DNA of 64,000 bases from assembly GCA_017541465.1 (NCBI GenBank), contig JAFXYZ010000063.1, positions 1 through 64,000 of the forward strand, given 5' to 3'. The position numbers and the translations under genes are program-made. Shown in pieces: positions 1-64,000 of the stretch. Position 1 is the first letter of the stretch, and each line of letters begins with the position of its first letter. This DNA is from a bacterium. GTDB lineage: Bacteria; Cyanobacteriota; Vampirovibrionia; Gastranaerophilales; Gastranaerophilaceae. The notes beneath the pieces are model-generated. The model had not been told where the DNA came from and did not search any database. It worked only from the letters and a program-made list of their open reading frames with translations.

Positions 1-156
1 AGATAAATTTTCTCAAACTTGATGATAATTTTATTTTTATTTTTCAAAATTAAATAAAAATTTTATGCATCCATTGAACCCACGGGTAAAGAATACAACC
101 GGCGGATAAACCGGCTGTGACAATAATAATAGAACCAACGGGTTTATTCTTCTCAA

Positions 157-191
157 GAGTTGAGCTTCGCTCAACTCCTCTATCAGAGGAG
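157..191. repeat. Overlapping inverted repeats in gene-free left end
   Basis: Two palindromes overlap here. GAGTTGAGC at 157-165 pairs with GCTCAACTC at 169-177 around a 3-nt loop. CTCCTC at 175-180 pairs with GAGGAG at 186-191. They lie past the 3' end of the cupin gene, which reads leftwards and ends at 264, so they could end its transcript or be mutually exclusive hairpins. There is no clean T-run, so a classical terminator is not assured. I see no credible gene in 1-263. Confidence 0.5.
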
Positions 192-263
192 TTAGCAAAA
201 GTACAAAGGGGAGTGCTTGCTTCCCGACAACTCCACTATATTTTTGCAACTATAGTTTTACAC

Positions 264-638
264 CTAACTGAGTTCTGCATCGCCAAATCCAAATTGCTCC
301 AAACTTCCATGTTTTGCTTGAACACAGATATATTGCAAATCGGTTTTTGATTCCATTGTTCTAATTGCTTCCGGAAGAACCTTAATACAAGAACCTTCTT
401 TGACTTTTATAACTTCATTATCAAGAGTCATTGTACCTTCACCTTTTAGGAAAATATAAATTTCTTCATTTTGTATATGTTTATGATTAAACGGTAATTT
501 AATTCCGGCAGGCATTGAACTGACAGAAATTTCACAGCTTGTTAATCCTAATAAATCGTGTAAAAAAGCCTTTCCGTTTTCGTAATTTTTGCCTAATTCA
601 GCCATTGTTCCGATTTCTACATTTTTAAAGTTTGTCAT
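264..638 (-). CDS. Cupin-domain protein
   Basis: A 124-residue single-domain cupin. The first cupin motif region reads HKHIQNEEIYIFLKGEG (about residues 52-68), with the usual His, Glu and Gly positions; the second half (about 85-110) is the weaker cupin motif 2. Small cupins bind a metal or small ligand in a beta-barrel and are often used in detoxification or sugar and quinol chemistry; the substrate cannot be told here. There is no signal peptide, so it is probably cytoplasmic. It lies 46 bp downstream of a MarR regulator on the same strand with an operator-like sequence between them, which suggests a stress- or ligand-induced two-gene unit. Start ATG at 638 has an AAGGAGAAAA ribosome site. 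Confidence 0.85.
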   Translation of the reverse strand: MTNFKNVEIGTMAELGKNYENGKAFLHDLLGLTSCEISVSSMPAGIKLPFNHKHIQNEEIYIFLKGEGTMTLDNEVIKVKEGSCIKVLPEAIRTMESKTDLQYICVQAKHGSLEQFGFGDAELS

Positions 639-653
639 AATTTTCTCCTTTTG

Positions 654-668
654 TTTGATGTCTAACTA
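654..668. promoter_or_regulatory. Partial MarR operator in front of the cupin gene
   Basis: TTTGATGTCTAACTA repeats the core GATGTCTAA of the perfect palindrome upstream of marR (1101-1116). The left arm is degenerate. It sits just upstream of the cupin ribosome-binding site, so the regulator may bind both ends of its own gene. This is inference from sequence similarity only. Confidence 0.45.
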
Positions 669-684
669 TTAATCCAAATTTTTT

Positions 685-1089
685 TTATATTTTTTGTAAA
701 AGATTATCTAAAATATTTGATTCTTGCTCTGTCAGATTTTTATACAATAAATTATTTAAATCTTCCGAAATCTTTTCAAATATAGGCTTGAAATCCTGCC
801 CTTTTTTAGTTGAAATTATATATGTATATCTGCTATCCTCTTGAGAAATTTCTCTTTTTATGTAGCCTAATTTTTCAAGTTTATCAACTAACACTGTAAC
901 TGTCGGTCTTGTTCTATGGATTTTATCTGCAATATCTTTCATTGTCATTTTGTCTTGTTCATAAAGGCAAACAAGAATATCGCCATGGCTCGGTACAAGT
1001 CCATCTGCTCCGTTTTTCTTTAGTTGCTCAATAATAAAACGGTTTCCTTTTTCGTGAATTTTTGATACAAGTGCCAATAAATTTCTCAT
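685..1089 (-). CDS. MarR-family transcriptional regulator
   Basis: A 134-residue winged-helix protein, the usual MarR length. The helix-turn-helix and wing can be recognised around residues 52-95: MKDIADKIHRTRPTVTVLVD for the recognition helix region, then KLEKLGYIKRE and a D-S-R-Y wing motif (EDSRYTY). N- and C-terminal helices would form the dimer interface. MarR proteins normally repress themselves and an adjacent gene and release DNA on binding a ligand or being oxidised. A perfect 7-bp-arm palindrome lies just upstream of its start and a partial copy lies before the downstream cupin, supporting autoregulation of a marR-cupin unit. Confidence 0.9.
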   Translation of the reverse strand: MRNLLALVSKIHEKGNRFIIEQLKKNGADGLVPSHGDILVCLYEQDKMTMKDIADKIHRTRPTVTVLVDKLEKLGYIKREISQEDSRYTYIISTKKGQDFKPIFEKISEDLNNLLYKNLTEQESNILDNLLQKI

Positions 1090-1100
1090 AAAATCATTAT

Positions 1101-1116
1101 AATTAGATGTCTAATT
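1101..1116. promoter_or_regulatory. Palindromic MarR operator
   Basis: AATTAGA-TG-TCTAATT is a perfect inverted repeat with 7-bp arms, 12 bp upstream of the marR start codon. It is AT-rich, about the size of a MarR dimer footprint, and its right half recurs before the cupin gene. It very likely overlaps the marR promoter and serves as an autorepression site. Confidence 0.65.
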
Positions 1117-1298
1117 ATTGTCAAGCAGTAAAATTTTGTTTTTATTAGTTAGAAATTGTTCAATTTTGTTTGTCAGACATTTCAAATTAAGCAGATAATT
1201 TGTTCAATTCTCTCTGATAATTTTACAGTTCAATATAATGCGGAATTGTATCTTCATAATGTTCGTCTTTCATTAAAAATCCATTAGGAATTGTGCCA

Positions 1299-1337
1299 AG
1301 TAAGTAGGGTGCTGTCTTCAGACGCACCCTACTTACT
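1299..1337. repeat. REP-like long hairpin (GTAG-type)
   Basis: A near-perfect hairpin: the 14-base arm AGTAAGTAGGGTGC (1299-1312) pairs with GCACCCTACTTACT (1324-1337), and the inside continues as GTC-TTCA-GAC with one bulged T. Both arms carry the tetranucleotide GTAG/CTAC next to the palindrome, as in REP elements handled by TnpA-REP (RAYT) transposases. The rest of 1117-1486 holds no gene I can support. Confidence 0.6.
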
Positions 1338-1425
1338 GAAAATTGAAGATTTTCAAAAGCGGAGTGCAAAATTTTCGAGTTGCCAATAATCCGAAATCCC
1401 TCACAACCATTTCCAAATTATTTTC

Positions 1426-1447
1426 GGTAGACTAAAGTCTACCCTAC
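1426..1447 (-). repeat. REP-like palindrome preceded by GTAG
   Basis: GGTAGACT (1426-1433) pairs with AGTCTACC (1436-1443) around a 2-nt loop. On the minus strand the palindrome is preceded by TTTGTAG, the same head seen at 40485-40508 on the plus strand. It lies between marR and the acetyltransferase gene. Confidence 0.55.
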
Positions 1448-1486
1448 AAACTTAAAATCAAAACAAATATCAGAGTTGAATAAACC

Positions 1487-2071
1487 TTATTTTATTTTCT
1501 TTATCAATTTTGCAGGGTTCCCTGCCACAACCACATTTTCAGGAACATCTTTTGTAACGACACTTCCTGCACCTATTACGGAATTTTCCCCAATGGTTAC
1601 GCCGGGGAGAATGGTACAATCTGCCCCAACCCATACATTTTTCCCTATTTTAACAGGTTTGGGCGTAGCATTAATTCTTGTTTCAGGATTTATATCGTGA
1701 TTTACCGTAACAATACTGACATTTGGACCTATCATTGTATTGTCGCCTATTTCTATCCCGCCGTTATCCTGAAAACGACAGCAGGAATTTATAAACACAT
1801 GTTTACCGATTTTTGTATTTTTCCCGAATTCTGTATGAAAAGGCGGTATTATAAAGCAACTATCATCAATTTCGCTCGCTGTTAATTCGGAAAAAAGTTC
1901 CCTGACTTTTTCCGGCGGATTATATTTTGTATTCAGTTCCATTGTTATTCTTAGTGCATCTTGTGCATATTCACCGAAAGATAATAACAAATCGGAACCG
2001 AACTCTATGGGTGTTCCTGCTTTCATTAACTCTCTGATTTCTTCAACACTAAATTTATTTAACATAAACAT
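1487..2071 (-). CDS. Hexapeptide-repeat O-acetyltransferase (maltose/galactoside acetyltransferase type)
   Basis: A 194-residue left-handed beta-helix acetyltransferase. The N-terminal third (1-80) matches the mac-type leader helix region; after it come hexapeptide turns such as [27 protein letters not shown] and [11 protein letters not shown]. The loop NHDINPETR (about 125-133) contains the His expected to be the catalytic base of the LacA/Maa family. It would transfer acetyl from acetyl-CoA to a sugar hydroxyl in the cytoplasm. It is 12 bp downstream of a TolC-like gene on the same strand, probably co-transcribed. Two in-frame ATGs (2071 and 2065) are possible starts; an AGGCGGA site precedes both. 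Confidence 0.88.
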
Positions 2072-2083
2072 TTCCGCCTATGA

Positions 2084-3535
2084 CTACAACTTCTTTTTAT
2101 TTTCCAAAACACTGTTTACATCATACATAAATATATTTTTTTGAAGGTCTGCAAGAGAATTATTATAAAACTTTATCCTTGCAATATATTCAAGTTTTGC
2201 CATATTGTAGTTTTTTCTTGCATTTTGGAGTTCCAGATACCCGACCTTTGTGCTTTCATCGGACAAATATGCTTTTCGTGTTATCTCAAGGCTCTCTTTT
2301 GCCCTTTGCACCTTCTCTTTTGCGCTTATGATTTGCTTTTGGGCAGTCAGAACGTCCATATATGATTTTTTTATGTCATAATAAACATTTTTCTTATAAG
2401 CTTCAATATCGCTCTCAGCAGAAGCTATCAAATATTTTGCCTTGTCGATTTCATTTTTCTTTTGCATTATATTAACGGCGGAATTCATCGTTACCGCTAT
2501 ATTTAACTGGTTATTGTGTATATCAGGTACCTGAGAGATGTGTTTATTATCTTTGTTATATCCGACTTTTGCCCTGAGTTCCGGGAAATAATCTCTCTTA
2601 ACCCGTTTTGCCTGCTGGGTTATTGCCTCTTTTGTATTCTCAAGGGCTTTTAAACGCGGGTTATTTTCGTAAGCAAGTTCATAAGCCTCATTTAAAGTAA
2701 AAGGAAGCTCCTTCATCTCTGCGCTATATACGATTTCCTGATTTGGGGGTACTTTTTCAGAGCGTTTATAAACATAATTTCCGTCAATTTTTTTAATAAA
2801 TTCAGGCAGAAAATAAGCGTCAACATAGTAAAATTCACTTATTTCTTTTATCTCTAAATCGTCCTTATCATCAAAATACATTTTGCTGCATAAGTTCGCT
2901 AAAGCAATATCAAGAGTATTTTTTGCATCAGTCAGTCTCATCTGTGCGTCAATGAGATTAACCTTCGCATCAATATAATCGGTTTCCGTTTTTTTATTGT
3001 TCTCAAAAAGTGATTTTGTTGATTTTACGATTTGCTCATTGATAAAAAGATTATTATCTTCAACCTCAACGGCAGCCTGGGCTTCAAGTACGGTAAAATA
3101 TGCCATTTTGACGTTGCTGACGGTTTCGTTTACAACATCATCATACTGGTATTTAGCCGCTATTTTATAAAAATCATACATATTAATATTAGCGCCTGTT
3201 TTCCCGAAATCATAAATCAGCTGCTGAAGGTAAACCGAAAAATCGGGCAGAAGATTTTTTGAATACCCGTCATCATACCTTTTGTCGCTGTTTATATACT
3301 GATAATAATTAAGACTTGCGCCTAAGGTTGGGAAATAGGCGGACTTTGAAATTCCGTAGTTTTTCTTTGAAATTTCATAATTCAGCTTCGCTTTTTCTAT
3401 AACAGGACTGTTTTTAATTGCATATTGTATGCAGTCATCAAGATAGAAAATTTTCTTATTATCAATTTCCTCTATCGCAAATGCCTGACAAAAAAGCATT
3501 ATAAAAAATATTGCTATTATTTTGCTTATTTTCAT
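2084..3535 (-). CDS. TolC-family outer-membrane efflux/secretion channel
   Basis: A 483-residue protein with a Sec signal peptide (residues 1-20, ending CQAFA) followed by two homologous alpha-helical/beta-strand OEP repeats: about 30-215, with ...YAIKNSPVIEKAKLNYE, and about 270-470, with LNEAYELAYENNPRLKALE. The NPxLxALE-like motif and the alternating coiled-coil helices are typical of TolC/CusC proteins, which trimerise into a channel across the outer membrane and periplasm for efflux pumps or type I secretion. No inner-membrane pump or adaptor gene is adjacent, so the partner must be elsewhere. It shows that the cell has an outer membrane. Confidence 0.9.
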   Translation of the reverse strand: MKISKIIAIFFIMLFCQAFAIEEIDNKKIFYLDDCIQYAIKNSPVIEKAKLNYEISKKNYGISKSAYFPTLGASLNYYQYINSDKRYDDGYSKNLLPDFSVYLQQLIYDFGKTGANINMYDFYKIAAKYQYDDVVNETVSNVKMAYFTVLEAQAAVEVEDNNLFINEQIVKSTKSLFENNKKTETDYIDAKVNLIDAQMRLTDAKNTLDIALANLCSKMYFDDKDDLEIKEISEFYYVDAYFLPEFIKKIDGNYVYKRSEKVPPNQEIVYSAEMKELPFTLNEAYELAYENNPRLKALENTKEAITQQAKRVKRDYFPELRAKVGYNKDNKHISQVPDIHNNQLNIAVTMNSAVNIMQKKNEIDKAKYLIASAESDIEAYKKNVYYDIKKSYMDVLTAQKQIISAKEKVQRAKESLEITRKAYLSDESTKVGYLELQNARKNYNMAKLEYIARIKFYNNSLADLQKNIFMYDVNSVLENKKKL

Positions 3536-3640
3536 TTTTCCACATTCAATATGGTTAGCACTTAACCCCTTAATTAAAACCTATTTTACAATAATACTGA
3601 ACAGGATACAATTATGTTAAATTTCTTGTCTTATAATGGC

Positions 3641-4489
3641 TTACCGGGAATTAAGATATTCTCTTATCTCATCAAGTTTTCTTTTAGAATCGGCAACTCC
3701 GAGGTCATATATCTTTTGGAGTTTCGCTAAATTCTTTTCTATTCTTTGCATTCGGACTGTTTCAGAGGGACGGAGGACTATAATTCTTTTTTCCGCCTCG
3801 CATTTTTCGATAAAATCCATTGTTTCATTATATTTTTTATAAGAATTTTTTGCCGTTTCGACAAAATTCGGGAATTTGCCGTATAAAAGCCCATAGGGAA
3901 GATGGGTATTTTTCTTTCTGAATCCTGATGGTCTTGTTAATACAACAATAATTTTTTCAAAATTCATCTCAAGTGCTTTTTTTAATGGAACCGCATCGCC
4001 CATAGCCCCGTCGAGATAGAAATTTCCGTTTATCTCAACAGGCTTTGAGACAAAAGGCATAGAGCCTGATGCCCTGAAATATTCCATATCCTTTTTTGCG
4101 TCATCTATTTTGATATATTCCGCTTTTCCCGTTTCAAGATTAGTCACAACTGCATAAAAATCAACGGGATAGGTTTTATAGGTTTCAAAATCGAGTTTAT
4201 CGAGTTCATAGACGAGTTTATTAAAACAAAACTCCCTGTTCATCACATCGCCTGTCGTGATAAGGGAATAGAGCCCCATATAATTTTTTTCTTTTGCGTA
4301 TTTTAAATTGTACCTTAGTGCGCGCCCCATCTGGCGGGATTTATAGTTTATCCCGAACAGTGCCCCTGCCGATACCCCAAAAACAACATCAGCTTTTATA
4401 TTGTTTTCCATAAAAACATCGAGAACGCCTGCCGAATACAAGCCTCTCATCGCCCCGCCTTCTAATACCAATGCCGTTTTCTGTTCCAT
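3641..4489 (-). CDS. Patatin-like phospholipase / acyl hydrolase
   Basis: A 282-residue patatin. The oxyanion motif GGAMRGLYSAGVLDVF lies at about 11-26, the nucleophile elbow GVSAG at about 38-42 (Ser is the nucleophile), and the catalytic Asp is in DGAMGD (about 158-163). These bacterial YjjU/RssA-type enzymes hydrolyse phospholipids or other acyl esters in the cytoplasm. No signal peptide is present. It lies on the same strand as the large autotransporter but after a strong terminator, so it is probably transcribed separately. The C-terminus is helical and Lys/Arg-rich, common in this family. Confidence 0.9.
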   Translation of the reverse strand: MEQKTALVLEGGAMRGLYSAGVLDVFMENNIKADVVFGVSAGALFGINYKSRQMGRALRYNLKYAKEKNYMGLYSLITTGDVMNREFCFNKLVYELDKLDFETYKTYPVDFYAVVTNLETGKAEYIKIDDAKKDMEYFRASGSMPFVSKPVEINGNFYLDGAMGDAVPLKKALEMNFEKIIVVLTRPSGFRKKNTHLPYGLLYGKFPNFVETAKNSYKKYNETMDFIEKCEAEKRIIVLRPSETVRMQRIEKNLAKLQKIYDLGVADSKRKLDEIREYLNSR

Positions 4490-4523
4490 TAAAAAAATTC
4501 CTGCTTTTTCTTATTTTATAATA

Positions 4524-4555
4524 AAAAAGACTTTGGGTTTCGTCAAAGTCTTTTT
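4524..4555 (-). terminator. Rho-independent terminator after the autotransporter gene
   Basis: AAAAAGACTTTG (4524-4535) pairs perfectly with CAAAGTCTTTTT (4544-4555), a 12-bp stem with an 8-nt loop and an A/T flank on each side. It lies 14 bp downstream of the autotransporter stop codon. Confidence 0.8.
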
Positions 4556-4568
4556 ATTGCCTTATATT

Positions 4569-7500
4569 TTATTCTTTCTGTTCTTCAGCTTTTTCTACGG
4601 CTTTAACTTTCGTTTTTTGCTTCTTTTGTTTTGAGATTTTCTTAGTCTTAGCCTTTTTCTGAGATTTGCCGAGTTTAAAGTTTACAACGGTCTGTACTCC
4701 TATACCTGTTCTTGCCAGGTTTCTGAATACTGCCTGACCATAGATAGAAAATCTGTCAGAGAATAATTTCTTATTAATTCCCAAACCATACTGGAGGTAG
4801 CCGTTACCTTCCATCTTCTGCTCGGGCAGGTTTATATTTCCCGCCTGACCGTCAACACCGCCGTTGAGGCCCAGCATATATTGAAGAGTTGCATAAATAC
4901 TGAAGGTTTCTTTTTCCCAGATAAAGTTCAGACCGGGCGCAATATTGAAGCCGTTAAGTATTCCCGTCTGCATATCCATCTGACCAAAGGAACTGCTCCA
5001 GTTTTGTTTTCCAAAGAAGTTATATGAAAACATTAAGTTAGGCTGAAGTGAAAAATCTCTCTTAATCTTCCAGTTATATGCAGCTTTGGCTGATGCACCC
5101 ATAAAATATCCGAAGGTATCATCAGTTTCTCTCGGGGTATTTATTCTGTTGTTATACATACCGCCGTAAGCCATTGTACCTATGATAAAGTCTTTTTTAT
5201 ACCAGGTGCCGAGGAAACCTAACTGAGCACCATTCTGATATGCTTTTATCCCCTCCCAACGCTGAAGAGCACCGTTATAACCCATATATGCCGTAGGCAG
5301 GAACTCCCAGCCTCTTTTCAGTTTCTTCAAACCGAAATCAGCACCGACTAAAGTTCCATAATAGCCTGCATCTACATCGGCACTTGTCAGTTTCAGTTTG
5401 TCATAACCTCCGTAGCCCTTAGCCCATAAACCGCCATTTTTAAGCGAATACTGATACGGAGCATACAAATCACCTGATGATGCGTATGCGTTCGGGTTAT
5501 AGGAAAGAATATCATTACCCTTAAATCCGTTATTGACAAAGGTATGATTAAATAACAAGTCGCTGATAACAAGCTGGTTCTGGTATTGTGCCAGAGTTGT
5601 TACCTGACCTCTGAAAACCTTCGGGTTATAGCTGAGGAGTGAGAAGGAATATTTTCCGTCACCTCTGCTTATTATTCCGTAATTACCGACAGCTGTTGCG
5701 ACCTGCTTCTTTGTTGCCGTAAAATCAATACGGTCGCCTGCTTTCACAGAACCGTATTCAAAAATATCCAGCATTATATCTTTATCAATCGGGGCATCTG
5801 CGCCATACATATCACCGTAAATTTTATAATCCGAGAGGTTTATAATTCCATGACGGCTTGCTCCGCCTGCCGAAAGCACTGACGTTGATGAGCCGAATTT
5901 ATCATATTTTGCACTTCCGCTGCTTCTTGCATAAAGGTCTGTTGTGAAATCAGCGCGCCCATCACCCGTTGTGCCTATAATGAAGTTGTTATTGGGTGTA
6001 TAAGTTTCATAAGTTCCGTTTATTGCATTAATTACCCCTGCGGTCTGTAAATCGGAAACAGTAAATCCGAGAGCTTTTGAGTTGAATCTTGAACCTCCGT
6101 CAAGGAACATTGAACCACCGCTTATCAGCGATGAGTCGTCCATAGTCAGAGTTGCATTTTTCATGGTAAAATTACCGCCTGTTTGTTTGTAATAAGTCTT
6201 TCTTCCGCCTGCTGTGGTTGAAGTTGAACCTGTGTTGACGGAATTGCCATCCAGTTCAAAACTGCCCGAAATATTATTTATGTCACCTAACCAGGCATCG
6301 CCCCCGTCAATTACCATTGATGAAGTTCCGGGACCTGCCGAGTCATCGATATTTACTACACTGCCTCGTGTAATTCCGACAACTGCGTTTTTTGTTACAT
6401 TACCGCTATACAGATTTAATACGGGAGTAGTTCCGCCGCTCCCTACATTCAGTCTGCCGGCTATATTTGTTGAAGCACCCGTAATTGTCAAATCTGTATT
6501 TGATGAACCTAAAATATTGATTGCTCCGTTTATGTCACCGGCCTGATAAGCGAGTGTAAGCTGAGAATCAGTGAGAGTCATTACGGAATTATCGTTTGTG
6601 GTCATTGTATCAGCATTAACCACACCTGATACGGTTCTTATTATATAATCGTTTATAAGATTTGCATCATTTGTTGAGTTTTGGACATTAATAACATTTG
6701 AATTAGTTATAAGACCACTGTTTTGAAGAGTTGTTTCAATATTCAGAGTACCGCCTGAGTTGTTATAAAAAGCACCGCCGTTACTGATTGTCAGATTACC
6801 CTGGGTAATAGCGGAATCATTTGTACCGCGCAGGATATTCAAAGTTCCCTCTCCCTCAGCTCCGTTATTTGTTACGGAAGCTCCTGAAGGATTTGTAAAT
6901 TGAATTATTACATCTACGGTTCCGTTATTTTCTAAGGTATTATTATTTATAAAGTTATCGGAATAAATATAACCGCCGAGCTGATTTTCTACGGTAGAAT
7001 CATTCTTAAAGGTTGTAGCATAAATCTTACCTGTTCCGTTGTTTATAAACGAAGCAGCACCCGATTTATTATTAATATTAATTACGTGGTGATCAGAAGA
7101 ACCTACTCTGCCATAATTTATGAAGTCCGCAGCTGCTTCATTGTTCAGAGCTGCCGCCGTTAATGTTGAAGTTGTTGTTGAATTTGTGAAAGTTCCTCTG
7201 TTTACAAATGCGTTATTTACATTGATACTGCGCTGATTATCTGTTGTTGAGCCGGCAAACGTATTTATACTGGTTGCCTGAATTGAACCTTTATTTATCA
7301 TCGAATTTTCCTGGTTCAGACTTGAAACAGTCAGAGTTGAAGCAGGGTTTGAGTTTGTCCAGCTTCCTTTGTTTGACAGTGTATTATTTACGACCACACT
7401 ATTCTGGTTATCGGTAGTTGAGCCTGCAAAAGTCGTCATATTAGTTGCTAAGACAGAACCCCTGTTCAGCAATGAGCTTTCCTGATTAAGGTTCGCGGCT

Positions 7501-9806
7501 ATAACTTGTGAACCCGAGGTGGAATTTTCCCAGGTACCTTTATTCACTAAGGTATTATTTACTTTAACATAATTTTGGTTGTCGATAGTCGAACCGGCAA
7601 ACATTGTCATATTATTAGCTTCAACCGAGCCCTGGTTTAACATTGTGTTTTCTTGGTTTAAATTGACCGCTGTCAGTGTAGAGGAAGTTCCTTCGTTTAT
7701 CCAGTTTCCTTTGTTAGCAAGTACACTGTTTACCTTTACACTGCCCTGATTTTGGGTATTAGAACCTGCGAAGGTGGTCATATTAGTAGCTTCAACCGAG
7801 CCCTGGTTTAACATTGTGTTTTCCTGGTTCAGGTTGGCTGCCGTTAAACTTGAAGCTGTACCACCGTTTGTCCAGTTCCCTTTATTTGCAAGTACACTGT
7901 TTACCTTTACACTGCCCTGATTTTCAGTATTTGAACCTGCAAAAGTTGTCATATAGGTTGTTTCAACAGAACCGAGATTTAACATTGAACTTTCCTGGTT
8001 CAAAGTCGAAGCCTTCAGAGATGATGAAGCGGTCGAATTTCTGAAGATACCTTTGTTTGCCAGTACATTATTAACTTTAACACTTCCCTGGTTGTCAGTG
8101 GTTGCTCCGGCATAATTTGTAAAGTCGGTTGCCGTAATTGAACCCTGGTTTAACATTGTATTTTTTTGGTTCAGTGTTGATACGATTAAACCTGAGTCAG
8201 AACCCTCGTTTATCCAGTTCCCCTCATTTGAAAGAGCATTATTTACTCTTATGCTGCCCTGGTTTTGAGTGCTTGAGCCAGAATAGGTTGAAAAATCGGT
8301 TGTAGTGACCGAACCCTGATTTAACATTTTATTCTTTTGGTTTATAGTCGATGCAGTTAAACTTGAATTAGTTCCGCCGTTAATCCAGTTTCCCTCGTTT
8401 GACAGAACATTGTTTACCTTGATACTGCCCTGATTTTCTGTTTTTGCACCTGAAAAGTTTGCAAAATCCGTTGCAGTGATTGAACCAAGGTTTAACATTT
8501 GATTTTCCTGATTCAACGATGAAACGGTCAATTTTGAAGCAGCCGTTGAGTTTGTCCAGTTTCCTTTATTTGCGAGAGTATTTGTTACATTAACATTTCC
8601 TCTGTTTTCGGTGGTTGTTCCCGCAAGAGTCGTAAAGTAATTTGCAGTTACAGAACCCTTGTTCAGCAATGAACCTTCCTGGTTTAGGTTTGAGGCTATA
8701 ATTTTTGAAATTACGGTTGAATTTTCCCAGTGTCCTTTGTTTGTCAGTGTATTATTAGCCTTTATACTTCCCTCATTTATTGTAGTTGAACCAAGAAAGG
8801 TATTCATGTCATTTGTTACCACCGAACCTCTGTTGAACAGAGAATTTTCCTGATTAAAAGTATGTGCCGTTATTGTTGAATCAGTCGAGGAGTTTATCCA
8901 GTTTCCTTTGTTTACCAATACGTTGTTTGCTGTTATATTCTTTTGGTTTTCGGTATATGAGCCCGTAAAAGTTGTAATATAGTCAGCTATAATTGTGCCC
9001 TGGTTAAGAAGTGAACCCTCCTGATTCAGATTTGGAGTATTAATTGAGGAAGCGGAAGTGCCGTTTGTCCATGCGCCTTTATTTGCAAGAACATGAGTTA
9101 CCGTAACACCGCCCTGGTTTTCGGTGGTAGAACCTGTATAAGTCGAAAAATCACCTGCAACTATAGAGCCCTGATTAATCATTGAGTTTTTCTGGTTGAG
9201 AGTTGAAGCATTTATCGAGGAAGAAGTTCCTCCATTTGTCCAGTTACCTTCATTAGAGAGGGCATGATTGACAGTAACACCGCCCTGGTTTTCGGTAGTC
9301 GAACCCGTATAAGTTGAAAAATCAACCGATACAACCGAACCCTGGTTTAACATTGAGCCTTTTTGGTTAAGAGTTGAAGCATTTACAGAGGAGTCTGTTC
9401 CCCCGTTTATCCACTGTCCCTGGTTTAAGAGGGCATGTGTTACGGTTATATTACTTTGGTTTTCCGTTTTTGAACCCGAATAGGTTGAAAAATCGGTTGT
9501 TACCGTTGTCCCGAGGTTTAACAAATTTCCCTGCTGATTAAGTACCGCTGCATTTATAGAGGAAGCTATGGTTGAATTTGACCAGCTCCCCTGATTTGCA
9601 AGTACACTCAGCGCGGTAACATCAGAGTTATTAGTCATTTTTGCACCAACGACAGTCGTGATGTTATTCGCAACAACAGCAGAATTGTTTGTCTGATTAC
9701 CTGTTATTACTATATCCTCTGCATTAACTATATCTGCGCTCATCAGTAAATATACGGAAATCTGAACGGCTGCAAGCAGAGGCTTTATATAATTCTTCTT
9801 ACTCAT
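4569..9806 (-). CDS. Giant repeat autotransporter (type V secretion)
   Basis: A 1745-residue surface protein. Residues 1-29 are a Sec signal peptide. Residues 37-89 are a degenerate repeat, and 90-887 are fourteen near-identical 57-residue repeats with a core like NQENxMLNQGSV...NQGSVKVN...NKGNW.N, rich in Asn, Ser, Thr and Gly and predicted to build a beta-helix. About 888-1440 is more diverged beta-helix. About 1460-1715 is the C-terminal beta-barrel, beginning near GLWAKGYGGYDKL and ending with VVNFKLG. Unusually, a roughly 30-residue Lys-rich tail follows the last barrel strand, where classic autotransporters stop. Such proteins are adhesins or surface-layer factors. The start ATG at 9806 is supported by the signal peptide. 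No protease or other catalytic motif was seen in the passenger. Confidence 0.9.
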   Translation of the reverse strand: MSKKNYIKPLLAAVQISVYLLMSADIVNAEDIVITGNQTNNSAVVANNITTVVGAKMTNNSDVTALSVLANQGSWSNSTIASSINAAVLNQQGNLLNLGTTVTTDFSTYSGSKTENQSNITVTHALLNQGQWINGGTDSSVNASTLNQKGSMLNQGSVVSVDFSTYTGSTTENQGGVTVNHALSNEGNWTNGGTSSSINASTLNQKNSMINQGSIVAGDFSTYTGSTTENQGGVTVTHVLANKGAWTNGTSASSINTPNLNQEGSLLNQGTIIADYITTFTGSYTENQKNITANNVLVNKGNWINSSTDSTITAHTFNQENSLFNRGSVVTNDMNTFLGSTTINEGSIKANNTLTNKGHWENSTVISKIIASNLNQEGSLLNKGSVTANYFTTLAGTTTENRGNVNVTNTLANKGNWTNSTAASKLTVSSLNQENQMLNLGSITATDFANFSGAKTENQGSIKVNNVLSNEGNWINGGTNSSLTASTINQKNKMLNQGSVTTTDFSTYSGSSTQNQGSIRVNNALSNEGNWINEGSDSGLIVSTLNQKNTMLNQGSITATDFTNYAGATTDNQGSVKVNNVLANKGIFRNSTASSSLKASTLNQESSMLNLGSVETTYMTTFAGSNTENQGSVKVNSVLANKGNWTNGGTASSLTAANLNQENTMLNQGSVEATNMTTFAGSNTQNQGSVKVNSVLANKGNWINEGTSSTLTAVNLNQENTMLNQGSVEANNMTMFAGSTIDNQNYVKVNNTLVNKGTWENSTSGSQVIAANLNQESSLLNRGSVLATNMTTFAGSTTDNQNSVVVNNTLSNKGSWTNSNPASTLTVSSLNQENSMINKGSIQATSINTFAGSTTDNQRSINVNNAFVNRGTFTNSTTTSTLTAAALNNEAAADFINYGRVGSSDHHVININNKSGAASFINNGTGKIYATTFKNDSTVENQLGGYIYSDNFINNNTLENNGTVDVIIQFTNPSGASVTNNGAEGEGTLNILRGTNDSAITQGNLTISNGGAFYNNSGGTLNIETTLQNSGLITNSNVINVQNSTNDANLINDYIIRTVSGVVNADTMTTNDNSVMTLTDSQLTLAYQAGDINGAINILGSSNTDLTITGASTNIAGRLNVGSGGTTPVLNLYSGNVTKNAVVGITRGSVVNIDDSAGPGTSSMVIDGGDAWLGDINNISGSFELDGNSVNTGSTSTTAGGRKTYYKQTGGNFTMKNATLTMDDSSLISGGSMFLDGGSRFNSKALGFTVSDLQTAGVINAINGTYETYTPNNNFIIGTTGDGRADFTTDLYARSSGSAKYDKFGSSTSVLSAGGASRHGIINLSDYKIYGDMYGADAPIDKDIMLDIFEYGSVKAGDRIDFTATKKQVATAVGNYGIISRGDGKYSFSLLSYNPKVFRGQVTTLAQYQNQLVISDLLFNHTFVNNGFKGNDILSYNPNAYASSGDLYAPYQYSLKNGGLWAKGYGGYDKLKLTSADVDAGYYGTLVGADFGLKKLKRGWEFLPTAYMGYNGALQRWEGIKAYQNGAQLGFLGTWYKKDFIIGTMAYGGMYNNRINTPRETDDTFGYFMGASAKAAYNWKIKRDFSLQPNLMFSYNFFGKQNWSSSFGQMDMQTGILNGFNIAPGLNFIWEKETFSIYATLQYMLGLNGGVDGQAGNINLPEQKMEGNGYLQYGLGINKKLFSDRFSIYGQAVFRNLARTGIGVQTVVNFKLGKSQKKAKTKKISKQKKQKTKVKAVEKAEEQKE
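7146..9539 (-). repeat. Fourteen tandem 171-bp coding repeats
   Basis: Inside the autotransporter gene, residues 90-887 consist of exactly fourteen 57-codon units without indels between them. Units are diverged at DNA level but several (for example units 10 and 11) are very similar, so recombination could change copy number. A further degenerate unit precedes them (residues 37-89). Confidence 0.85.
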
Positions 9807-9893
9807 AAAAAAAAATTCTCTTATTCCAAAACCATTTTTATAGTAGCAAGAAAAATTATTGTAAGCAATAAAATATATGATAATATAATAAGT

Positions 9894-11246
9894 ATGGTTA
9901 AGTTTTTTAAAAGATTATATGATTTATTTTTAAATAACATTTACGAGGAAGTAATTAAATCGCCTGTCAGGATACTTCCCGCAACATTTTTAGTGCTTTG
10001 TATTTTGGGCGGAATATTGTTATATCTTCCCTGCTCAGGGGATATGACCTTTATAGATGCCCTGTTTACCTCTGTCAGCGGTGTTTGTGTTACGGGTTTG
10101 TCCGTTCAGGATATATCTTCCGAGCTGAACCTTTTCGGTCAGTTTATTCTTATGCTTTTAATTCAGGTCGGCGGTCTCGGAATTATGAGTATTTCCTCCG
10201 TCATTTTCCTTCTGCTGGGCAAAAAAATGTCCGTTACCTATGAGAAGAACGCAAGAAGTATGTTCGATGCCGAAAGCCGAGATGAAATCAAAGATTCGCT
10301 GTTTTTAATCTTTAAATACACTTTTCTAGCTGAACTTACAGGATTTATTATTTTTACCCTGAGATTTTTCTTCCTCTCTAAAGACTTCTTTTTCTCGCTG
10401 AAACAGGCATTGTTTCTTGCGATATCGAGCTTTTGTAACGCAGGTTTTGCCTTGTTCTCAGACAATCTGATTTCTTATAACAGCGATTCAGCCATACTTT
10501 TAACCGTTTCCCTTCTGATTATCGCAGGAGGTATTTCGCCCGCTATTGCAATAACCTTTCCGAAAATTTTAAAAAGAGAAAAGTTGTCGCCGATAGCAAA
10601 AATTGTGTTTGTTACGACAGCTTCATTATTAGTTCTCGGTACAATTTTTATTTTTATGACTTCTTATAACGGTGTTTTGAGCGGAATGAGCTTCTCTGAT
10701 AAACTTCTAAATGCCTGGTTTCAGTCTGTCAGCGCAAGAACTGCGGGCTTTAGTTCAATAGATTTGAGCAATTTATCCTGCGGAACATATCTTGCATTAA
10801 TAGTTCTGATGATTATAGGGGGTTCGCCAGGAGGTACTGCAGGCGGTATCAAAACCACCACCTTTGCTGTACTGGTTATTACCTCTTATAACATCTTTCT
10901 CGGAAGAAAAAATATAATAAGAAACCGCGAAATTCCGCCCGAGACGATTTATAAAGCTATTGCCTTAATATTTGTATACTTAGGGGTTATAATCGTTTCG
11001 TGCTTTATCTTATGCACAACCCAGATACTTCCGCACGCAAAACTGGTTTTTGAGGTGGTTTCCGCGATGGGTACGGTCGGATTATCAATGGGAATAACCT
11101 CTCAGCTTGATACCTTCGGGAAAATGGTTATAATAATCACGATGTTTTTAGGCAGGGTATTCCCCGCAATGATTATCTATTACCTCAATTCAAGGATAAA
11201 CGAGGTTTATCTGAGTTATCCGAAAGCCAAAATATCATTAACATAG
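9894..11246 (+). CDS. ktrB: Potassium uptake protein, TrkH/KtrB family
   Basis: A 450-residue polytopic membrane protein with the four-fold membrane/pore-loop/membrane layout of Trk/Ktr translocation subunits. The selectivity-filter glycines are in SGVCVTGLS (about residues 62-70), FCNAGFAL, ARTAGFSS and AMGTVGLSM. The size and short N-terminus fit KtrB better than TrkH. It moves K+ inward, driven by Na+ or the membrane potential, and needs a cytosolic RCK ring. The ktrA gene starts 10 bp downstream and a sensor-like protein overlaps ktrA, so the three form an operon. It is divergent from the autotransporter gene; an AT-rich TAATAT-type -10 region lies just before the start. Confidence 0.92.
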   Translation: MVKFFKRLYDLFLNNIYEEVIKSPVRILPATFLVLCILGGILLYLPCSGDMTFIDALFTSVSGVCVTGLSVQDISSELNLFGQFILMLLIQVGGLGIMSISSVIFLLLGKKMSVTYEKNARSMFDAESRDEIKDSLFLIFKYTFLAELTGFIIFTLRFFFLSKDFFFSLKQALFLAISSFCNAGFALFSDNLISYNSDSAILLTVSLLIIAGGISPAIAITFPKILKREKLSPIAKIVFVTTASLLVLGTIFIFMTSYNGVLSGMSFSDKLLNAWFQSVSARTAGFSSIDLSNLSCGTYLALIVLMIIGGSPGGTAGGIKTTTFAVLVITSYNIFLGRKNIIRNREIPPETIYKAIALIFVYLGVIIVSCFILCTTQILPHAKLVFEVVSAMGTVGLSMGITSQLDTFGKMVIIITMFLGRVFPAMIIYYLNSRINEVYLSYPKAKISLT

Positions 11247-11256
11247 GAGAAAATTT

Positions 11257-11907
11257 ATGAAGGAGCAGGTTTTAATAATAGGTCTCGGTCAGTTCGGTAT
11301 GGCGCTGACAAAAACCCTTTTCGCAAAAGGTTATGAGGTCATAGCCGTTGATATTGACCAGAAACTTGTTAATGAGGCTTCTAATTACGCAACAGATGCC
11401 ATCTGTCTTGATGCCATCGATGAAATATCACTTTCAAAACTGTCACCGAGAAACAGAGATTTAATAATCTGCTCAATCGGTGCAAGAGAACCTTCTATAC
11501 TGACGGTTGCGCTTTTAAAACAAATGGGGTGCGAGAATATTATCGCAAGGGCCTCTGAAGCCGTCCACGCAAGAATTTTAAAAGCCATAGGCGCAAGATG
11601 TATCATTAACCCCGAGTATGAATACGGGAAAAAATTCGCAAACAAGATTTTGTTTAAGAGCCTGTTCCTTGAAAACAGCAGTGATGAAATCGAACTCTTC
11701 GAGCTTCCCGTTCAGCCGTTTATGATAGGAAAAACACTAAAGGAGCTTGAACTTCCTGACAAATTCAACATCATTGTTACGGGTATCGTCAGGGATAACA
11801 AATTAGCAAAGCCTACTCCGACAAAGAAAATTCAGCAGAATGACAGGCTTCTTGTTACCGGAACAAATGACGATGTCGAAAAAATGATGAAGGAGAATAA
11901 TAAATGA
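11257..11907 (+). CDS. ktrA: K+ channel regulatory RCK subunit, TrkA/KtrA family
   Basis: A 216-residue cytosolic protein. An RCK-N Rossmann domain occupies 1-130, with the nucleotide motif GLGQFG (about 8-13) and an acidic residue after strand 2 (AVDID), fitting NAD(H)/ATP/ADP binding; an RCK-C (TrkA-C) domain occupies about 135-216. It forms an octameric ring that gates KtrB according to the adenine nucleotide bound. An AGGAG site precedes ATG 11257. Its stop overlaps the start of the next gene by 4 bp (ATGA), indicating translational coupling. Confidence 0.93.
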   Translation: MKEQVLIIGLGQFGMALTKTLFAKGYEVIAVDIDQKLVNEASNYATDAICLDAIDEISLSKLSPRNRDLIICSIGAREPSILTVALLKQMGCENIIARASEAVHARILKAIGARCIINPEYEYGKKFANKILFKSLFLENSSDEIELFELPVQPFMIGKTLKELELPDKFNIIVTGIVRDNKLAKPTPTKKIQQNDRLLVTGTNDDVEKMMKENNK

Positions 11908-12530
11908 AATTTTCCGGAAAAATTTATGCATATTTTATAATCATTTTGGCTTGTTCCACCATAATCACGATAGCGGGAATATACGGGTTTCAGAGGCTTG
12001 AGCCTGCCATAAATGCCCTTAACATAAGAAATACCCAGTCACTTTATTATGCCGAACAAATGTTTGTAAGTATTTCTGCCCATAAAGACATAGACAATTT
12101 TGAAACTTATCTTTATAAAGCAAAAAATAACATAACGGAACCCGGAGAGGCTGATGCAGTTAAAAGAATAGCAGATATTTACAAAGAAGCCTTCAGAGGT
12201 AACCACGCAATTGAAGAACAAACAATCAACGAAATAACCTCTTTTGCCGAAATTAACCGTTCAGCGATGGAAAAGGCAGTTGTTAAGGCGAAAAAACAAC
12301 AGAGCATTGAAATATGGATAATTCTGTTCCCGTCAATCTTCATCTGGATAGTGGGGCTTACTCTTTTAAGAAGACTTAACAGAGTTATTATCAAGCCCAT
12401 TCAGGAATTAAACGATGCTGTTTTTGACTACAATAAGGGTAATAAAATGAGAAGATGTCCCTCAAAGACTTATTCAAAGGATTTGCAAATGCTCTATGAC
12501 GGGATAAACCATATATTAGACGGTAAATAA
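11904..12530 (+). CDS. Two-TM sensor-like protein with HAMP-like segment, no output domain
   Basis: A 208-residue protein with a membrane segment at about 8-28, a roughly 100-residue mostly helical extracytoplasmic domain (about 30-130) resembling four-helix-bundle ligand domains of chemoreceptors and kinases, a second membrane segment at about 136-155, and a HAMP-like piece after it (RRLNRVIIKPIQELNDAV). It then stops, with no kinase, cyclase or methyl-accepting domain. It overlaps ktrA by 4 bp, so it probably reports on or modulates the potassium system. It could be a truncated histidine kinase or a stand-alone regulator that contacts KtrA. I do not recognise the family. Confidence 0.7.
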   Translation: MKFSGKIYAYFIIILACSTIITIAGIYGFQRLEPAINALNIRNTQSLYYAEQMFVSISAHKDIDNFETYLYKAKNNITEPGEADAVKRIADIYKEAFRGNHAIEEQTINEITSFAEINRSAMEKAVVKAKKQQSIEIWIILFPSIFIWIVGLTLLRRLNRVIIKPIQELNDAVFDYNKGNKMRRCPSKTYSKDLQMLYDGINHILDGK

Positions 12531-12562
12531 AATAATGGTGCGCGGTTTTGTGCACCATTATT
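12531..12562. terminator. Bidirectional terminator between the ktr operon and dxs
   Basis: AATAATGGTGC (12531-12541) pairs with GCACCATTATT (12552-12562), an 11-bp stem. It lies directly between two convergent genes (ktr operon and dxs). Confidence 0.7.
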
Positions 12563-12585
12563 GATTAAACCATTATTAATAAGAA

Positions 12586-14352
12586 CTATTTTATAAGTTT
12601 TTCAATATCTTCAGCAATTAATTCGGGGGTTAAGCGGTATCTTTTATTGAGTTCCGGCATCGGGGTTTTATCGGTAAACTCTTTAAAGGAACCGTAATTT
12701 AAGACCTTCATATCGGAACTGCCGTAAAATCTTGCGATTTTCTCACCGAACCCGCCGTCAAGCTCACCGTCTTCCATTGTAACCACAACCTTATGGTCAG
12801 CTCTTAAACCGCTCAGCATTTCTTCATCCACCCCCGTTATAAACTTAGGATTAATGAGAGTTGCGCTGATGTTTAGTTTATCTTTTAACAGCTCTTTTAC
12901 CTTTTTCGCCTTTTCAGAGAAATCACCTAGCCCGATTAGAGCAACCTCACTGCCCTTTTCAACCATTTGATATTTGTTTAAAACGGAATAATCGGTTTCG
13001 TCACTGACACCTGCCGATTTTAAATCACCCGGAACTCTTATCACAACGGGGTGTTCTTTTTGGTTAACCGACCAGTCGAGCATTTTTAAATACTCTTCCT
13101 TTGTCGCAGGTGCGAGATAGACGATATTCGGGATATTTGAGATAAGTGAAATGTCGAAAGTGCAAAGGTGAGTTGCATCTGCGCCAGATATTCCGCCCCA
13201 GTAAATCAAAATTGTCGCAGGGCTGTTATTGAGCGCCAAATCCTGAGAAAGCTGGTCATAAGTTCTCTGAACAAAAGAACTCATAAGACACAAAACAGGC
13301 TTTGCCCCTGCTTTTGCTATTCCTGAAGCCATCCCGACCGCATGCTGCTCTGCTATGCCGACATCGACATAGTTTGCACCGAGTTTATTTCTGAACTCTT
13401 TATTAAACCCGAATACTCCGGGAGTTGCCGCCGTCATTACAACAACTGAGGAATCCTCTTTGACCTTATTAAGAAGATAGTCTTTTGTAATTGAGTTATA
13501 ATCTTCGCCTGACTGAGTTGGCGCTTCATTAAGCCTGTCGAGTTCGTGGGGAAGAATCCAGTGGAAGGGCTCTTTATCCTCTTCAGCAGGCTTAAACCCT
13601 TTCCCTTTTTGGGTGAAGATGTGGACAACAACAGGATGTTGAGTATCTTTAACCTTATTAAACACCTCAATTAATTTCTGAATATCGTGCCCGTCATTAA
13701 CATAAAAATATTCAAATCCGAGGGCTTCAAAGAAATTATTCTTAACTTTGCCGTTATTATTTCTGAGTTCCGTAAGCATATTTGCGATACCGCCCTGATT
13801 TTCGGCGATAGACATATCGTTATCGTTGACAACAATAATCATATTACTGTTTAAAACGGCTGCGTTGTTTAAACCTTCAAGCGCCTCACCGCCTGTCAGA
13901 GAGCCGTCACCTATAAGAGCAATAATATTCTCTTTTCCGCCAAGAACATCTCTTCCTTTTGTAAGCCCGACCGCCAAACTGACCGAGGTTGAGGTATGTC
14001 CGACCTTAAAAAAGTCGTGTTCACTCTCTTCGGGTGCGGTATAGCCCGTATATTTTGAATAATCTTCGGGGTTTATAAACCCTTCTTTCCTTCCTGTCAG
14101 AATTTTATGAGGGTAGCACTGGTGCGAAACATCAAACACTATCTTATCAACGGGGGAATTAAAAACATAGTGAAGTGCGATGGTGGTCTCGACAATTCCG
14201 AGGTTCGGCCCGAAGTGTCCGCCCGTTTCGTTTACTTTTTTTATAATTAACTCCCTCATTTCCCCTGAAAGAAGGTTTAATTCTTCGGGGCTGAGTTTCT
14301 TTAAATCATCAGCAGAATTTACTTTACTAAGTACGTTTGCGGTTGTTTTCAT
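12586..14352 (-). CDS. dxs: 1-deoxy-D-xylulose-5-phosphate synthase (short form)
   Basis: A 588-residue thiamine-diphosphate enzyme that condenses pyruvate with glyceraldehyde-3-phosphate, the first step of the MEP isoprenoid and thiamine/pyridoxal precursor route. The N-terminal domain has VSHQCYPHKILTGR and the ThDP/Mg motif GDGSLTGGEALEGLNN. The pyrimidine domain has DVGIAEQHAVGMASG, and a transketolase-C domain ends the protein. It is about 30-50 residues shorter than E. coli Dxs, and the region normally GADGPTHHGxFD reads GADATHLCTFDIS, so it belongs to a divergent Dxs clade. A transketolase-like paralogue is the alternative, but the overall motif set favours Dxs. It is monocistronic as far as can be seen. 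Confidence 0.88.
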   Translation of the reverse strand: MKTTANVLSKVNSADDLKKLSPEELNLLSGEMRELIIKKVNETGGHFGPNLGIVETTIALHYVFNSPVDKIVFDVSHQCYPHKILTGRKEGFINPEDYSKYTGYTAPEESEHDFFKVGHTSTSVSLAVGLTKGRDVLGGKENIIALIGDGSLTGGEALEGLNNAAVLNSNMIIVVNDNDMSIAENQGGIANMLTELRNNNGKVKNNFFEALGFEYFYVNDGHDIQKLIEVFNKVKDTQHPVVVHIFTQKGKGFKPAEEDKEPFHWILPHELDRLNEAPTQSGEDYNSITKDYLLNKVKEDSSVVVMTAATPGVFGFNKEFRNKLGANYVDVGIAEQHAVGMASGIAKAGAKPVLCLMSSFVQRTYDQLSQDLALNNSPATILIYWGGISGADATHLCTFDISLISNIPNIVYLAPATKEEYLKMLDWSVNQKEHPVVIRVPGDLKSAGVSDETDYSVLNKYQMVEKGSEVALIGLGDFSEKAKKVKELLKDKLNISATLINPKFITGVDEEMLSGLRADHKVVVTMEDGELDGGFGEKIARFYGSSDMKVLNYGSFKEFTDKTPMPELNKRYRLTPELIAEDIEKLIK

Positions 14353-14470
14353 TGTTTCTTCCTCATTTTATTAACTGTTTAATAATACCATAAGCATGGT
14401 AGAAATTTAAAATAAAACTTCCCAAATTGTTCTGTTATAATGTATTATATTGTTTAAACGGGTATTAATT

Positions 14471-15091
14471 ATGAAAAAGATTTTATGCTACGGCGATTCA
14501 AACACCTTCGGATATAACCCTGTTGACAGTTCACGGTTTGATAAAAACACAAGATGGACTGCCCTGTTAAAAAAACTTTTGGGCTCCGGGTTTGAGGTAA
14601 TTGAAGAGGGAATGTGCGACAGAACGGGGTTTAAGGATAACCCTAAGGGCGCTTTATTTTCAGCGCAAAAGCATTTCCCCTCAATAATATCAAAGGCAAA
14701 GGATATTGATGTACTCATTTTGAGCATTGGCACAAACGATTTACAGTTTCAGTATGGTATCAGCTTTGATTTTATTGAAGAAGGGCTTGATAAATTAATC
14801 AAAACCGCACTTGAAAAAGTGAAGCGGGTTATTCTTATCCCGCCTGTTATTTTAGATGAAAAGGTTTTAGAGGGGTTTTTCAGTTTTCAGTTTAATAAAA
14901 ACAGTGTTGCAAAATCAAAAGAGGTTGGGGCAATATACAGAAAATTTGCGGAAAAATATAATTGCGGATATTTTGACATAAACGAATTTGTAAGGCCGTC
15001 TGATTTTGATGGTCTGCATTATGACGAAAACGGACATAAGATTATAGCCGAAAAACTTGCTGATTATATTTTAAATAACCTTAGCCTATAA
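14471..15091 (+). CDS. SGNH/GDSL-family hydrolase
   Basis: A 206-residue esterase-type hydrolase. Block I is CYGDSNTFGYNP (Ser nucleophile in GDSN), block III GTNDL carries the Asn, and block V is FDGLHYDENGH with the catalytic Asp and His. This arrangement matches the SGNH arylesterase / acyl-CoA thioesterase-like group. No signal peptide is present. I start it at the ATG at 14471 because the motif-bearing first strand (KKILCYGDSN) begins there; the upstream in-frame TTG at 14450 lacks a ribosome site. Its 3' end overlaps the convergent next gene by 11 bp. Confidence 0.85.
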   Translation: MKKILCYGDSNTFGYNPVDSSRFDKNTRWTALLKKLLGSGFEVIEEGMCDRTGFKDNPKGALFSAQKHFPSIISKAKDIDVLILSIGTNDLQFQYGISFDFIEEGLDKLIKTALEKVKRVILIPPVILDEKVLEGFFSFQFNKNSVAKSKEVGAIYRKFAEKYNCGYFDINEFVRPSDFDGLHYDENGHKIIAEKLADYILNNLSL

Positions 15092-15500
15092 GATTAACCG
15101 ACTTAATATTTCCGTCTTTTGCGTATTCAACACCCATTTCGGGAACGGTTTTTGCGCCTTCCGCTATCTCTGCTACCTGTTCGGTCAGCCGTCTCCAGGA
15201 AAATTCCAAATCAGCATCTTTTATCTTTTCTTCTCTGAAGAAGTTATGCACAAACTCCATTCTGTTTTGGGTTTCAGCGAAGTATTCCGCAAATCTTCTT
15301 CCCTCTTTTCCGCTCAGGATATAGGATTTATTTTTTGAAACGGGAAATGCATGGGCTTTCCCCCTTCTCGTATCATCGATTATTGATTTAATCTGCTGCG
15401 CGGCAGGTGTTTTATCCCTTCCGTTCGCAATTTGTGCAATTTTTTGCGCAGCCTGAAGCGGTGCGTTTACCGATATAACTTTTCCAAAGCTCACTGACAT
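15081..15500 (-). CDS. Uncharacterised protein with N-terminal SFG motif
   Basis: A 139-residue protein I do not recognise. It begins MSVSFGKVISVN, a short 'SFG' leader seen at the N-terminus of several other orphan proteins in this window (37655, 52210, and rtcB at 36392). The body is helical with many Lys, Glu and Arg and no membrane segment. The start at 15500 is preferred over the codon at 15518 because TTTTCTCTTTCC upstream of it gives a GGAAAGAGAAAA ribosome site on the coding strand. It overlaps the SGNH hydrolase gene tail to tail. Confidence 0.65.
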   Translation of the reverse strand: MSVSFGKVISVNAPLQAAQKIAQIANGRDKTPAAQQIKSIIDDTRRGKAHAFPVSKNKSYILSGKEGRRFAEYFAETQNRMEFVHNFFREEKIKDADLEFSWRRLTEQVAEIAEGAKTVPEMGVEYAKDGNIKSVNLIG

Positions 15501-15618
15501 AATTTTCTCTTTCCTCATTTTCTTCGGTTATAATAAAAAATATAAAAATTATTTTTGCCAAAATACAAAAAATTTATTTCTTGTGTTAAAATTTAGAAAA
15601 AATAAAGAGGGAAATATT

Positions 15619-15906
15619 ATGAGAAAATTTGTTATAATGTCGTTTATTTTAATGGGAATAGCTGAACTGAGCGCTTTTGCGGATATTCCTGAGCCCAGAT
15701 GGACTAATTTCTGTCCTTCACAATACTGCAGTGCAACTCAAAGCGAAGATGCATACTGGTACGGCAGAAGAGTAAGATTTGAAAAACAGCTCTCAAACTG
15801 CAACAAACTCGAAGGCACTCAAAAGGCGCTTTGCTATGACGAAATGAACGCAGACGAGATGAAGAAAACCCAGGTCTGGGAAATCAGAACAAAACAGAAC
15901 AGATAG
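15619..15906 (+). CDS. Small secreted Cys-containing protein
   Basis: A 95-residue protein with a Sec signal peptide (residues 1-20, cleavage after SAFA) and a mature part of about 75 residues with four Cys in NFCPSQYC and SNCNKLEG...LCYDE, spaced for disulphides. AGAGGGAAATATT precedes ATG 15619. It probably lives in the periplasm. The function is unknown; the many charged and aromatic residues do not point to a family. Confidence 0.7.
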   Translation: MRKFVIMSFILMGIAELSAFADIPEPRWTNFCPSQYCSATQSEDAYWYGRRVRFEKQLSNCNKLEGTQKALCYDEMNADEMKKTQVWEIRTKQNR

Positions 15907-15930
15907 GAATTATTCCCTGACAAAAGACGC

Positions 15931-15956
15931 AAAAAAAATCGCCCGACCTGGGCGAT
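15931..15956 (-). terminator. Terminator downstream of glnA
   Basis: ATCGCCC (15938-15944) pairs with GGGCGAT (15950-15956); the eight A residues at 15931-15938 give a T-run on the minus strand directly after the hairpin. It lies 22 bp past the glnA stop codon. Confidence 0.8.
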
Positions 15957-15978
15957 GGTACGTTGTAAATGGTTTGTG

Positions 15979-17340
15979 TTACTGCATATTCAAATACATT
16001 TCAACTTCAAGAGGTGATACATAAGTCCTGAATTTATCGCATTCCTTTTCTTTCGCAAGAACAAATTCATCATAAATATGTGCGCCGAGCGCATCTTTAA
16101 TGATTTCGTCATCATCAAGAAATTCAAGCGCCTCTTCAAGATTTTTTGGAAGTGAATCGATTTTTGCTCTTTTTCTCTCTTTTTTGGTCATGTGATAAAT
16201 ATTTTCCTCGACCTGAAGAGGGGGTTCAATTTTATGTTCAACGCCGTCAAGAATAGCGCCTAGCAAGACCGCCATAGCAAGATAGGGGTTACAGGAGGGA
16301 TCAGGTGAGCGAAGTTCTATTCTTGTAGCGTTCCCTCTTTTCGCGGGAACTCTTATTAAAGCACTTCTGTTTGCCAGACTCCAGGCAAGATATACAGGGG
16401 CTTCATACCCCGGTACAAGCCTTTTGTAACTGTTTATTATCGGGTTTGTAACTGCCGTAAATGATTTAACGTGTTTCAAAAGTCCGCCTATTGAATACAG
16501 TGCCTCTTTTGAGAGCTGATAAGTTCTGTTTGGCGCATAGAAAAGGTTTTTACCGTTTTTAAAAAGCGAAATATTACAGTGCATTCCTGAGCCGTTGATA
16601 CCAAAAATGGGTTTTGGCATAAACGATGCGACAGCTCCGTTTTGCTCTGCGACAGCCGTTACCGCGTGTTTAAAAGTCATAATGTTATCCGCGGTCGTGA
16701 GTGCGTCTGCGTATTTAAAATCAATCTCGTGCTGACCTCTTGCAACTTCGTGGTGCGAGGCTTCGACCTCAAACCCCATTTCCTTTAAGGTTTTAACGAT
16801 TATTCTTCTTAAATTTTCACCTTTATCTATCGGGGCTGCGGAATAATACCCTGCCTTATCAAAGGTATTTGTTGTCGGGTTGCCGTTTTCGTCCTGTTTA
16901 AAGATGAAGAATTCGGCTTCAGGACCTACGTTCATTGTATAGCCGAGTTTTTCAGCGCGGGCTATCATCTTTTTAAGGTTGCACCTCGGACACCCCTCAA
17001 ACGGTGTTCCGTCAGGGTTGTGAATATCGCAGATAAACCTTGCAACCTTAACATCACCATCCGAGCGCCAGGGAAGAATTGCGAAGGTTTTGAGGTCGGG
17101 GTGAAAATACATATCAGAGGTTTCAATGTTCCTGAACCCTTTTATTGATGAGCCGTCGAGCATAACTTCGTTGTTCATAACACTGTCGAGCTGTTCTGAG
17201 GGAACAGAAAGGTTTTTCATAATCCCGTTGATGTCGCAAAATTCGAGTTTAATAAACTCAATGTTGTTTTCTTTTACAAGTTTTTTGATTTCGTCTTTTG
17301 TCAAAGTTTTGCCTGAAGCAATAATGTTTCGTTTTGCCAT
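15979..17340 (-). CDS. glnA: Glutamine synthetase type I
   Basis: A 453-residue GS-I enzyme that makes glutamine from glutamate, ammonia and ATP in the cytoplasm. Motifs visible: the beta-grasp start (residues 15-100, EFCDINGIMKNL), MLDGSSIKGF (Asp/Ser latch), the metal-binding GPEAEFFIF, NGSGMHCNISLF, the NAS-like NPIINSYKRLVPGYEAP, and the Arg region RIELRSPDPSCNPYLA. The length and absence of the beta-type insertion suggest GSI-alpha, usually controlled by feedback and GlnR- or NtcA-like factors rather than adenylylation. FEGCPRCNLKK carries two Cys where FEGDPRxxLK is usual. An AGGAGAAAAAA ribosome site supports ATG 17340. The following 490 bp carry its promoter region. Confidence 0.97.
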   Translation of the reverse strand: MAKRNIIASGKTLTKDEIKKLVKENNIEFIKLEFCDINGIMKNLSVPSEQLDSVMNNEVMLDGSSIKGFRNIETSDMYFHPDLKTFAILPWRSDGDVKVARFICDIHNPDGTPFEGCPRCNLKKMIARAEKLGYTMNVGPEAEFFIFKQDENGNPTTNTFDKAGYYSAAPIDKGENLRRIIVKTLKEMGFEVEASHHEVARGQHEIDFKYADALTTADNIMTFKHAVTAVAEQNGAVASFMPKPIFGINGSGMHCNISLFKNGKNLFYAPNRTYQLSKEALYSIGGLLKHVKSFTAVTNPIINSYKRLVPGYEAPVYLAWSLANRSALIRVPAKRGNATRIELRSPDPSCNPYLAMAVLLGAILDGVEHKIEPPLQVEENIYHMTKKERKRAKIDSLPKNLEEALEFLDDDEIIKDALGAHIYDEFVLAKEKECDKFRTYVSPLEVEMYLNMQ

Positions 17341-17596
17341 AATTTTTTCTCCTGTACCAAAAACAAATTATATTTATGCTCTTTTAAATTGTCAAAGGAG
17401 CTTGCGGTAGCTGGAATTGTAAACTTTTTCAAAATCGGAATTATTTTTAATTTTTTGCTTTCTTTTCGATTATTTTTTCAGTTTTTTTATAATTTTTTTA
17501 ATAAAAAATAATTTTTTGCGGGCTGTTTTTTTAAATTTTTCTTAAATTTCTTTCTGTTTTACATTTTTTAATGTTAATAATCAAAAAAAATGCAAA

Positions 17597-17621
17597 TAAA
17601 AAATCCCCGATTTTTCGGGGG
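17597..17621 (-). terminator. Hairpin with nine-G run, probable terminator of the restriction module
   Basis: TCCCCGA (17604-17610) pairs with TCGGGGG around TTTT. The A-run before it (17597-17603) becomes a T-run on the minus strand. Immediately to the right is a nine-G homopolymer (17617-17625), unusual in this AT-rich DNA and prone to slippage. It is in the correct place to end transcripts of the DUF2971/MmeI-like operon that reads towards it. Confidence 0.6.
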
Positions 17622-17675
17622 GGGGAATAAAAAGAAAGGATACTTAATCATGAAAACTACAAAAGTTTTTAAATG

Positions 17676-17801
17676 TTATTGACTTATTACTCTATTATCA
17701 TAACCTCTATGTGTGTCATATTCGGATATATTCAAATAAAAATATTTCAAAAAATTAATAAGCTCTTCTTGTATTTTTGCGGGGGTTTTAATTTTAAAAA
17801 T
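17676..17801 (-). pseudogene. 41-codon open fragment, probable gene remnant
   Basis: On the minus strand an open frame without an ATG runs from a stop codon at 17802 to the TAA at 17676 and reads like real protein, with pieces such as TPAKIQEELINFLKYF and NISEYDTHRGYDNRVISQ. It lies 30 bp beyond the 3' end of the DUF2971 gene in the same direction. It could be the tail of a third module gene whose 5' part was deleted, or a small gene using a rare start. No family is recognised. Confidence 0.35.
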
Positions 17802-17831
17802 TTAGTAAAGACTTAAACTTACTTCTAAGAA

Positions 17832-18716
17832 CTATATTATAAATTCTTTAAAAATCATTTTAAAATTTTCCTGCGATAAAGAAGCTTTATATATTTTGGT
17901 TCCAGGATACTTACTTTTTATTATGTTTATTATTCTGTATTCATCAATAATATTTGTCTTTGTCCCAATAAATATTTTTTTGATACAATTTTTAGAAAAA
18001 GGTTGATGGATATAATTCTCTTTTGCCTCTAACTCTTGTATAAATTTAGGTTGGGTACATTTATATTTAAATGATTTAAGAGATGAAATATATTTATAAT
18101 TGTTTCTTACATCAAACATACAACGACATTCCTGTTCGTATTTCCAATCGGTACTCTTAGTCAAAAAAACTTTTTCAAGTGCTTCTAGAGTTTCACTTTT
18201 TGTCATTAGGATATCTTTAACTAGTTTGTCACCTACTGCAGGAATTTCAGAGGAATATAATACATCTCGTGCATTTTTAAAAAGCATATAAGATTTGCTA
18301 AAACCAATAACTATACCTTTATGACAATCCGCATAATGCCCCCACATTAACAAATTATCATTAATTTTTGATAGAGATAAAATTCGCATATATTTTTTCA
18401 GATTATAAAAACATTTATCTAAATATTTTTTAGGATCATAAGTTATTCTCTTCCCAAGATTATTATAATGCTCCAAACTTTTTCCCAAATCTTCACATTC
18501 GTTAGTATTTGCTTGAGGCAATTGTTTAATTTTTTTAACAAGATTTATAAAGTATTTATTATCTAAACATTTTGTATTTTCAAATAATATAGGGACATCT
18601 GAATCATAAGGGTCGTTAAAAGTTTTAGGACTACTAAATCGTATTGTTTCAGATTCTAGTATTTTGATACCTACATATGCAGAAACATATTTATACAAAC
18701 ATTCATTGCCTGTCAT
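17832..18716 (-). CDS. DUF2971-family protein in a restriction operon
   Basis: A 294-residue cytosolic protein with the DUF2971 signature: an N-terminal LYKYVS...IRFSSPKTFNDPYDSD (about 7-43) and the central LSLSKINDNLLMWGHYADCHKGIVIGF region (about 115-142). A conserved Cys/Arg block follows (YEQECRCMFD). DUF2971 proteins often occur in defence islands and beside abortive-infection genes, but the biochemical activity is not established to my knowledge. Its start lies one base from the stop of the upstream MmeI-like enzyme, so the two are translationally coupled. Confidence 0.85.
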   Translation of the reverse strand: MTGNECLYKYVSAYVGIKILESETIRFSSPKTFNDPYDSDVPILFENTKCLDNKYFINLVKKIKQLPQANTNECEDLGKSLEHYNNLGKRITYDPKKYLDKCFYNLKKYMRILSLSKINDNLLMWGHYADCHKGIVIGFSKSYMLFKNARDVLYSSEIPAVGDKLVKDILMTKSETLEALEKVFLTKSTDWKYEQECRCMFDVRNNYKYISSLKSFKYKCTQPKFIQELEAKENYIHQPFSKNCIKKIFIGTKTNIIDEYRIINIIKSKYPGTKIYKASLSQENFKMIFKEFII

Positions 18717-18717
18717 A

Positions 18718-21498
18718 TTATTTTGTCAATTCCTGATAAATCTGCATTAAGCGGGCGACGGTTTCAGATTCATTGAGCCAACGGAGTTTACCTGTTTCTT
18801 CATTTTTAATACGGAAGCCGTATGCTTCCATTACAGCCATATCATTTAACTGATGAGCTTTGCGAAGTTCTGGTGGCATTGTGAGTTCGTCATACAAATC
18901 AGCTAAAGAACATTCAGGATATAATGCTCGTGCATCCAAAATACCTTGAGCAGTCTTCTCTATCTTTGCTTTCTGCTCGTCTGTAGGTGTGCACCACGGG
19001 AAGTTATTATATACTATGGAGTTAGAGTATCTGTAATCACTTTTTATACGTCCGCATACTGTACGCATCCAAGCATTGTGTACATTAGAACACATAATTC
19101 CGAATGTAAATAAACTTGCGTCGGGTATTAACATATTAGCATTACTGCATATTATATTAGACGATACAAAGCCTATAGGAATATACTTTCTTCGCTCTGA
19201 AGAATGGCAAGGAATAATTAAGTAGTTAGTTTCAGGTTGCCTTATTTCTCCGAATAAATACGGAGTATCGGCTAATTTTCGTGTAGCTTCTCTATTACTT
19301 GAAGCTCTCATGTCCTTTACTTTTTGTACTGCTGATAATACAGGAGGTACATGTTTAATATCAACAGGCGATATATCTTTCAGCCATAGACACCAACGAG
19401 TCTTATTATGCAGAAACTCTGTAGCTCCTAAGAATTTTTTAAAAAATTTCTCTGACACGGGGTACTGTTTAATGATAGCATTTTTATCTTCGTCGGAGTA
19501 GTCGCATAAAGCTCCTCCGTCATTAGGCATACTTCCGAAGTCCATTTTAGGAACACTCTGTATAGGAGTTTTCCTATTTGATATAAATACGTCGGGAGCG
19601 TCAATTAAATATGAGTTGATATTATTGACGTACTGCATTCTCTCACTTGAATATAACCTTTTCTGCTTATTGGTATAACTAAAACCTACTATGACACAGT
19701 GCACGTGAGCTTTTATACTTGCTTCACTATCCCAACGAAATGTCCTATGTGCAAAGTCTATATGAATGCCTTGCTCAAACAACGGTTTCCATAGTATAGG
19801 GACTTGCTCTCCCTGAGTAATTGAGTTTGTTGAAACTAAGGCAGTGCATATATTAGTACCGCTCATAAAATCTGTAGCTTTCTTATACCAACATGAAACG
19901 TAGTCAAGATTACCTACATTCTTCCATTTATCTCCGAAGACAAGTATCATATCGTCTTTTTTAGCTTGAGACATTAGTCTTGCACCTACAAATGGAGGAT
20001 TGCCCATGATATAGTGAAGATTATTCTTTGGTATGACTTCATTCCAGTCAATGTGTAAGACATTAGCTTCAACAATACTAGCGTATGTCTTCAGTGGCAG
20101 GAAGTCTAAGTCCATGTGTACTATATTTTCTGTCTTCTTGAGCATTTGGCTTTCTGCAATCCATAAAGCCGTCTTTGCTACTGTTACGGCGAAGTCATTT
20201 ATTTCTATACCATAGAACTGTTTAATTGATACTTTAATAGGATTGGTTATTTCTCCTATCGTTATCTGTCCTTTGTATAACTCATGTAAGACTTCATTTT
20301 CCAACTTACGCAGTGAAATATATGTTTCAGTCAGGAAATTTCCACTTCCGCAAGCAGGGTCTAAGAAGTTCAGACTTGAAATCTTTGATTGAAAGTCTGA
20401 TAGCTTCTTGTCTCTGTTCTTATTCTGCGGAAGTTGTTTGATTGCCTGAAACTCATTATTCAATTCGTCCATGAATAACGAGTCAATTACCTTATGTATA
20501 TTTTCTATGGAAGTATAGTGCATACCGCCTGAACGACGTGTTTCAGGGTTTAATGTGCTTTCAAATACTGCTCCGAATATTGTAGGACTTATTTTCGACC
20601 AGTCAAACTCTTCACTTGCCTTAGTTAGCAATAATTCTCTTATATCTTCAGTAAAATTAGGTATCTCTATATGCTCATTTGCGAATAGACCGCCATTAAC
20701 ATAAGGGAATGCTGAAAGTTCAGGTTCTAAATACGGGTCTCTATCTTCAGGTTTAGTATTAAGTACTTCAAAGAGTTCAATTAGAGCCTTACGCATTCTT
20801 CCTGTCTCAAAATGACTCAAGTAATCTAAAAACATATTACGTTTAGGGAACACGTCAGCGTCTTCAGCATATAAGCAGAATACCAGTCTAACACATAACA
20901 TGTTTAAGCTCTTTAAGGTTTCTTCGCTTGTTTTATCTATATACTGATTAAGAAGTGCATCATACAGTAAACCGACAATTTCTCCTGCTTGGATAGAAAC
21001 TTCCATTTCTTTCTTCAGGTGTTCACTTCCTGTATCAACTAAAAAGGATAACCTGTAATATTCTTTTTCTAAGTCCTTTAGTAATATTTCCTGAGGTTCT
21101 CCGTTTGGACGTTCCATATCATATACACAGAACTTTTGGAAGTTACATGTAACTACCCAACGAGGGTGTTTTGATAAAGGCAATTCAGTAATATAGCGTT
21201 TAGCTTGTTGGAACGGATTAAGTAAACTCCCGTCAGACTGTTTAATAGGTTTATACAAATCTTTATCCGAGCTTTTCTGCTCTATCAAAACTTTAGTAGT
21301 AGGAATATATCCGTCAATAAAACTTGTATGGTCTAAGTGTACTTGGTCTTCAAATGATATAAACTGTTCAGGGTGTTCGACTCCTAATATAGTTAATAGG
21401 GAAATCCAAAATTTTTGACTTTCTCCCTTTTCATACCCTTTGTCTTTCCAGTATTCAGCAAATTCTTTGAATGCAATACGTTGTTTTACTTCCGCCAT
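18718..21498 (-). CDS. MmeI-like (type IIL/IIG) restriction-modification fusion enzyme
   Basis: A 926-residue single-chain restriction endonuclease plus methyltransferase. The N-terminal nuclease has Asp62 in FIDGY and Glu73/Lys75 in LIEQKSS, i.e. D-X10-EXK, the PD-ExK layout of MmeI. A helical spacer covers about 130-320. The gamma-type adenine methyltransferase has motif I DPACGSGNFL at 380-389 and motif IV NPPF at 500-503. The target recognition domain (about 600-850) includes PYLFGEIRQP and PCHSSERRKYIP. A C-terminal helical domain ends the protein. MmeI-type enzymes methylate one strand and cut at a fixed distance, so no separate partner is needed. The ATG at 21498 is chosen since homology begins at MAEVKQ. 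The coupled DUF2971 gene follows by 1 bp. All key residues look intact. Confidence 0.9.
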   Translation of the reverse strand: MAEVKQRIAFKEFAEYWKDKGYEKGESQKFWISLLTILGVEHPEQFISFEDQVHLDHTSFIDGYIPTTKVLIEQKSSDKDLYKPIKQSDGSLLNPFQQAKRYITELPLSKHPRWVVTCNFQKFCVYDMERPNGEPQEILLKDLEKEYYRLSFLVDTGSEHLKKEMEVSIQAGEIVGLLYDALLNQYIDKTSEETLKSLNMLCVRLVFCLYAEDADVFPKRNMFLDYLSHFETGRMRKALIELFEVLNTKPEDRDPYLEPELSAFPYVNGGLFANEHIEIPNFTEDIRELLLTKASEEFDWSKISPTIFGAVFESTLNPETRRSGGMHYTSIENIHKVIDSLFMDELNNEFQAIKQLPQNKNRDKKLSDFQSKISSLNFLDPACGSGNFLTETYISLRKLENEVLHELYKGQITIGEITNPIKVSIKQFYGIEINDFAVTVAKTALWIAESQMLKKTENIVHMDLDFLPLKTYASIVEANVLHIDWNEVIPKNNLHYIMGNPPFVGARLMSQAKKDDMILVFGDKWKNVGNLDYVSCWYKKATDFMSGTNICTALVSTNSITQGEQVPILWKPLFEQGIHIDFAHRTFRWDSEASIKAHVHCVIVGFSYTNKQKRLYSSERMQYVNNINSYLIDAPDVFISNRKTPIQSVPKMDFGSMPNDGGALCDYSDEDKNAIIKQYPVSEKFFKKFLGATEFLHNKTRWCLWLKDISPVDIKHVPPVLSAVQKVKDMRASSNREATRKLADTPYLFGEIRQPETNYLIIPCHSSERRKYIPIGFVSSNIICSNANMLIPDASLFTFGIMCSNVHNAWMRTVCGRIKSDYRYSNSIVYNNFPWCTPTDEQKAKIEKTAQGILDARALYPECSLADLYDELTMPPELRKAHQLNDMAVMEAYGFRIKNEETGKLRWLNESETVARLMQIYQELTK

Positions 21499-21676
21499 AA
21501 ATACTCCTGTTACTCTGAATATATCATAATTAGAGGCAAAACTCAATTTTTATATTATGAGATAATAATATAACTCGATAGTTTTCTCTAAACCTCTCTC
21601 AACTATTAACTAATATTTTATAATTGATTTTCTGCGAGGGTTCTAATATCATTTATATTATATTAGGGAATATGTT

Positions 21677-22276
21677 ATGAAAATTTTTGATTTTATTTTT
21701 TATTATTTTATGAAGACTGTAATTCTGGTTTTAATGAAGTTATTATACAGGGTTGAGGTCAAAAATAAGCCAAATCTCGGCAAAAACAAAGGTGTCCTCT
21801 TTGTCGGCAACCATTCAAGCTGGTTTGACACCCTCATTCTGACCTATGGTGTCGGGCACAGAATCCGCTTTCTCACAGGCGATTTTATCTTCAATGTTCC
21901 CGTTATGCGCACCCTTGTTAAGCACATGTACATTATTCCGATGAGGAAAAACCACGGCAAAGAAGCCATAGAGCTTGCCGTCAGCGCACTCAAATCAGGA
22001 AAACCCGTCTGTATCTTCCCCGAAGGCGAAATTACCCCGACAGGCGAAATGCTCCGCTTCAGAAGCGGTGTTTCCATTATCCAAAAAAACTCCAATGCTC
22101 CTATCATTCCCTTCTATATTCACGGTGCATCCGAAGTCTGGAGTATTGTTCAGCCGAAAATAAAGTTTTTCAGAAAAATGACAATCTACTTCGGCGAACC
22201 CTATTATCCTAAGGAAGAAAACATTAAAGATGCTGCAAACGAAGTCAGAGAACAGATTATAGCGCTGAAGCCGTAA
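21677..22276 (+). CDS. plsC: 1-acyl-sn-glycerol-3-phosphate acyltransferase (PlsC family)
   Basis: A 199-residue membrane-associated acyltransferase that adds the second acyl chain to make phosphatidic acid. Motif I NHSSWFDT (HX4D) is at about residues 46-53, motif II at FNVPVMRT, motif III FPEGEITP at about 114-121, and the weaker motif IV at PIIPFYIHG. An N-terminal hydrophobic helix (5-25) anchors it to the inner membrane. It is short for the family but complete in motifs. It converges on preA with 7 bp between stops. Confidence 0.9.
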   Translation: MKIFDFIFYYFMKTVILVLMKLLYRVEVKNKPNLGKNKGVLFVGNHSSWFDTLILTYGVGHRIRFLTGDFIFNVPVMRTLVKHMYIIPMRKNHGKEAIELAVSALKSGKPVCIFPEGEITPTGEMLRFRSGVSIIQKNSNAPIIPFYIHGASEVWSIVQPKIKFFRKMTIYFGEPYYPKEENIKDAANEVREQIIALKP

Positions 22277-22283
22277 ATATTAA

Positions 22284-23468
22284 TTATTTACGGCACATCG
22301 TAATGGCATTTTTAGGGCAGACAATAGAGCAAAGCGAACACCCGACGCATTTTTCTCTGTCCGAAACGACCTCCTTCCCCTGCAGGGATAAAGCCTGATG
22401 CTCCGATTCCGCGCAAATTCCCTCACATTTACCGCACGAAACACATTTTGTTTTATCGATTTCGGGGTAAACAACATAATCCTTGTTCAGGTTTCTGTGT
22501 GTGGTGATTTTTTTCACCGCCAGGTTTTTTAAGCCCGAAATATCGTCAAATCCTTTTTCTTCAAGATACTCCAAAAGCCCTGTAGTAAGGAAATTTATTA
22601 CTCCGTATCCGTTAATCATTACTTCTGTGCAGACCTGAACCACGTCAGCGCCTGCCATAATATATTGCAGGGCATCTTTCCAGGTTGAAATACCGCCCAT
22701 GCCCATAATTGGCAAATCAGACTTTTGTCTAATCTGCGAAACACACCTGAGCCCTATCGGTCTGATGATTTCCCCTGAGCATCCGCCGTATGTGGTTTGG
22801 CCGTCAATGTTTAAATTGGGTTCAAGTGTATCAATATTCATTCCCATAAAGCCCTGAACGGTATTGATTGCGGCAAGTCCGTCAGCGCCTGCCTTTTCAA
22901 CCGCTTCTGCAATATAAGCAATATTGGTTACATTTGGTGTCAGCTTCACAAAAACCGGCTTCTTCGCCACCGCTTTTATCCATGAAGTAATTTTCGCAGA
23001 AATCTCGGCGCTTGTGCCGATAGCCATTCCGATATTTTTCTCTGGCATTCCGTGCGGGCATGAAAAATTCAGCTCAAACGCATCAGCAGGGGTGTCATTC
23101 AGTATATTAACAAGGTTTTCCCACTCTGTTTCCAGGACAGGTGCCATAATACTTGCAATAACAACTTTTTTGGGGTGTTTTTCTTTTAAATATTTAATTC
23201 CGTCACACCAGTATTGAACCGTTTTATGGCTCAAAAGCTCGATATTCTGAAATCCTATTACCCTGTTTTTCTCTTTTATCGGGTAATATCTCGGGCTTTT
23301 TTCCGTCATTTCGAGGTTATCAGGGGTAATTGTCTTTAAAACAGCCCCGCCCCAGCCCATTTCAAAGGCTTTATCAATACTTTCGACCAGAGCCGTTGGT
23401 GGCGCAGACGCAAGCAGAAACGGATTTTCAAATTCTATCCCGAACATTGTTGTTTTTAGTGTTGACAT
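22284..23468 (-). CDS. preA: Dihydropyrimidine dehydrogenase-type FMN/Fe-S protein PreA
   Basis: A 394-residue protein with an FMN-binding TIM barrel of the dihydroorotate / dihydropyrimidine dehydrogenase type (about 1-320: FELNFSCPHGMP, KLTPNVTNI, GMGGISTWKDALQYIMAGAD) and a C-terminal two-cluster ferredoxin (CVSCGKCEGIC...CVGCSLCSIVCP). PreA with its NADH-accepting partner PreT reduces uracil/thymine or works in reverse. No preT gene is adjacent, so electrons must come from another donor. The function in pyrimidine metabolism is inferred from the family. Confidence 0.9.
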   Translation of the reverse strand: MSTLKTTMFGIEFENPFLLASAPPTALVESIDKAFEMGWGGAVLKTITPDNLEMTEKSPRYYPIKEKNRVIGFQNIELLSHKTVQYWCDGIKYLKEKHPKKVVIASIMAPVLETEWENLVNILNDTPADAFELNFSCPHGMPEKNIGMAIGTSAEISAKITSWIKAVAKKPVFVKLTPNVTNIAYIAEAVEKAGADGLAAINTVQGFMGMNIDTLEPNLNIDGQTTYGGCSGEIIRPIGLRCVSQIRQKSDLPIMGMGGISTWKDALQYIMAGADVVQVCTEVMINGYGVINFLTTGLLEYLEEKGFDDISGLKNLAVKKITTHRNLNKDYVVYPEIDKTKCVSCGKCEGICAESEHQALSLQGKEVVSDREKCVGCSLCSIVCPKNAITMCRK

Positions 23469-23592
23469 AGGGGAGACCTCTTTTTTTGAACATCATTATT
23501 ATAACATACCTTCAACAAAGAATAAACCGTAAAAACTTGTCATCTTTCAAAAAAACAGTATAATAGAAAATTATATAATTAGGAGGCTTTTT

Positions 23593-23916
23593 ATGAAAAA
23601 ATTGGCAATATTACTCACTTTTGTTATTCTTTCCTCGGGCTTTGCGTTTGCCGGCAAATACCCCAAATACGATGCTGAGGTCAGCAAAATAAGAAGCGTC
23701 AAAAACGCACGTACTTCGGTAATTAACCAGGAAATGAAAGATATATCCGTTAAAATGGAAGAGCTTCAACTGAATAACTCCATAAGTCCCTCCGAAAAAA
23801 GCAAACAAATGAGAGAATATAACAGAAGGCTGAATAACCTCGCGCTTGAAAAGACTGAAATTTCAAACAAATACAATGCCGACAAAGCCAGACTGAAAGA
23901 GCTTTATAAACACTAA
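23593..23916 (+). CDS. Small exported coiled-coil protein
   Basis: A 107-residue protein with a clear Sec signal peptide (1-20, ending GFAFA) and a mature chain that is almost wholly charged helix (KNARTSVINQEMKDISVKME...SEKSKQMREYNRRLNNL), so it should form a coiled coil in the periplasm, somewhat like OmpH/Skp-type chaperones in character but shorter. An AGGAGG ribosome site sits 7 bp before ATG 23593, and TATAAT (23559-23564) probably marks its promoter. No family is recognised. Confidence 0.75.
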   Translation: MKKLAILLTFVILSSGFAFAGKYPKYDAEVSKIRSVKNARTSVINQEMKDISVKMEELQLNNSISPSEKSKQMREYNRRLNNLALEKTEISNKYNADKARLKELYKH

Positions 23917-23928
23917 TCTTTGCCGAAA

Positions 23929-24705
23929 ATGATTTTACGAAAGATTAAAGAAAAAATTAATGAGCAATTATATACTCCGACACAGGCGGAATATAAAGCT
24001 GTGCTTGATTTTTTCCTGCATTATCAGTCCTTTCGCACACTCTATGACTGCTCGAGAGAGACAAAACTCGATATTGAAAAATGCAGGATAATCAAGAAAA
24101 AACTCTATAAAGACCGCCAGCTCGGGATGTATTACTTCCGCCCGAAGTCTGATCCTCATATCTTTATGTTTGAATACATAGCAAGGCTTGTGCCGAATTT
24201 TTCCTCTAAAATGAACATCGCGGAAATCGGCCCGGGAAGGCTTCCGATTATATCCGACAAGCACTTCGTCAACTGGGTTGGAATAGATTATAATTTTAAA
24301 GACGGGCAAATTGATTTTAACGGCAGAATATGGGATATAAGCAAGTATCCGACAAATAATGTTTATAAGGGAACGTGGGAAACCTGCTCAAAGATAGATG
24401 AACTCAGGGACAGGCTCGGGAGTTTTGATTTCGTAATCGGTTCGCACTCTTTTGAACACGTTTTTAAACCGATAGAAGCTCTGAACAGTGCTTCTGAACT
24501 GTTGAAACCAAACGGGTATCTTGTTTTATTCGTGCCTGACGGGTTTTCAGATGAACCTGCTGCGAGAAACGAGATGACGCATACTCTCTACCTCGTGCCC
24601 GATATGATAGAAGAACTTTTTCACTATTGCGGTAAATATAAAAACCTTAAAATAGAAACCTTCAGACCAAACTATGATTACGTCATCACCGCGCAAAAGA
24701 TATAG
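23929..24705 (+). CDS. Class I SAM-dependent methyltransferase
   Basis: A 258-residue cytosolic protein. The SAM-binding motif I reads MNIAEIGPGRLPI (about 85-97), motif II is WVGIDYNF, the acidic strand is FDFVIGSHSFEHVF (about 168-181) and the post-motif is LKPNGYLVLFVPDG. The first 80 residues are helical and may recognise the substrate. The fold is the Methyltransf_11/23 kind used on small molecules, quinones or glycans; the substrate cannot be called. It starts 12 bp after the previous small gene. An upstream in-frame TTG at 23920 is an alternative start; neither has a strong ribosome site. Confidence 0.8.
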   Translation: MILRKIKEKINEQLYTPTQAEYKAVLDFFLHYQSFRTLYDCSRETKLDIEKCRIIKKKLYKDRQLGMYYFRPKSDPHIFMFEYIARLVPNFSSKMNIAEIGPGRLPIISDKHFVNWVGIDYNFKDGQIDFNGRIWDISKYPTNNVYKGTWETCSKIDELRDRLGSFDFVIGSHSFEHVFKPIEALNSASELLKPNGYLVLFVPDGFSDEPAARNEMTHTLYLVPDMIEELFHYCGKYKNLKIETFRPNYDYVITAQKI

Positions 24706-24710
24706 AAAAA

Positions 24711-25772
24711 TTATGTTCTTTTTGAATACCAGGCTCCGCGTCCTTTTGAATGCAGGATTAGGCTGTTTTTATTAATCAGATTTTGCAGAGCTTTTTTTAC
24801 AGTATTTCTGTTTGAATTTGTAAATTCAACGATTTTTGTGATAGTTGCGGAGTGTTCATTATCAAAATACGACAGAATTTTTTCTTCAAGCTCCGTAAAA
24901 TCACCTGACGGAACAGTTTGGTTTTTGTCGTTATTAATCTTATATTCAAGCCTGATTTTTTGTTTTTGCAGGGTTTTCAGAAAGAAACTTAACCAGGGCT
25001 CGAAATTGGGTATATTATATTTTAATGTTGTTTGGGTTTGTCTCAGTGCTCTGTAGTAGCCTTCTTTGTTATCTTCAATAACTGCTTCCATAGAACTGTA
25101 AGGAACATAAGAATACCCTGCTTTTAACAATAATAAATTGGTTAAAGCTCTTGATAGCCTGCCATTTCCGTCCTGAAACGGATGTATTGCCAAAAATTCC
25201 ACAATAAATATTGCAATTACAATTAACGGGTGTAAAAATTTATCTTCAAGATTATTTCTTGTCCAGTTTACTAATTCTTCCATTTTTAAAGGTGTTTCAA
25301 AGGGTGTTGCCGTTTCAAATACAATTCCCAGCTCCTTGCCTTCCTGAGAATATGCCGCAACCGCATTAGATATTTTTTTATATTCACCCTTGTGTTTTTC
25401 ATCTTTAGAGGAATATTGCAGGAGTATTTTATGAAGTTGTTTTATGTAATTTTCGGATAACGGAATAACTTCCCAGTCCTGAAAAATTGTATCCGATAAT
25501 TTTGCGTATCCCATAACTTCCTGTTCATCTCTTGTTGTGAATGATTGTTTGCTGATTGATGATAAAAGTTTTTCAACTTCTGCGTCCGACAACTTATTTC
25601 CTTCTATACGGTTAGATGAACCGACACTTTCAATGGTTGCAACTTTTTTCAGGTTTTTTAACTTCTCGGGAGTCATTTTATCCAGTATTTTCCATTTAAC
25701 TTTAAACTCATCAATTTCAGAAATTATTGTGAGCATTTGGTTTGTAATTTTTATGTCGTCAGCTTTTATCAT
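24711..25772 (-). CDS. Fic-domain protein (probable AMPylase with C-terminal winged helix)
   Basis: A 353-residue protein. An N-terminal Fic_N-like domain contains SSNRIEGN (52-59), matching the inhibitory (S/T)xxxE(G/N) motif of self-inhibited class II Fic proteins. The core HPFQDGNGRLSR (197-208) has the catalytic His and the nucleotide-binding Asn/Gly/Arg. A C-terminal winged-helix domain (about 285-353) follows. These proteins move AMP onto protein Ser/Thr/Tyr hydroxyls and are often autoregulated or act as bacterial toxins with built-in antitoxins. A striking 10-bp tandem repeat occupies the region immediately upstream of the start. Confidence 0.92.
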   Translation of the reverse strand: MIKADDIKITNQMLTIISEIDEFKVKWKILDKMTPEKLKNLKKVATIESVGSSNRIEGNKLSDAEVEKLLSSISKQSFTTRDEQEVMGYAKLSDTIFQDWEVIPLSENYIKQLHKILLQYSSKDEKHKGEYKKISNAVAAYSQEGKELGIVFETATPFETPLKMEELVNWTRNNLEDKFLHPLIVIAIFIVEFLAIHPFQDGNGRLSRALTNLLLLKAGYSYVPYSSMEAVIEDNKEGYYRALRQTQTTLKYNIPNFEPWLSFFLKTLQKQKIRLEYKINNDKNQTVPSGDFTELEEKILSYFDNEHSATITKIVEFTNSNRNTVKKALQNLINKNSLILHSKGRGAWYSKRT

Positions 25773-25780
25773 AAATATAA

Positions 25781-25880
25781 TTTACCCATTTTTACCCAAT
25801 TTTATCCAATTATACCCAATTTTACCCAATTATGTCAAATTTTTATCAAATTTTATTAAATTTTATCAGATTTCGCAAAA
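25781..25880 (-). repeat. Ten-unit, 10-bp tandem repeat upstream of the Fic gene
   Basis: On the plus strand the units read TTTACCCATT, TTTACCCAAT, TTTATCCAAT, TATACCCAAT, TTTACCCAAT, TATGTCAAAT, TTTTATCAAA, TTTTATTAAA, TTTTATCAGA, TTTCGCAAAA. The first five units are nearly identical and the rest decay. The period equals about one helical turn. The array begins 8 bp before the Fic start codon, so it spans its ribosome site and promoter. Confidence 0.75.
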
Positions 25881-25956
25881 TTTCAAAAATAACTTGAAAA
25901 ATTTCAATTATTTGGTATTCTTAGTCCGTTGGTATATGTGAAATCGGAGTTTTTGT

Positions 25957-26649
25957 ATGAAGAAATTTCTTCTGTTTATATTTGCTATTTTTATTTTGTC
26001 CGGAGTTGCTTTTGCGCGCACTTCCGAAGTTATAAGTAATCAGTATCTTATTGAAGCCCAGAAGAAAATTGATAAAATCGGGTTTAATCTTCTTAACTCA
26101 AACGGAATAGACAAAAGAATGGTCTTTGGTTTTAATTTAAAAAGAGTTGTAAATGCTGGAACATATTCTGCTGACAGGCAAATCGTTATGTACAGAGGCA
26201 TATATGAACGGCTGAACTCCGATGATGAAATAGCAGCGGTTCTTGCTCACGAAATATCCCACGGTGTTGACAGTTATGACGGGATTTTAAGAGGGTTTTT
26301 CTATAAATGGTCACATTTCTTTGCTCCAAAGAAATATGAATACAAAGCAGACAAAAGGGCAGTGGATTATATGGTGCATGCAGGCTACAACCCTGTTGCC
26401 ATGATAGTTATGCAGAGTAAATTATTCTCTCAGAGAAGATATGACTGGTATTCAACTCATCCTCTTACATCAAGAAGAATGATGACGGTTTATGAATACA
26501 TCTACAATAAATACCCAGAATATCTTGTAAAAAACAAATATAAAGATGATATTTTCTATCAGAATTTCCTTCTGACTTCACAGGATAATCGTTTGAAATT
26601 CCAGCAAAAGGTTGAAAAGAAATCAAAGAAGCCCGTTAAGTATATGTAG
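25957..26649 (+). CDS. Exported M48-family metalloprotease
   Basis: A 230-residue zinc protease. It has a Sec signal peptide (1-20, ending GVAFA) and the zinc motif AHEISH (HEXXH) at about residue 100, followed by the third-ligand Glu region YKADKRAVDYMVHAGYNP and a THPLTSRRM-type C-terminal motif of M48 peptidases (BepA/YfgC-like). It probably acts in the periplasm in outer-membrane quality control. The next gene follows after 7 bp and also encodes an exported protein. A second M48 protease is at 49606-50451. Confidence 0.88.
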   Translation: MKKFLLFIFAIFILSGVAFARTSEVISNQYLIEAQKKIDKIGFNLLNSNGIDKRMVFGFNLKRVVNAGTYSADRQIVMYRGIYERLNSDDEIAAVLAHEISHGVDSYDGILRGFFYKWSHFFAPKKYEYKADKRAVDYMVHAGYNPVAMIVMQSKLFSQRRYDWYSTHPLTSRRMMTVYEYIYNKYPEYLVKNKYKDDIFYQNFLLTSQDNRLKFQQKVEKKSKKPVKYM

Positions 26650-26656
26650 GTGAGTG

Positions 26657-27214
26657 ATGAAGAAGTTATTTACCTTCATAGTCGGCTTTAACCTCCTTTG
26701 TATGTCGGCATTTGCCGAAATCAGAGATGAGTTTGTCGAGAAGACACTTGATAAAAACCTAAAGATTAAGCCCAGAAAGGTTGTGGTGGTTGACAAAACT
26801 ACTATGACACCCGTTCATGTCCGAATGAAACAGCCTTTTACAACAAAATGGCTGACACCAAAATCACGGGAAAATATTAAGGAGGGGGATATTTTTGAAT
26901 TTGAACTGGCGGAAGAGGTGACAATCAGGAATAAAACCTATCCTGAAGGAACACCTGTCCTGGCAAAACTTGAAACCGTTTCTATGAACGATATTATGGG
27001 TGTTCCTGCCGATGTTGAGTTTGGCAGTTTCACTCTTGACGGGATTCCTTTGGGCGGGTTGGTTAAAAAGACGGGTGCAAACAGAACATATTGGGTATAT
27101 CCCTGTATCAACGGAGTAAACAGATTTTTCGCTCTGGGCTATGCTTTTATGCCTGTTCGGGGCGGCCATGCGAAAATTAAACCTACCGAAACCTTTACCC
27201 TCTATGCGGAATAA
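26657..27214 (+). CDS. Exported protein of unknown function
   Basis: A 185-residue protein with a Sec signal peptide (1-20, MKKLFTFIVGFNLLCMSAFA). The mature part is beta-rich, with a segment (KIKPRKVVVVDKTTMTPV) and a middle block EGDIFEFELAEEVTI...YPEGTPVLAKLE that resembles the small beta-barrels of periplasmic domains. I do not recognise a family. It follows the M48 protease gene by 7 bp and is presumably co-expressed, so it may be a substrate, cofactor or partner at the cell envelope. GTG at 26654 is an alternative start one codon upstream. Confidence 0.75.
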   Translation: MKKLFTFIVGFNLLCMSAFAEIRDEFVEKTLDKNLKIKPRKVVVVDKTTMTPVHVRMKQPFTTKWLTPKSRENIKEGDIFEFELAEEVTIRNKTYPEGTPVLAKLETVSMNDIMGVPADVEFGSFTLDGIPLGGLVKKTGANRTYWVYPCINGVNRFFALGYAFMPVRGGHAKIKPTETFTLYAE

Positions 27215-27317
27215 TCTTTTTTGAAAAATATTTTTTAATCTGTCCGAATATGGCGTATCTGACGTTTATACTGATAATATAAACGGATATGTAGTTTTTT
27301 TAAACGGAGCAGAAAAG

Positions 27318-27914
27318 ATGAAAAAGATTATTGTTTTAGGCTTAGGCAGTGGCGGAGTGAACGTACTTAACAGAGGAATTTTTACTTCTCAACTGCCTGA
27401 GAATGTTGAATTAATAGGTGTTAATACGGATAAACAAATTTTAGAGAAAGCCCAAATGACCAAAAAAATCTTAATCGGAACGAATGGTTTAGGTGCAGGC
27501 GGAAACCCTGAAAATGGTAAAAGAGCAGTGGAAGAGAGCGAGGAAAAGATAAGAGAGGCGATAAAAGATGCTGATTTATTGTTCCTTATCGCAGGTTTTG
27601 GCGGCGGAACAGGAACGGGGGCAAGTGTAAAGATTGCAGAAATTGCAAAGGAATTAAACATAAAAACCTATGCGCTGATTAGCTATCCCTTTTCTTTTGA
27701 GGGCAAAAAACGAAATAATCAGGCGATAAACGGTTACCGCGAGCTTTTGGGGTATGCGGATGAAATTTTTGTTTTTCATAATGACGACATGCTCAAAACC
27801 TTAGACAGAAGTGCAACAATGGCAGAGGCATTTCAGATAAGTGACAGGCTGCTCAGCGAAAAATTCTTTGAAATTTACCGTGATGAAATGAGAAAGGAAG
27901 AAAAAAATGAATAA
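27318..27914 (+). CDS. FtsZ-like GTPase domain without C-terminal half
   Basis: A 198-residue protein that is only the N-terminal nucleotide-binding domain of FtsZ. T1 is GLGSGG (8-13), T2 is GVNTD (34-38), T3 is GLGAGGNPENG (57-67), T4 is the tubulin signature GGGTGTG (95-101), T5 is PFSFEG and T6 is HNDDML (154-159); all look functional. It ends inside what would be helix H7, so it lacks the T7 synergy loop that triggers GTP hydrolysis in the neighbouring subunit and the whole C-terminal domain. Real FtsZ is about 350-400 residues, so this cannot be the division FtsZ. The next gene, overlapping by 8 bp, supplies the missing half in a protein with a degraded GTP site. A GGAGCAG ribosome site precedes ATG 27318. 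Confidence 0.85.
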   Translation: MKKIIVLGLGSGGVNVLNRGIFTSQLPENVELIGVNTDKQILEKAQMTKKILIGTNGLGAGGNPENGKRAVEESEEKIREAIKDADLLFLIAGFGGGTGTGASVKIAEIAKELNIKTYALISYPFSFEGKKRNNQAINGYRELLGYADEIFVFHNDDMLKTLDRSATMAEAFQISDRLLSEKFFEIYRDEMRKEEKNE

Positions 27915-28743
27915 TGCAAAAATATGCTGTATCGCGCTCGGCGGCGGTGGTAAAAAAGCTCTGAACCTATTGAAAAAAGAGGTCCAGGGCGATTTAAAAT
28001 TTTTGGAAGTCGATAAAAAATTTTTCAAAAACTCTGAAGAAGAAAAAGACAAAATTAAAAATGAAATCGGAAAATCTGATATTGTCTTTATTATCCTGGG
28101 GCTTGGCGGAAAAACAGGCATGGGCTTGGTTTCTGAAGTTGCCGAAATTGGGAAAAGTTCTGGTGCTCTGACAATAGGAGTTGCCACAATGCCTTTTTCT
28201 TTTGAGGGCAGAAAGATTCGTGAAATTGCAAACCAGGGGCTTGAAAAATTAAAAAACAGTTTTGATGCTTATATTTTGGTAGAGAACGATAATTTGACAA
28301 AATTATCCGATAGCGCAATGACAATGACGGAGGCTTTTAAGGTTTCCGATTGTTTACTTTCACGTGCGATAAGAGGACTTTCCGATTTAATCTTAATCGA
28401 GGGCATGATTAATATTGAAGTTAAAGATATAAAAGATGCCCTGAAGGGTTTTTCTGAAATCGGCATTGGAAGTGCTTTCGGGGAGGACAGGGCAATAAAG
28501 GCTGCAAAAGACGCAATAAAATCACCTTTGCTGCAAAAACCGATGAAAGATGCTCAAAAGCTCATTATAAATGTAACAGGGGGCAGGGATTTATCCCTTA
28601 ATGAAGTTGTTGATGCGGTAAAAATACTTACCGAAGAGGTTTCTGAAAATGCTGCCATTCATTTTGGCGCAGTTGTTGATGAAAAAGAAAAACAGAGTAT
28701 CTATATAACAATCATCGCTTCAGATTTCAGAAAGGAGCCATAA
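27907..28743 (+). CDS. Degenerate FtsZ-like protein with T7 loop and C-terminal domain
   Basis: A 278-residue FtsZ homologue complementary to its upstream neighbour. The N-terminal half is shortened and decayed: T1 is LGGGGKKALN (11-20), the T2 NTD is lost (EVDKK), the T3 GLGAGG loop is absent and the signature is LGGKTGMG (66-73). The second half is well kept: PFSFEGRK (96-103), H7 (TEAFKVSDCLLSRAIRGLSDLI), T7-like MINIEVKDI (167-175, catalytic Asp present, first Asp changed to Glu), GIGSAFGEDRA (186-196) and the final beta-sheet domain to DFRKEP. By family knowledge GTP is hydrolysed when the T7 loop of one subunit meets the GTP of the next, so this protein could complete the site of the 27318 product. 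A 46-residue gene overlaps its stop. Confidence 0.85.
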   Translation: MNNAKICCIALGGGGKKALNLLKKEVQGDLKFLEVDKKFFKNSEEEKDKIKNEIGKSDIVFIILGLGGKTGMGLVSEVAEIGKSSGALTIGVATMPFSFEGRKIREIANQGLEKLKNSFDAYILVENDNLTKLSDSAMTMTEAFKVSDCLLSRAIRGLSDLILIEGMINIEVKDIKDALKGFSEIGIGSAFGEDRAIKAAKDAIKSPLLQKPMKDAQKLIINVTGGRDLSLNEVVDAVKILTEEVSENAAIHFGAVVDEKEKQSIYITIIASDFRKEP

Positions 28744-28883
28744 TGAACCCTGAAGAAATTTTTAAATTTTTGGAAAACATTTGCCATGATGAAAAAAAGA
28801 CGGACAAAACAGCGGAAGTAATCGAAATTGATATTGAAATCGTTACTACCAAAAGAACAGTTATAGACACCATTCTTTCTTAA
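28743..28883 (+). CDS. 46-residue peptide coupled to the FtsZ-like pair
   Basis: The ATG overlaps the TAA of the preceding gene by one base, and an AAAGGAG ribosome site lies 6 bases upstream inside that gene, so translation is well supported. The peptide is acidic at first (NPEEIFKFLENICHDEKK) and then alternates as a short beta/charged stretch (EVIEIDIEIVTTKRTVID). It has no signal or membrane segment. I do not recognise it. A terminator follows, so it is the last gene of a three-gene operon. It is long enough to serve as an adaptor or cap for the FtsZ-like filament, but that is a guess. Confidence 0.6.
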   Translation: MNPEEIFKFLENICHDEKKTDKTAEVIEIDIEIVTTKRTVIDTILS

Positions 28884-28905
28884 ATTGGTAATCACTCCCA
28901 AAATG

Positions 28906-28937
28906 AAGAGGTCACAAATCGGCCTCTTTTTCTTTAA
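28906..28937 (+). terminator. Rho-independent terminator of the FtsZ-like operon
   Basis: AAGAGGTC (28906-28913) pairs with GGCCTCTT (28921-28928), including one G-T pair, around a 7-nt loop and is followed by TTTTCTTT. Confidence 0.8.
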
Positions 28938-29001
28938 TTTTTTATGTACGAACTCTTTTAAATGGTTTATAATAAGTATATTGTTGGAGAGTTTAAAAAA
29001 A

Positions 29002-29418
29002 ATGAAAAAGTTCTTTTCTGTCTTATTTTTGTTGGTAATATTGACCTCGTCAGCATTTGCAATCGGCAGAGATACTATGGATAAACTCATGCAGGGCTGG
29101 GTTGGTGAAAATATCAATACGGTTATTGACACCTGGGGTTATCCTGATGATGTAAAGAATATAACGGGCAGAACGGTTTATTACTGGGACTTTAAAAAAG
29201 AACGGCTTGATTATTTCTATGGTGCAGGGTTTATGTATATTGACACTCTTCGCTGTACAAGAATGTTTGAAACCGACAAAAACAATATAATCATAAAATG
29301 GCAGTGGAAGGGAAACAGTTGTCCTGCAACATATAGAGGTGTAAGAAAACTCGTAAACCCCAAAAATGACTACTGGCAACAGGAAAAAGAGCTGAAGAAA
29401 AATAAAACTTCTTTATGA
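29002..29418 (+). CDS. Small exported protein (BamE/SmpA-like pattern)
   Basis: A 138-residue protein with a Sec signal peptide (1-19, ending SSAFA). The mature part has a VIDTWGYPDDV motif near its start, an aromatic strand TVYYWDF, and then RCTRMFETD...IIKWQWKGNSC. This layout resembles small BamE/SmpA-like and related envelope lipoproteins that carry a G-x-P turn and a final W-x-x-x-G-N-x-C strand, but there is no lipobox. ATG 29002 is chosen since the signal peptide and a GGAGAG ribosome site fit it; the frame extends further upstream without support. Its end overlaps the convergent radical SAM gene by 6 bp. Confidence 0.7.
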   Translation: MKKFFSVLFLLVILTSSAFAIGRDTMDKLMQGWVGENINTVIDTWGYPDDVKNITGRTVYYWDFKKERLDYFYGAGFMYIDTLRCTRMFETDKNNIIIKWQWKGNSCPATYRGVRKLVNPKNDYWQQEKELKKNKTSL

Positions 29419-30531
29419 TTTATATTTAAACGGTGTGTTATTTTCTCTGATACCGTTATAAATAGCACATTTTGAACAAACACATTCTTCCTTTGGCGGA
29501 GTGCTGAGGTCTGTTACCATTTGTTTCCCGTATAACACATTCGGGTTGTTCAGGGCATTCAATAACCCTTCTTTAAACACATTCACCCCAAAATTCATAT
29601 CGCCATAGTTGATACAACACCCTAAAAGGTTGCCGTTCCAGTCAATCTGCGGTCTATGGAACAACACTCCGCAGAAGGAATCCTTCAAAACCTTCTGATA
29701 AGCCGAATTGTCGTTTTCCCCGGAGGTTTTGAGCAAAATATCCTGAGAAGCATTTTCGTCTTGTTTCATTGCTGAGATGTCAAATCCTGTCGTTTTCTTA
29801 ATCCATTCATAGTCCCTCCAGGGAGAATATTCGGGGAAAGCATTTAATTCATAGAGAATTTTTATACCAAGACTGTCAGCAATTTCTTTTGCCTTAACGG
29901 TTTCGTGTTCATTATGCCCAAAGATAATAAATTTATAAACTATTTCGGGGAACTCGGAATTGTATTTTTCTTTGTATTTCTGAATCATCCTGATATTATC
30001 GAGGACCTTGTTAAAATCGCCTCCGCGTCTGTAGATTTGGTAAACCTCCTGAGTAGCACCGTCAATAGATACCCACAGAAGTCTGAATTGATATTTTACA
30101 AGTATTTCTGCCATTTCTTCGGTTAAAGTATTCAGATTTACTCCGTTAAAGGCTGTCAGCCCTATCCCTTTTTCATAGGCATATTTAATGATGTCTCCGA
30201 GCTCGGGGTTTAAAAATATCTCTCCGTTGGCGGACAGCTCTATTTCGTCAAAATCATAGTTATCAACGAGATTTTTGAAATCCTGAAATTTGAGGTAGCC
30301 AAAAGCATTAATTGATTTTAAATATTCTTCTTCCTCTCTCATCCAGCACCGAACACAGTTTAATTGACATTCGTTGCAGGCTTCAAGCCCTATTCGTTTG
30401 GGTAAATCTTTTTTTGATTTATAGAAAAACGGGGAAGAGTTTTGAGGGCAGAATTTATGATACCCTAAAACACCAAGCCCGCCCGCCAGCGCTAAACAAG
30501 TCGAATACTTAATAAAATCGCGTCTGTCCAT
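29413..30531 (-). CDS. Radical SAM/SPASM protein with a twin-arginine-like N-terminus
   Basis: A 372-residue protein. The N-terminus MDRRDFIKYSTCLALAGG is a textbook twin-arginine signal (RRDFIK plus a hydrophobic stretch). The radical SAM cluster CQLNCVRC (CX3CX2C) lies at about residues 54-61, the SAM-binding GE-type region at about 98-105 (SANGEIFL), and a SPASM-like auxiliary cluster region follows at the end: CGVLFHRP, GCCINY and CVCSKCAIYNG. Radical SAM enzymes usually work in the cytosol, so an export signal is unexpected; it may be a membrane anchor instead. It follows the WG-repeat gene by 4 bp in one operon. The target is unknown, possibly a peptide. Confidence 0.85.
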   Translation of the reverse strand: MDRRDFIKYSTCLALAGGLGVLGYHKFCPQNSSPFFYKSKKDLPKRIGLEACNECQLNCVRCWMREEEEYLKSINAFGYLKFQDFKNLVDNYDFDEIELSANGEIFLNPELGDIIKYAYEKGIGLTAFNGVNLNTLTEEMAEILVKYQFRLLWVSIDGATQEVYQIYRRGGDFNKVLDNIRMIQKYKEKYNSEFPEIVYKFIIFGHNEHETVKAKEIADSLGIKILYELNAFPEYSPWRDYEWIKKTTGFDISAMKQDENASQDILLKTSGENDNSAYQKVLKDSFCGVLFHRPQIDWNGNLLGCCINYGDMNFGVNVFKEGLLNALNNPNVLYGKQMVTDLSTPPKEECVCSKCAIYNGIRENNTPFKYKS

Positions 30532-30535
30532 TATT

Positions 30536-31588
30536 TTACATCCCTTCTCTTTCTTTTTCCCAAACCCATTTGCCCTTTTTGCTGATGTACCCTTCTTTGT
30601 TTTCAAATTTGACGTAGGCTAAATCGCCCCTGAAGTCGCGCGCAAATTCATAGAATTGCGGAATAACGGATTTAAATTTTCTGTTAATGTACCCTGTTTT
30701 ATAGTCGAGTGTGAATTGCGCCATACCCGAGCTGAAATTATCAAAGGCACTGAATTCGCCTTCTGACACATCTTCAGGAATGTCAAAAGTCTTTGAATAT
30801 TTTATATTCCCCTTTTTATCAATAAACCCTGTTGTGATTTTTCTCGGGTTTTGGTCGATATAAAAGACGGTTAAACCTTCATAAAAACTTCCGCAGTAAA
30901 GGTTTATAGGGGATAATTTTTCCCTGTCGAGAACTGTTTTTCCTTTTTTATTTATGTAGGAACACGATTTTTCATTTTCTTTTATTATAGGGGCAAGTCC
31001 TTCTCTGAAACTTCTCGGCTCAAGTTTGTTATCTTTAAATTCAATTATGACTTCACCTTTTTTATTCATATAACCGTCTGTTGTATGCTCTGAAAAAGAA
31101 AAGGCACTGAGTCCCTCGTTAAAATCAGAAACACTGAAGTACTTTGGCTCAATAACTGTTTCCCCTTTTCTATTTATAAATCCCCATTTTCCGCCTTTTT
31201 GTATGGCGCACTTGCCCTCCTTAAACCCCTTCATTTTTTCAAAAACGGGCTCAGAGATTTTATTATTCTTGATGTCGATGAACCCAAAGTTATCGTTTTT
31301 GCGGTAAATAACAAAATCCTCGGATAAATTTAAAAGCTCATCATAATTAAAACCTATAACGGTTTTTCCTTTTTTATCGATTATCCCGTATTTTAAATTT
31401 TTATTTTGGGCTATTGCGTAATTACCCGAAAAATTAAAAGTGAAACCATAGTTTTGCGCTATAACGATGTTTCCGTTTTTATCAATATAGCCGCCCCCAG
31501 ATTTATCGTTTATTGGATAGATGTTTTGGGCAAAAGCGCAAGGACAAAACAAGAAAATTAAAACAAATAAAGCAAAAACTTTTTCCAT
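30536..31588 (-). CDS. Secreted WG-repeat protein
   Basis: A 350-residue protein with a Sec signal peptide (1-20, ending CAFA) and about nine WG-type repeats of the form KxGKxVI...F.DGLA, for example GGYIDKNGNIVIAQNY, YGIIDKKGKTVIGFNY, WGFINRKGETVIEPKY, CSYINKKGKTV and TGYINRKFKSVIPQFYEF. WG repeats make small beta-sheet solenoids and are thought to bind ligands or proteins. It is likely periplasmic or on the surface. It is co-transcribed with a radical SAM/SPASM protein, so it could be the substrate or partner of that enzyme. Confidence 0.88.
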   Translation of the reverse strand: MEKVFALFVLIFLFCPCAFAQNIYPINDKSGGGYIDKNGNIVIAQNYGFTFNFSGNYAIAQNKNLKYGIIDKKGKTVIGFNYDELLNLSEDFVIYRKNDNFGFIDIKNNKISEPVFEKMKGFKEGKCAIQKGGKWGFINRKGETVIEPKYFSVSDFNEGLSAFSFSEHTTDGYMNKKGEVIIEFKDNKLEPRSFREGLAPIIKENEKSCSYINKKGKTVLDREKLSPINLYCGSFYEGLTVFYIDQNPRKITTGFIDKKGNIKYSKTFDIPEDVSEGEFSAFDNFSSGMAQFTLDYKTGYINRKFKSVIPQFYEFARDFRGDLAYVKFENKEGYISKKGKWVWEKEREGM

Positions 31589-31653
31589 AATAATTGATTT
31601 TAACTTATTTTACTCTTTTTGTCATTTCTTGTTTAATATGATAAAATTTCGCT

Positions 31654-33348
31654 ATGGGAAAAGTCAGAAAAATATTATCATCGTCATATTTTTTGGATAT
31701 AACAGTCCTTATTTTTCTTATTGTTGTATGTGCAGTTTTTCTCGGTAATCATTTTGTGTGGATTTTTTCCGACAGAGGACGCGAATTTCTTTTTCCCCAA
31801 ATGTTTCTTGAGGGGTTAAAACCTTATAAAGATATAACTTTAATATATTTCCCTCTCGGCTACTACATCAATGCTTTTGTTTATAAGGTTTTGGGGGTAA
31901 ATTTTTCATCTCTTTTAATCAGCCAGAGCATAGTATGTTCTCTTTTTATCTCGGTTTTTTATTTGATTTCGAGGGAATTTCTTCCGAGGTTTCTGGCTCT
32001 CTTTTTTAATATTTTTCTTGTATCCTGCTGTATTTTCGCTTCTAATGATTTATTCAGCTACATTATGCCCTACTCTTATTCAAGAGTGTATGGAATTTTG
32101 GGGGCGGGTTTATTTTTATACTGTTTTATAAAACTGTTTAAGACGGAAAAAATTGTTTATTTATACCTTGCCTCTCTTTTTACAGGCTTTTCTCTTTCTT
32201 CAAAACTGGAGTTTTTTTGTGTATTTTTAATGTTTATTTTCGGCTTATTTTTGTATAAAAGATTAACCGTAAAAGAATATTTTAAAGCCTTTTTGTGTTT
32301 TTTATGTTTTCCCTTAATTTCTCTTTTTCTACTTTTTGGGGTTTCCTTTTCAGAGATAAAAGATAGCATAAAATTTGCTTTTGATTTTGCTTCAACCCCT
32401 GTTATGACACAGTTTTTATCTCTTGCTGGCCTGTATCCGTTTGAACTCAGAGAAAATTTCAGACAGTTTCTTGTTGATTTGCCTTCTTTTCTTTCAGTGC
32501 TCGCGGTGACTATGGGTTGTTTTTTCGTTAACCTGAAATGCAGAAGGATAATATCTGTTCCCGTGTTAATTTTGGGAATTGCTTTTTTGTATTATATTTC
32601 TTTTGGAAAAAATGAGTTTTGGGTTTGGGTGCCGTTTGCGTTTCTGCTTCTTTTATTGTCTGGTTTTAACAAAATAAAGACGGACAAAACGGTTTTGTTT
32701 TTGGTTATTTCCTGCCTGTTTTTCGGGCAGAGGGAGTTTTTTAAACTCTCTGTCATTGACTACGGAACTTATTCTCTGCCTTTTATTTTCTTAGGGTTTT
32801 TAGCCATAATAAATAAAATTTTCTCTGAAAAAAATACCGAAAAATACCTTTCTTTTCTTCTTTTGAGTTTTTCTCTTGTTTATTTCTTTGGTCTTTTTTC
32901 AGAAAGATATATTTCAAATTATAAAATTGAAACACCGAAAGGAAGTATTTATACAACAGAAAATAATAAAAAGTTAATTGCCGGGGCAGTTGATTATATT
33001 TTAAATAATACGGATAAAAATGACACCCTTCTTGTTTTGCCTGAAGGAAACATTTTCAATTTTATTACGGACAGAAAAGTTGATCTCAAATGCTTTATGA
33101 TGGACAGGCTCTACCACGATGCATACGGGGAAAAAAGGGCAAAGGAAAAAATAGAAAACTCGAAGAGCGATTATATTTTTATAATCAAAAACGATGATAT
33201 TTATGATTTTGAACGTCCCGAGCTTTATTCTGAAAATTCGGAAACCGAGTCGGCAAAATATATTTTCGCTGACTATGAAAAACAGACGAGAATAAGCGGA
33301 AAAGATGAAAATAATTTTATTGATATTTATAAGAGAGTTGAAAAATGA
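31654..33348 (+). CDS. Polytopic membrane protein, glycosyltransferase GT39/ArnT-like
   Basis: A 564-residue integral membrane protein with about 11-13 hydrophobic segments up to about residue 430 and a hydrophilic C-terminal domain. The first extracytoplasmic loop contains DRGREFLFPQMFLEGLKPYKDIT, at the place where lipid-linked-sugar glycosyltransferases (PMT, ArnT, oligosaccharyl-type) carry an acidic motif. It would use polyprenyl-phosphate sugars to decorate lipid or protein outside the membrane. This is family-level inference; no exact family match is certain. It overlaps the next gene, a similar protein, by 4 bp, so they form a pair. Confidence 0.7.
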   Translation: MGKVRKILSSSYFLDITVLIFLIVVCAVFLGNHFVWIFSDRGREFLFPQMFLEGLKPYKDITLIYFPLGYYINAFVYKVLGVNFSSLLISQSIVCSLFISVFYLISREFLPRFLALFFNIFLVSCCIFASNDLFSYIMPYSYSRVYGILGAGLFLYCFIKLFKTEKIVYLYLASLFTGFSLSSKLEFFCVFLMFIFGLFLYKRLTVKEYFKAFLCFLCFPLISLFLLFGVSFSEIKDSIKFAFDFASTPVMTQFLSLAGLYPFELRENFRQFLVDLPSFLSVLAVTMGCFFVNLKCRRIISVPVLILGIAFLYYISFGKNEFWVWVPFAFLLLLLSGFNKIKTDKTVLFLVISCLFFGQREFFKLSVIDYGTYSLPFIFLGFLAIINKIFSEKNTEKYLSFLLLSFSLVYFFGLFSERYISNYKIETPKGSIYTTENNKKLIAGAVDYILNNTDKNDTLLVLPEGNIFNFITDRKVDLKCFMMDRLYHDAYGEKRAKEKIENSKSDYIFIIKNDDIYDFERPELYSENSETESAKYIFADYEKQTRISGKDENNFIDIYKRVEK

Positions 33349-34979
33349 AAAGTTTAACCAAGCGCACAGTTGATTTTATAATTTTGTTCCTGAGTTGTTT
33401 TACGGGTATTATTTTATGTTTTTTTATAGGAAAAGACTCGGGGTGGGACTTGGCGAACTACCACGTTTATGGTCCCTGGGCTCTTTTGACGGGGCGTATC
33501 GGCTATGACATTCTTCCCTGCAGTTTTCAGTCCTATATAAACCCTCTGATTGATTTTCCTCTCTATTTTATGATTAAGTATTTCAATAACCACCCGTATT
33601 TTATTGAGGCAATTCAAAGCCTCTGGTGGGGCTTTTCGGTATTTTTTGTGTATAAAATATCTTCGCTGATTTTTAAAAGTGAGAGTAAAAAATTAAATAT
33701 TTTTTATATTATTTCTTCAGTGATAATCGGCGCAACGAGTGTTATTTCAATTTTTGAAGTCGGAATGAGCTGTGATGACCTTATAACCTCAACCTTTGTT
33801 CTTGGGGCGCTTTATTTATATTTGAAAGATTTTTATCTTGAGGAAGGCAAAGAAAGAGGGCTTATTATTCTTCTTGTTTCACTTATTTTTGGTCTGGCGA
33901 CAGGGCTGAAGGTTACGGGTGCAATATTCTTCGTTGCCTTTTTCTTTATGCACTGTTTTCTTCTTCTTCAAAACAAACATAACCCTCTGAAGCATATCGG
34001 TCTTATTATAATTGGTTTTTTTGCGGGCTTTTCGGTTACGGGGTTATGGTGGTATATCCTGATTTACAACAAATTCGGCAACCCGTTTTTCCCTCAGATG
34101 AATCATATTTTTAAAGCCCCGGGGGCACTTCCTGTCAGCCACGCTGATTTCAGGCACTACCCCTTGACGCTTATGCAGTGGCTGTTTTATCCTTTTTACT
34201 GGGTTTTCGGATATGACAACAGACACTATGTTCACTTTGTTATTGAAGCCTACAACATAGACTACCGTCCTGTTTTTGTTTATATAACCTCTGTTATTTT
34301 TATGATGAAGCAGTTCTTCTCAAAGTTCTCAAAACAGGAGAGGGTGAAGGAAGATTATGAAAAAATAACGGGGTATATCGTTATTTATACAGTATTTGTA
34401 TATGTTATGTGGCTTAATACATCAAGTATTCTTCGCTATATAGCACCGTTAGAAATGCTTTTTGGAGTTTTAATTTTTTCAGTTATATATATTTTCTTTA
34501 AAAATAAGGCAAAAATTGGAGTTATAATTACTCTCGTCCTCAGTATATTTATGCTATTTTCAACAAAGTATATCAATAATGAAGAGGGAGCATACAGAGT
34601 ACCCTTTGGTAATAAATTTATTGAGGTAACACCCAACAATTTCCCTGATAATGCAGTTTTGTGTACGCTTGGGGGACATCCATACAATATGTTTATGCCA
34701 TTTGAAAATAAAAATACAAAACTTGTATATATTTTTGGCGAAACGGAAAGTTATTATTTCAGATATCCTGTTAGCGAAGAAAATCGTATAAAAGAAATAA
34801 TTAATAATCCTGATAATGAAATTTATGCAATTTATTCTGATGCAGATACTATTTTTCTCGACTTGGCTTATGTCGATAAATTCCTTGATATAAGAACAAA
34901 CCCTGAAAGGTGGGAGTGTAAAAATATTCCTAACGAGTTTAATGATTCTTATGTGCTGTGTAAAAGGTTAAAGAGATAA
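33345..34979 (+). CDS. Polytopic membrane protein, probable glycosyltransferase
   Basis: A 544-residue membrane protein with about 10-12 hydrophobic segments (first at 11-28) and a soluble C-terminal region from about residue 430. The first loop holds GKDSGWDLANYHVYGPWALL with an acidic residue close to the membrane, as in the GT-C fold, and a second loop contains FEVGMSCDDLITSTFV with a DD pair. It is coupled to the 31654 gene (4-bp overlap), and both probably build one surface glycan. The sugar and acceptor cannot be inferred. Confidence 0.7.
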   Translation: MKSLTKRTVDFIILFLSCFTGIILCFFIGKDSGWDLANYHVYGPWALLTGRIGYDILPCSFQSYINPLIDFPLYFMIKYFNNHPYFIEAIQSLWWGFSVFFVYKISSLIFKSESKKLNIFYIISSVIIGATSVISIFEVGMSCDDLITSTFVLGALYLYLKDFYLEEGKERGLIILLVSLIFGLATGLKVTGAIFFVAFFFMHCFLLLQNKHNPLKHIGLIIIGFFAGFSVTGLWWYILIYNKFGNPFFPQMNHIFKAPGALPVSHADFRHYPLTLMQWLFYPFYWVFGYDNRHYVHFVIEAYNIDYRPVFVYITSVIFMMKQFFSKFSKQERVKEDYEKITGYIVIYTVFVYVMWLNTSSILRYIAPLEMLFGVLIFSVIYIFFKNKAKIGVIITLVLSIFMLFSTKYINNEEGAYRVPFGNKFIEVTPNNFPDNAVLCTLGGHPYNMFMPFENKNTKLVYIFGETESYYFRYPVSEENRIKEIINNPDNEIYAIYSDADTIFLDLAYVDKFLDIRTNPERWECKNIPNEFNDSYVLCKRLKR

Positions 34980-34980
34980 A

Positions 34981-36231
34981 TTATTTATAAATAACTATCT
35001 TTTTGCCTTCCTTCTTCCATTGAACATAATCAGCAGTAGCAGTAAAGACAACATCGGTTGCGCTGTTAAGTGCGGTTTCAAAGGAATCCTGAACTACACC
35101 GATAACGAAACCGACTGCAACAACCTGCATCGCAATATCCTGCGAAATACCAAAGAGAGAGCAAGCCATTGGAATTAACAATAAAGAGCCCCCTGCAACG
35201 CCTGATGCACCACAGGCTGCCAGTGTTCCCAAAAGTGAGAGAATTAGCGCTGATGGTATATCAACACTAATTCCAACTGTATGTGCTGCTGCCAAAGTCA
35301 TAATGGCAATAGTTGCGGCAGCGCCGTTCATATTTATTGTTGCACCTAAAGGAATTGAAACGGAATAAAGCTCTTTATCAAGTTTCAAGCCTTCGCAGAC
35401 AGACATATTAACGGGAATATTTGCCGCCGAGCTTCTGACGAAAAAGGCGGTTATCCCTGATTTCACCATACAGTGCCAGACGAGAGGGAACGGATTTTGT
35501 TTAATGCAAAGGAAAACAAGAAGAGGAACGACTATAAACCCTATTGCCATTTTTGTTCCGACAATAAGAAGGATAAGTTTTCCGTAAATTTTAAAGACAG
35601 AAAGCCCGTTTGTGGCGATACTCTGGTAGATTAACCCCATAATTCCGAACGGGGCAAGGTCTATGATAAGCTCGACTATCTTTGATATTGCGTCAGAGCA
35701 CTCCTGAAGAAATTTCTTTGAGCTTCTGCTTGCAACATTTTTCATAGCTATTCCGAAGATTAAAGCCCAGAAAAGAATCCCGAGGTATTTGCCTTCAACA
35801 ATACAGTACGCAGGGTTTGCTACTATATTAATAATAAGGTTTTTAAGAACCTCACTGACATTTGAGGGAATGAAATCTGAGGTATAAGTTCCCGAGAAAA
35901 CGAGGGTTTGCGGGAACATAAAACTTGTTGCAACGGCGGTTACGGCTGCGAGGAAGGTGCTTAAAAGGTATAATAGAATAACCAGTCCGAATTTATGGTT
36001 TAATTTCTTCCCCTGCGCCATTGCGCTTGAGACGAGAGCAAAAACGAGAATAGGCGCTATTGCTTTGAGTGCGCCAACGAACAGTTCGCCCATAAGAGAG
36101 ATGAAGTGAAGGTTTTTAACGAATAAACCGAGCAAAATACCGACAATTAAACCGATGGAAATTTTAACAACAAGGTTTGCTTTCTGGTAAGTATGCACAA
36201 TTTTTTTGAGGATAATAAGAATCTCGTTCAT
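34981..36231 (-). CDS. sstT: Sodium:serine/threonine symporter, SstT-like
   Basis: A 416-residue member of the dicarboxylate/amino acid:cation symporter family. Seen are eight hydrophobic segments, the Ser-rich re-entrant loop region SSAANIPVNMSVCEGL (HP1), GATINMNGAAATIAIMTLA (TM7, NMDGT-like motif) and the second loop region GASGVAGGSLLLIPM (HP2). The NMNGAA and AANIPVN signatures are closest to SstT, which brings in serine and threonine with sodium. AAAGGAAGTC precedes ATG 36231. It converges with the glycosyltransferase pair. Confidence 0.87.
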   Translation of the reverse strand: MNEILIILKKIVHTYQKANLVVKISIGLIVGILLGLFVKNLHFISLMGELFVGALKAIAPILVFALVSSAMAQGKKLNHKFGLVILLYLLSTFLAAVTAVATSFMFPQTLVFSGTYTSDFIPSNVSEVLKNLIINIVANPAYCIVEGKYLGILFWALIFGIAMKNVASRSSKKFLQECSDAISKIVELIIDLAPFGIMGLIYQSIATNGLSVFKIYGKLILLIVGTKMAIGFIVVPLLVFLCIKQNPFPLVWHCMVKSGITAFFVRSSAANIPVNMSVCEGLKLDKELYSVSIPLGATINMNGAAATIAIMTLAAAHTVGISVDIPSALILSLLGTLAACGASGVAGGSLLLIPMACSLFGISQDIAMQVVAVGFVIGVVQDSFETALNSATDVVFTATADYVQWKKEGKKIVIYK

Positions 36232-36391
36232 TTGACTTCCTTTTTTGCTTCGGCTTTTTCTCTCTTTCTTTATTAAACTACAAACATGAACTCATTTGAA
36301 GAAGGTCAGCTTAAAATAAATTAATATATTTTACTTTAAACAGGCACAAAATATTTTCAGAGTGTTTGAGATAATCGTAAGGTGTTTCTCT

Positions 36392-37579
36392 ATGATAAAT
36401 TCAATTCTGCCCAATATAAGATATAACAATTTTTCTAAGCCGTCCTTCAGAGGTCAAAACGGTGCTTCTACTTTTGACGTAAAAGGAACGCAGACAACCG
36501 CGAAAATTTATACAGGAAATGTTGATTATGAAACTCTGGGTGCTATCCGAAATATGTGCAACCACCCTGTTTTTAAAGATGTTCCTATAAGAATTATGCC
36601 CGATACCCACGCGGGAAAAAATTCCGTTGTCGGCTTCAGCGCACCCATAGGACCAAATGGGAAGGTTATCCCGAATATTGTCGGCGGAGACATCGGTTGC
36701 GGAATGCTCTGCGTGAAACTTGATGTCGGAGATAAAGACATTGATTTTGCAGAGCTTGATAATGTAATAAGAAAATATATTTCCTCCTCTCATACTGAAA
36801 GACCAAAGAGCCTTGAAAAACTTCCGAATACGTTTTTGAAGGAAATAAAAGAAATCGAGAATAGAAAATTTAAACACCAGAGCAATAATGTTCTTGCTTC
36901 TTTAGGAACTATTGGAGGCGGAAACCATTTTATCGAGGTGGATAAAGATGAAGAGGGAAGTTATTACCTCGTTATCCACTCAGGCTCAAGACTTTTTGGA
37001 AAAGAAGTTGCAGACTACCATCAGAATATCGCAAACAGACAAAATCAATATACGATAAAAGATTTATCCTATCTTTCGGGTGATGAAGCGAAGGATTATC
37101 TTGAAGATATGAAACTTGCTTTAAAGTTTTCGGAATATAACAGGCGCGCTATCGCAGATGAGATTATTTCAAGAATGGGCTGGCGCGAAGTTTCTTCGTT
37201 CGAGAGCCACCATAACTACATCTCAGAGGACGGAATGATTAGAAAAGGTGCAATTTGCGCCGATGAAGGAAAAGAACTTATTATTCCCCTTAATATGAAA
37301 GACGGTGCTCTTCTCGGCACAGGCAAAGGGAATAAGGAATGGAATAATACCGCCCCCCATGGCTCCGGCAGACAGTATAAACGAAGAGATGTTAAAAATA
37401 ACCTCACTCTTGAAGAATTTCAAAAGACTATGAAGGGTGTTTATTCAACCTGTATTTCCCCCTCAACCCTCTCTGAAGCGCCTCAGGCCTATAAGCCCTC
37501 CGAGGAAATTATTGAAAATATAGAAGACAGTGTTAAGGTAAATAAGATAATTTCCCCTGTTTATAACTATAAAGACTGA
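36392..37579 (+). CDS. rtcB: RtcB-family RNA-splicing ligase with N-terminal SFRG leader
   Basis: A 395-residue GTP-dependent RNA ligase that joins 3'-phosphate (or cyclic phosphate) to 5'-OH RNA ends. Metal and active-site motifs are visible: PDTHAGK, VGGDIGCGM (Cys ligand), GTIGGGNHFIE, VIHSGSRLFG, SFESHHNYIS and TAPHGSGRQYKRRD with the guanylylated His. Residues 1-25 (MINSILPNIRYNNFSKPSFRG) are an extra leader not part of the enzyme; the PSFRG piece matches SFG/SFKG motifs in other proteins here. There is no rtcA or regulator next to it, so repair after RNA damage is inferred from the family. ATG 36392 has an AAGGTGT site. Confidence 0.92.
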   Translation: MINSILPNIRYNNFSKPSFRGQNGASTFDVKGTQTTAKIYTGNVDYETLGAIRNMCNHPVFKDVPIRIMPDTHAGKNSVVGFSAPIGPNGKVIPNIVGGDIGCGMLCVKLDVGDKDIDFAELDNVIRKYISSSHTERPKSLEKLPNTFLKEIKEIENRKFKHQSNNVLASLGTIGGGNHFIEVDKDEEGSYYLVIHSGSRLFGKEVADYHQNIANRQNQYTIKDLSYLSGDEAKDYLEDMKLALKFSEYNRRAIADEIISRMGWREVSSFESHHNYISEDGMIRKGAICADEGKELIIPLNMKDGALLGTGKGNKEWNNTAPHGSGRQYKRRDVKNNLTLEEFQKTMKGVYSTCISPSTLSEAPQAYKPSEEIIENIEDSVKVNKIISPVYNYKD

Positions 37580-37654
37580 CAAAAAAACTTTTTTGGAGTT
37601 TTTAAACCGTCAGAAAAAATTTGTACTTCTTAAAAAATAAGGTATAATAAAAGA

Positions 37655-38122
37655 ATGATAAGTGCGATTAACCCTATATATAATTCATATAACAGAGTGT
37701 CGTTTGGTATAATTAAACCGAAAAGGAAACCTATGCCTGATAGTTATGAGTGCAAAAACAAAGATTTTGATTATAAAAAAACAAGTAAGGAACTGACGGA
37801 AAAATTTTCCCGCTATCCTGTTTCAATAAAGGGAATAGTTCTTTTGATACCCGAATATCTCGAAGGAAGAACGGATTCTAAGACTTTTGCAAAAAACTGC
37901 AACGACAGAACACCTGTTTTATTGACCAGAGTTGAAATGGCAAAAGACGGAAAAGAGTTTTCTCATACATACCAAAGAGAAATTTCGCTTGTTAAATCCT
38001 TAAATGATATGTGTTTTCAGTATAATAAAGGAATAATAGCAAAAGATAATTTTGATACTTTTGTTGAAATGCATACCCAAAACCTTCTTAAAACGGGTGC
38101 CCCAAAATCTCACAGGGCTTAA
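37655..38122 (+). CDS. Uncharacterised protein with SFG leader
   Basis: A 155-residue protein not recognised. The N-terminus MISAINPIYNSYNRVSFGIIK carries the VSFG motif common to several orphan genes in this window. The rest is mixed alpha/beta, with a basic central part and no membrane helix or signal peptide. A TATAAT-like box (37642-37647) lies close upstream. It converges with the next gene, with one base between stops. Confidence 0.65.
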   Translation: MISAINPIYNSYNRVSFGIIKPKRKPMPDSYECKNKDFDYKKTSKELTEKFSRYPVSIKGIVLLIPEYLEGRTDSKTFAKNCNDRTPVLLTRVEMAKDGKEFSHTYQREISLVKSLNDMCFQYNKGIIAKDNFDTFVEMHTQNLLKTGAPKSHRA

Positions 38123-38123
38123 T

Positions 38124-39539
38124 CTACATAACGGAATCAACTGTGCAAATGCCGTCTTTATATTTTAACAGGAGTTTTAACCCTGCGCTGTCCTTGTAGT
38201 CAGAAAGAACGATTTCGTTTTTGGGCGAGGTTTTCTTCATTTCTTCTTCTGCTGCGGTTTTGATAACCTCAACAAGCTCCTGAAAACTTAAAAGTCTGTT
38301 CTGACTGTTGTCCGCAACCGAAACCAGATTTCTGTCGAGCATTCTTAAATATGCGTGGTCGTCAATTTTGATTTTGCTGTCCTTCAAAATCGGCTCAGAG
38401 AGTTTTTTGAGGTGGTTAATATAACCTGAGAGTTGCCTTAGTTGTTTGTTAGTCGGGTTGGATTTGTTTTTGATTATTTTCTCTGCCGTTTTTTTGGCTT
38501 CTGGCATATCCGATAAACAGTCCGTCAGCGCATGGACTTCGTAGCTTGTGAGCGCATCTATCCCGAATTTGAGTGCTTTTTCCCTTATTTTTTCGGGGTA
38601 AAAAGTCAGCTTTTGCTTTGATACGGAGTTTGCGGTCTTTAGTTTGGGAAGCGGAATATCTTTTGTTTCCTCTAAAAGCTCCATAGTGATTATGTTGCTT
38701 TTGATGAGAGTGTCTGCGTCAATATTGACATCTTTTGCAATTTCAACACTCGTTGCGTTCGGGAAGATGATTTTTTTGCTTCTTCCGTTTATTTTTCCTA
38801 AATCAATTAAATCACCTGGGTTGATGAGGCGAAAATCATCTAATGCCATTTTTTGATAAATTGTGTTTCGGTATTTTGAAAGTAGTTGTTCATCTTCAAA
38901 TATTTTGCCTATCTCGGGGTTATTTTTCTTTAAAACCCCGTAAACTTTTTTGTCATCGGCAATGATTATTCCTCTGGCAATTTCCTCTGTTTCCGCCATT
39001 GATAATTTAAATGGGGTGAAAAAGCTGTCTTCGGGGATAATTGTGTGCATTTTGAGGTTTTCAACGGTCTGAAGAAGCGAACACTCTATATCTCCGTCAA
39101 AGAGTTCTTTCTGGCGGTTAAATTCTTCCCCAAGCTCTTTAGGGCTTATGTTGTGGAGCTCCAAAAGTGCGCAGATGTTATCAAGACTAGCTTGTTCTTT
39201 TACTGTTTTTAAACAGTCCGATATTTCCTTTTCACTGAGCCCGAGTTCTTTTGTGACATCGTTTTTTGTCTTATTGACATTAATTCCTTTAAAGGAAACC
39301 GCACTCTCTTTATTGTTCAGGGTTGAGATGTCAATTTGTTCTTTTTGGGGCGGTTTTGGAGTGAAAAATTGCTTTATTTTATCAAAGAAATTTGAGAAAA
39401 AACTGATTTTGGGTTTGTTTTTGCGCACAAAACTGTCCGCTTCGACATTTTTTCTGCCGCAGAAATATCTGACTTCCTGCTTTTTGACGGAAGAACAGGT
39501 TAAATTATCCGGTATATTTGGCGTTTGCCCTATTTTCAC
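38124..39539 (-). CDS. Large orphan protein with a DUF4258-like C-terminal domain
   Basis: A 471-residue protein, mostly helical, without signal peptide. The N-terminal 60 residues are polar with a basic/aromatic patch (SFFSNFFDKIKQFF), and a VSFKG motif occurs at about residue 78-82. The last 75 residues (IKIDDHAYLRMLDRNLV ... LKLLLKYKDGICTV) follow the HAxxRMxxR...I..V pattern of DUF4258/RelE-like toxin domains, which would act on RNA. This is a motif-level inference. The start is GTG at 39539, with a weak GAG site. It may be an effector- or toxin-type protein delivered or used inside the cell. Confidence 0.6.
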   Translation of the reverse strand: MKIGQTPNIPDNLTCSSVKKQEVRYFCGRKNVEADSFVRKNKPKISFFSNFFDKIKQFFTPKPPQKEQIDISTLNNKESAVSFKGINVNKTKNDVTKELGLSEKEISDCLKTVKEQASLDNICALLELHNISPKELGEEFNRQKELFDGDIECSLLQTVENLKMHTIIPEDSFFTPFKLSMAETEEIARGIIIADDKKVYGVLKKNNPEIGKIFEDEQLLSKYRNTIYQKMALDDFRLINPGDLIDLGKINGRSKKIIFPNATSVEIAKDVNIDADTLIKSNIITMELLEETKDIPLPKLKTANSVSKQKLTFYPEKIREKALKFGIDALTSYEVHALTDCLSDMPEAKKTAEKIIKNKSNPTNKQLRQLSGYINHLKKLSEPILKDSKIKIDDHAYLRMLDRNLVSVADNSQNRLLSFQELVEVIKTAAEEEMKKTSPKNEIVLSDYKDSAGLKLLLKYKDGICTVDSVM

Positions 39540-39686
39540 AATATTTATCTCAATTTTCTTATATATTAAATAAGAAAAATTGAAGAGCGTAATTGCCCTT
39601 TAAGGTGATTTTCGGATGTTATTTTTTACAAAAAACGGGAAATATGATATTATAATTTAAAATACTTTAGAGAAAGAGAGATTTTT

Positions 39687-40462
39687 ATGTTGAATTTCAA
39701 AAATAAGCCTGTTCTTACCCCCCCCACAGTTATAAAGCCTTCACTTTAGCTGAAGTTTTAATTACTTTAGTCATTATCGGTGTTATTGCAGCGATAACCG
39801 TTCCGACATTAATCGGGCAATATCAGGATGCTCAGACTGTTGCTAGAGTTAAAAAGATGTATTCTACATTTTCTCAACTTTTTCAGCAATACCAGTTTGA
39901 AAATTCTTGTACTGCTAAAATTGCTGATTGTTTTCAGGCAGGAGACGATTACCATAATGATAAAATATATAAACAACTTGAGAAACATTTAAATATTGTT
40001 GATAGAATATATCCAAATTCAAATTTATCAAACGTAAAATGGTTACCAAAAACTTGTAAAGCAATGAATGGGGAAGATTGTCAACATACTTGGTATGGAG
40101 TATGGAATGCTGGAACAAATCCAGAATCTGCGTTTTTTACACTTGCAGATGGCTCAATTCTTTCAATTTGCATTCCATTTGGAGGTAATGCTGCAGGGTT
40201 TATATTTTTCGATACAAATGGTCAGAAAGGTCCGAACAGAGTTGGTAAAGACCAGTTTCCAATGGGGGTAGGAGCCTATAATAATCCAAAATATATAAAT
40301 AAAGTTCACCCATATTTTAATAATAATTGGTCGGGTGGAAATAGAGGACTTTGCAATATTTCAAATAATAACGAATGTAATCCTAACGTATGTACACAAG
40401 AAAGTTGTTCCCCAACAGCATATATTTTAAAATATGGTAAATTACCTCATATTAATTGGTAA
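39687..40462 (+). pseudogene. Type IV prepilin-like gene interrupted at a poly-C tract
   Basis: From ATG 39687 the leader reads MLNFKNKPVLTPP and then hits a run of eight C (39718-39725); the in-frame read continues into a TAG after a few codons. Adding one C (or removing two) shifts it exactly into YKAFTLAEVLITLVIIGVIAAITVPTLI, the prepilin signal and hydrophobic helix, and the frame then stays open to 40462 (about 258 residues in total). The globular part has several Cys (CTAKIAD, CKAMNGEDC, CNISNNNEC). Cleavage would be after Ala at KA|FTLAE. The break is a sequencing error, a decayed gene or a phase-variable switch. Confidence 0.75.
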
Positions 40463-40484
40463 ATCCTAAAAAACGGTAAGCATT

Positions 40485-40508
40485 TTGTAGGTTGGGTTTT
40501 AACCCAAC
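40485..40508 (+). repeat. REP-like palindrome preceded by GTAG
   Basis: TTTGTAG (40484-40490) is followed by the palindrome GTTGGGTT-TT-AACCCAAC (40491-40508) with 8-bp arms. It lies between the prepilin gene and the amidase gene. The same GTAG head plus a different palindrome occurs at 1426-1447 on the other strand. Confidence 0.6.
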
Positions 40509-40513
40509 AATAA

Positions 40514-41950
40514 TTATTCTCTCGACAAAACATACATTTCAATACTGCTTGCAATAGAGCGGGCAAGCAGTCTTTGGAAGGAATTATTCTGTAACTGAAT
40601 ATATTCTGGCGGATAAATCATATATGCGGTTTCAACGAGCACCGCAATCGGCATTGTCGTTCTGACAACCGCAAAATTCCCGATGTTTACCCCGTCATTC
40701 CTCAGCCCCGTATCTGAAACAAGATTTTTTCCTATAATCTCAGCCAGCTCTTTTGCACTGTCGTGGTAATAATAAACGCTTGTTCCGTGCTTTTCATAAG
40801 GGTTTTGGTGGTCGGGAAGTGAATTTGCGTGGATGCTGACAAAAATATGCGCTTTATTTTCGTTCGCCATATCAACTCTCTCATAAAGCCCCAAATCAGT
40901 GTCGCCCGTTCTTGACATAACGACATTTGCCCCTTTTTGTTTTAAAAGGGCAGAGAGTTTATAGGCTATCTGAAGGTTTATATCCTTTTCGTTTACCCTT
41001 GTCGGCCCGACTGCACCTAACTGAGAGCCCCCATGTCCTGCGTCAATAAATATATTGACGTTTGCGAGCGGAAGATTTTTGTCCTTTTCGGGCGGTTTTC
41101 TCTTTTTAAAGATGAACTTATCACCCTTATATGTTGCAAGATAGCCCCAGTTCGACCTGTCAGAGTTAATATAAAAGACGAGGTTGCTTCCCTCCTGTCT
41201 TACTGTCATATTTGGGAAAGAGTCCTGCTTAACTACGCTCTGGTCAAGCGCTTTGTTCCATTTAACCCCGAAAAGGGTTAATTTTATGTTATTCCCTTCC
41301 GTCTCTGCCGTATATAAAACAGGCATGGAAAGGTGGAGCTCGATGTAGTCGTAATAATCATCGGAATAAATTCTCTGGGCGAAGATTTCGGACATTGTGA
41401 TTTTGCTCAGGAATGAGAAATGCTTTTTGTCGAGTGAGGTTTCAGCCGCCCACAGTTCTCTTTTATCACCTGTGTATAATTTATGAAACCCTGCCTTCTT
41501 CCCGACAGAATATAAAACGGTATCTTTAGGAAGGTCGCATACTCTCTTTGCGCCCGAGGATGCTTTTTCCCTGACGGGTGTTCTTATATCTTTTGTTTTT
41601 GTATATAGAATTGCATTATCGGGAAACTCTCTGTATTCATTTGCTTTATGCCCTGAAGAGGTTTTGGGAGGTGTGGGTTTTGTTATTGTATAGGTCCTTG
41701 TTTCGCCGTTTGATTCCAAAACAAAAGTATTTTCCCCCTCTTTAAGATTTACGGGCTCAACGAAAATGTTGCCGTACCAGATTTTGACGGGTTTTGAGTT
41801 GATGGTTAATTGCTTTCCTACATTAACGTTGCCGACAAAGAAGGTGCTTTTTGCGTTTATCTGGCATCTGTTTTTATTCGGATAAACAATGTCGAGCGCA
41901 AGCGCCTGATTAAAAAGAAATATAAGAAATATTATTAAAAATCTCCTCAT
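40514..41950 (-). CDS. N-acetylmuramoyl-L-alanine amidase (AmiC/Amidase_3 type)
   Basis: A 478-residue periplasmic zinc amidase that cuts between MurNAc and L-Ala in peptidoglycan. It has a Sec signal peptide (1-19), a beta-rich N-terminal region about 20-100, an SH3-like domain about 105-170 and an AMIN-like beta domain about 180-280. The catalytic Amidase_3 domain starts near IFIDAGHGGSQLG (His/Glu zinc ligands: AGHGG, VNEKDIN, SIHANS, ETAYM) and runs to the end. ATG 41950 (MRRFLIIF) is chosen since a TTG 18 bp upstream lacks support. It may work in cell separation or recycling. Confidence 0.9.
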   Translation of the reverse strand: MRRFLIIFLIFLFNQALALDIVYPNKNRCQINAKSTFFVGNVNVGKQLTINSKPVKIWYGNIFVEPVNLKEGENTFVLESNGETRTYTITKPTPPKTSSGHKANEYREFPDNAILYTKTKDIRTPVREKASSGAKRVCDLPKDTVLYSVGKKAGFHKLYTGDKRELWAAETSLDKKHFSFLSKITMSEIFAQRIYSDDYYDYIELHLSMPVLYTAETEGNNIKLTLFGVKWNKALDQSVVKQDSFPNMTVRQEGSNLVFYINSDRSNWGYLATYKGDKFIFKKRKPPEKDKNLPLANVNIFIDAGHGGSQLGAVGPTRVNEKDINLQIAYKLSALLKQKGANVVMSRTGDTDLGLYERVDMANENKAHIFVSIHANSLPDHQNPYEKHGTSVYYYHDSAKELAEIIGKNLVSDTGLRNDGVNIGNFAVVRTTMPIAVLVETAYMIYPPEYIQLQNNSFQRLLARSIASSIEMYVLSRE

Positions 41951-42075
41951 AATAAAAGGGTATTGCAAATTCAGCCATATTGCAAGTTGTTAAAATAAAT
42001 AACGTAAAGTATTTCGTTATATTTTTTGAATAATCACAAATTAATTGTATAATATTATTCTAGGGAGAAAATTTA

Positions 42076-43377
42076 ATGGTTAACTCTAAGATAGATGTAA
42101 TAGTCGTTGGCGGCGGATGTGCTGGGATAAGCGCCTCTATAGTTCTTGCAAGAGCAGGGAAAAAGGTACTTTTGGTTGAAAGAGGCGATTTTTCGGGCAG
42201 TAAAAACGTCTTTGGCGGAACGATTTACGCACGTCAGACGGCGGAAATCTTCCCTAAATTCTGGGAAACAGCCCCGGTTGAAAGGGAAATTAAAGAGCAT
42301 AAGTTTTTTTTGCTCTCCGAGAATAACTCGTTTGAGGCTTCATATAAAGAAGATAAAGAGACAGAGCATAATTGCTATACCGTAAACAGAGCAAAGTGGG
42401 ACAGGTGGGCATGCGAAAAAGCACAAAAAGAGGGTGTTTTATTTGCCCCGAAAACCCTTGTAAAAGCTCTCGTTAAACAGAATAATAAAGTTATCGGAAT
42501 AGAAACCGAATACGAAAAATATTACGCGGATATTGTCATTCTCGCTGACGGAGTAAACTCTCTTCTCGCAAAATCAATAGGTTTGAGGGAGGAAATAAAG
42601 CCTTCTGATGTCGCTCTCAGTGTAAAAGAGGTTATAAAACTGCCGAGAAACGTTATTGAAGAGAGATTTCATCTCGAAAATTCCTTCGGAACAGCCTGCC
42701 GTATTATTTCAGGTCCTTTAAAAAATATGTTTGCCATGGGCTTTATGTACACAAACCTCGACAGTATTTCAATAGGCTTCGGGGTTTCGGTGAAGGACTT
42801 AAAAAACCGGGATAAAAAGCCTTATGAAATACTTGAAGAATTAAAAGCCCATCCGACTATTGCGCCATATATTAAAGGCGGTGAACTGGTTGAATATAAT
42901 GCACATTTAATTCCCGAGGGCGGGTTTAAGGCAATACCGAAACTATACTCTGACGGGGTTATGATAGTCGGTGATGCCGCGATGTTCGTCAACAGTCTGC
43001 ATTTTGAGGGTACAAATCTTGCCATGCTTTCAGGCAAACTCGCCGCAGAAACTGCAATTGGGGCTATTGATAAAAAAGATTTTTCAGCGCTCTGTCTTTC
43101 TGAATATGAGCGCAAAATCAAGAGCAGCATAGTTTATAAAGATTTAAAGACTTATTCAAAACCGATGAAAATTGCAGAGAAAAATCTTGAATTTTTATTA
43201 ACCTATGCACCATATAAAATATGCAAATTCTTTGAAATTTTCACTACTGCGGACAACAGGCCAAAGAGGAATAAATACCGTAAATTCATAAAAGACGCAA
43301 TAAGAGAGCGCGGAGTTTTCGGTTTAATCAAAGCGATGTGGTGTTTATTCAGAATGGGTATAGGGATAATAAAATAA
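42076..43377 (+). CDS. fixC: FixC-like FAD flavoprotein (ETF:quinone oxidoreductase type)
   Basis: A 433-residue flavoprotein. The FAD-binding GGGCAGISASIVLARAG is at about 12-28 with the acidic end ERGDFSG, the second FAD contact is near VGDAAMFVNSLHFEG (about 300-314), and the C-terminus has the ETF-QO/FixC membrane-association type helices. Together with FixX it takes electrons from the electron-transferring flavoprotein FixAB and passes them to quinone or, via bifurcation, to ferredoxin. fixX overlaps its stop codon by one base. No fixA or fixB is in the window. Confidence 0.9.
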   Translation: MVNSKIDVIVVGGGCAGISASIVLARAGKKVLLVERGDFSGSKNVFGGTIYARQTAEIFPKFWETAPVEREIKEHKFFLLSENNSFEASYKEDKETEHNCYTVNRAKWDRWACEKAQKEGVLFAPKTLVKALVKQNNKVIGIETEYEKYYADIVILADGVNSLLAKSIGLREEIKPSDVALSVKEVIKLPRNVIEERFHLENSFGTACRIISGPLKNMFAMGFMYTNLDSISIGFGVSVKDLKNRDKKPYEILEELKAHPTIAPYIKGGELVEYNAHLIPEGGFKAIPKLYSDGVMIVGDAAMFVNSLHFEGTNLAMLSGKLAAETAIGAIDKKDFSALCLSEYERKIKSSIVYKDLKTYSKPMKIAEKNLEFLLTYAPYKICKFFEIFTTADNRPKRNKYRKFIKDAIRERGVFGLIKAMWCLFRMGIGIIK

Positions 43378-43652
43378 TGAATATTGACGACAAATTAGCG
43401 CCTTTAAGGTATAATACGGATAGCGAAAGTCATCTTTCTGTGGATAATGATGTTTGTATGCGCTGCAAGACAAAGAGCTGCACAAAGGTTTGTCCTGCAA
43501 ATGTATATGAATGGTGCGAGGATGACGGGATATTGCGTATCAGGTATGAAAATTGCCTTGAATGCGGGGCATGCAGGATAGCATGTGAAAAGAAAAATAT
43601 CGCCTGGCGCTATCCTAAGGCAAGTTACGGAGTAAAATTTAAAAACGGTTAG
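43377..43652 (+). CDS. fixX: FixX-like 4Fe-4S ferredoxin
   Basis: A 91-residue ferredoxin partner of FixC. It starts at an ATG overlapping the FixC TAA. Cluster Cys: CMRCKTKSCTKVCP (about 22-35) and CLECGACRIAC (about 60-70). This is typical of FixX, which carries electrons between FixC and the quinone/ferredoxin pool. AGAATGGGTATAGGGATAATAA upstream gives a GGGATAA-type site within fixC. Confidence 0.88.
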   Translation: MNIDDKLAPLRYNTDSESHLSVDNDVCMRCKTKSCTKVCPANVYEWCEDDGILRIRYENCLECGACRIACEKKNIAWRYPKASYGVKFKNG

Positions 43653-43675
43653 AAAAAATAAAGGGAGACACAATA

Positions 43676-44077
43676 GTGAAAGACATCTACGAAGAAGAAG
43701 ACCAGTACAGAAGGTGGTATGACAAGGATCCGATTTTGGCAAAATCCATGCATACTCTTGAGGCATCTGATGACGAAACGCAGATTAAGGTTGCGCTTAA
43801 CATCATCAAAATTATTGTTGAGCACAATATGGCATACTCCGAATATTCAGATGTTGATGATATTATTACGGCTGTCGAGGACGGACTGGATCCGAGTTTA
43901 AACAACCGCTGGTACGATATTGATAAGACCGTCAAAGTTGCAATTACCATGCTTGAAAGCACTCCTTTTGAAACCCAGAAGGTGATTGCAAAACAAATGG
44001 CGCAAATGGTTGTTAATAAAATAAAAGAAGATAAGGACGAAGAGGAAGTTCAGCAGGAACTCGACTCCGAGGAATAA
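43676..44077 (+). CDS. Uncharacterised acidic protein
   Basis: A 133-residue protein not recognised, with a very acidic N-terminus (DIYEEEDQYRRWYDKDP) and C-terminus (EDKDEEEVQQELDSEE) and a helical middle (DETQIKVALNIIKIIVEHN...TVKVAITMLESTPFETQKVIAKQMAQMV). It is soluble with no signal. The start is GTG 43676, supported by AGGGAG 8 bases upstream. recJ starts 2 bp after its stop. It may be a partner for RecJ or FixX, but nothing in it indicates the function. Confidence 0.65.
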   Translation: MKDIYEEEDQYRRWYDKDPILAKSMHTLEASDDETQIKVALNIIKIIVEHNMAYSEYSDVDDIITAVEDGLDPSLNNRWYDIDKTVKVAITMLESTPFETQKVIAKQMAQMVVNKIKEDKDEEEVQQELDSEE

Positions 44078-44078
44078 A

Positions 44079-46475
44079 TTGGCTAAAAAGTGGATATTTA
44101 AAGCGGAAGAATATATTAATAATCCCGAACTTGACGAGGTGACGGGAAGCAGAGTTTTATCCACACTCCTTGCTAACAGGGGAATAACCGATTTAAACAG
44201 CGCAAAAGCCTTTCTTAACCCTATTTCGGATAAGGTTTCATCTCCCTTTAACTTTGCCGATATGGAAAAGGCGGTTGAGCGAATTAAACAGGCGGTTGAT
44301 AATAAGGAAAAGATAACCATATATGGTGATTTTGATGCTGACGGAATAACTTCTACCTCTCTTTTATACCTCACTTTAAAAAGAATAGGCGCAGATGTCG
44401 GGTTTTATATCCCCGACAGAGATACTGACGGGCATGGGCTTAATATGAAAGCCCTGAATAAGTTTATCAGCGGATTTCAGAAGAAACTCATCATCACCGT
44501 TGACTGCGGAATAAGTAATGTTTCAGAGGTTGCACTGGCAAAAACCTTTAAGGCTGATGTTATTATCACCGATCACCACGAGGCGCAGGAAACTCTGCCT
44601 GATGCTTATGCGGTTATTAACCCGAAAGCCCCTGATTCGTTAATTGAAAATCTCGATTTTGAAACGATAGAGTCGCTTAATTGTCTTGCAGGTGTTGGTG
44701 TTGCGTTCAAACTTGCGTGTGCTCTCCTTGAAAAATATGATGATGAGGAGTTCGCAAAAGAGCTTCTTCCTCTTGTTGCCGTGGGTACGGTAGGAGATAT
44801 TGTCCCTCTCGTTAAAGAAAACAGATGTCTTGTAACCTCGGGGCTTGAATTAATCAGACAGGGAGCTCATTTCGGTCTTACAAAACTCGTTGAAAATATT
44901 AAAATTCCACTGAAAACATTAACAAGCGAAAATATATCCTTCGGAATAGTGCCGAGAATAAACGCAACGGGAAGGCTTGACAGCCCTCTTCTCGCTTTTG
45001 AGTTGCTCGTTTCAAAAGATGAAGAAAAGATTAATGAGTGTGTTGAAAAACTCAATGAACTCAACGAAGAGCGTCAGAATTTGTGCGATGAAACTTTCAA
45101 AGAAGCCGTTCAGATGATTTCAAAAACCCCGAACCTTTTCAAAAAGAGCATTGTTCTCTATTCACCTGACTGGCATATAGGAATAATCGGGATAGTCGCT
45201 TCAAAATTAATCGAAAAATACCACCTTCCGACCTTTTTAATGACAAAGGACAGTCACGAAGAAGGCAGAATAAGGTGTTCGTGCAGAAGTATCAAGGGAA
45301 TAAATGTTTTTGAAATTTTGTCTCTGATGGGCGAAAAATTTCTGAATTTTGGCGGACATAAGATGGCGGGCGGGTTTTCGTTCGATTCAAAAATTTATCC
45401 GTTTGAGGTTATCAGAAATGAGATAAACAAAATTATTGACGCTCAGGATTTTGATTTTTCCCCAACCCTCGATATTGATATGCTCTTAGAACCTCAGGAT
45501 TTATCTTTAAACCTGGTTAATGAGATAGAAAAACTCCAGCCCTTTGGGGCGGAAAACCAGCCCCCTGTTTTTGCGATGAAGGATTTATCACTCAAAAATT
45601 TAAAGTTTATGGGGGTGGACTCAAACCACCTTAAAATGTATCTTGAAACTCCTCTGAATAATATTGTTGAGTGTGTAAAATGGAATACTCCCAAGTTTAA
45701 TGTACCTTTAAATTCCAAACTTGATATTGCGTTTGAGCCGAAGATAAATGAGTATAACGGAAACACAACTCTTCAGCTCGATGTCTGCGATGTTCACAGT
45801 GAATTTTTAAAAGAGGAGGAGGAAAAGCAGGTACAACATACTCTAAAAATCTTTGACCACAGGAAAAAGACGGATATTTTTTCTCAGGTTATGAAATATC
45901 TTTCCGAAACTAAGCTTTCAACGGGAATTTTTGCCGTTAATAAAGACACGACGGCTCTTTTTGATGAGTTTGAAGATGTAAAAAACAAACTGTTTTCAGT
46001 TCAAAATATCCCCCAAAATCTTGATCAGATAATGCTTTTTGACTGCCCTGACGATGAAGAGGAGTTAAAAGAGCTGATTAACCGTTCAGGCGCAAAGAGG
46101 GTTCAGTTTATGAATTTTAATTCGCAGGGACTGAACTCTAAAGATTTTATTTCAAAACTGTCTTCTATGATGAAATTTTGCGTTAATAATAAAAACGGGG
46201 AATTTGATATTTATTCTTTAATGAAAAGTCTGCCTGCCGGGGAGGAAACGGTAAAACTTGCTCTTGTTTTGCTTGAGCAGGTGGAGATGATTTCTCTGGA
46301 GAGTGAGGACGAGATAAATTATAAGGTCAGCTTTGTAAAACCCGTTAAATTCTCTGATATTGAGCAAGAGAACCTGTATTCAGAGCTTGAAAACAGGATA
46401 AACGAAATAAACAGCTTCAGAAAAAGGCTCTATAATGCCTCTGTAGATGAACTCCACACCATTTGCGGGGGATAG
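44079..46475 (+). CDS. recJ: Single-strand DNA exonuclease RecJ
   Basis: A 798-residue DHH-family 5'-3' ssDNA exonuclease used in recombination and mismatch repair. DHH motifs: YGDFDADGITSTSLL (motif I), DCGISN (II), ITDHHEA (III) and LVAVGTVGDIVPL (IV). The DHHA1 domain is at about 380-470, containing FGGHKMAGGFS, and the OB fold at about 480-570. About 200 further residues at the C-terminus (from about 580) are a divergent extension. The start codon is TTG at 44079 with GAGG 6 bases upstream; there is no ATG nearby. Residues for Mn2+ binding look intact. Confidence 0.93.
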   Translation: MAKKWIFKAEEYINNPELDEVTGSRVLSTLLANRGITDLNSAKAFLNPISDKVSSPFNFADMEKAVERIKQAVDNKEKITIYGDFDADGITSTSLLYLTLKRIGADVGFYIPDRDTDGHGLNMKALNKFISGFQKKLIITVDCGISNVSEVALAKTFKADVIITDHHEAQETLPDAYAVINPKAPDSLIENLDFETIESLNCLAGVGVAFKLACALLEKYDDEEFAKELLPLVAVGTVGDIVPLVKENRCLVTSGLELIRQGAHFGLTKLVENIKIPLKTLTSENISFGIVPRINATGRLDSPLLAFELLVSKDEEKINECVEKLNELNEERQNLCDETFKEAVQMISKTPNLFKKSIVLYSPDWHIGIIGIVASKLIEKYHLPTFLMTKDSHEEGRIRCSCRSIKGINVFEILSLMGEKFLNFGGHKMAGGFSFDSKIYPFEVIRNEINKIIDAQDFDFSPTLDIDMLLEPQDLSLNLVNEIEKLQPFGAENQPPVFAMKDLSLKNLKFMGVDSNHLKMYLETPLNNIVECVKWNTPKFNVPLNSKLDIAFEPKINEYNGNTTLQLDVCDVHSEFLKEEEEKQVQHTLKIFDHRKKTDIFSQVMKYLSETKLSTGIFAVNKDTTALFDEFEDVKNKLFSVQNIPQNLDQIMLFDCPDDEEELKELINRSGAKRVQFMNFNSQGLNSKDFISKLSSMMKFCVNNKNGEFDIYSLMKSLPAGEETVKLALVLLEQVEMISLESEDEINYKVSFVKPVKFSDIEQENLYSELENRINEINSFRKRLYNASVDELHTICGG

Positions 46476-46651
46476 CTGATAGCACAAACATTTAGTTTTT
46501 TGTGCCATAAAGACTTCTTTTTTCTTTTAATTCAAAGACCGTGCATGACTACTCAACAAAATGTTAACTAATATTAATTGTTTAATAGTGTATAAAACAC
46601 AATAATATTAAGCATTTCCAAATTTACTTATTAAAAAACTGTTTTTAACTG

Positions 46652-46679
46652 TTTACAAAGAAGAAATAAACTCTATAAT
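46652..46679 (+). promoter_or_regulatory. Sigma70-like promoter of the DUF4417 cassette
   Basis: TTTACA (46652-46657) and TATAAT (46674-46679) with a 16-bp spacer. Transcription would begin near 46686, giving an untranslated leader of about 220 nt before ATG 46908. The interval 46476-46907 between recJ and the cassette otherwise holds only hairpins. Confidence 0.6.
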
Positions 46680-46694
46680 CAAAGTATAAGCGAG

Positions 46695-46871
46695 TTTTCG
46701 CATGTAGGCATGTGAAAAACCGTAATATCAAACATTAATTTTAGGAAAAAATAGGAGGTAAAAAGAAAAAGCATACAAAATTGTTCAGTAAATAAACAAA
46801 ATATATGCTTCTTCCCTTTGATTCGTGATACGAACCATTACACAAATGACATTGTAACACTCCAAAGGGAA
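46695..46871 (+). ncRNA. Structured 5' leader RNA candidate upstream of the DUF4417 gene
   Basis: Several stems are packed into the leader. Stem A: TTTTCGCATG (46695-46704) with CATGTGAAAA (46709-46718), one G-T pair. Stem B: AAGCATA (46769-46775) with TATGCTT (46804-46810), enclosing TTGTT/AACAA (46781-46785 / 46795-46799). Stem C: TTCCCTTTG (46812-46820) with CAAAGGGAA (46863-46871), 9 bp perfect, enclosing TTCGT-GAT-ACGAA (46822-46834) and TTACA/TGTAA (46838-46842 / 46853-46857). Stem C plus its two inner hairpins is a three-way junction. This could be a riboswitch or leader, or a structured RNA of a mobile element. I do not match it to a known class. Confidence 0.5.
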
Positions 46872-46907
46872 ATTAGCAATAATATGTTAACGAATAAAGG
46901 AGGAAAC

Positions 46908-47534
46908 ATGTCTAAATCCAAAAAAATGCGTAATGACGAGTTCTTTATGCGCAACAAATACAAATGTGTTGGTAAATTTAATATACCATTAGTTAAAAAA
47001 CAGACTATTAATCTTGAAAATATTATATTGCGTGCATATTCAGATATTAATAAAGAAATGCCGTTAATTGATAAATTATATGGAGTTCATTTCTTCGTCG
47101 ATGATTACAGATTTGAAAATGTCTATGCGAAACCAACATATTATTTGAGTACACTTTCAAGATATGGTTTTGTTTTAACCCCTGATTATTCTTTGTATGC
47201 TGATATGCCACAAGCAATTCAATTATTTAATCTTTTTAAAAATCGCTGGTGTGGAGCTTATTGGCAGGCACATGGACTAAAGGTAATACCGACAATTTCT
47301 TGGGGATTAGCTCAAAGTTATGATTTTTGTTTTGATGGGGTAGAGCAAGATTCAATAGTTGCTATAAGCACAGTTGGATGTCGCAGGGCAAAATTAAACT
47401 TTTTGAGAGGATATGATAAAATGCTAGAAAAAATAAAACCAGAAACGATTATTTGTTATGGAAAAACTTTTCCTGAAATGAGAGGAAATATAATTGAAGT
47501 ACCATATTTTAGAAATGTAAAGGAGGTAGCATAA
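46908..47534 (+). CDS. DUF4417-domain protein
   Basis: A 208-residue protein matching DUF4417 in overall look: YKCVGKFNIPLVKKQ near the start, VHFFVDDYRFENV, the middle YGFVLTPDYSLYADMPQAIQ, the conserved NRWCGAYWQAHGLKVIPTISWG, and an end of ETIICYGKTFPEMRG. DUF4417 genes are common in phages and mobile elements of gut Firmicutes; the function is not known to me. AAAGGAGG 7 bases before ATG 46908 decides the start. It leads a three-gene cassette with one-base and 8-bp overlaps. Confidence 0.88.
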   Translation: MSKSKKMRNDEFFMRNKYKCVGKFNIPLVKKQTINLENIILRAYSDINKEMPLIDKLYGVHFFVDDYRFENVYAKPTYYLSTLSRYGFVLTPDYSLYADMPQAIQLFNLFKNRWCGAYWQAHGLKVIPTISWGLAQSYDFCFDGVEQDSIVAISTVGCRRAKLNFLRGYDKMLEKIKPETIICYGKTFPEMRGNIIEVPYFRNVKEVA

Positions 47535-47917
47535 TGGGTGGTAGAGGAACTTTTGCAAGTGGGAATAGTGTTGCATTTACATACAAAACAGTAGGGTATA
47601 TAGAAGGGGTTAAAGTTCTAGAAGGTATAAACGGAAAACATGGTTTACCCGAAGAATCTCACAGTAGTTCTGCCTATATAAAGTTAGAAAAAGATGGCAC
47701 ATTTAAAGAAATGCGTATATATGATAAAGACCATTATCTACTAAAAGAAATTGCATATCATCGAAAGAAATCTCTTACAGGAAACTATACAGAAAAAGTA
47801 CTTCATATCCATGAGTACAAAAAAGATAATTTTAATGATAGACCTGCTCGCAGATTAACAAAAGAAGAAATTAAAGAATTTAAAAAATATTTAATAGGAG
47901 TAACGAAATATGATTAA
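47534..47917 (+). CDS. Mobile-element-type small protein (MGGRG family)
   Basis: A 127-residue soluble protein beginning MGGRGTFASGN, a start common to phage and mobile-element proteins, followed by IEGVKVLEGINGKHGLPEESHSSSAYIKL and a His-rich end (AYHRKKS, VLHIHEY). It often accompanies DUF4417 in gut bacteria, as I recall; no biochemical role is known. Its ATG overlaps the TAA of the DUF4417 gene by one base, and AGGAGG upstream supports translation. Confidence 0.75.
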   Translation: MGGRGTFASGNSVAFTYKTVGYIEGVKVLEGINGKHGLPEESHSSSAYIKLEKDGTFKEMRIYDKDHYLLKEIAYHRKKSLTGNYTEKVLHIHEYKKDNFNDRPARRLTKEEIKEFKKYLIGVTKYD

Positions 47918-48503
47918 CGGTGATGTAAATGAATTTCTCGAAAATTTGCACTATGGAAGTGAAATGAATTTCGCTTATGCAGATAAACAATATTTTATTG
48001 AAGGTTCAACAGAAGATGGAATTACTTCTTTAGAATTATACCAAACTGTACCCGTAACAACAAATGAAGGGTATTGTGTATGGAAAGACAGTTCAAACAA
48101 TGCTCAGGAACGAGTCAACAATTTTCTTCAGGCGAAAATATTTAACGGCAAAACTTTTTGGGAAGTCGAACAAGAAATTGATTGGTTATATGATTGGCCG
48201 ATAGATGATATTGAAGAAACTAAAATGTATTATATGAAACACCCAGAGGATATTAATTTACCGAATGCATTAAAAATTGATTTAACTCCTAAAAAAATTA
48301 GTGAAATGGGCGAAAATTTCCAAAATTTTGCAAAAAGAATGATAACAAAAACTGAATTTGGAACTTTAAAAGATTCGGAATTTTATAATAAGTCGGGTGA
48401 AATAATGACAGGAATTGAATTTTTAACTTGGTATTTTGAAGAAGGTTTCAAATACAATGAATACGATTGGAAATCCAGCAATTATAGAGATAATAATAGT
48501 TAA
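47910..48503 (+). CDS. Two-part small protein with FWEVEQEI motif
   Basis: A 197-residue protein. The first 100 residues (EFLENLHYGSEMNFAYADKQYFIEG ... AKIFNGKTFWEVEQEIDWLYDW) match the look of a roughly 95-residue protein family found near phage-like genes; such proteins normally stop just after the FWEVEQEI-type tail. Here about 95 more residues follow (VDDIEETKMYYMKHPED...EYDWKSSNYRDNNS). It overlaps the previous gene by 8 bp. A separate broken copy of the tail lies directly after its stop codon. Confidence 0.7.
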   Translation: MINGDVNEFLENLHYGSEMNFAYADKQYFIEGSTEDGITSLELYQTVPVTTNEGYCVWKDSSNNAQERVNNFLQAKIFNGKTFWEVEQEIDWLYDWPIDDIEETKMYYMKHPEDINLPNALKIDLTPKKISEMGENFQNFAKRMITKTEFGTLKDSEFYNKSGEIMTGIEFLTWYFEEGFKYNEYDWKSSNYRDNNS

Positions 48504-48569
48504 AATGCAAAAATTTTTGATGGAAAAAGTTTTTGGGAAGTAGAGCAAGAAATAGTTTGGATAGACTGA
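48504..48569 (+). pseudogene. C-terminal remnant of a second copy of the 47910 family
   Basis: Directly after the TAA at 48501-48503, in the same frame, 21 codons read NAKIFDGKSFWEVEQEIVWID followed by TGA. This nearly repeats QAKIFNGKTFWEVEQEIDWL from residues about 73-92 of the preceding gene. It is therefore the 3' scrap of a duplicated gene, left by deletion or recombination, ending 5 bp before the convergent hydE stop. Confidence 0.75.
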
Positions 48570-48574
48570 TTTTT

Positions 48575-49600
48575 TTATTTCCTGAACCCATACCCTTTGC
48601 TGACGGTTCTTCCTATGCTTTCGATTTTTTTTGTTATACACTCTCTGCACTTATCAGAAGTGTCGTTCAGGCAGATTTTATTCGGGTAAATTTCATATTT
48701 CGGGCGGTATTCTGTTGAAGTTATATTCGGCATAACGACATTTGCGCCCGACTGAAGCGCTATAATTCTCCCGTTCGGGTTGAGTGTTTCCATCGCAGTC
48801 GTGGCGGGGATATTGATGTCGGGCAGTAAAAGACGGGTTATTGCCATAACCTTTAAACTCATCTTAAAATTATCCGTCCAGGGGGTATAATCCTTCAATG
48901 GTGTGTTCGGGTGAGGGATAAAAGGTCCTATCCCTATCATATCAAAGTTATTTTCCTTAAAAAACAAAATATCTTTCGCAAGCATTTCGACCGTCTGGTT
49001 TGGAAGTCCGACAAGACACCCTGAGCCTGTTTCGTAGCCTAAAGATTTTAAATCTTTTAAACACCTGAGTCTGTTTTCAAAACTCATATTAGGGTGGAGT
49101 TCAGAATAAAGCGCCTTATCGGTCGTTTCAATTCTTATCAGATACCTGTCCGCCCCTGCTTCTCTGAAGAGTTTATAGTCCTCATAACTTCTCTCTCCGA
49201 GGCTCAGAGTGAGCGCAAGGTCGTTCTTCTTTATCCCTATTATGATTTCGCAGATTAAATCCGCCTTGTAAAAAACGTCCTCACCGCCCTGAAGCACTAT
49301 TGTTTTATATCCCATTTGCGCGCCATGGTTTGCGAGGGCGATGATTTCATCACTCTTCAGACGGTATCTCTCGATTTTTTTGTTCTCAGACCTCAAACCG
49401 CAGTATTTACAAGAGGACTTACAAATGTTCGTAAACTCAATGAGCCCTCTCAGGTGGACTTCCTGCCCTTTAAACTTTTCCCTGACCTTATCCGCCGCCT
49501 TAAACAAAGCGTCATCTTCGCTCTTCAGCAAAACAACAACCTCATCAAAGGTGAGGTTGTGTTCTGAAACTGCTTTTTTTAAAATTTTCTCGGTCGTCAT
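48575..49600 (-). CDS. hydE: [FeFe]-hydrogenase maturase HydE (radical SAM)
   Basis: A 341-residue BioB/HydE-type radical SAM protein. The cluster motif CKSSCKYC (CX3CX2C) is at about 60-67, next to the start of the GLRSEN... SAM-binding segment. LQGGED, LSLGERSYEDY, RIETTDKALYSELHP, GSGCLVGLPNQT and IGPFIPHPNTPL are the HydE/PylB/BioB barrel signatures. HydE helps build the dithiomethylamine-bridged diiron site of [FeFe]-hydrogenases with HydF and HydG, which are not in this window. PylB is the alternative but is tied to pyrrolysine synthesis. It points to fermentative hydrogen metabolism. Confidence 0.88.
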   Translation of the reverse strand: MTTEKILKKAVSEHNLTFDEVVVLLKSEDDALFKAADKVREKFKGQEVHLRGLIEFTNICKSSCKYCGLRSENKKIERYRLKSDEIIALANHGAQMGYKTIVLQGGEDVFYKADLICEIIIGIKKNDLALTLSLGERSYEDYKLFREAGADRYLIRIETTDKALYSELHPNMSFENRLRCLKDLKSLGYETGSGCLVGLPNQTVEMLAKDILFFKENNFDMIGIGPFIPHPNTPLKDYTPWTDNFKMSLKVMAITRLLLPDINIPATTAMETLNPNGRIIALQSGANVVMPNITSTEYRPKYEIYPNKICLNDTSDKCRECITKKIESIGRTVSKGYGFRK

Positions 49601-49605
49601 AAAAA

Positions 49606-50451
49606 TTATTGCGAAATTGCTTTGAGGAGTGTATAAGAAGCCTTCCAGCCAAATTCGTTTGTTGTGTTCTGGTATTTCTGGAGTTTCTTAATTCTCTGGG
49701 TTTTTAATTTTTCCTGCTCTTTATTGAATTTATCGAGTTTTGACTTATTTGAATTTCTTTCGTTTACAATAGGTGTTGCATAAGCCATAAACTGCTTATA
49801 AGAATCTGAGTTATAGCCGAGCTTTGCCTTTTCGGGGTAAGTATAAGTTATATAATCATAAATATACATCGTTCTTTTGTCGCCCGAGGGGTGGTCTTCT
49901 AAAATATCAACATAGTTTCCGCTTATTTTATAGAGGACCGATACCATTGCAAGCGGATTATATCCTGCTTTAACCATCAAATCAACGGCGGTGATGTCGG
50001 CTTCGTTTTCTTCATTTCTCGACATCTTCTTCATAGAAAGGTTTTGACCTATTGCGGCAACGTTTTTAACATTCTGGTTTATGTTTATGTTATTGATTAA
50101 AGTTGCGCTGACCGCATTAAAAATACTCTGTTTTGCAACGTGGCTGTTTAAAATATGCCCGATTTCGTGTGCAATAACACCTGCAAGCTCAGAGTCATCG
50201 GTAACGTATTTTAAAAGTCCCGTAAATACACAAAGCTCATTGTCGCCGTTTGCATAAGCATTAATTTCATCGGTTTCGATGACCTTAAAAGTAATATTTG
50301 TGGGAAGGTTGTTCTTTGACAAAAGGTTTTTCCCTATTGTATTTACCCTGTTTACGCTTGCGTTATCAGTCCATGTAGTTTCCGTTGCTGCAAAAGCGCT
50401 CAGGGAAAACATCAAAACCGAAATAAAAAACAGTATAAAAATCTTTTTCAT
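49606..50451 (-). CDS. Exported M48-family metalloprotease
   Basis: A 281-residue zinc protease with a signal peptide (1-20, ending LSAFA) and the motif GVIAHEIGHILNSH (HEXXH). The third ligand is in the Glu-rich MSRNEENEADITAVDLMVKAGYNP region, with DHPSGDKRTMYIYDY near the end. This is the BepA/LoiP-like group. ATG 50451 is chosen; ATG 50454 is possible, and AGGAGC precedes both. It sits next to the LemA/DUF3137 pair, a combination seen in other bacteria. Confidence 0.88.
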   Translation of the reverse strand: MKKIFILFFISVLMFSLSAFAATETTWTDNASVNRVNTIGKNLLSKNNLPTNITFKVIETDEINAYANGDNELCVFTGLLKYVTDDSELAGVIAHEIGHILNSHVAKQSIFNAVSATLINNININQNVKNVAAIGQNLSMKKMSRNEENEADITAVDLMVKAGYNPLAMVSVLYKISGNYVDILEDHPSGDKRTMYIYDYITYTYPEKAKLGYNSDSYKQFMAYATPIVNERNSNKSKLDKFNKEQEKLKTQRIKKLQKYQNTTNEFGWKASYTLLKAISQ

Positions 50452-50505
50452 CATTCCTGCTCCTAAAATTCCTGACAACAATATTTATATCACAAAAATA
50501 TAAGA

Positions 50506-51513
50506 TTAAAGACCTGTTTTTTCGTCAAGTTTAAAATAGTCTATCATGTTGAAAACAGTTGCTGCTTCATCATAAAAATCAATTATAAATTCAGGGTCGT
50601 CGAGATTTTGGAATAATGTTCCGGTTTCAAAAAGGTCTTTATCTGTTGAAATCAGTACCATAAATTTGTTGTCATAAAAGGAGCAGGAGATACTGTCTGC
50701 TTTAAATTTTGTTTTAAAATCCAAAAATCTCTCCATAAAAGACGGGGTCAGAAGATACCTTGCTTCGATTTCGTCATCTGCCTCCACTATGAATCGTTTC
50801 ATAAATAGAGGATCTTCGAGAGTGATTCGTTTCTTTTCTTTTCTTTTTCGCCTAAGTTTTTTTATAGATACAATTATGTCCCATAAAAATATTAACAATA
50901 GTACTAAACCCTCTCCCTGATTACTTGTGTTGACTCTAGAGGCTTGCTGTTTTTTATCAATAAATTTTCTATCCGATACACAACATGGATGCAAAATTTT
51001 TTTATTATAGTCAAAAATAATCATTATTCCCGAAAATAAAGTTTCGCCATTGGAGTATGAAATATGCGTTTCACTGATTTTGAAATTTATTCCTTTGTAT
51101 TCTCCTTCAAATTCATCATCTGATGATTGGGAAAAGGAGTAATTATCAGTTTCCCTGAAAAGTCCGCAATTGCTTATTTCACATCTGTCGATACAGTACT
51201 TTGAATATCTTATATTTCCGATTAGAGAAATAAGTTTAGGGTGGAGTTTTGTTTTTATAAATTTTTTGTACTCTCTTTCAGCGTAAGGAATAACCGAAGT
51301 TGTATAAGCGGCAATAAGAAGCATCAGAGAAATACCCACAAAAGGACTAATAAAAAAACAAGCAGAAACACCAACAGAAATGCTGATTATTATGATGAAA
51401 AGAATCTGTTTTATAACTGAATTTTTTAATTCTTCCTGTTTATCCGTATAAATCTTATTTGAAGAAATTTCTTTTTTATATTCAAGTAAAAATTCCTGAA
51501 AATTCCTTGTCAT
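50506..51513 (-). CDS. DUF3137-family membrane protein
   Basis: A 335-residue protein with two N-terminal membrane helices (about 35-55 and 58-75) followed by a large cytosolic part; the beta-rich core FSQSSDDEFEGEYKGINFKISETHISY and the end LFMKRFIVEADDEIEARYLLTPSFMERFLDF match DUF3137, a family that follows LemA genes in many bacteria. It has a short hydrophobic stretch near residue 205. It is 6 bp downstream of lemA. The function is unknown; it may cooperate with LemA at the membrane. Confidence 0.8.
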   Translation of the reverse strand: MTRNFQEFLLEYKKEISSNKIYTDKQEELKNSVIKQILFIIIISISVGVSACFFISPFVGISLMLLIAAYTTSVIPYAEREYKKFIKTKLHPKLISLIGNIRYSKYCIDRCEISNCGLFRETDNYSFSQSSDDEFEGEYKGINFKISETHISYSNGETLFSGIMIIFDYNKKILHPCCVSDRKFIDKKQQASRVNTSNQGEGLVLLLIFLWDIIVSIKKLRRKRKEKKRITLEDPLFMKRFIVEADDEIEARYLLTPSFMERFLDFKTKFKADSISCSFYDNKFMVLISTDKDLFETGTLFQNLDDPEFIIDFYDEAATVFNMIDYFKLDEKTGL

Positions 51514-51519
51514 AAACTT

Positions 51520-52083
51520 TTAAAACCCTTTTGGTGATATTCTTTCATCACTTTTTGCGCTGAAGAAATCTTTTGCTTTTATATTGAGCATAGCTGCTAT
51601 CAAAGAAGAAGGGAAGATTTCAACCGCGTTATTAAGGTCGTTTACGGCGGAATTATAGAACCTTCTTGCCGCTGCAATATGTTCTTCAACCTCATTATAG
51701 GTCTGCATTGTAAGAAGCATTGTTTTGTCAGATTTCAACTGGGGGTAATTTTCTACCGCAACCAAAAGTTTTGACATTTTATCAGCCAGTTCTGTGTCAA
51801 GTGAGAGCTTTTTGCCTATATTTTTAAAATCCGATTTAATTTCCATAGCCTGAGCTCTCAGCTTTGTAACCTCTGTCATGAGGTTTCTTTCGTGTTCCAT
51901 AAAGGCTTTTGCTATCACTATTATGTTTGGAATTAAATCATATCTTTTTTTAAGCTGAACATCAACAGACGCAAAGGCTTCCAGAACTTTGTTTTTCTTC
52001 TTTATAATTCCTATATAAACCATGTATAGGTAAATAAGAAGAATTGCTGATAATACCAAAACCGTTATTGTCACTGAGTCCAT
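51520..52083 (-). CDS. LemA-family membrane protein
   Basis: A 187-residue protein with one N-terminal membrane helix (about 2-25) and a long helical bundle: NKVLEAFASVDVQLKKRYDLIPNIIVIAK (the LemA signature), then ...EHERNLMTEVTKLRAQA, ELADKMSKLLVAVENYPQLKSD and EVEEHIAAARRFYNSAVNDLNNAVEIFPSSLIA. LemA proteins are widespread with unknown precise function, linked to membrane stress. ATG 52083 is chosen because the frame upstream has no membrane anchor. It is followed by the DUF3137 gene after 6 bp. Confidence 0.9.
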   Translation of the reverse strand: MDSVTITVLVLSAILLIYLYMVYIGIIKKKNKVLEAFASVDVQLKKRYDLIPNIIVIAKAFMEHERNLMTEVTKLRAQAMEIKSDFKNIGKKLSLDTELADKMSKLLVAVENYPQLKSDKTMLLTMQTYNEVEEHIAAARRFYNSAVNDLNNAVEIFPSSLIAAMLNIKAKDFFSAKSDERISPKGF

Positions 52084-52209
52084 TAAAAAGCCTTTCTGAT
52101 ACCGATATTTTATTATTATAGTGTATTTTTGAATTTTTCTTGTCATATAGTTATCTGATTTTAAAGCAAAAACTCTTTTGTCTGGTTTTTAACTTTTTAA
52201 GAGGTAAAA

Positions 52210-52584
52210 ATGAGAATCGGTTCAATCAATTTTTATGATATTTCATTTGGTTCAAGACGACAATTTAAAAAGATGTTTAAAACCTGTGCATATTCAGGTG
52301 AAAAATTCGGTCCCGGGAGCAAAAAAACAATAGAGCATATAAAACCAATCTCTCAGGGCGGTGAAAACTGTTATCCAAACTATCTTGTCGTAAAAAAAGA
52401 CTGGAACGAAAAGAGGAGTTCTACTCCGCTTGGTGAGTTTATCAGGCAAAATCCCGAGGTTGAAGAACATATAAAAAATGCCGTAACCTCAGTAGAGGGC
52501 AGAGATGTCGAGGGCATTGACTGGGCAAGCGAGGTCAAAAAAACATTAAAGGAAGAAATCGGACGGGATATTTTCGAGGAATAA
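52210..52584 (+). CDS. Small HNH-nuclease-like protein with SFG leader
   Basis: A 124-residue protein. The N-terminal 20 residues contain ISFGSR, the same SFG motif as in other orphans here. The region CAYSGEKFGPGSKKTIEHIKP ... QGGENCYPNYLVVKKDWNEKRSS fits a compact HNH/beta-beta-alpha metal motif (His in EHIKP, Asn/His-type positions in ENCYPN and DWNEKR), as in McrA-like nucleases; the zinc Cys pairs are incomplete. The acidic C-terminus (from about 90) is not part of it. GAGGTAAAAATG precedes the start. It may cut DNA or be a decayed nuclease. Confidence 0.65.
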   Translation: MRIGSINFYDISFGSRRQFKKMFKTCAYSGEKFGPGSKKTIEHIKPISQGGENCYPNYLVVKKDWNEKRSSTPLGEFIRQNPEVEEHIKNAVTSVEGRDVEGIDWASEVKKTLKEEIGRDIFEE

Positions 52585-52590
52585 TATTTC

Positions 52591-52615
52591 CCCCTCTACC
52601 CTTGAGGGAGAGGGG
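52591..52615. repeat. Inverted repeat after the HNH-like gene
   Basis: CCCCTCT (52591-52597) pairs with AGAGGGG (52609-52615), and the inner CCCT-TG-AGGG continues the stem with one bulged A. This GC-rich hairpin stands out in the AT-rich surroundings. It is 7 bp past the gene and could be a terminator without a T-run or a dispersed palindromic repeat. No gene is seen from 52616 to 52768. Confidence 0.55.
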
Positions 52616-52768
52616 TTAGGGGTAAGGGTTGATTAAAAATTAACGTTAAGTTATTTAAAATCTTTTTTATAAAATTCTAAAGTTCAAAAAATAAGTGTCG
52701 ATAAGAACATTATTATAAGAAATTGTTGTTAATTATTTAGTTTATAAAAAAATGAAAGGGAATTGATT

Positions 52769-53611
52769 ATGACCGAGATTAATCCTGCATTTCTGCAGCA
52801 ACAGGGAAGCATTCAGGCGGCAGGGCAGCAGCCAAAGACGGAAAAGCCCGATAACCCCTATAATCTTGTTATGGTGGAAACGGCAAAAGAGGTCGGTGAA
52901 ATTGCTAAAAGCAAAATCGGCTCAATGCCATACCGAATTGCAACGGCAGGATATTCTGCACCCCCGGAAAATTATGAAGGTCCGACAAAACAATTCCTTA
53001 AAAACCTTGACCTTGAACTCGGAACAAGAAGCACGGCATTTGTAACAAGCCCTACGGCTGATGCGGGAAGTATCGATGCTATTACAACCGAGGTAACGGG
53101 GCTGAATAAAGATAAACTTTTCTATACGACTTCTCAGGATTATGTCGGATATATTAACCCATCAAATTTCCCTCCGACCATTGATACTGTTGCATATTCG
53201 ATGCTTCCTAAGCATGTTCTTCCGAATAACGCAGAATATTCAAAAGCAACGGCAGAGGCATCAAATATCTTTTTGGCAACAGGCGGAAGAAATACAACCG
53301 TAAGCGATTTTGTAAACGCAATCAAACACGGCAACAAGGCAATTATTCTGAATAACCCCGCAATAGAAACACCAGCTTGGGGTGAACCAAAGAACAGAGT
53401 TGAAAATGCTTCAAAATATCTGACTTCTCAGATTAATGCGTTCAGAAACGGTCAGGAACTTCCCTATCCCGAGGTTGAAGGCTTTACAAAAGAGTTTATG
53501 TCAGAGCATAAGTCAGAACTGAATAATCTTGTTAAAACAATTACTATTCAGGACAATAATCCTAACGCAATCTATGCTGCGGCAAAAGAAGCAGCGAATT
53601 TTATCAGATAA
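52769..53611 (+). CDS. Orphan protein with a possible SLOG/Rossmann-type core
   Basis: A 280-residue protein without signal peptide, beginning with a flexible Gln-rich stretch (TEINPAFLQQQGSIQAAGQQ). The middle resembles a nucleotide-binding Rossmann/SLOG (LOG-like) fold: IATAGYSAPP (about 52-61) and IFLATGGRNTTVSDFVNAIKHGNKAIIL (about 168-195), like the GGxGT...E helix of that superfamily. It does not contain the canonical PGGxGTxxE. This is family-level inference only. AAAGGGAATTG precedes ATG 52769. Two strong terminators follow. Confidence 0.6.
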   Translation: MTEINPAFLQQQGSIQAAGQQPKTEKPDNPYNLVMVETAKEVGEIAKSKIGSMPYRIATAGYSAPPENYEGPTKQFLKNLDLELGTRSTAFVTSPTADAGSIDAITTEVTGLNKDKLFYTTSQDYVGYINPSNFPPTIDTVAYSMLPKHVLPNNAEYSKATAEASNIFLATGGRNTTVSDFVNAIKHGNKAIILNNPAIETPAWGEPKNRVENASKYLTSQINAFRNGQELPYPEVEGFTKEFMSEHKSELNNLVKTITIQDNNPNAIYAAAKEAANFIR

Positions 53612-53644
53612 ACCGCACAAAATCCATACATAAGAACCCCGATG

Positions 53645-53673
53645 AAGAACCTCAAAACCTGAGGTTCTTTTTT
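53645..53673 (+). terminator. Terminator downstream of the 52769 gene
   Basis: AAGAACCTC (53645-53653) pairs with GAGGTTCTT (53661-53669) around a 7-nt loop, followed by a T-run (53668-53673). Confidence 0.85.
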
Positions 53674-53703
53674 GGTGGGTGTGTTCTCTAAAAATGCATA
53701 AAA

Positions 53704-53731
53704 AATTAGCCCGCGTAAGCGGGCTGTTTTT
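53704..53731. terminator. Bidirectional terminator between convergent genes
   Basis: AGCCCGC (53708-53714) pairs with GCGGGCT (53719-53725), with an A-run on its left and a T-run on its right, so it can end transcripts from both sides. It lies 14 bp from the end of the 53739 gene. Confidence 0.85.
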
Positions 53732-53738
53732 GAATTTA

Positions 53739-55901
53739 TTATTTATGATAATATTCAGGGAAGAATTTTTCGAGGAAATCAGAGAAGCCGTTATTGTCGT
53801 CATCGTGGTTAAACATGACATCTATAACACTTGAATGTCTTGAGGCTTTTATAACCTTTCCGTCTTCATCATTCAGAGATTCGACCACGAAGGTATTGTC
53901 TCTGCCTAATACCTGAGTCATAGAACGTCTTGCCCAGCCTTCGCCGAGTTCTGCGTAATAACCGGAGGCATGCAGGTCACCAAAACCTGTTGTATTCGGG
54001 TTACCGCTTATAAATACGGCTTCATCAAAATATTCCGTGCCGAGCCGTCTGCCGATGTTGGAAACACCTGCGACACCCATACTTGCGCCCGCAAGAACGG
54101 TCTTACCTCTTGTGATGTTGTGATTTGTTGTCAAATTGTCTAGAATACTCGCGACCTGGTTTGCAGTCCATTCGCTGTTCCAGTGCTGCGTATTATTGAG
54201 CTGAGGGATAACAATATAGCCGTTAAATCCCTGCAAATCCCAGTTATAAGTGTTTTCACCGGTTGCATTGTTATGGTCAAACATTACACCGCCGGGGGTT
54301 GTTTCAAGATACATGGCATTTTCGCCTGCGTTATACTGTGCACCGCCGGGGCAGAATACGAGTACGGGGTACTCTTTGCCTTCTTCGGGCGGGTTCGGTC
54401 CGATTAAAAGGTAAGGAAGGTCTGAGTCCTGACCTCTTGGGATATATTGCGCCGTAATATTCATTTCTTCTGCGCTCGGGTAATCGCCCTGAAGAGCAGC
54501 ATTATTAGTTTTTTCGGTCTTTTTAACTTCAAGAGTATTTAGCGCGGACTGAATCTGGGAAATTTCGTCCTGAGCCGTTGTAACAGCTTCCTGTGCAGCC
54601 GAAGCAAGAGTTGATTTTTGCGTATCGTAAGCCGTTTTGGCATCATCATAAGCCTTTTGCGCTTCCGCAACTTCGGGGTGCTGTTCAGCGATAGTCGTCT
54701 CAATATCGCTCTGAGCGGTTTTGAGAGTTTCGAGCTCTCCTTTTAAAGCAGTTTCCTGATCTTCAAGCTCTTTTAATTTATCCTTTGCATCTTTTTCGTC
54801 CTGTTCGGCCTTCTTTTCAGCCTCGATAGCCGCATTAAGCTGAGCCTGAATACTTGCCTTCTGTGACTTTTGGGCATCCGTTAATTTATCCGCAGGGATA
54901 GCCGCATAGGCATTTTTTGATTTTGTTAAAGATTCAACCCTTTGAGTTGCATTCGCGTGCGCGGTTTCAGCCTGTGAAACGGCAGTCTTTTGAGAGGAAA
55001 CCTCAAGAGATTTGGTGTCAAGTTCGCTTTCTTTTTCGTTGACCGCCTGAACGGCTTTGTCGAGCTCGCCCGCGAGAGTTTCATCAACGAGCTGAACCTG
55101 TGCCTGATAAGTTTCATAGGCACTCTGGATATTTTCTTTAGCCGCCTGAAGCTCAGGGTTTGAACCGCTCATAATTGCGGAATAATCGCTTTGTGCGGTT
55201 GAAAGCTCTGTCTGGGCAGCGGTAAGTTCACTGTTGAGCTGAGTTTCGGACATTTTTGAATAGTCCTTTTTCTCTTCTTCGGGGGTTGTGTTCGTTGTCG
55301 GAGTTGTCCTTCGGTTATTATTCCCCGGGTTTGTATTTGTTGTATCTGTTGTCGGGGTGGTATCCGTTCCCGTATCGGGGTTTGTGAAGATGTTGTCTGT
55401 ATTTGTCGTATCAACGGGCGCAGTATCCATAGTGAAAGTACCTGCCTTCATAGCCTCATAAGCCTGCTGAAGTGCTTCTACGGTCAGTTCTTCGCCTTCG
55501 CCTTTAACAAAGGCTTCAAACTTCGCTTTTTCGCTGTCGCTCAGAACTCCGTTACCGTCTTCGTCAAGATATTTGATGACTTCCGTGTCATTATATATGG
55601 TCTCTAAGAGTTTATCCCTTAACTGTGTCTTTAAATCGCCTTCTTCCTCTTCACCCTCTGCCTGAGCGCCTAAAGTCTCATTTTGGGGTGTAAAATCCAT
55701 ATTTTCGATGATTTTAAAATCTTCAATGAAATCTTCGGGGTTTTTGCTCAGCTGTTCAAGCAGAAAATCTTTAAAATACTCATAATTTTCCGTAAATATA
55801 TTAACGGAAGGAGTTTCCTCCTTAATCGGCGTTGAGGTTTTTAAAAGATTATGCTCCTGAAGGTAGTGGATAAAATTTATGCGGATTTGAGATAAAGACA
55901 T
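53739..55901 (-). CDS. EF-hand/coiled-coil protein with C-terminal alpha/beta hydrolase
   Basis: A 720-residue protein with no signal peptide. An EF-hand-like dockerin-type loop DEDGNGVLSDSE is at about 112-123, followed by a Thr/Pro/Asn-rich linker (about 165-215) and a long coiled coil (about 225-500) rich in Ala, Glu, Gln and Lys. From about 500, an alpha/beta hydrolase of the esterase type contains PVLVFCPGGAQYNAGEN (oxyanion), the elbow GASMGVAG (Ser nucleophile), and D/H candidates in DGKVIKASRHSS. A final DHDDDNNGFSDF-like acidic end forms another Ca2+-binding loop. It shares the EF-hand-coil layout with the divergent neighbour at 56060, which has a different enzyme. A secreted or surface enzyme is likely, but the export route is unclear. 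Confidence 0.75.
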   Translation of the reverse strand: MSLSQIRINFIHYLQEHNLLKTSTPIKEETPSVNIFTENYEYFKDFLLEQLSKNPEDFIEDFKIIENMDFTPQNETLGAQAEGEEEEGDLKTQLRDKLLETIYNDTEVIKYLDEDGNGVLSDSEKAKFEAFVKGEGEELTVEALQQAYEAMKAGTFTMDTAPVDTTNTDNIFTNPDTGTDTTPTTDTTNTNPGNNNRRTTPTTNTTPEEEKKDYSKMSETQLNSELTAAQTELSTAQSDYSAIMSGSNPELQAAKENIQSAYETYQAQVQLVDETLAGELDKAVQAVNEKESELDTKSLEVSSQKTAVSQAETAHANATQRVESLTKSKNAYAAIPADKLTDAQKSQKASIQAQLNAAIEAEKKAEQDEKDAKDKLKELEDQETALKGELETLKTAQSDIETTIAEQHPEVAEAQKAYDDAKTAYDTQKSTLASAAQEAVTTAQDEISQIQSALNTLEVKKTEKTNNAALQGDYPSAEEMNITAQYIPRGQDSDLPYLLIGPNPPEEGKEYPVLVFCPGGAQYNAGENAMYLETTPGGVMFDHNNATGENTYNWDLQGFNGYIVIPQLNNTQHWNSEWTANQVASILDNLTTNHNITRGKTVLAGASMGVAGVSNIGRRLGTEYFDEAVFISGNPNTTGFGDLHASGYYAELGEGWARRSMTQVLGRDNTFVVESLNDEDGKVIKASRHSSVIDVMFNHDDDNNGFSDFLEKFFPEYYHK

Positions 55902-56059
55902 AGTTTCTCCATAGTTATTTTACAATAATATTATTATCGGTTTTTTCCCGAAAATCTTTAATATAACTTGTTACGAGTGTTACAAACCCATGGAAAAATA
56001 AGGCAATTTTCGGTTTAAACATGTTTTATATATATATAGAGTATATACACGAGGAAAAA

Positions 56060-57898
56060 GTGGTTAGCATTAATCCCAACATAAGAAATATGAGCAGGCT
56101 TGATTTCCTGAGACTGTCTCCTGATGAGCAGGAGCAGATTATCCGTCAGGGAAATTTGTATGATGAATCCATTTTTGCCTCCTCATCAAATCAGGAAGAA
56201 GATTATGCACGTTATCTTGCCGAAACGGAAAGAACTCAGGCATCAGAAGAGCCCGCTGAAGCAGGCGAAGAAGATTTTGATGAGATTTATAATGACGAAG
56301 AGGCTAAAAAGCTCATCGATTTAAACCACGACGGCATTATTAGTGATGAAGAAAAAGCCATTTTTGAAAAATATGTCAAAGGCAAAAAAGGAAAAATTAC
56401 AGCCAATGACCTGAAAAAGATTTTGGAAGATATTAAAAACGGAAGATATAATTATAACCCCGAGGAAGCTGCGTTGAGCGAAACAAACCCGTTTGCGGCT
56501 CTTGCAGGTTTCTTTAACAACATCTTCGGCGGTTCTGACAGCGGTTGGGGCGGAAACAACGGTGGCGGTGTTGACCAAAATGCAACCCACGACGTAAAAT
56601 TTATGTCCCTCGGGCAGCTTGAACAGGAGCAATCTTTAAGAGCTGAAAACTATTCAAAAGCCCAGCAGGCTTTGAACGATATTTATAACGGTACGGATGA
56701 AGCCGTTGCGGCTGCAAATGAGGAATATGACAAGGCAAAATCCGATTATGCAGAAAAGGTTAAGCTCGATAACGAACAGACACAGCAAAAAGAACAGCAA
56801 AGAGCTGAAAAATTAGAACAAATCGAAAGCGCGGAATCAAGAAAAGATGAAATCAGCGCAAGCATAAATGATACGGAAGGTCAAATTACCCAGGTTTCAA
56901 ACTCAATCAGTGCCTGCGAATCGAATATAGCGGCACTTCAAAGCGCAATGGATTCTTATGACGGTGCTGACAGTGAAGACCCCGAGGCAGCAGCCGCAGC
57001 TGAAGCCGCAAAGGCGCAGATAGCGGAGCAAATTTCTCAGGAAGAAGCAAAGAAAACCGAACTAGAAACCCAAAAAGGCGAACTTGAAACAAAATTAAAC
57101 GATTTAAACCAGAATTTATCTGATCAGGAAAACCTTTTAGGTGATTTGAATAAAGAATATCAGGACATTGAGCAGGAGCTCTTTAATGTTTGCTCGCCCG
57201 AAACAAAAGCCGCTCTTCTTTCTCTTGACACTAAAAAAGCGGCAGTCGGAGAGGTTAAAGCAGACAGAATAAGCGCAGTTAAACAAACTCTGGCGGAGTC
57301 AAAAGCAAGCCTGGAGGAAGTAAATAGTGCATATAATGACAGAAAAGCAAAATCAGATGCAATGCAATACAGAAACTCTGATCCTTCTAAAGTTGTTGAT
57401 TACGTCAGAGAATTGATGGAGCAACACCTGAACCCGAGCGATATTTACAATATGCTCCGTTCGTGCAAGGATACATATGAGGTTGACTACTCTAACGGGC
57501 TTAAAGGTCAGTTTGTGCTTGATGAAAACGGCGAAAAGATTCAAAGAGACCACATGTCAGTTGATATGGACGCTTATTGCGGTGAATTTGCATATTATGC
57601 TTACGTAGAAGGTATGGGCTATGACAATATGCCCGAATGGCTCCAAACTTGTTATTACAGGTCTGCTTACGGCTTTGACGTTGCCGGAAGAGGACACGAG
57701 GTTGACGTAAGTCAGGCAAAACCCGGTGATGTAATAACTTACGACTGGAACGGCGATGGAAGGTCCGACCACGTAGCAATTTTTGCAGGCATTGATTCCC
57801 AGGGGAATATTATATCAGTTGAAGGCAACACCGAAAGAGGTCCTGTTGCCCAGTGCAAAAGAACAAAAGACCAGGTTCACGGCTGCTATTCGGTATAA
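56060..57898 (+). CDS. EF-hand/coiled-coil protein with C-terminal CHAP amidase
   Basis: A 612-residue protein without signal peptide. The EF-hand-like LNHDGIISDEEKA loop is at about 96-108, a Gly/Asn-rich linker follows at about 150-175, then a long Glu/Gln/Ala coiled coil (about 195-430). The C-terminal domain has the CHAP peptidoglycan-amidase triad: Cys in DAYCGEFAYYAY, His in SDHVAIFAG and Asn/Glu in VEGNTERG, so it should cut cell-wall peptides. The start is GTG 56060 (GAGG 5 bases upstream); ATG 56021 lies upstream without a ribosome site. It is divergent from the 53739 gene, which has the same front but a hydrolase back. Confidence 0.8.
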   Translation: MVSINPNIRNMSRLDFLRLSPDEQEQIIRQGNLYDESIFASSSNQEEDYARYLAETERTQASEEPAEAGEEDFDEIYNDEEAKKLIDLNHDGIISDEEKAIFEKYVKGKKGKITANDLKKILEDIKNGRYNYNPEEAALSETNPFAALAGFFNNIFGGSDSGWGGNNGGGVDQNATHDVKFMSLGQLEQEQSLRAENYSKAQQALNDIYNGTDEAVAAANEEYDKAKSDYAEKVKLDNEQTQQKEQQRAEKLEQIESAESRKDEISASINDTEGQITQVSNSISACESNIAALQSAMDSYDGADSEDPEAAAAAEAAKAQIAEQISQEEAKKTELETQKGELETKLNDLNQNLSDQENLLGDLNKEYQDIEQELFNVCSPETKAALLSLDTKKAAVGEVKADRISAVKQTLAESKASLEEVNSAYNDRKAKSDAMQYRNSDPSKVVDYVRELMEQHLNPSDIYNMLRSCKDTYEVDYSNGLKGQFVLDENGEKIQRDHMSVDMDAYCGEFAYYAYVEGMGYDNMPEWLQTCYYRSAYGFDVAGRGHEVDVSQAKPGDVITYDWNGDGRSDHVAIFAGIDSQGNIISVEGNTERGPVAQCKRTKDQVHGCYSV

Positions 57899-57929
57899 TT
57901 TATTGCTATTTTAGGCGCGTTAAGGCTGA

Positions 57930-58607
57930 TTATTCCACGTCAAAATCGAAGTAGGTGTCGGGATATGGCTCATTTTTGAGTGTGAAATGCCACCACTCGG
58001 AGTCAATTCCTTTAAACCCTGCTTTTGTCATAGCATCAGCGAGAATTTTTCTGTTCTTTTTCTGCTGTTTTGTGAGTTTTTTGTAGTTCGGATGGGAAAC
58101 TTCGCTGAAGAGGTCGAAGGTTCCGCCCATATCGACAAACGAGCCGTCAAGTTTTATTATGGTTAAATCGATGGTGCTGCCTCTTGAATGTCCTGATTTT
58201 TCGGCGATGTAGTTGCCTTTGACGAGCTGAGATTTTTTTAGTTTAGGGTAAAATGCTTTTATGCCGTCATCTTTTGGGTTGTTTATCCAGGTAACGAAGT
58301 TATCAACGGCTTTTTGAGGTCTGTAGGTGTCCCAGATGAGAAGTCTGTAGCCCTGGCTTCTTAAATCTTCGGCAGCTTTAGAGAGCGCACTCAGGGCTTC
58401 TTTTGTCATGTAGGCGACGGGTGCGTTGTAGCCGTTGATTTTGTTTCCCGTGAAGTTGTAATTGGAATAATAGCGAATATCATACACAGCGTCATCTATG
58501 ACGTTATAAACCTTGTCAAAATCACTCCTGTCCTCTGAAACCGTGTCCGAAAACGCAAGGGGAGTAAGAAAAAGCGATAATGATAACAATAAAAACAATT
58601 TTTTCAT
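57930..58607 (-). CDS. D-alanyl-D-alanine dipeptidase, VanX/DdpX-like
   Basis: A 225-residue zinc dipeptidase. It has a Sec signal peptide (1-20, ending PLAFS). Zinc and catalytic motifs: SGHSRGSTIDLT (His and Asp ligands), DSEWWHF (catalytic Glu and third ligand His), with Arg in DTYRPQ as the substrate contact. It hydrolyses D-Ala-D-Ala from cell-wall turnover. The export signal fits DdpX-type recycling rather than cytosolic VanX resistance, and no vanHA genes are near. ATG 58607 has GAGG upstream. Confidence 0.9.
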   Translation of the reverse strand: MKKLFLLLSLSLFLTPLAFSDTVSEDRSDFDKVYNVIDDAVYDIRYYSNYNFTGNKINGYNAPVAYMTKEALSALSKAAEDLRSQGYRLLIWDTYRPQKAVDNFVTWINNPKDDGIKAFYPKLKKSQLVKGNYIAEKSGHSRGSTIDLTIIKLDGSFVDMGGTFDLFSEVSHPNYKKLTKQQKKNRKILADAMTKAGFKGIDSEWWHFTLKNEPYPDTYFDFDVE

Positions 58608-58685
58608 CAAACTAACCTCAAAATTTTAACTATAAAATAATATACAAAACTGAAGGATAAGTTGCAAGAAAATATTTTTTATCTC

Positions 58686-58722
58686 TGTCCGATTTTGACG
58701 CAAACGGGTGGTATATTATAAA
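58686..58722 (+). promoter_or_regulatory. Promoter with recurring TGTCCGAxTxTGACG box
   Basis: TTGACG (58695-58700) and TATAAA (58717-58722) with 16 bp between them, in front of the 58750 gene. The box TGTCCGATTTTGACG (58686-58700) resembles stretches at 27241-27255, 59949-59964 and 61981-61995, all intergenic. Confidence 0.5.
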
Positions 58723-58749
58723 TATAAGACAGATAAGAGGACAGCAAAA

Positions 58750-59289
58750 ATGGACTACGAACTTGTGTTTAAGACTATTTCGGAAGAAATTAAGAAGTAC
58801 GAAATCAAACAAAAACCCATGACCGCAGAAGAAATCAGGGCGGAACAAAATAACCCGATGAAAAAAGATAAGCGCGAAGAACTCTACAACGCGTTCTTCT
58901 GCTACGATGAACAGGGAAACATTTGCGGTTACAATATTCAGGTCAGGTTAAAGGAAAATGAAATCTACAAACTGAGGTTTTATATCCCTCTTATTGATGA
59001 AACCTGGAAGGGTGTTAAAAATCCTGAGGATTTACCTGATAAGAAGGTTAAAATCGGATATGATGGTGAGTTTGAGTCACAAAATGAAATTTTAAAAAGA
59101 AACGACTACAGAATGGGGCTTGCGATGTTTCTTGACTTTAAGGCTTACGGAGTAATTTATTTAGGCGAAGGTGTTGTCGGAATAAACAGTCCTGACACTC
59201 TTTATGCCGTAGCAAGAGGGTTAAAATTCGCAGGCTACCCCGTCAATGAGGCAACAAAAAAGGCTGACGAACAGAAGTTGTTTGTATAA
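58750..59289 (+). CDS. Uncharacterised protein in phosphoesterase operon
   Basis: A 179-residue soluble protein not recognised. The N-terminus is a charged helix (FKTISEEIKKYEIKQKPMTAEE), the middle is beta-rich (ICGYNIQVRLKENEIYKLRFYIPLI), and the C-terminal half has LGEGVVGINSPDTLYAVARGLKFAGYPV. ATG 58750 is preceded by AGAGGACAGC. The phosphoesterase gene follows after 15 bp, so they are probably co-transcribed from the promoter at 58686-58722. Confidence 0.65.
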   Translation: MDYELVFKTISEEIKKYEIKQKPMTAEEIRAEQNNPMKKDKREELYNAFFCYDEQGNICGYNIQVRLKENEIYKLRFYIPLIDETWKGVKNPEDLPDKKVKIGYDGEFESQNEILKRNDYRMGLAMFLDFKAYGVIYLGEGVVGINSPDTLYAVARGLKFAGYPVNEATKKADEQKLFV

Positions 59290-59304
59290 TCAGAAAGATA
59301 AATA

Positions 59305-59946
59305 ATGGGCATAAAAAGACTTATCGCAATAGGCGACATACACGGTGAAATTGACAAACTCAACGAACTTTTGAGGCAGTTAAAACCTCAAAAGGAAGAT
59401 ACGCTCGTGTTCCTCGGCGATTACATAGACAGGGGCAGACATTCAAAAGAGGTCGTTGAGCGCCTTATCGGGCTTTCAAAAGAAACGAACTGTATATTTT
59501 TAAAAGGAAACCACGAACAAATGCTTTTGAACCTTATCAGAACCAAAACAGAAAATGACGTGAGTTTTTGGCTCATAAACGGCGGCACTAAAACCCTCGA
59601 CAGTTATGACAATAACTTTGTTGAAATGCTCACTCTCCATGGCGAATTTTTTAAAAATTTAAAACCTTACTATCTGACGGACAAATATTTGTTTATCCAT
59701 GCAGGAATAAACCCTTCGAGGCTGCTTAATGAACAGGAGGAGGACGATTTTTTGTGGATTAGGGATAGTTTTATTAATTCAAAGCATAAACTGAAACAAA
59801 AAGTCGTTTTCGGGCATACTCCGTTTTCTGAGCCCTTCGTTCAGGAGGACAAAATCGGTATTGATACAGGGTGCGGCAAAGGGGAAGAAGGGGTTTTGAC
59901 GGCTTTAATCTGCGGCGATAAAGAAGTTTTTATTTCAAGTGAATAA
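59305..59946 (+). CDS. Calcineurin-like metallophosphoesterase (Ser/Thr phosphatase type)
   Basis: A 213-residue metal-dependent phosphatase. Motifs: GDIHGEIDKL (GDxHG, about 10-19), GDYIDRGRHS (GDxxDRG), GNHEQML (GNHE), HGEFFKN, FIHAGINP and VFGHTPF. This matches PrpA/PrpB/ApaH-like enzymes acting on phosphoproteins or dinucleotide polyphosphates in the cytoplasm. It is co-transcribed with the 58750 gene. A terminator hairpin lies at 60074-60102, after a roughly 130-bp structured interval. Confidence 0.88.
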   Translation: MGIKRLIAIGDIHGEIDKLNELLRQLKPQKEDTLVFLGDYIDRGRHSKEVVERLIGLSKETNCIFLKGNHEQMLLNLIRTKTENDVSFWLINGGTKTLDSYDNNFVEMLTLHGEFFKNLKPYYLTDKYLFIHAGINPSRLLNEQEEDDFLWIRDSFINSKHKLKQKVVFGHTPFSEPFVQEDKIGIDTGCGKGEEGVLTALICGDKEVFISSE

Positions 59947-60033
59947 ATCCGCCCGAATCTGACGCATAGGGGATGTAAGATAAAAATTAAAGGCGGGTGT
60001 TTCGCCCGGGCCACGAAAATTTAATAATGCAAG

Positions 60034-60102
60034 TTGTTTGCTTCACTTCGCTCGCAAACAATTTTCTTTAAACAAAAGCAGCCTTCAAAACGGCTGTTTT
60101 TT
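60034..60102. terminator. Hairpin plus bidirectional terminator between phosphoesterase and RT genes
   Basis: First, TTGTTTGC (60034-60041) pairs with GCAAACAA (60054-60061). Then CAGCC (60079-60083) pairs with GGCTG (60092-60096), flanked by A residues before and TTTTTT after, a working terminator in either direction. They separate the convergent phosphoesterase and reverse-transcriptase genes. Confidence 0.65.
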
Positions 60103-60157
60103 GTTGCTATAAAAAATTCGGCTGGATTCTTACGCCCTGACGGGCTCATAATGACGT

Positions 60158-61048
60158 TTATTTCATCACCTTTTTGAGTTTTTTTATCTCATCATTGTTA
60201 TAAATGGCGAATTTTCGTATCTTTGATTTAATAAATTTTTTCATTGTTTCATAAAATTTTTCATCGGTTGATTTGATGTAGGCGAGGTGTCCCATAACCT
60301 CTTTGAGCCCGACTCTCTTTTTAAAAAGTGAATTTATCCCGAGCCTTTCTTCAAGATAAACCGCCTTTAAATAGTTGAAAAACATTGCGCGGTAGTCGTG
60401 TTTTTTATCCCCCGAAATCCTGCAGTCCTCTTTATTATTGACAACAAGCCCCAAAATTTCCTGACGTTTGTTGTCCGAGGTATATTGCGTTTTCTCGTGG
60501 TTGATGTTAAACCCATTCTCCCGTAAAAGTTTTATGGCGAGCTTTTCCGCTTTTTTGAGGTCGGATTTCTTATCCCCGGAAAAGAACATATCGTCCATAT
60601 AACGAGAGTATTTGAGGTTATTTTCCTTCGCAAATGCTTTTAATTTTTTGTCGATTCCCGTTTTTTCAAACGCAAGATTAGCAAGATAGGCAGAGGTTGA
60701 AGCGCCTGTCGGAAGTTTATCATCTGCCGTCATTACGGTATAAAGCGCCCCCGGAGCATAGGCTTGCGGAAAATCAACGTTTTTGTGAATTTCCGCTATG
60801 ATACCTTTAATCTGCTCTTTTGTAAAAGATTCATAGAACTTTCTTATGTCGAGCTTCAGCACCCATTTTTGACTGCAGTGGACTTTTGCCGTTTCTTTTA
60901 TGCTGAATTTCACCTTATACTTGGTTCTGATAAAACCCAAAATGTTTCTCTGCAGGTCCTTCAGTTCTTTTGAGGGGGCATAAATGGTTCTTTTGCCGTT
61001 CCTGTAAATCTCATAGAACATATTAAAACCGATATATAATCTCTCCAT
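60158..61048 (-). CDS. Retron-like reverse transcriptase
   Basis: A 296-residue RNA-directed DNA polymerase. RT motifs: APSKELKDLQ (RT1, about 24-33), KLDIRKFYESF (motif A, 65-75, Asp67), LPTGASTSAYLANL (112-125), YMDD (150-153, both catalytic Asp), and ENGFNINHEKT (motif D). The retron marks are weak but present: TAKVH (53-57) at the NAxxH position and ILGLVVN (198-204) at the VTG position. It lacks a maturase domain and does not have the DGR-type I/LGxxxSQ motif. It is 10 bp downstream of a DnaB-like helicase gene and clearly co-transcribed. No msr-msd could be identified. AAGGA precedes ATG 61048. Confidence 0.88.
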   Translation of the reverse strand: MERLYIGFNMFYEIYRNGKRTIYAPSKELKDLQRNILGFIRTKYKVKFSIKETAKVHCSQKWVLKLDIRKFYESFTKEQIKGIIAEIHKNVDFPQAYAPGALYTVMTADDKLPTGASTSAYLANLAFEKTGIDKKLKAFAKENNLKYSRYMDDMFFSGDKKSDLKKAEKLAIKLLRENGFNINHEKTQYTSDNKRQEILGLVVNNKEDCRISGDKKHDYRAMFFNYLKAVYLEERLGINSLFKKRVGLKEVMGHLAYIKSTDEKFYETMKKFIKSKIRKFAIYNNDEIKKLKKVMK

Positions 61049-61058
61049 CTGAATATCC

Positions 61059-61871
61059 TTAATTATCCTTAAAATTTTCGTAAGTATAATCTTTAAATTT
61101 TATACGGTTAAAGAGGAGATGAACCAGTCCTGTCGGTCCGAACTCGTTTTTGCAGAAGATTACCTCGGCAAGTCCTTTGTTTGATTCATCATCGTGGTTA
61201 TAGTATTCATCACGGTAGAGCATCATAACAACGTCAGAGAGTTCTTCGAGCATACTTGAACTTCTGATGTCAAAGAGCATAGGTCTTTTGTCCAGACGGC
61301 TTTCAAGCGCTCTTGACAGCTGACTTAAAATAATAAAAATTACTCCTGTTTCTTTTGCAATTCTGTGTATTTCCTGCACCGCAAGATTGATTGAGTCGGT
61401 AAAATTCGGTGCTTTTGGCATTTTTAAAAGCTGAAGATAGTCGATAAACACAACATCAGGGGCTTCTGTTTTTATCTCTTCTTCAATATTTTCAATGGTC
61501 AAAAGAGAACTGTCATCAATAAACAAATCTTTTTGGGCGAAATATTCAACCGCATCAGAAATCTTTTTTTTAAGTTCAGGGTTTCTGTCGAGCTGAAACG
61601 GCATTATCTCAAGCTTGTGTGCTGCAAGCCTTTTTATGACATTGTTCATCGGCAGAGAGGGGGAAAACCAGCAGACCTTTTTGTTTTCTTCAAGTAAATG
61701 AGTTAAAATCGAGATTGCAAAAAATGTTTTGCCCATGCTCGGTCTTGCGCCGATTGTGAGAATAGAGCCTTTATCGACATTTTTTATAAATTCATCAATC
61801 TCCGAAAAGCCTGTCGTGAAAACAGTTTCATCTGTTTGTTTTAAAAATTCTTTCGCATCTATTTTCTTCAT
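61059..61871 (-). CDS. DnaB-like helicase core without N-terminal domain
   Basis: A 270-residue RecA-fold ATPase equal to the C-terminal domain of the replicative helicase DnaB. Walker A is GARPSMGKT (41-49), Walker B is VVFIDYLQLL (140-149), then LSQLSRALESR (182-192), DIRSSSMLEELSD (201-213) and the end KNEFGPTG (241-248). The primase-binding N-terminal domain of DnaB (about 150-180 residues) is absent. Where DnaB has FSLEM, with its catalytic Glu, this has FSPSLP, so hydrolysis may be impaired. GGAGGT 5 bases upstream supports ATG 61871. It is the first gene of the RT operon and divergent from a WYL regulator. A real DnaB should be elsewhere in the genome. Confidence 0.88.
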   Translation of the reverse strand: MKKIDAKEFLKQTDETVFTTGFSEIDEFIKNVDKGSILTIGARPSMGKTFFAISILTHLLEENKKVCWFSPSLPMNNVIKRLAAHKLEIMPFQLDRNPELKKKISDAVEYFAQKDLFIDDSSLLTIENIEEEIKTEAPDVVFIDYLQLLKMPKAPNFTDSINLAVQEIHRIAKETGVIFIILSQLSRALESRLDKRPMLFDIRSSSMLEELSDVVMMLYRDEYYNHDDESNKGLAEVIFCKNEFGPTGLVHLLFNRIKFKDYTYENFKDN

Positions 61872-61904
61872 TTTATACCTCCATAATAAAAAGTATAAAA
61901 TGGC

Positions 61905-61927
61905 ACTATGTCATTTTTGGACATAGT
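61905..61927. promoter_or_regulatory. Inverted-repeat operator between the DnaB/RT operon and the WYL regulator
   Basis: ACTATGTC (61905-61912) pairs with GACATAGT (61920-61927) around 7 nt. A third half-site, ATATGTCC, lies at 61978-61985. They are between the divergent operons, the usual place for a regulator that controls both itself and the defence operon. Confidence 0.6.
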
Positions 61928-62024
61928 TGTTTTAATAAAAATTAACTTTTTTCTTCCAAAAAAAATGTTATGATTAAATATGTCCTAATCTGTCGTATTT
62001 AAAAATTATAATGAGGTTATGAAG

Positions 62025-63011
62025 ATGGAAGATAAACCGAGATATTCAAGAGCAACCGATATTATTATGCTTATGCTTTTGATGCAGGCGAGATATGAGG
62101 GTGTCAGTCTCTCTGAAATAGAAAGTGAGTTTGGTGTTTCGAGGCGCACTGCGGAAAGAATGAGGGACAGTCTTGTTAATACGGGGCTCAATGTTGTTGA
62201 AATTGAAAGCACGAACAGTAAAAAGAAGGAAAAGCGCTGGGGATTTAACAGCGGGTATCTTACGGACATCATCAGCTTTACCCCTGAAGAAATCGCTAAC
62301 CTTGAAAAATTAAAGGAATACCAGCAAAAGCATGGAACAGAGGATAAGGAAAAGATTTTAGAAGTAACGATTAATAAAATCAGAGCTTTGAGCAGAAAGA
62401 AACTTCCGAACCTTGAAAATACACTTGAAATACTCCTTCAGACAGAAGGGTTTGCCGTTAAGCAGCAGCCAAAGTTCAGGTTTGATTTGAAAATGCTCGA
62501 AACCATAAGAGATGCGATGAAGGATAATAAGGAAATCTGTGCTAAATATGACGGCAGAGAGAAAATTCTTGCGCCCTACGGGCTGATTTACGGGAATAAG
62601 GTTTATCTCATCGGGGTTGAAGGGGGCAAAGAAACTCCCTATTGCTATCTTCTGCACAAGTTCTCGGAGGTCAAACTGACCGAAAAGACTTTTGATAAAG
62701 GCGATTTCAGTCTTGATGAGTTCTCGAAAAAATCCTTTGGGGTGTATCAGGGCGATTTAATAGACGTCAAACTTCTGTTTAAACCCTCTGCGGCAGAGGA
62801 CGTTTTGAACTATTATTTCCACTCAACCCAGAAGATGAAACAAAATGAGGACGGAAGCGTGACTGTTAAGTTTAAGGCATCTGGCGAATACGAGATTATG
62901 TGGCACCTGTTCCGCTGGGGGACTGATGTAAAAATCCTTGCCCCTTCCGGTTTAAGGAAAAAATATATTGAACTCTTAGAGATGACACTTGAAAACCAAA
63001 AGGAAAAATAA
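62025..63011 (+). CDS. WYL-domain transcriptional regulator (HTH-WYL)
   Basis: A 328-residue regulator. An N-terminal helix-turn-helix (about 25-45, GVSRRTAERMRDSL) is followed by a spacer helix region and the WYL domain (about 155-240; ICAKYDGREKILAPYGLIYGNKVYLIGV), then the WCX extension to the end, where the RWGTDVKIL motif lies. WYL regulators sense nucleic acids or nucleotides and control defence islands such as BREX (BrxR) and CBASS (CapW). GAGG stands 8 bases before ATG 62025, which is why I prefer it over ATG 62019. It is divergent from the DnaB/RT operon and precedes, by one base, a His-rich protein gene. Confidence 0.9.
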   Translation: MEDKPRYSRATDIIMLMLLMQARYEGVSLSEIESEFGVSRRTAERMRDSLVNTGLNVVEIESTNSKKKEKRWGFNSGYLTDIISFTPEEIANLEKLKEYQQKHGTEDKEKILEVTINKIRALSRKKLPNLENTLEILLQTEGFAVKQQPKFRFDLKMLETIRDAMKDNKEICAKYDGREKILAPYGLIYGNKVYLIGVEGGKETPYCYLLHKFSEVKLTEKTFDKGDFSLDEFSKKSFGVYQGDLIDVKLLFKPSAAEDVLNYYFHSTQKMKQNEDGSVTVKFKASGEYEIMWHLFRWGTDVKILAPSGLRKKYIELLEMTLENQKEK

Positions 63012-63012
63012 G

Positions 63013-63576
63013 ATGGATAATGAAATTAAACATATTTTAGAAGGGGTAAAAGACGGGGATAAGGTTTTAAATTATATTGAAGCGCTTGAAGAACATCTTG
63101 AACACCACCATCACCACCACGACGGCGAATGTGACTGCGGAGATGACTGCCATTGTCATGACCACGATGACGAGGAAAGCGAATGGGAGGAAATTAAAAC
63201 TCCTTATGAAAATAAATTAACGGTTAAAGAGTGGGAAGAATTTCTTAAAAACGATAAAATCTTTACCGAAGATGCTTTAAAGTTAGTCAAAAGGATGAGG
63301 CATATCGCAGCGCCCGTGAGTTATATGGAACTCGCTGATACTTTCGGTCTAGGGGCTATGTATTACGGCATTGAAAGTTGTAAATTGGCGATTAAACTTG
63401 TATCTTTTGTCAATACGGATAATTTAAAAGAAGAGGATTATTGGGCAATAATTTTCAATGCGTGGAAGAGCAAAAGGGAATATGAAACGGAAATTTATGC
63501 CCTGCGTCCTGAACTCTATGAAGCCCTCGGGAATGTTGATTTGTCAAAAGTTCCACTGAGAGAAAACGAGATATAA
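63013..63576 (+). CDS. Natural His6/Cys-rich protein with McrB-associated-type domain
   Basis: A 187-residue protein. The first 30 residues are helical; residues 31-36 are HHHHHH, then DGECDCGDDCHCHDHDD, a metal-binding stretch with His, Cys and Asp in alternation. The C-terminal domain (about 75-187), ALKLVKRMRHIAAPVSYMELAD ... EDYWAIIFNAWKSK ... YALRPELYEALGNVDLSKVP, resembles the helical domain that precedes McrB-type restriction ATPases in my memory. Its ATG is one base from the WYL stop (AAGGAAAAATAAG), so it is coupled to that regulator. A metal-sensing defence component is a reasonable guess, not proven. Confidence 0.65.
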   Translation: MDNEIKHILEGVKDGDKVLNYIEALEEHLEHHHHHHDGECDCGDDCHCHDHDDEESEWEEIKTPYENKLTVKEWEEFLKNDKIFTEDALKLVKRMRHIAAPVSYMELADTFGLGAMYYGIESCKLAIKLVSFVNTDNLKEEDYWAIIFNAWKSKREYETEIYALRPELYEALGNVDLSKVPLRENEI

Positions 63577-63655
63577 AAAACATACTTTCCCCTTTTCATT
63601 GACAGAGTGGAGCAGAAAAAATTAAGTTGTGTTGGAAAAATGGAAAGGATTTTAT

Positions 63656-64000
63656 ATGCGAAAAGAAATTAAACCCGAGAAAAAAACAATAGGCGAGTAT
63701 ATTCAAAAAAACAGCAAATTCGTTATTCCTGATTATCAACGTCCATATTCTTGGAAAATAGAACAATGTGAAAAATTGTGGCAGGATATAGTTGAATATA
63801 TTGAAAATAAAGATAAAGATGATGATCAATATTTTTTTGGAACAGTTATTATAAATTGCAATTTAGATGAAACCGAATTGCAATTAATTGATGGGCAGCA
63901 GAGAACCACTACATTTTTATTATTGTTAAAAGCATTATTAATGAAAATAAATGAAAAAATAGAAACTATAAAAATAGATCCAAAATCAGAAACCCTTTGT
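63656..64000 (+). CDS. DUF262 (GmrS-like) protein, partial at window end
   Basis: The first 115 codons are inside the window; the frame is open to the edge. IPDYQRPYSW (24-33) and LIDGQQRTTTF (78-88) are the conserved DUF262 motifs; the second Arg/Gln set is needed for nucleotide use in GmrS, the NTPase/nuclease half of GmrSD type IV enzymes that cut glucosylated phage DNA. GGAAAGGA 6 bases upstream supports ATG 63656. Whether DUF1524 (HNH, GmrD) follows cannot be seen. It begins 79 bp after the His-rich gene. Confidence 0.9.
   Translation, partial: MRKEIKPEKKTIGEYIQKNSKFVIPDYQRPYSWKIEQCEKLWQDIVEYIENKDKDDDQYFFGTVIINCNLDETELQLIDGQQRTTTFLLLLKALLMKINEKIETIKIDPKSETLC

Follow-up and report, generated by a model that had tools for sequence, protein, structure and literature searches.

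A retron-like reverse transcriptase with a DnaB-core partner and a convergent structured RNA in Gastranaerophilales: a candidate for an undescribed kind of phage defence

Described defence reverse transcriptases and the layout of the locus

Retrons keep a toxic effector silent through a reverse transcriptase (RT) and its RT-DNA until phage disturbance (PMC12548924), and genes linked to a retron can function independently of its RT, as those of Retron-Sda1 do (PMC12548924). They have been divided by effector and operon into 13 types (PMC12548924) and elsewhere into sixteen subtypes (PMC13405049), and the effector classes named in these two papers include no DnaB-type helicase. Retron-Eco8 is reported to sense phage SSB through its msDNA (PMC13158370). 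DRT2, DRT9 and DRT10 are reported to combine a defence RT with an ncRNA (PMC11100668, PMC12489045, PMC12632851). No description of these three with a DnaB-like partner was found in the literature. The same holds for any retron or defence RT with a DnaB-type partner, in a search that did not take in the founding retron classification; a preliminary description of the present locus had likewise known of no such system.

The window analyzed here is a stretch of 64,000 nucleotides (positions 1-64,000 of JAFXYZ010000063.1, GCA_017541465.1) from a member of the Gastranaerophilaceae (Vampirovibrionia, Cyanobacteriota), gut-dwelling relatives of the cyanobacteria. The preliminary description had placed an RT and a DnaB-like gene side by side on one strand, and ORF checking agreed: both are intact, on the minus strand, with 10 bp between them. 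The WYL regulator and DUF262 (GmrSD) neighbors that it named were recovered by Pfam and PADLOC. It had overlooked a structured ncRNA at 59979-60106 and a common operator. The locus looks like an undescribed kind of phage defence, which may work through a block to DNA replication. Its features are as follows:

59960..59981, plus strand: predicted ncRNA promoter with a weak operator-like TGACG and a -10 TAAGAT, read from the sequence
59979..60106, plus strand: structured ncRNA, convergent with the RT gene (alignment, covariation, covariance model)
59992-60012, plus strand: ncRNA hairpin SL1, with its UUU triloop at 60000-60002
60025-60070, plus strand: ncRNA hairpin SL2, variable
60071-60105, plus strand: ncRNA hairpin SL3, terminator-like
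60158..61048, minus strand: retron-like RT, 296 aa, YMDD (RVT_1, PADLOC, PDB profile, Foldseek, tree)
61059..61871, minus strand: DnaB C-terminal (RecA-like) core protein, 270 aa (DnaB_C, profile match, AF2, residue counts)
61892..61928, minus strand: promoter of the DnaB-RT operon, predicted from the sequence (-10 TATACT), with palindromic operator ACTATGTC-N7-GACATAGT
61979..62012, plus strand: operator-like TATGTC..TGTCGTA with TATAAT, 5′ of the WYL gene, picked out by eye without statistics
62019..63011, plus strand: divergent WYL/WCX transcriptional regulator (Pfam WCX 7.2e-14, WYL 4.1e-05)
62989..63576, plus strand: His-rich 195-aa protein following the WYL gene, no family match

The reverse transcriptase and its linkage to a DnaB-like gene

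The RT matches Pfam RVT_1 (E=2.7e-18), and the alignment places its YMDD at residues 150-153, where it had first been reported; the DD of this catalytic motif is invariant across the clade, YMDD being the form in the window. Many PADLOC retron RT profiles match, with RT_II-A the best at 160 bits and III-A a close second. Most comparison retron RTs reach 250-560 bits on their best PADLOC profile, two viral ones just 145 and 210, so the RT cannot be assigned to a known retron type; on the NCBIfam retron St85 model it scores 159, under the cut-off of 235. Retron type II-A Ec86 (Eco1) is its closest relative by sequence, profile and fold: Ec86 was the top hit of a PDB profile search (1.1e-38), the best 14 sequence matches were retron RTs throughout, and Foldseek returned Ec86 as the best fold match. 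Eco8 RT is more distant than Ec86 RT, and the DRT enzymes far more so (Drt3a 3e-12, Drt2 1e-9). By NCBIfam, PDB profile and Foldseek the RT was not closest to a group II intron, DGR or DRT family. The RT clade was monophyletic (SH-aLRT 97) in a rapidly built tree that covered retron-like RTs, had long branches and included no group II or DRT outgroup. A grouping with group II introns, raised at the outset as a competing outcome, was thus not seen in PDB profile, fold or tree, and retron RTs are its nearest relatives in each of the three. Unlike Ec86, it has NAXXH and VTG altered. In region X the A and H of NAXXH are invariant (26/26) and the N is found in 0/26, as in the validated outlier retrons Ec48 and Mx65, which also lack it (PMC6868368); in region Y the clade has (I/V/L)LG in 26/26 and VTG in none.

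A DnaB-like gene lies immediately upstream of the RT in 36/36 clade copies, a rate far above chance, and these copies occur in 33/383 host-family genomes, so the linkage on which the idea of a cassette depended is conserved. In Ec86, too, the partner gene is upstream of the RT. The clade is sharply bounded: in the scan of the 383 genomes its RTs scored at least 317 bits and all others at most 154. In a set of 146 relatives, each of the six best-matching RTs, one of them the window RT, had a short DnaB gene directly upstream, and remoter RTs did not. When 84,980 species genomes were scanned with the RT profile, the matches listed included 28 loci at E<=2e-41, with a DnaB-like gene in 28/28, and 52 further genome RTs with none inside the fetched flanks; none was seen inside the fetched flanks of 12 viral RTs from a separate profile scan either, giving 0/64 for remoter retron-type RTs among the matches listed. 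The clade loci belong to Candidatus Gastranaerophilales, and class and phylum samples yielded no RT-DnaB member outside the host family. The two ORFs nearly touch or overlap across loci, and each evolves under purifying selection (dN/dS 0.11-0.27). Sequence distances among the RTs closely track those among the DnaB-like proteins (Mantel r 0.96, 0/2000 permutations). The RT and DnaB-like genes co-diversify.

DnaB-like proteins are common in phages, and the preliminary description had offered a replication module of a mobile element as its alternative. This now appears extremely improbable: the pair was found in 0/12 viral contigs picked up by the RT profile, no rep or primase-like partner is conserved across 29 loci, and the ATPase motifs are decayed. 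A single-sequence RT query against viral contigs found no RT relative.

In-frame stops were flagged in several RTs and were mostly the natural stop, with a real internal TAG in G077 alone (L050), where relatives have Trp. At L079 there is a frameshift in the C-terminal part of the DnaB-like gene and no ncRNA. These two loci are apparently decayed copies or assembly errors. Two divergent RT-DnaB-ncRNA copies (L091 and L102) lie ~9 kb apart in one island on the same contig (G249:C4).

The DnaB-like protein matches Pfam DnaB_C (E=1.2e-53) and DnaB in a profile search (1.5e-70) and has no N-terminal domain, as had been recognized. Its AF2 model (pLDDT 87.7) has a confident RecA-like core with the DnaB-like replicative helicase 3bgw as top fold match; a short N-terminal helix ahead of the core may, in our reading of the model, take the place of DnaB's linker helix. 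It shares with replicative DnaB the RecA-like C-terminal core and both Walker motifs (A and B), and is about 40% (~38-40%) identical to host-family DnaB cores. Unlike replicative DnaB, it lacks the N-terminal domain and often the catalytic Glu and arginine finger. In the window protein all three of these traits are absent, Ser replacing the catalytic Glu and Glu standing at the arginine-finger position. The FSPSLP for FSLEM substitution noted earlier was confirmed; the host's own chromosomal DnaB is encoded separately (contig C18) and keeps FSLEM and KHRNG, with both catalytic Glu and arginine finger. Residue counts over 29 DnaB-like proteins gave catalytic Glu in 14/29, arginine finger in 4/29 and, in line with the Walker motifs first noted in the window protein, Walker A/B in 29/29; Q184, R192 and Y223 are also invariant.

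These residues bear on what the protein does. A helicase brake is plausible from the sequence of the window protein, which has neither the catalytic Glu nor the arginine finger; since roughly half of the DnaB-like proteins still have this Glu, poisoning by a dead subunit would not be general in its simple form. Judged by its motifs, the protein would be a nucleotide-binding, hydrolysis-impaired ring subunit and a good candidate for DnaB poisoning. It might instead assist the RT as an ATP-dependent ring or clamp that handles the ncRNA or the DNA copied from it, in which case the active agent would be the nucleic-acid product. The invariant Walker A/B, Q184, R192 and Y223, the near-overlap of the two genes and a modeled DnaB fold that could bind ssDNA would fit such a role, but the catalytic Glu and the arginine finger vary freely from member to member, unlike in a conserved motor, and retrons are normally paired with an effector; we regard it as unlikely. 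Less likely still is a decoy or sensor, bound by phage loaders or inhibitors of host DnaB and thereby triggered. The identity to host-family cores, the retained DnaB fold and the dispensable catalytic residues speak for a decoy, but the N-terminal domain is missing, which in DnaB is a docking site of primase, and no separate effector gene is conserved across all loci.

One short DnaB_C protein without an RT (L073:6597-7430) has its nearest relatives among the RT-linked DnaB-like proteins (45% to G076). Its gene is preceded by PDDEXK-like, EVE/AAA_5 and McrBC-family genes, with a WYL gene near (L073:756-5999, 8957-9991), and it is the only such case among 288 genomes.

The convergent ncRNA and the common operator

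In most loci an ncRNA of ~125 nt with three hairpins is encoded a short way downstream of the RT gene, on the other strand. Its base pairs covary (score 0.362 vs 0.201 when shuffled, with 0/500 shuffles as high and at most 0.138 in slid-alignment controls), and pairs with both sides changed occupy 34 cells vs 10.4 in shuffles. Wobble pairs favor the strand opposite the RT (22 vs 7), with a p of 0.008 that is optimistic because the ncRNA sequences are related. SL1 has an NUU triloop in 22/23 ncRNAs, UUU in the window, and so resembles the msr hairpin of Ec86, where the stem bound by region Y is capped by a UUU loop (PMC6868368).

The covariance model scores the window ncRNA at 82.1 bits and also found it adjoining the RT in 8 divergent loci kept out of model building (L049, 36.9 bits; L093, 84; L211, 70; L214, 71; L224, 56; L228, 52.5; L229, 51; L230, 63.5), at L093 beyond an inserted ORF. 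It is present in 31/35 family-genome copies with downstream sequence; next to the RTs of L079, L082, L216 and L223 the model recognized none. The model matched none of 64 other retron loci, and Rfam gave chance, sub-threshold matches only. Model matches under ~32 bits in relatives were taken as chance, and one of 35.9 bits (G100) is a terminator that follows a gene of no relation to the system.

The arrangement is not that of a conventional retron. An msr-msd upstream on the RT strand is not what was found, and one placed 5′ of the DnaB-like gene or between the two genes was rejected because the gaps are often too short, leaving no consistent room. Within flank limits set in this analysis, a1/a2 complementarity of the ncRNA ends did not exceed chance, at -9.5 kcal/mol for cognate and -9.3 for shuffled pairs. 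The absence of a1/a2, the terminator-like SL3 and the few loci without ncRNA (4/35) would suit an unrelated regulatory RNA or terminator, with RT and DnaB working without it. We consider that very unlikely: SL1 is conserved with covariation and its NUU triloop, the ncRNA has its own promoter with the common operator, strong model matches occur only beside the RT clade, and L093 has kept it past the inserted ORF. The earlier suggestion that phage nucleic acid is what the RT senses or copies found no support, since a dedicated covarying ncRNA adjoins the RT, as for a retron-type template.

A lone ncRNA-like element (L225:2285-2435; G080:C97:53284-53434, minus strand; 39.5 bits) has SL1, a ~24-bp hairpin and a terminator, and lies far from its own genome's RT-DnaB locus, which has no adjacent ncRNA. 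It could be a trans-encoded ncRNA or a chance match.

A palindromic operator, TATG(T/A)C-N5-TGAC(A/G)TA, occupies a similar position in DnaB and ncRNA promoters, in 18/29 of the former, 15/24 of the latter and both promoters in 11 loci, with a shuffled expectation of <0.1 per promoter set (about 0.1 for the DnaB set). The window has a perfect copy at the DnaB promoter and, at the ncRNA promoter, a degenerate one that the scan did not match. A WYL homologue lies inside the fetched flanks in 20/29 loci, and the WYL regulator probably controls both the DnaB-RT operon and the ncRNA through the common operator, to which we infer that it binds; the operator-like site at 61979..62012 would make autoregulation possible. 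The 195-aa His-rich protein, unmatched in Pfam, PADLOC and further family searches, has a homologue next to WYL in L082 as well, and may be an optional accessory.

A proposed replication-stopping system and its surroundings

On balance we favor, with somewhat better than even confidence, a three-part system of retron-like RT, ncRNA and DnaB-core effector that stops replication when freed. Its directly supported elements are the kinship of the RT, the fixed RT-DnaB linkage, the structure and linkage of the ncRNA, the common operator and selection. The RT would copy part of its dedicated ncRNA, SL1 serving as an msr-like recognition hairpin and SL2 as the likely copied part. By analogy with retrons, the RT and its nucleic-acid product (presumptively msDNA) would keep the DnaB-like partner silent by sequestration; phage disturbance of the complex would be the trigger that frees it, and the freed protein would stop replication, which would constitute the defence. 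Most simply, a catalytically crippled ring subunit could co-assemble with replicative DnaB or displace it. The WYL regulator would probably set expression of operon and ncRNA via the common operator. This reading, akin to a toxin-antitoxin system, is favored because retrons silence toxic effectors and because a crippled ring subunit suits DnaB poisoning. Against it count the lack of a1/a2, the changed VTG and NAXXH, the four loci with no ncRNA beside the RT, the catalytic Glu retained in 14/29 members and the precedent of Retron-Sda1 (PMC12548924). More tentatively, and with the odds against it, the locus may represent a new class of RT immunity, in which a convergent ncRNA with a promoter of its own and no a1/a2 restrains a decayed helicase subunit; once freed, this subunit would enter the DnaB ring of host or phage and arrest the fork. 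A different mode of priming is possible since the ncRNA lacks a1/a2 ends.

The three-part system is best read as retron-like with a new effector class. We do not class it as a canonical retron because it departs from that type in VTG, a1/a2 and ncRNA position. Compared with Ec86, the effector is a DnaB core (DnaB_C; PADLOC matched no retron effector in the locus), the ncRNA is downstream and antisense, and the PADLOC score is only 160 bits. Nor was any retron or defence RT whose ncRNA forms a separate convergent gene without a1/a2 found in the literature. With Retron-Eco8 (PMC13158370) the proposed reading would share replication-linked sensing coupled to an effector, although the effector is another; with DRT2, DRT9 and DRT10 the locus shares the pairing of RT and ncRNA. 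If the reading is correct, a replication-targeting effector class would be added to defence RTs, 'pseudo-DnaB' proteins would gain a defence function, and the question would arise of how an RT primes without a1/a2.

Defence genes neighboring the system across loci include DUF262, IetA, PDDEXK_4/PDC-S26 and McrBC. Past the window, an IetA-like AAA ATPase gene adjoins the DUF262 gene (L052:7577-9571; contig C27 ~65576-67570), and IetA-like homologues also stand beside RT-DnaB in L084, L085, L087, L089 and L094. At 58686-58740 in the window, an operator-like TGTCCGATTTTGACG with a -10 lies ahead of a 193-aa gene at 58708, and the next gene (59305-59946) encodes a NinI-like phosphatase; these two genes possibly belong to the same regulon.
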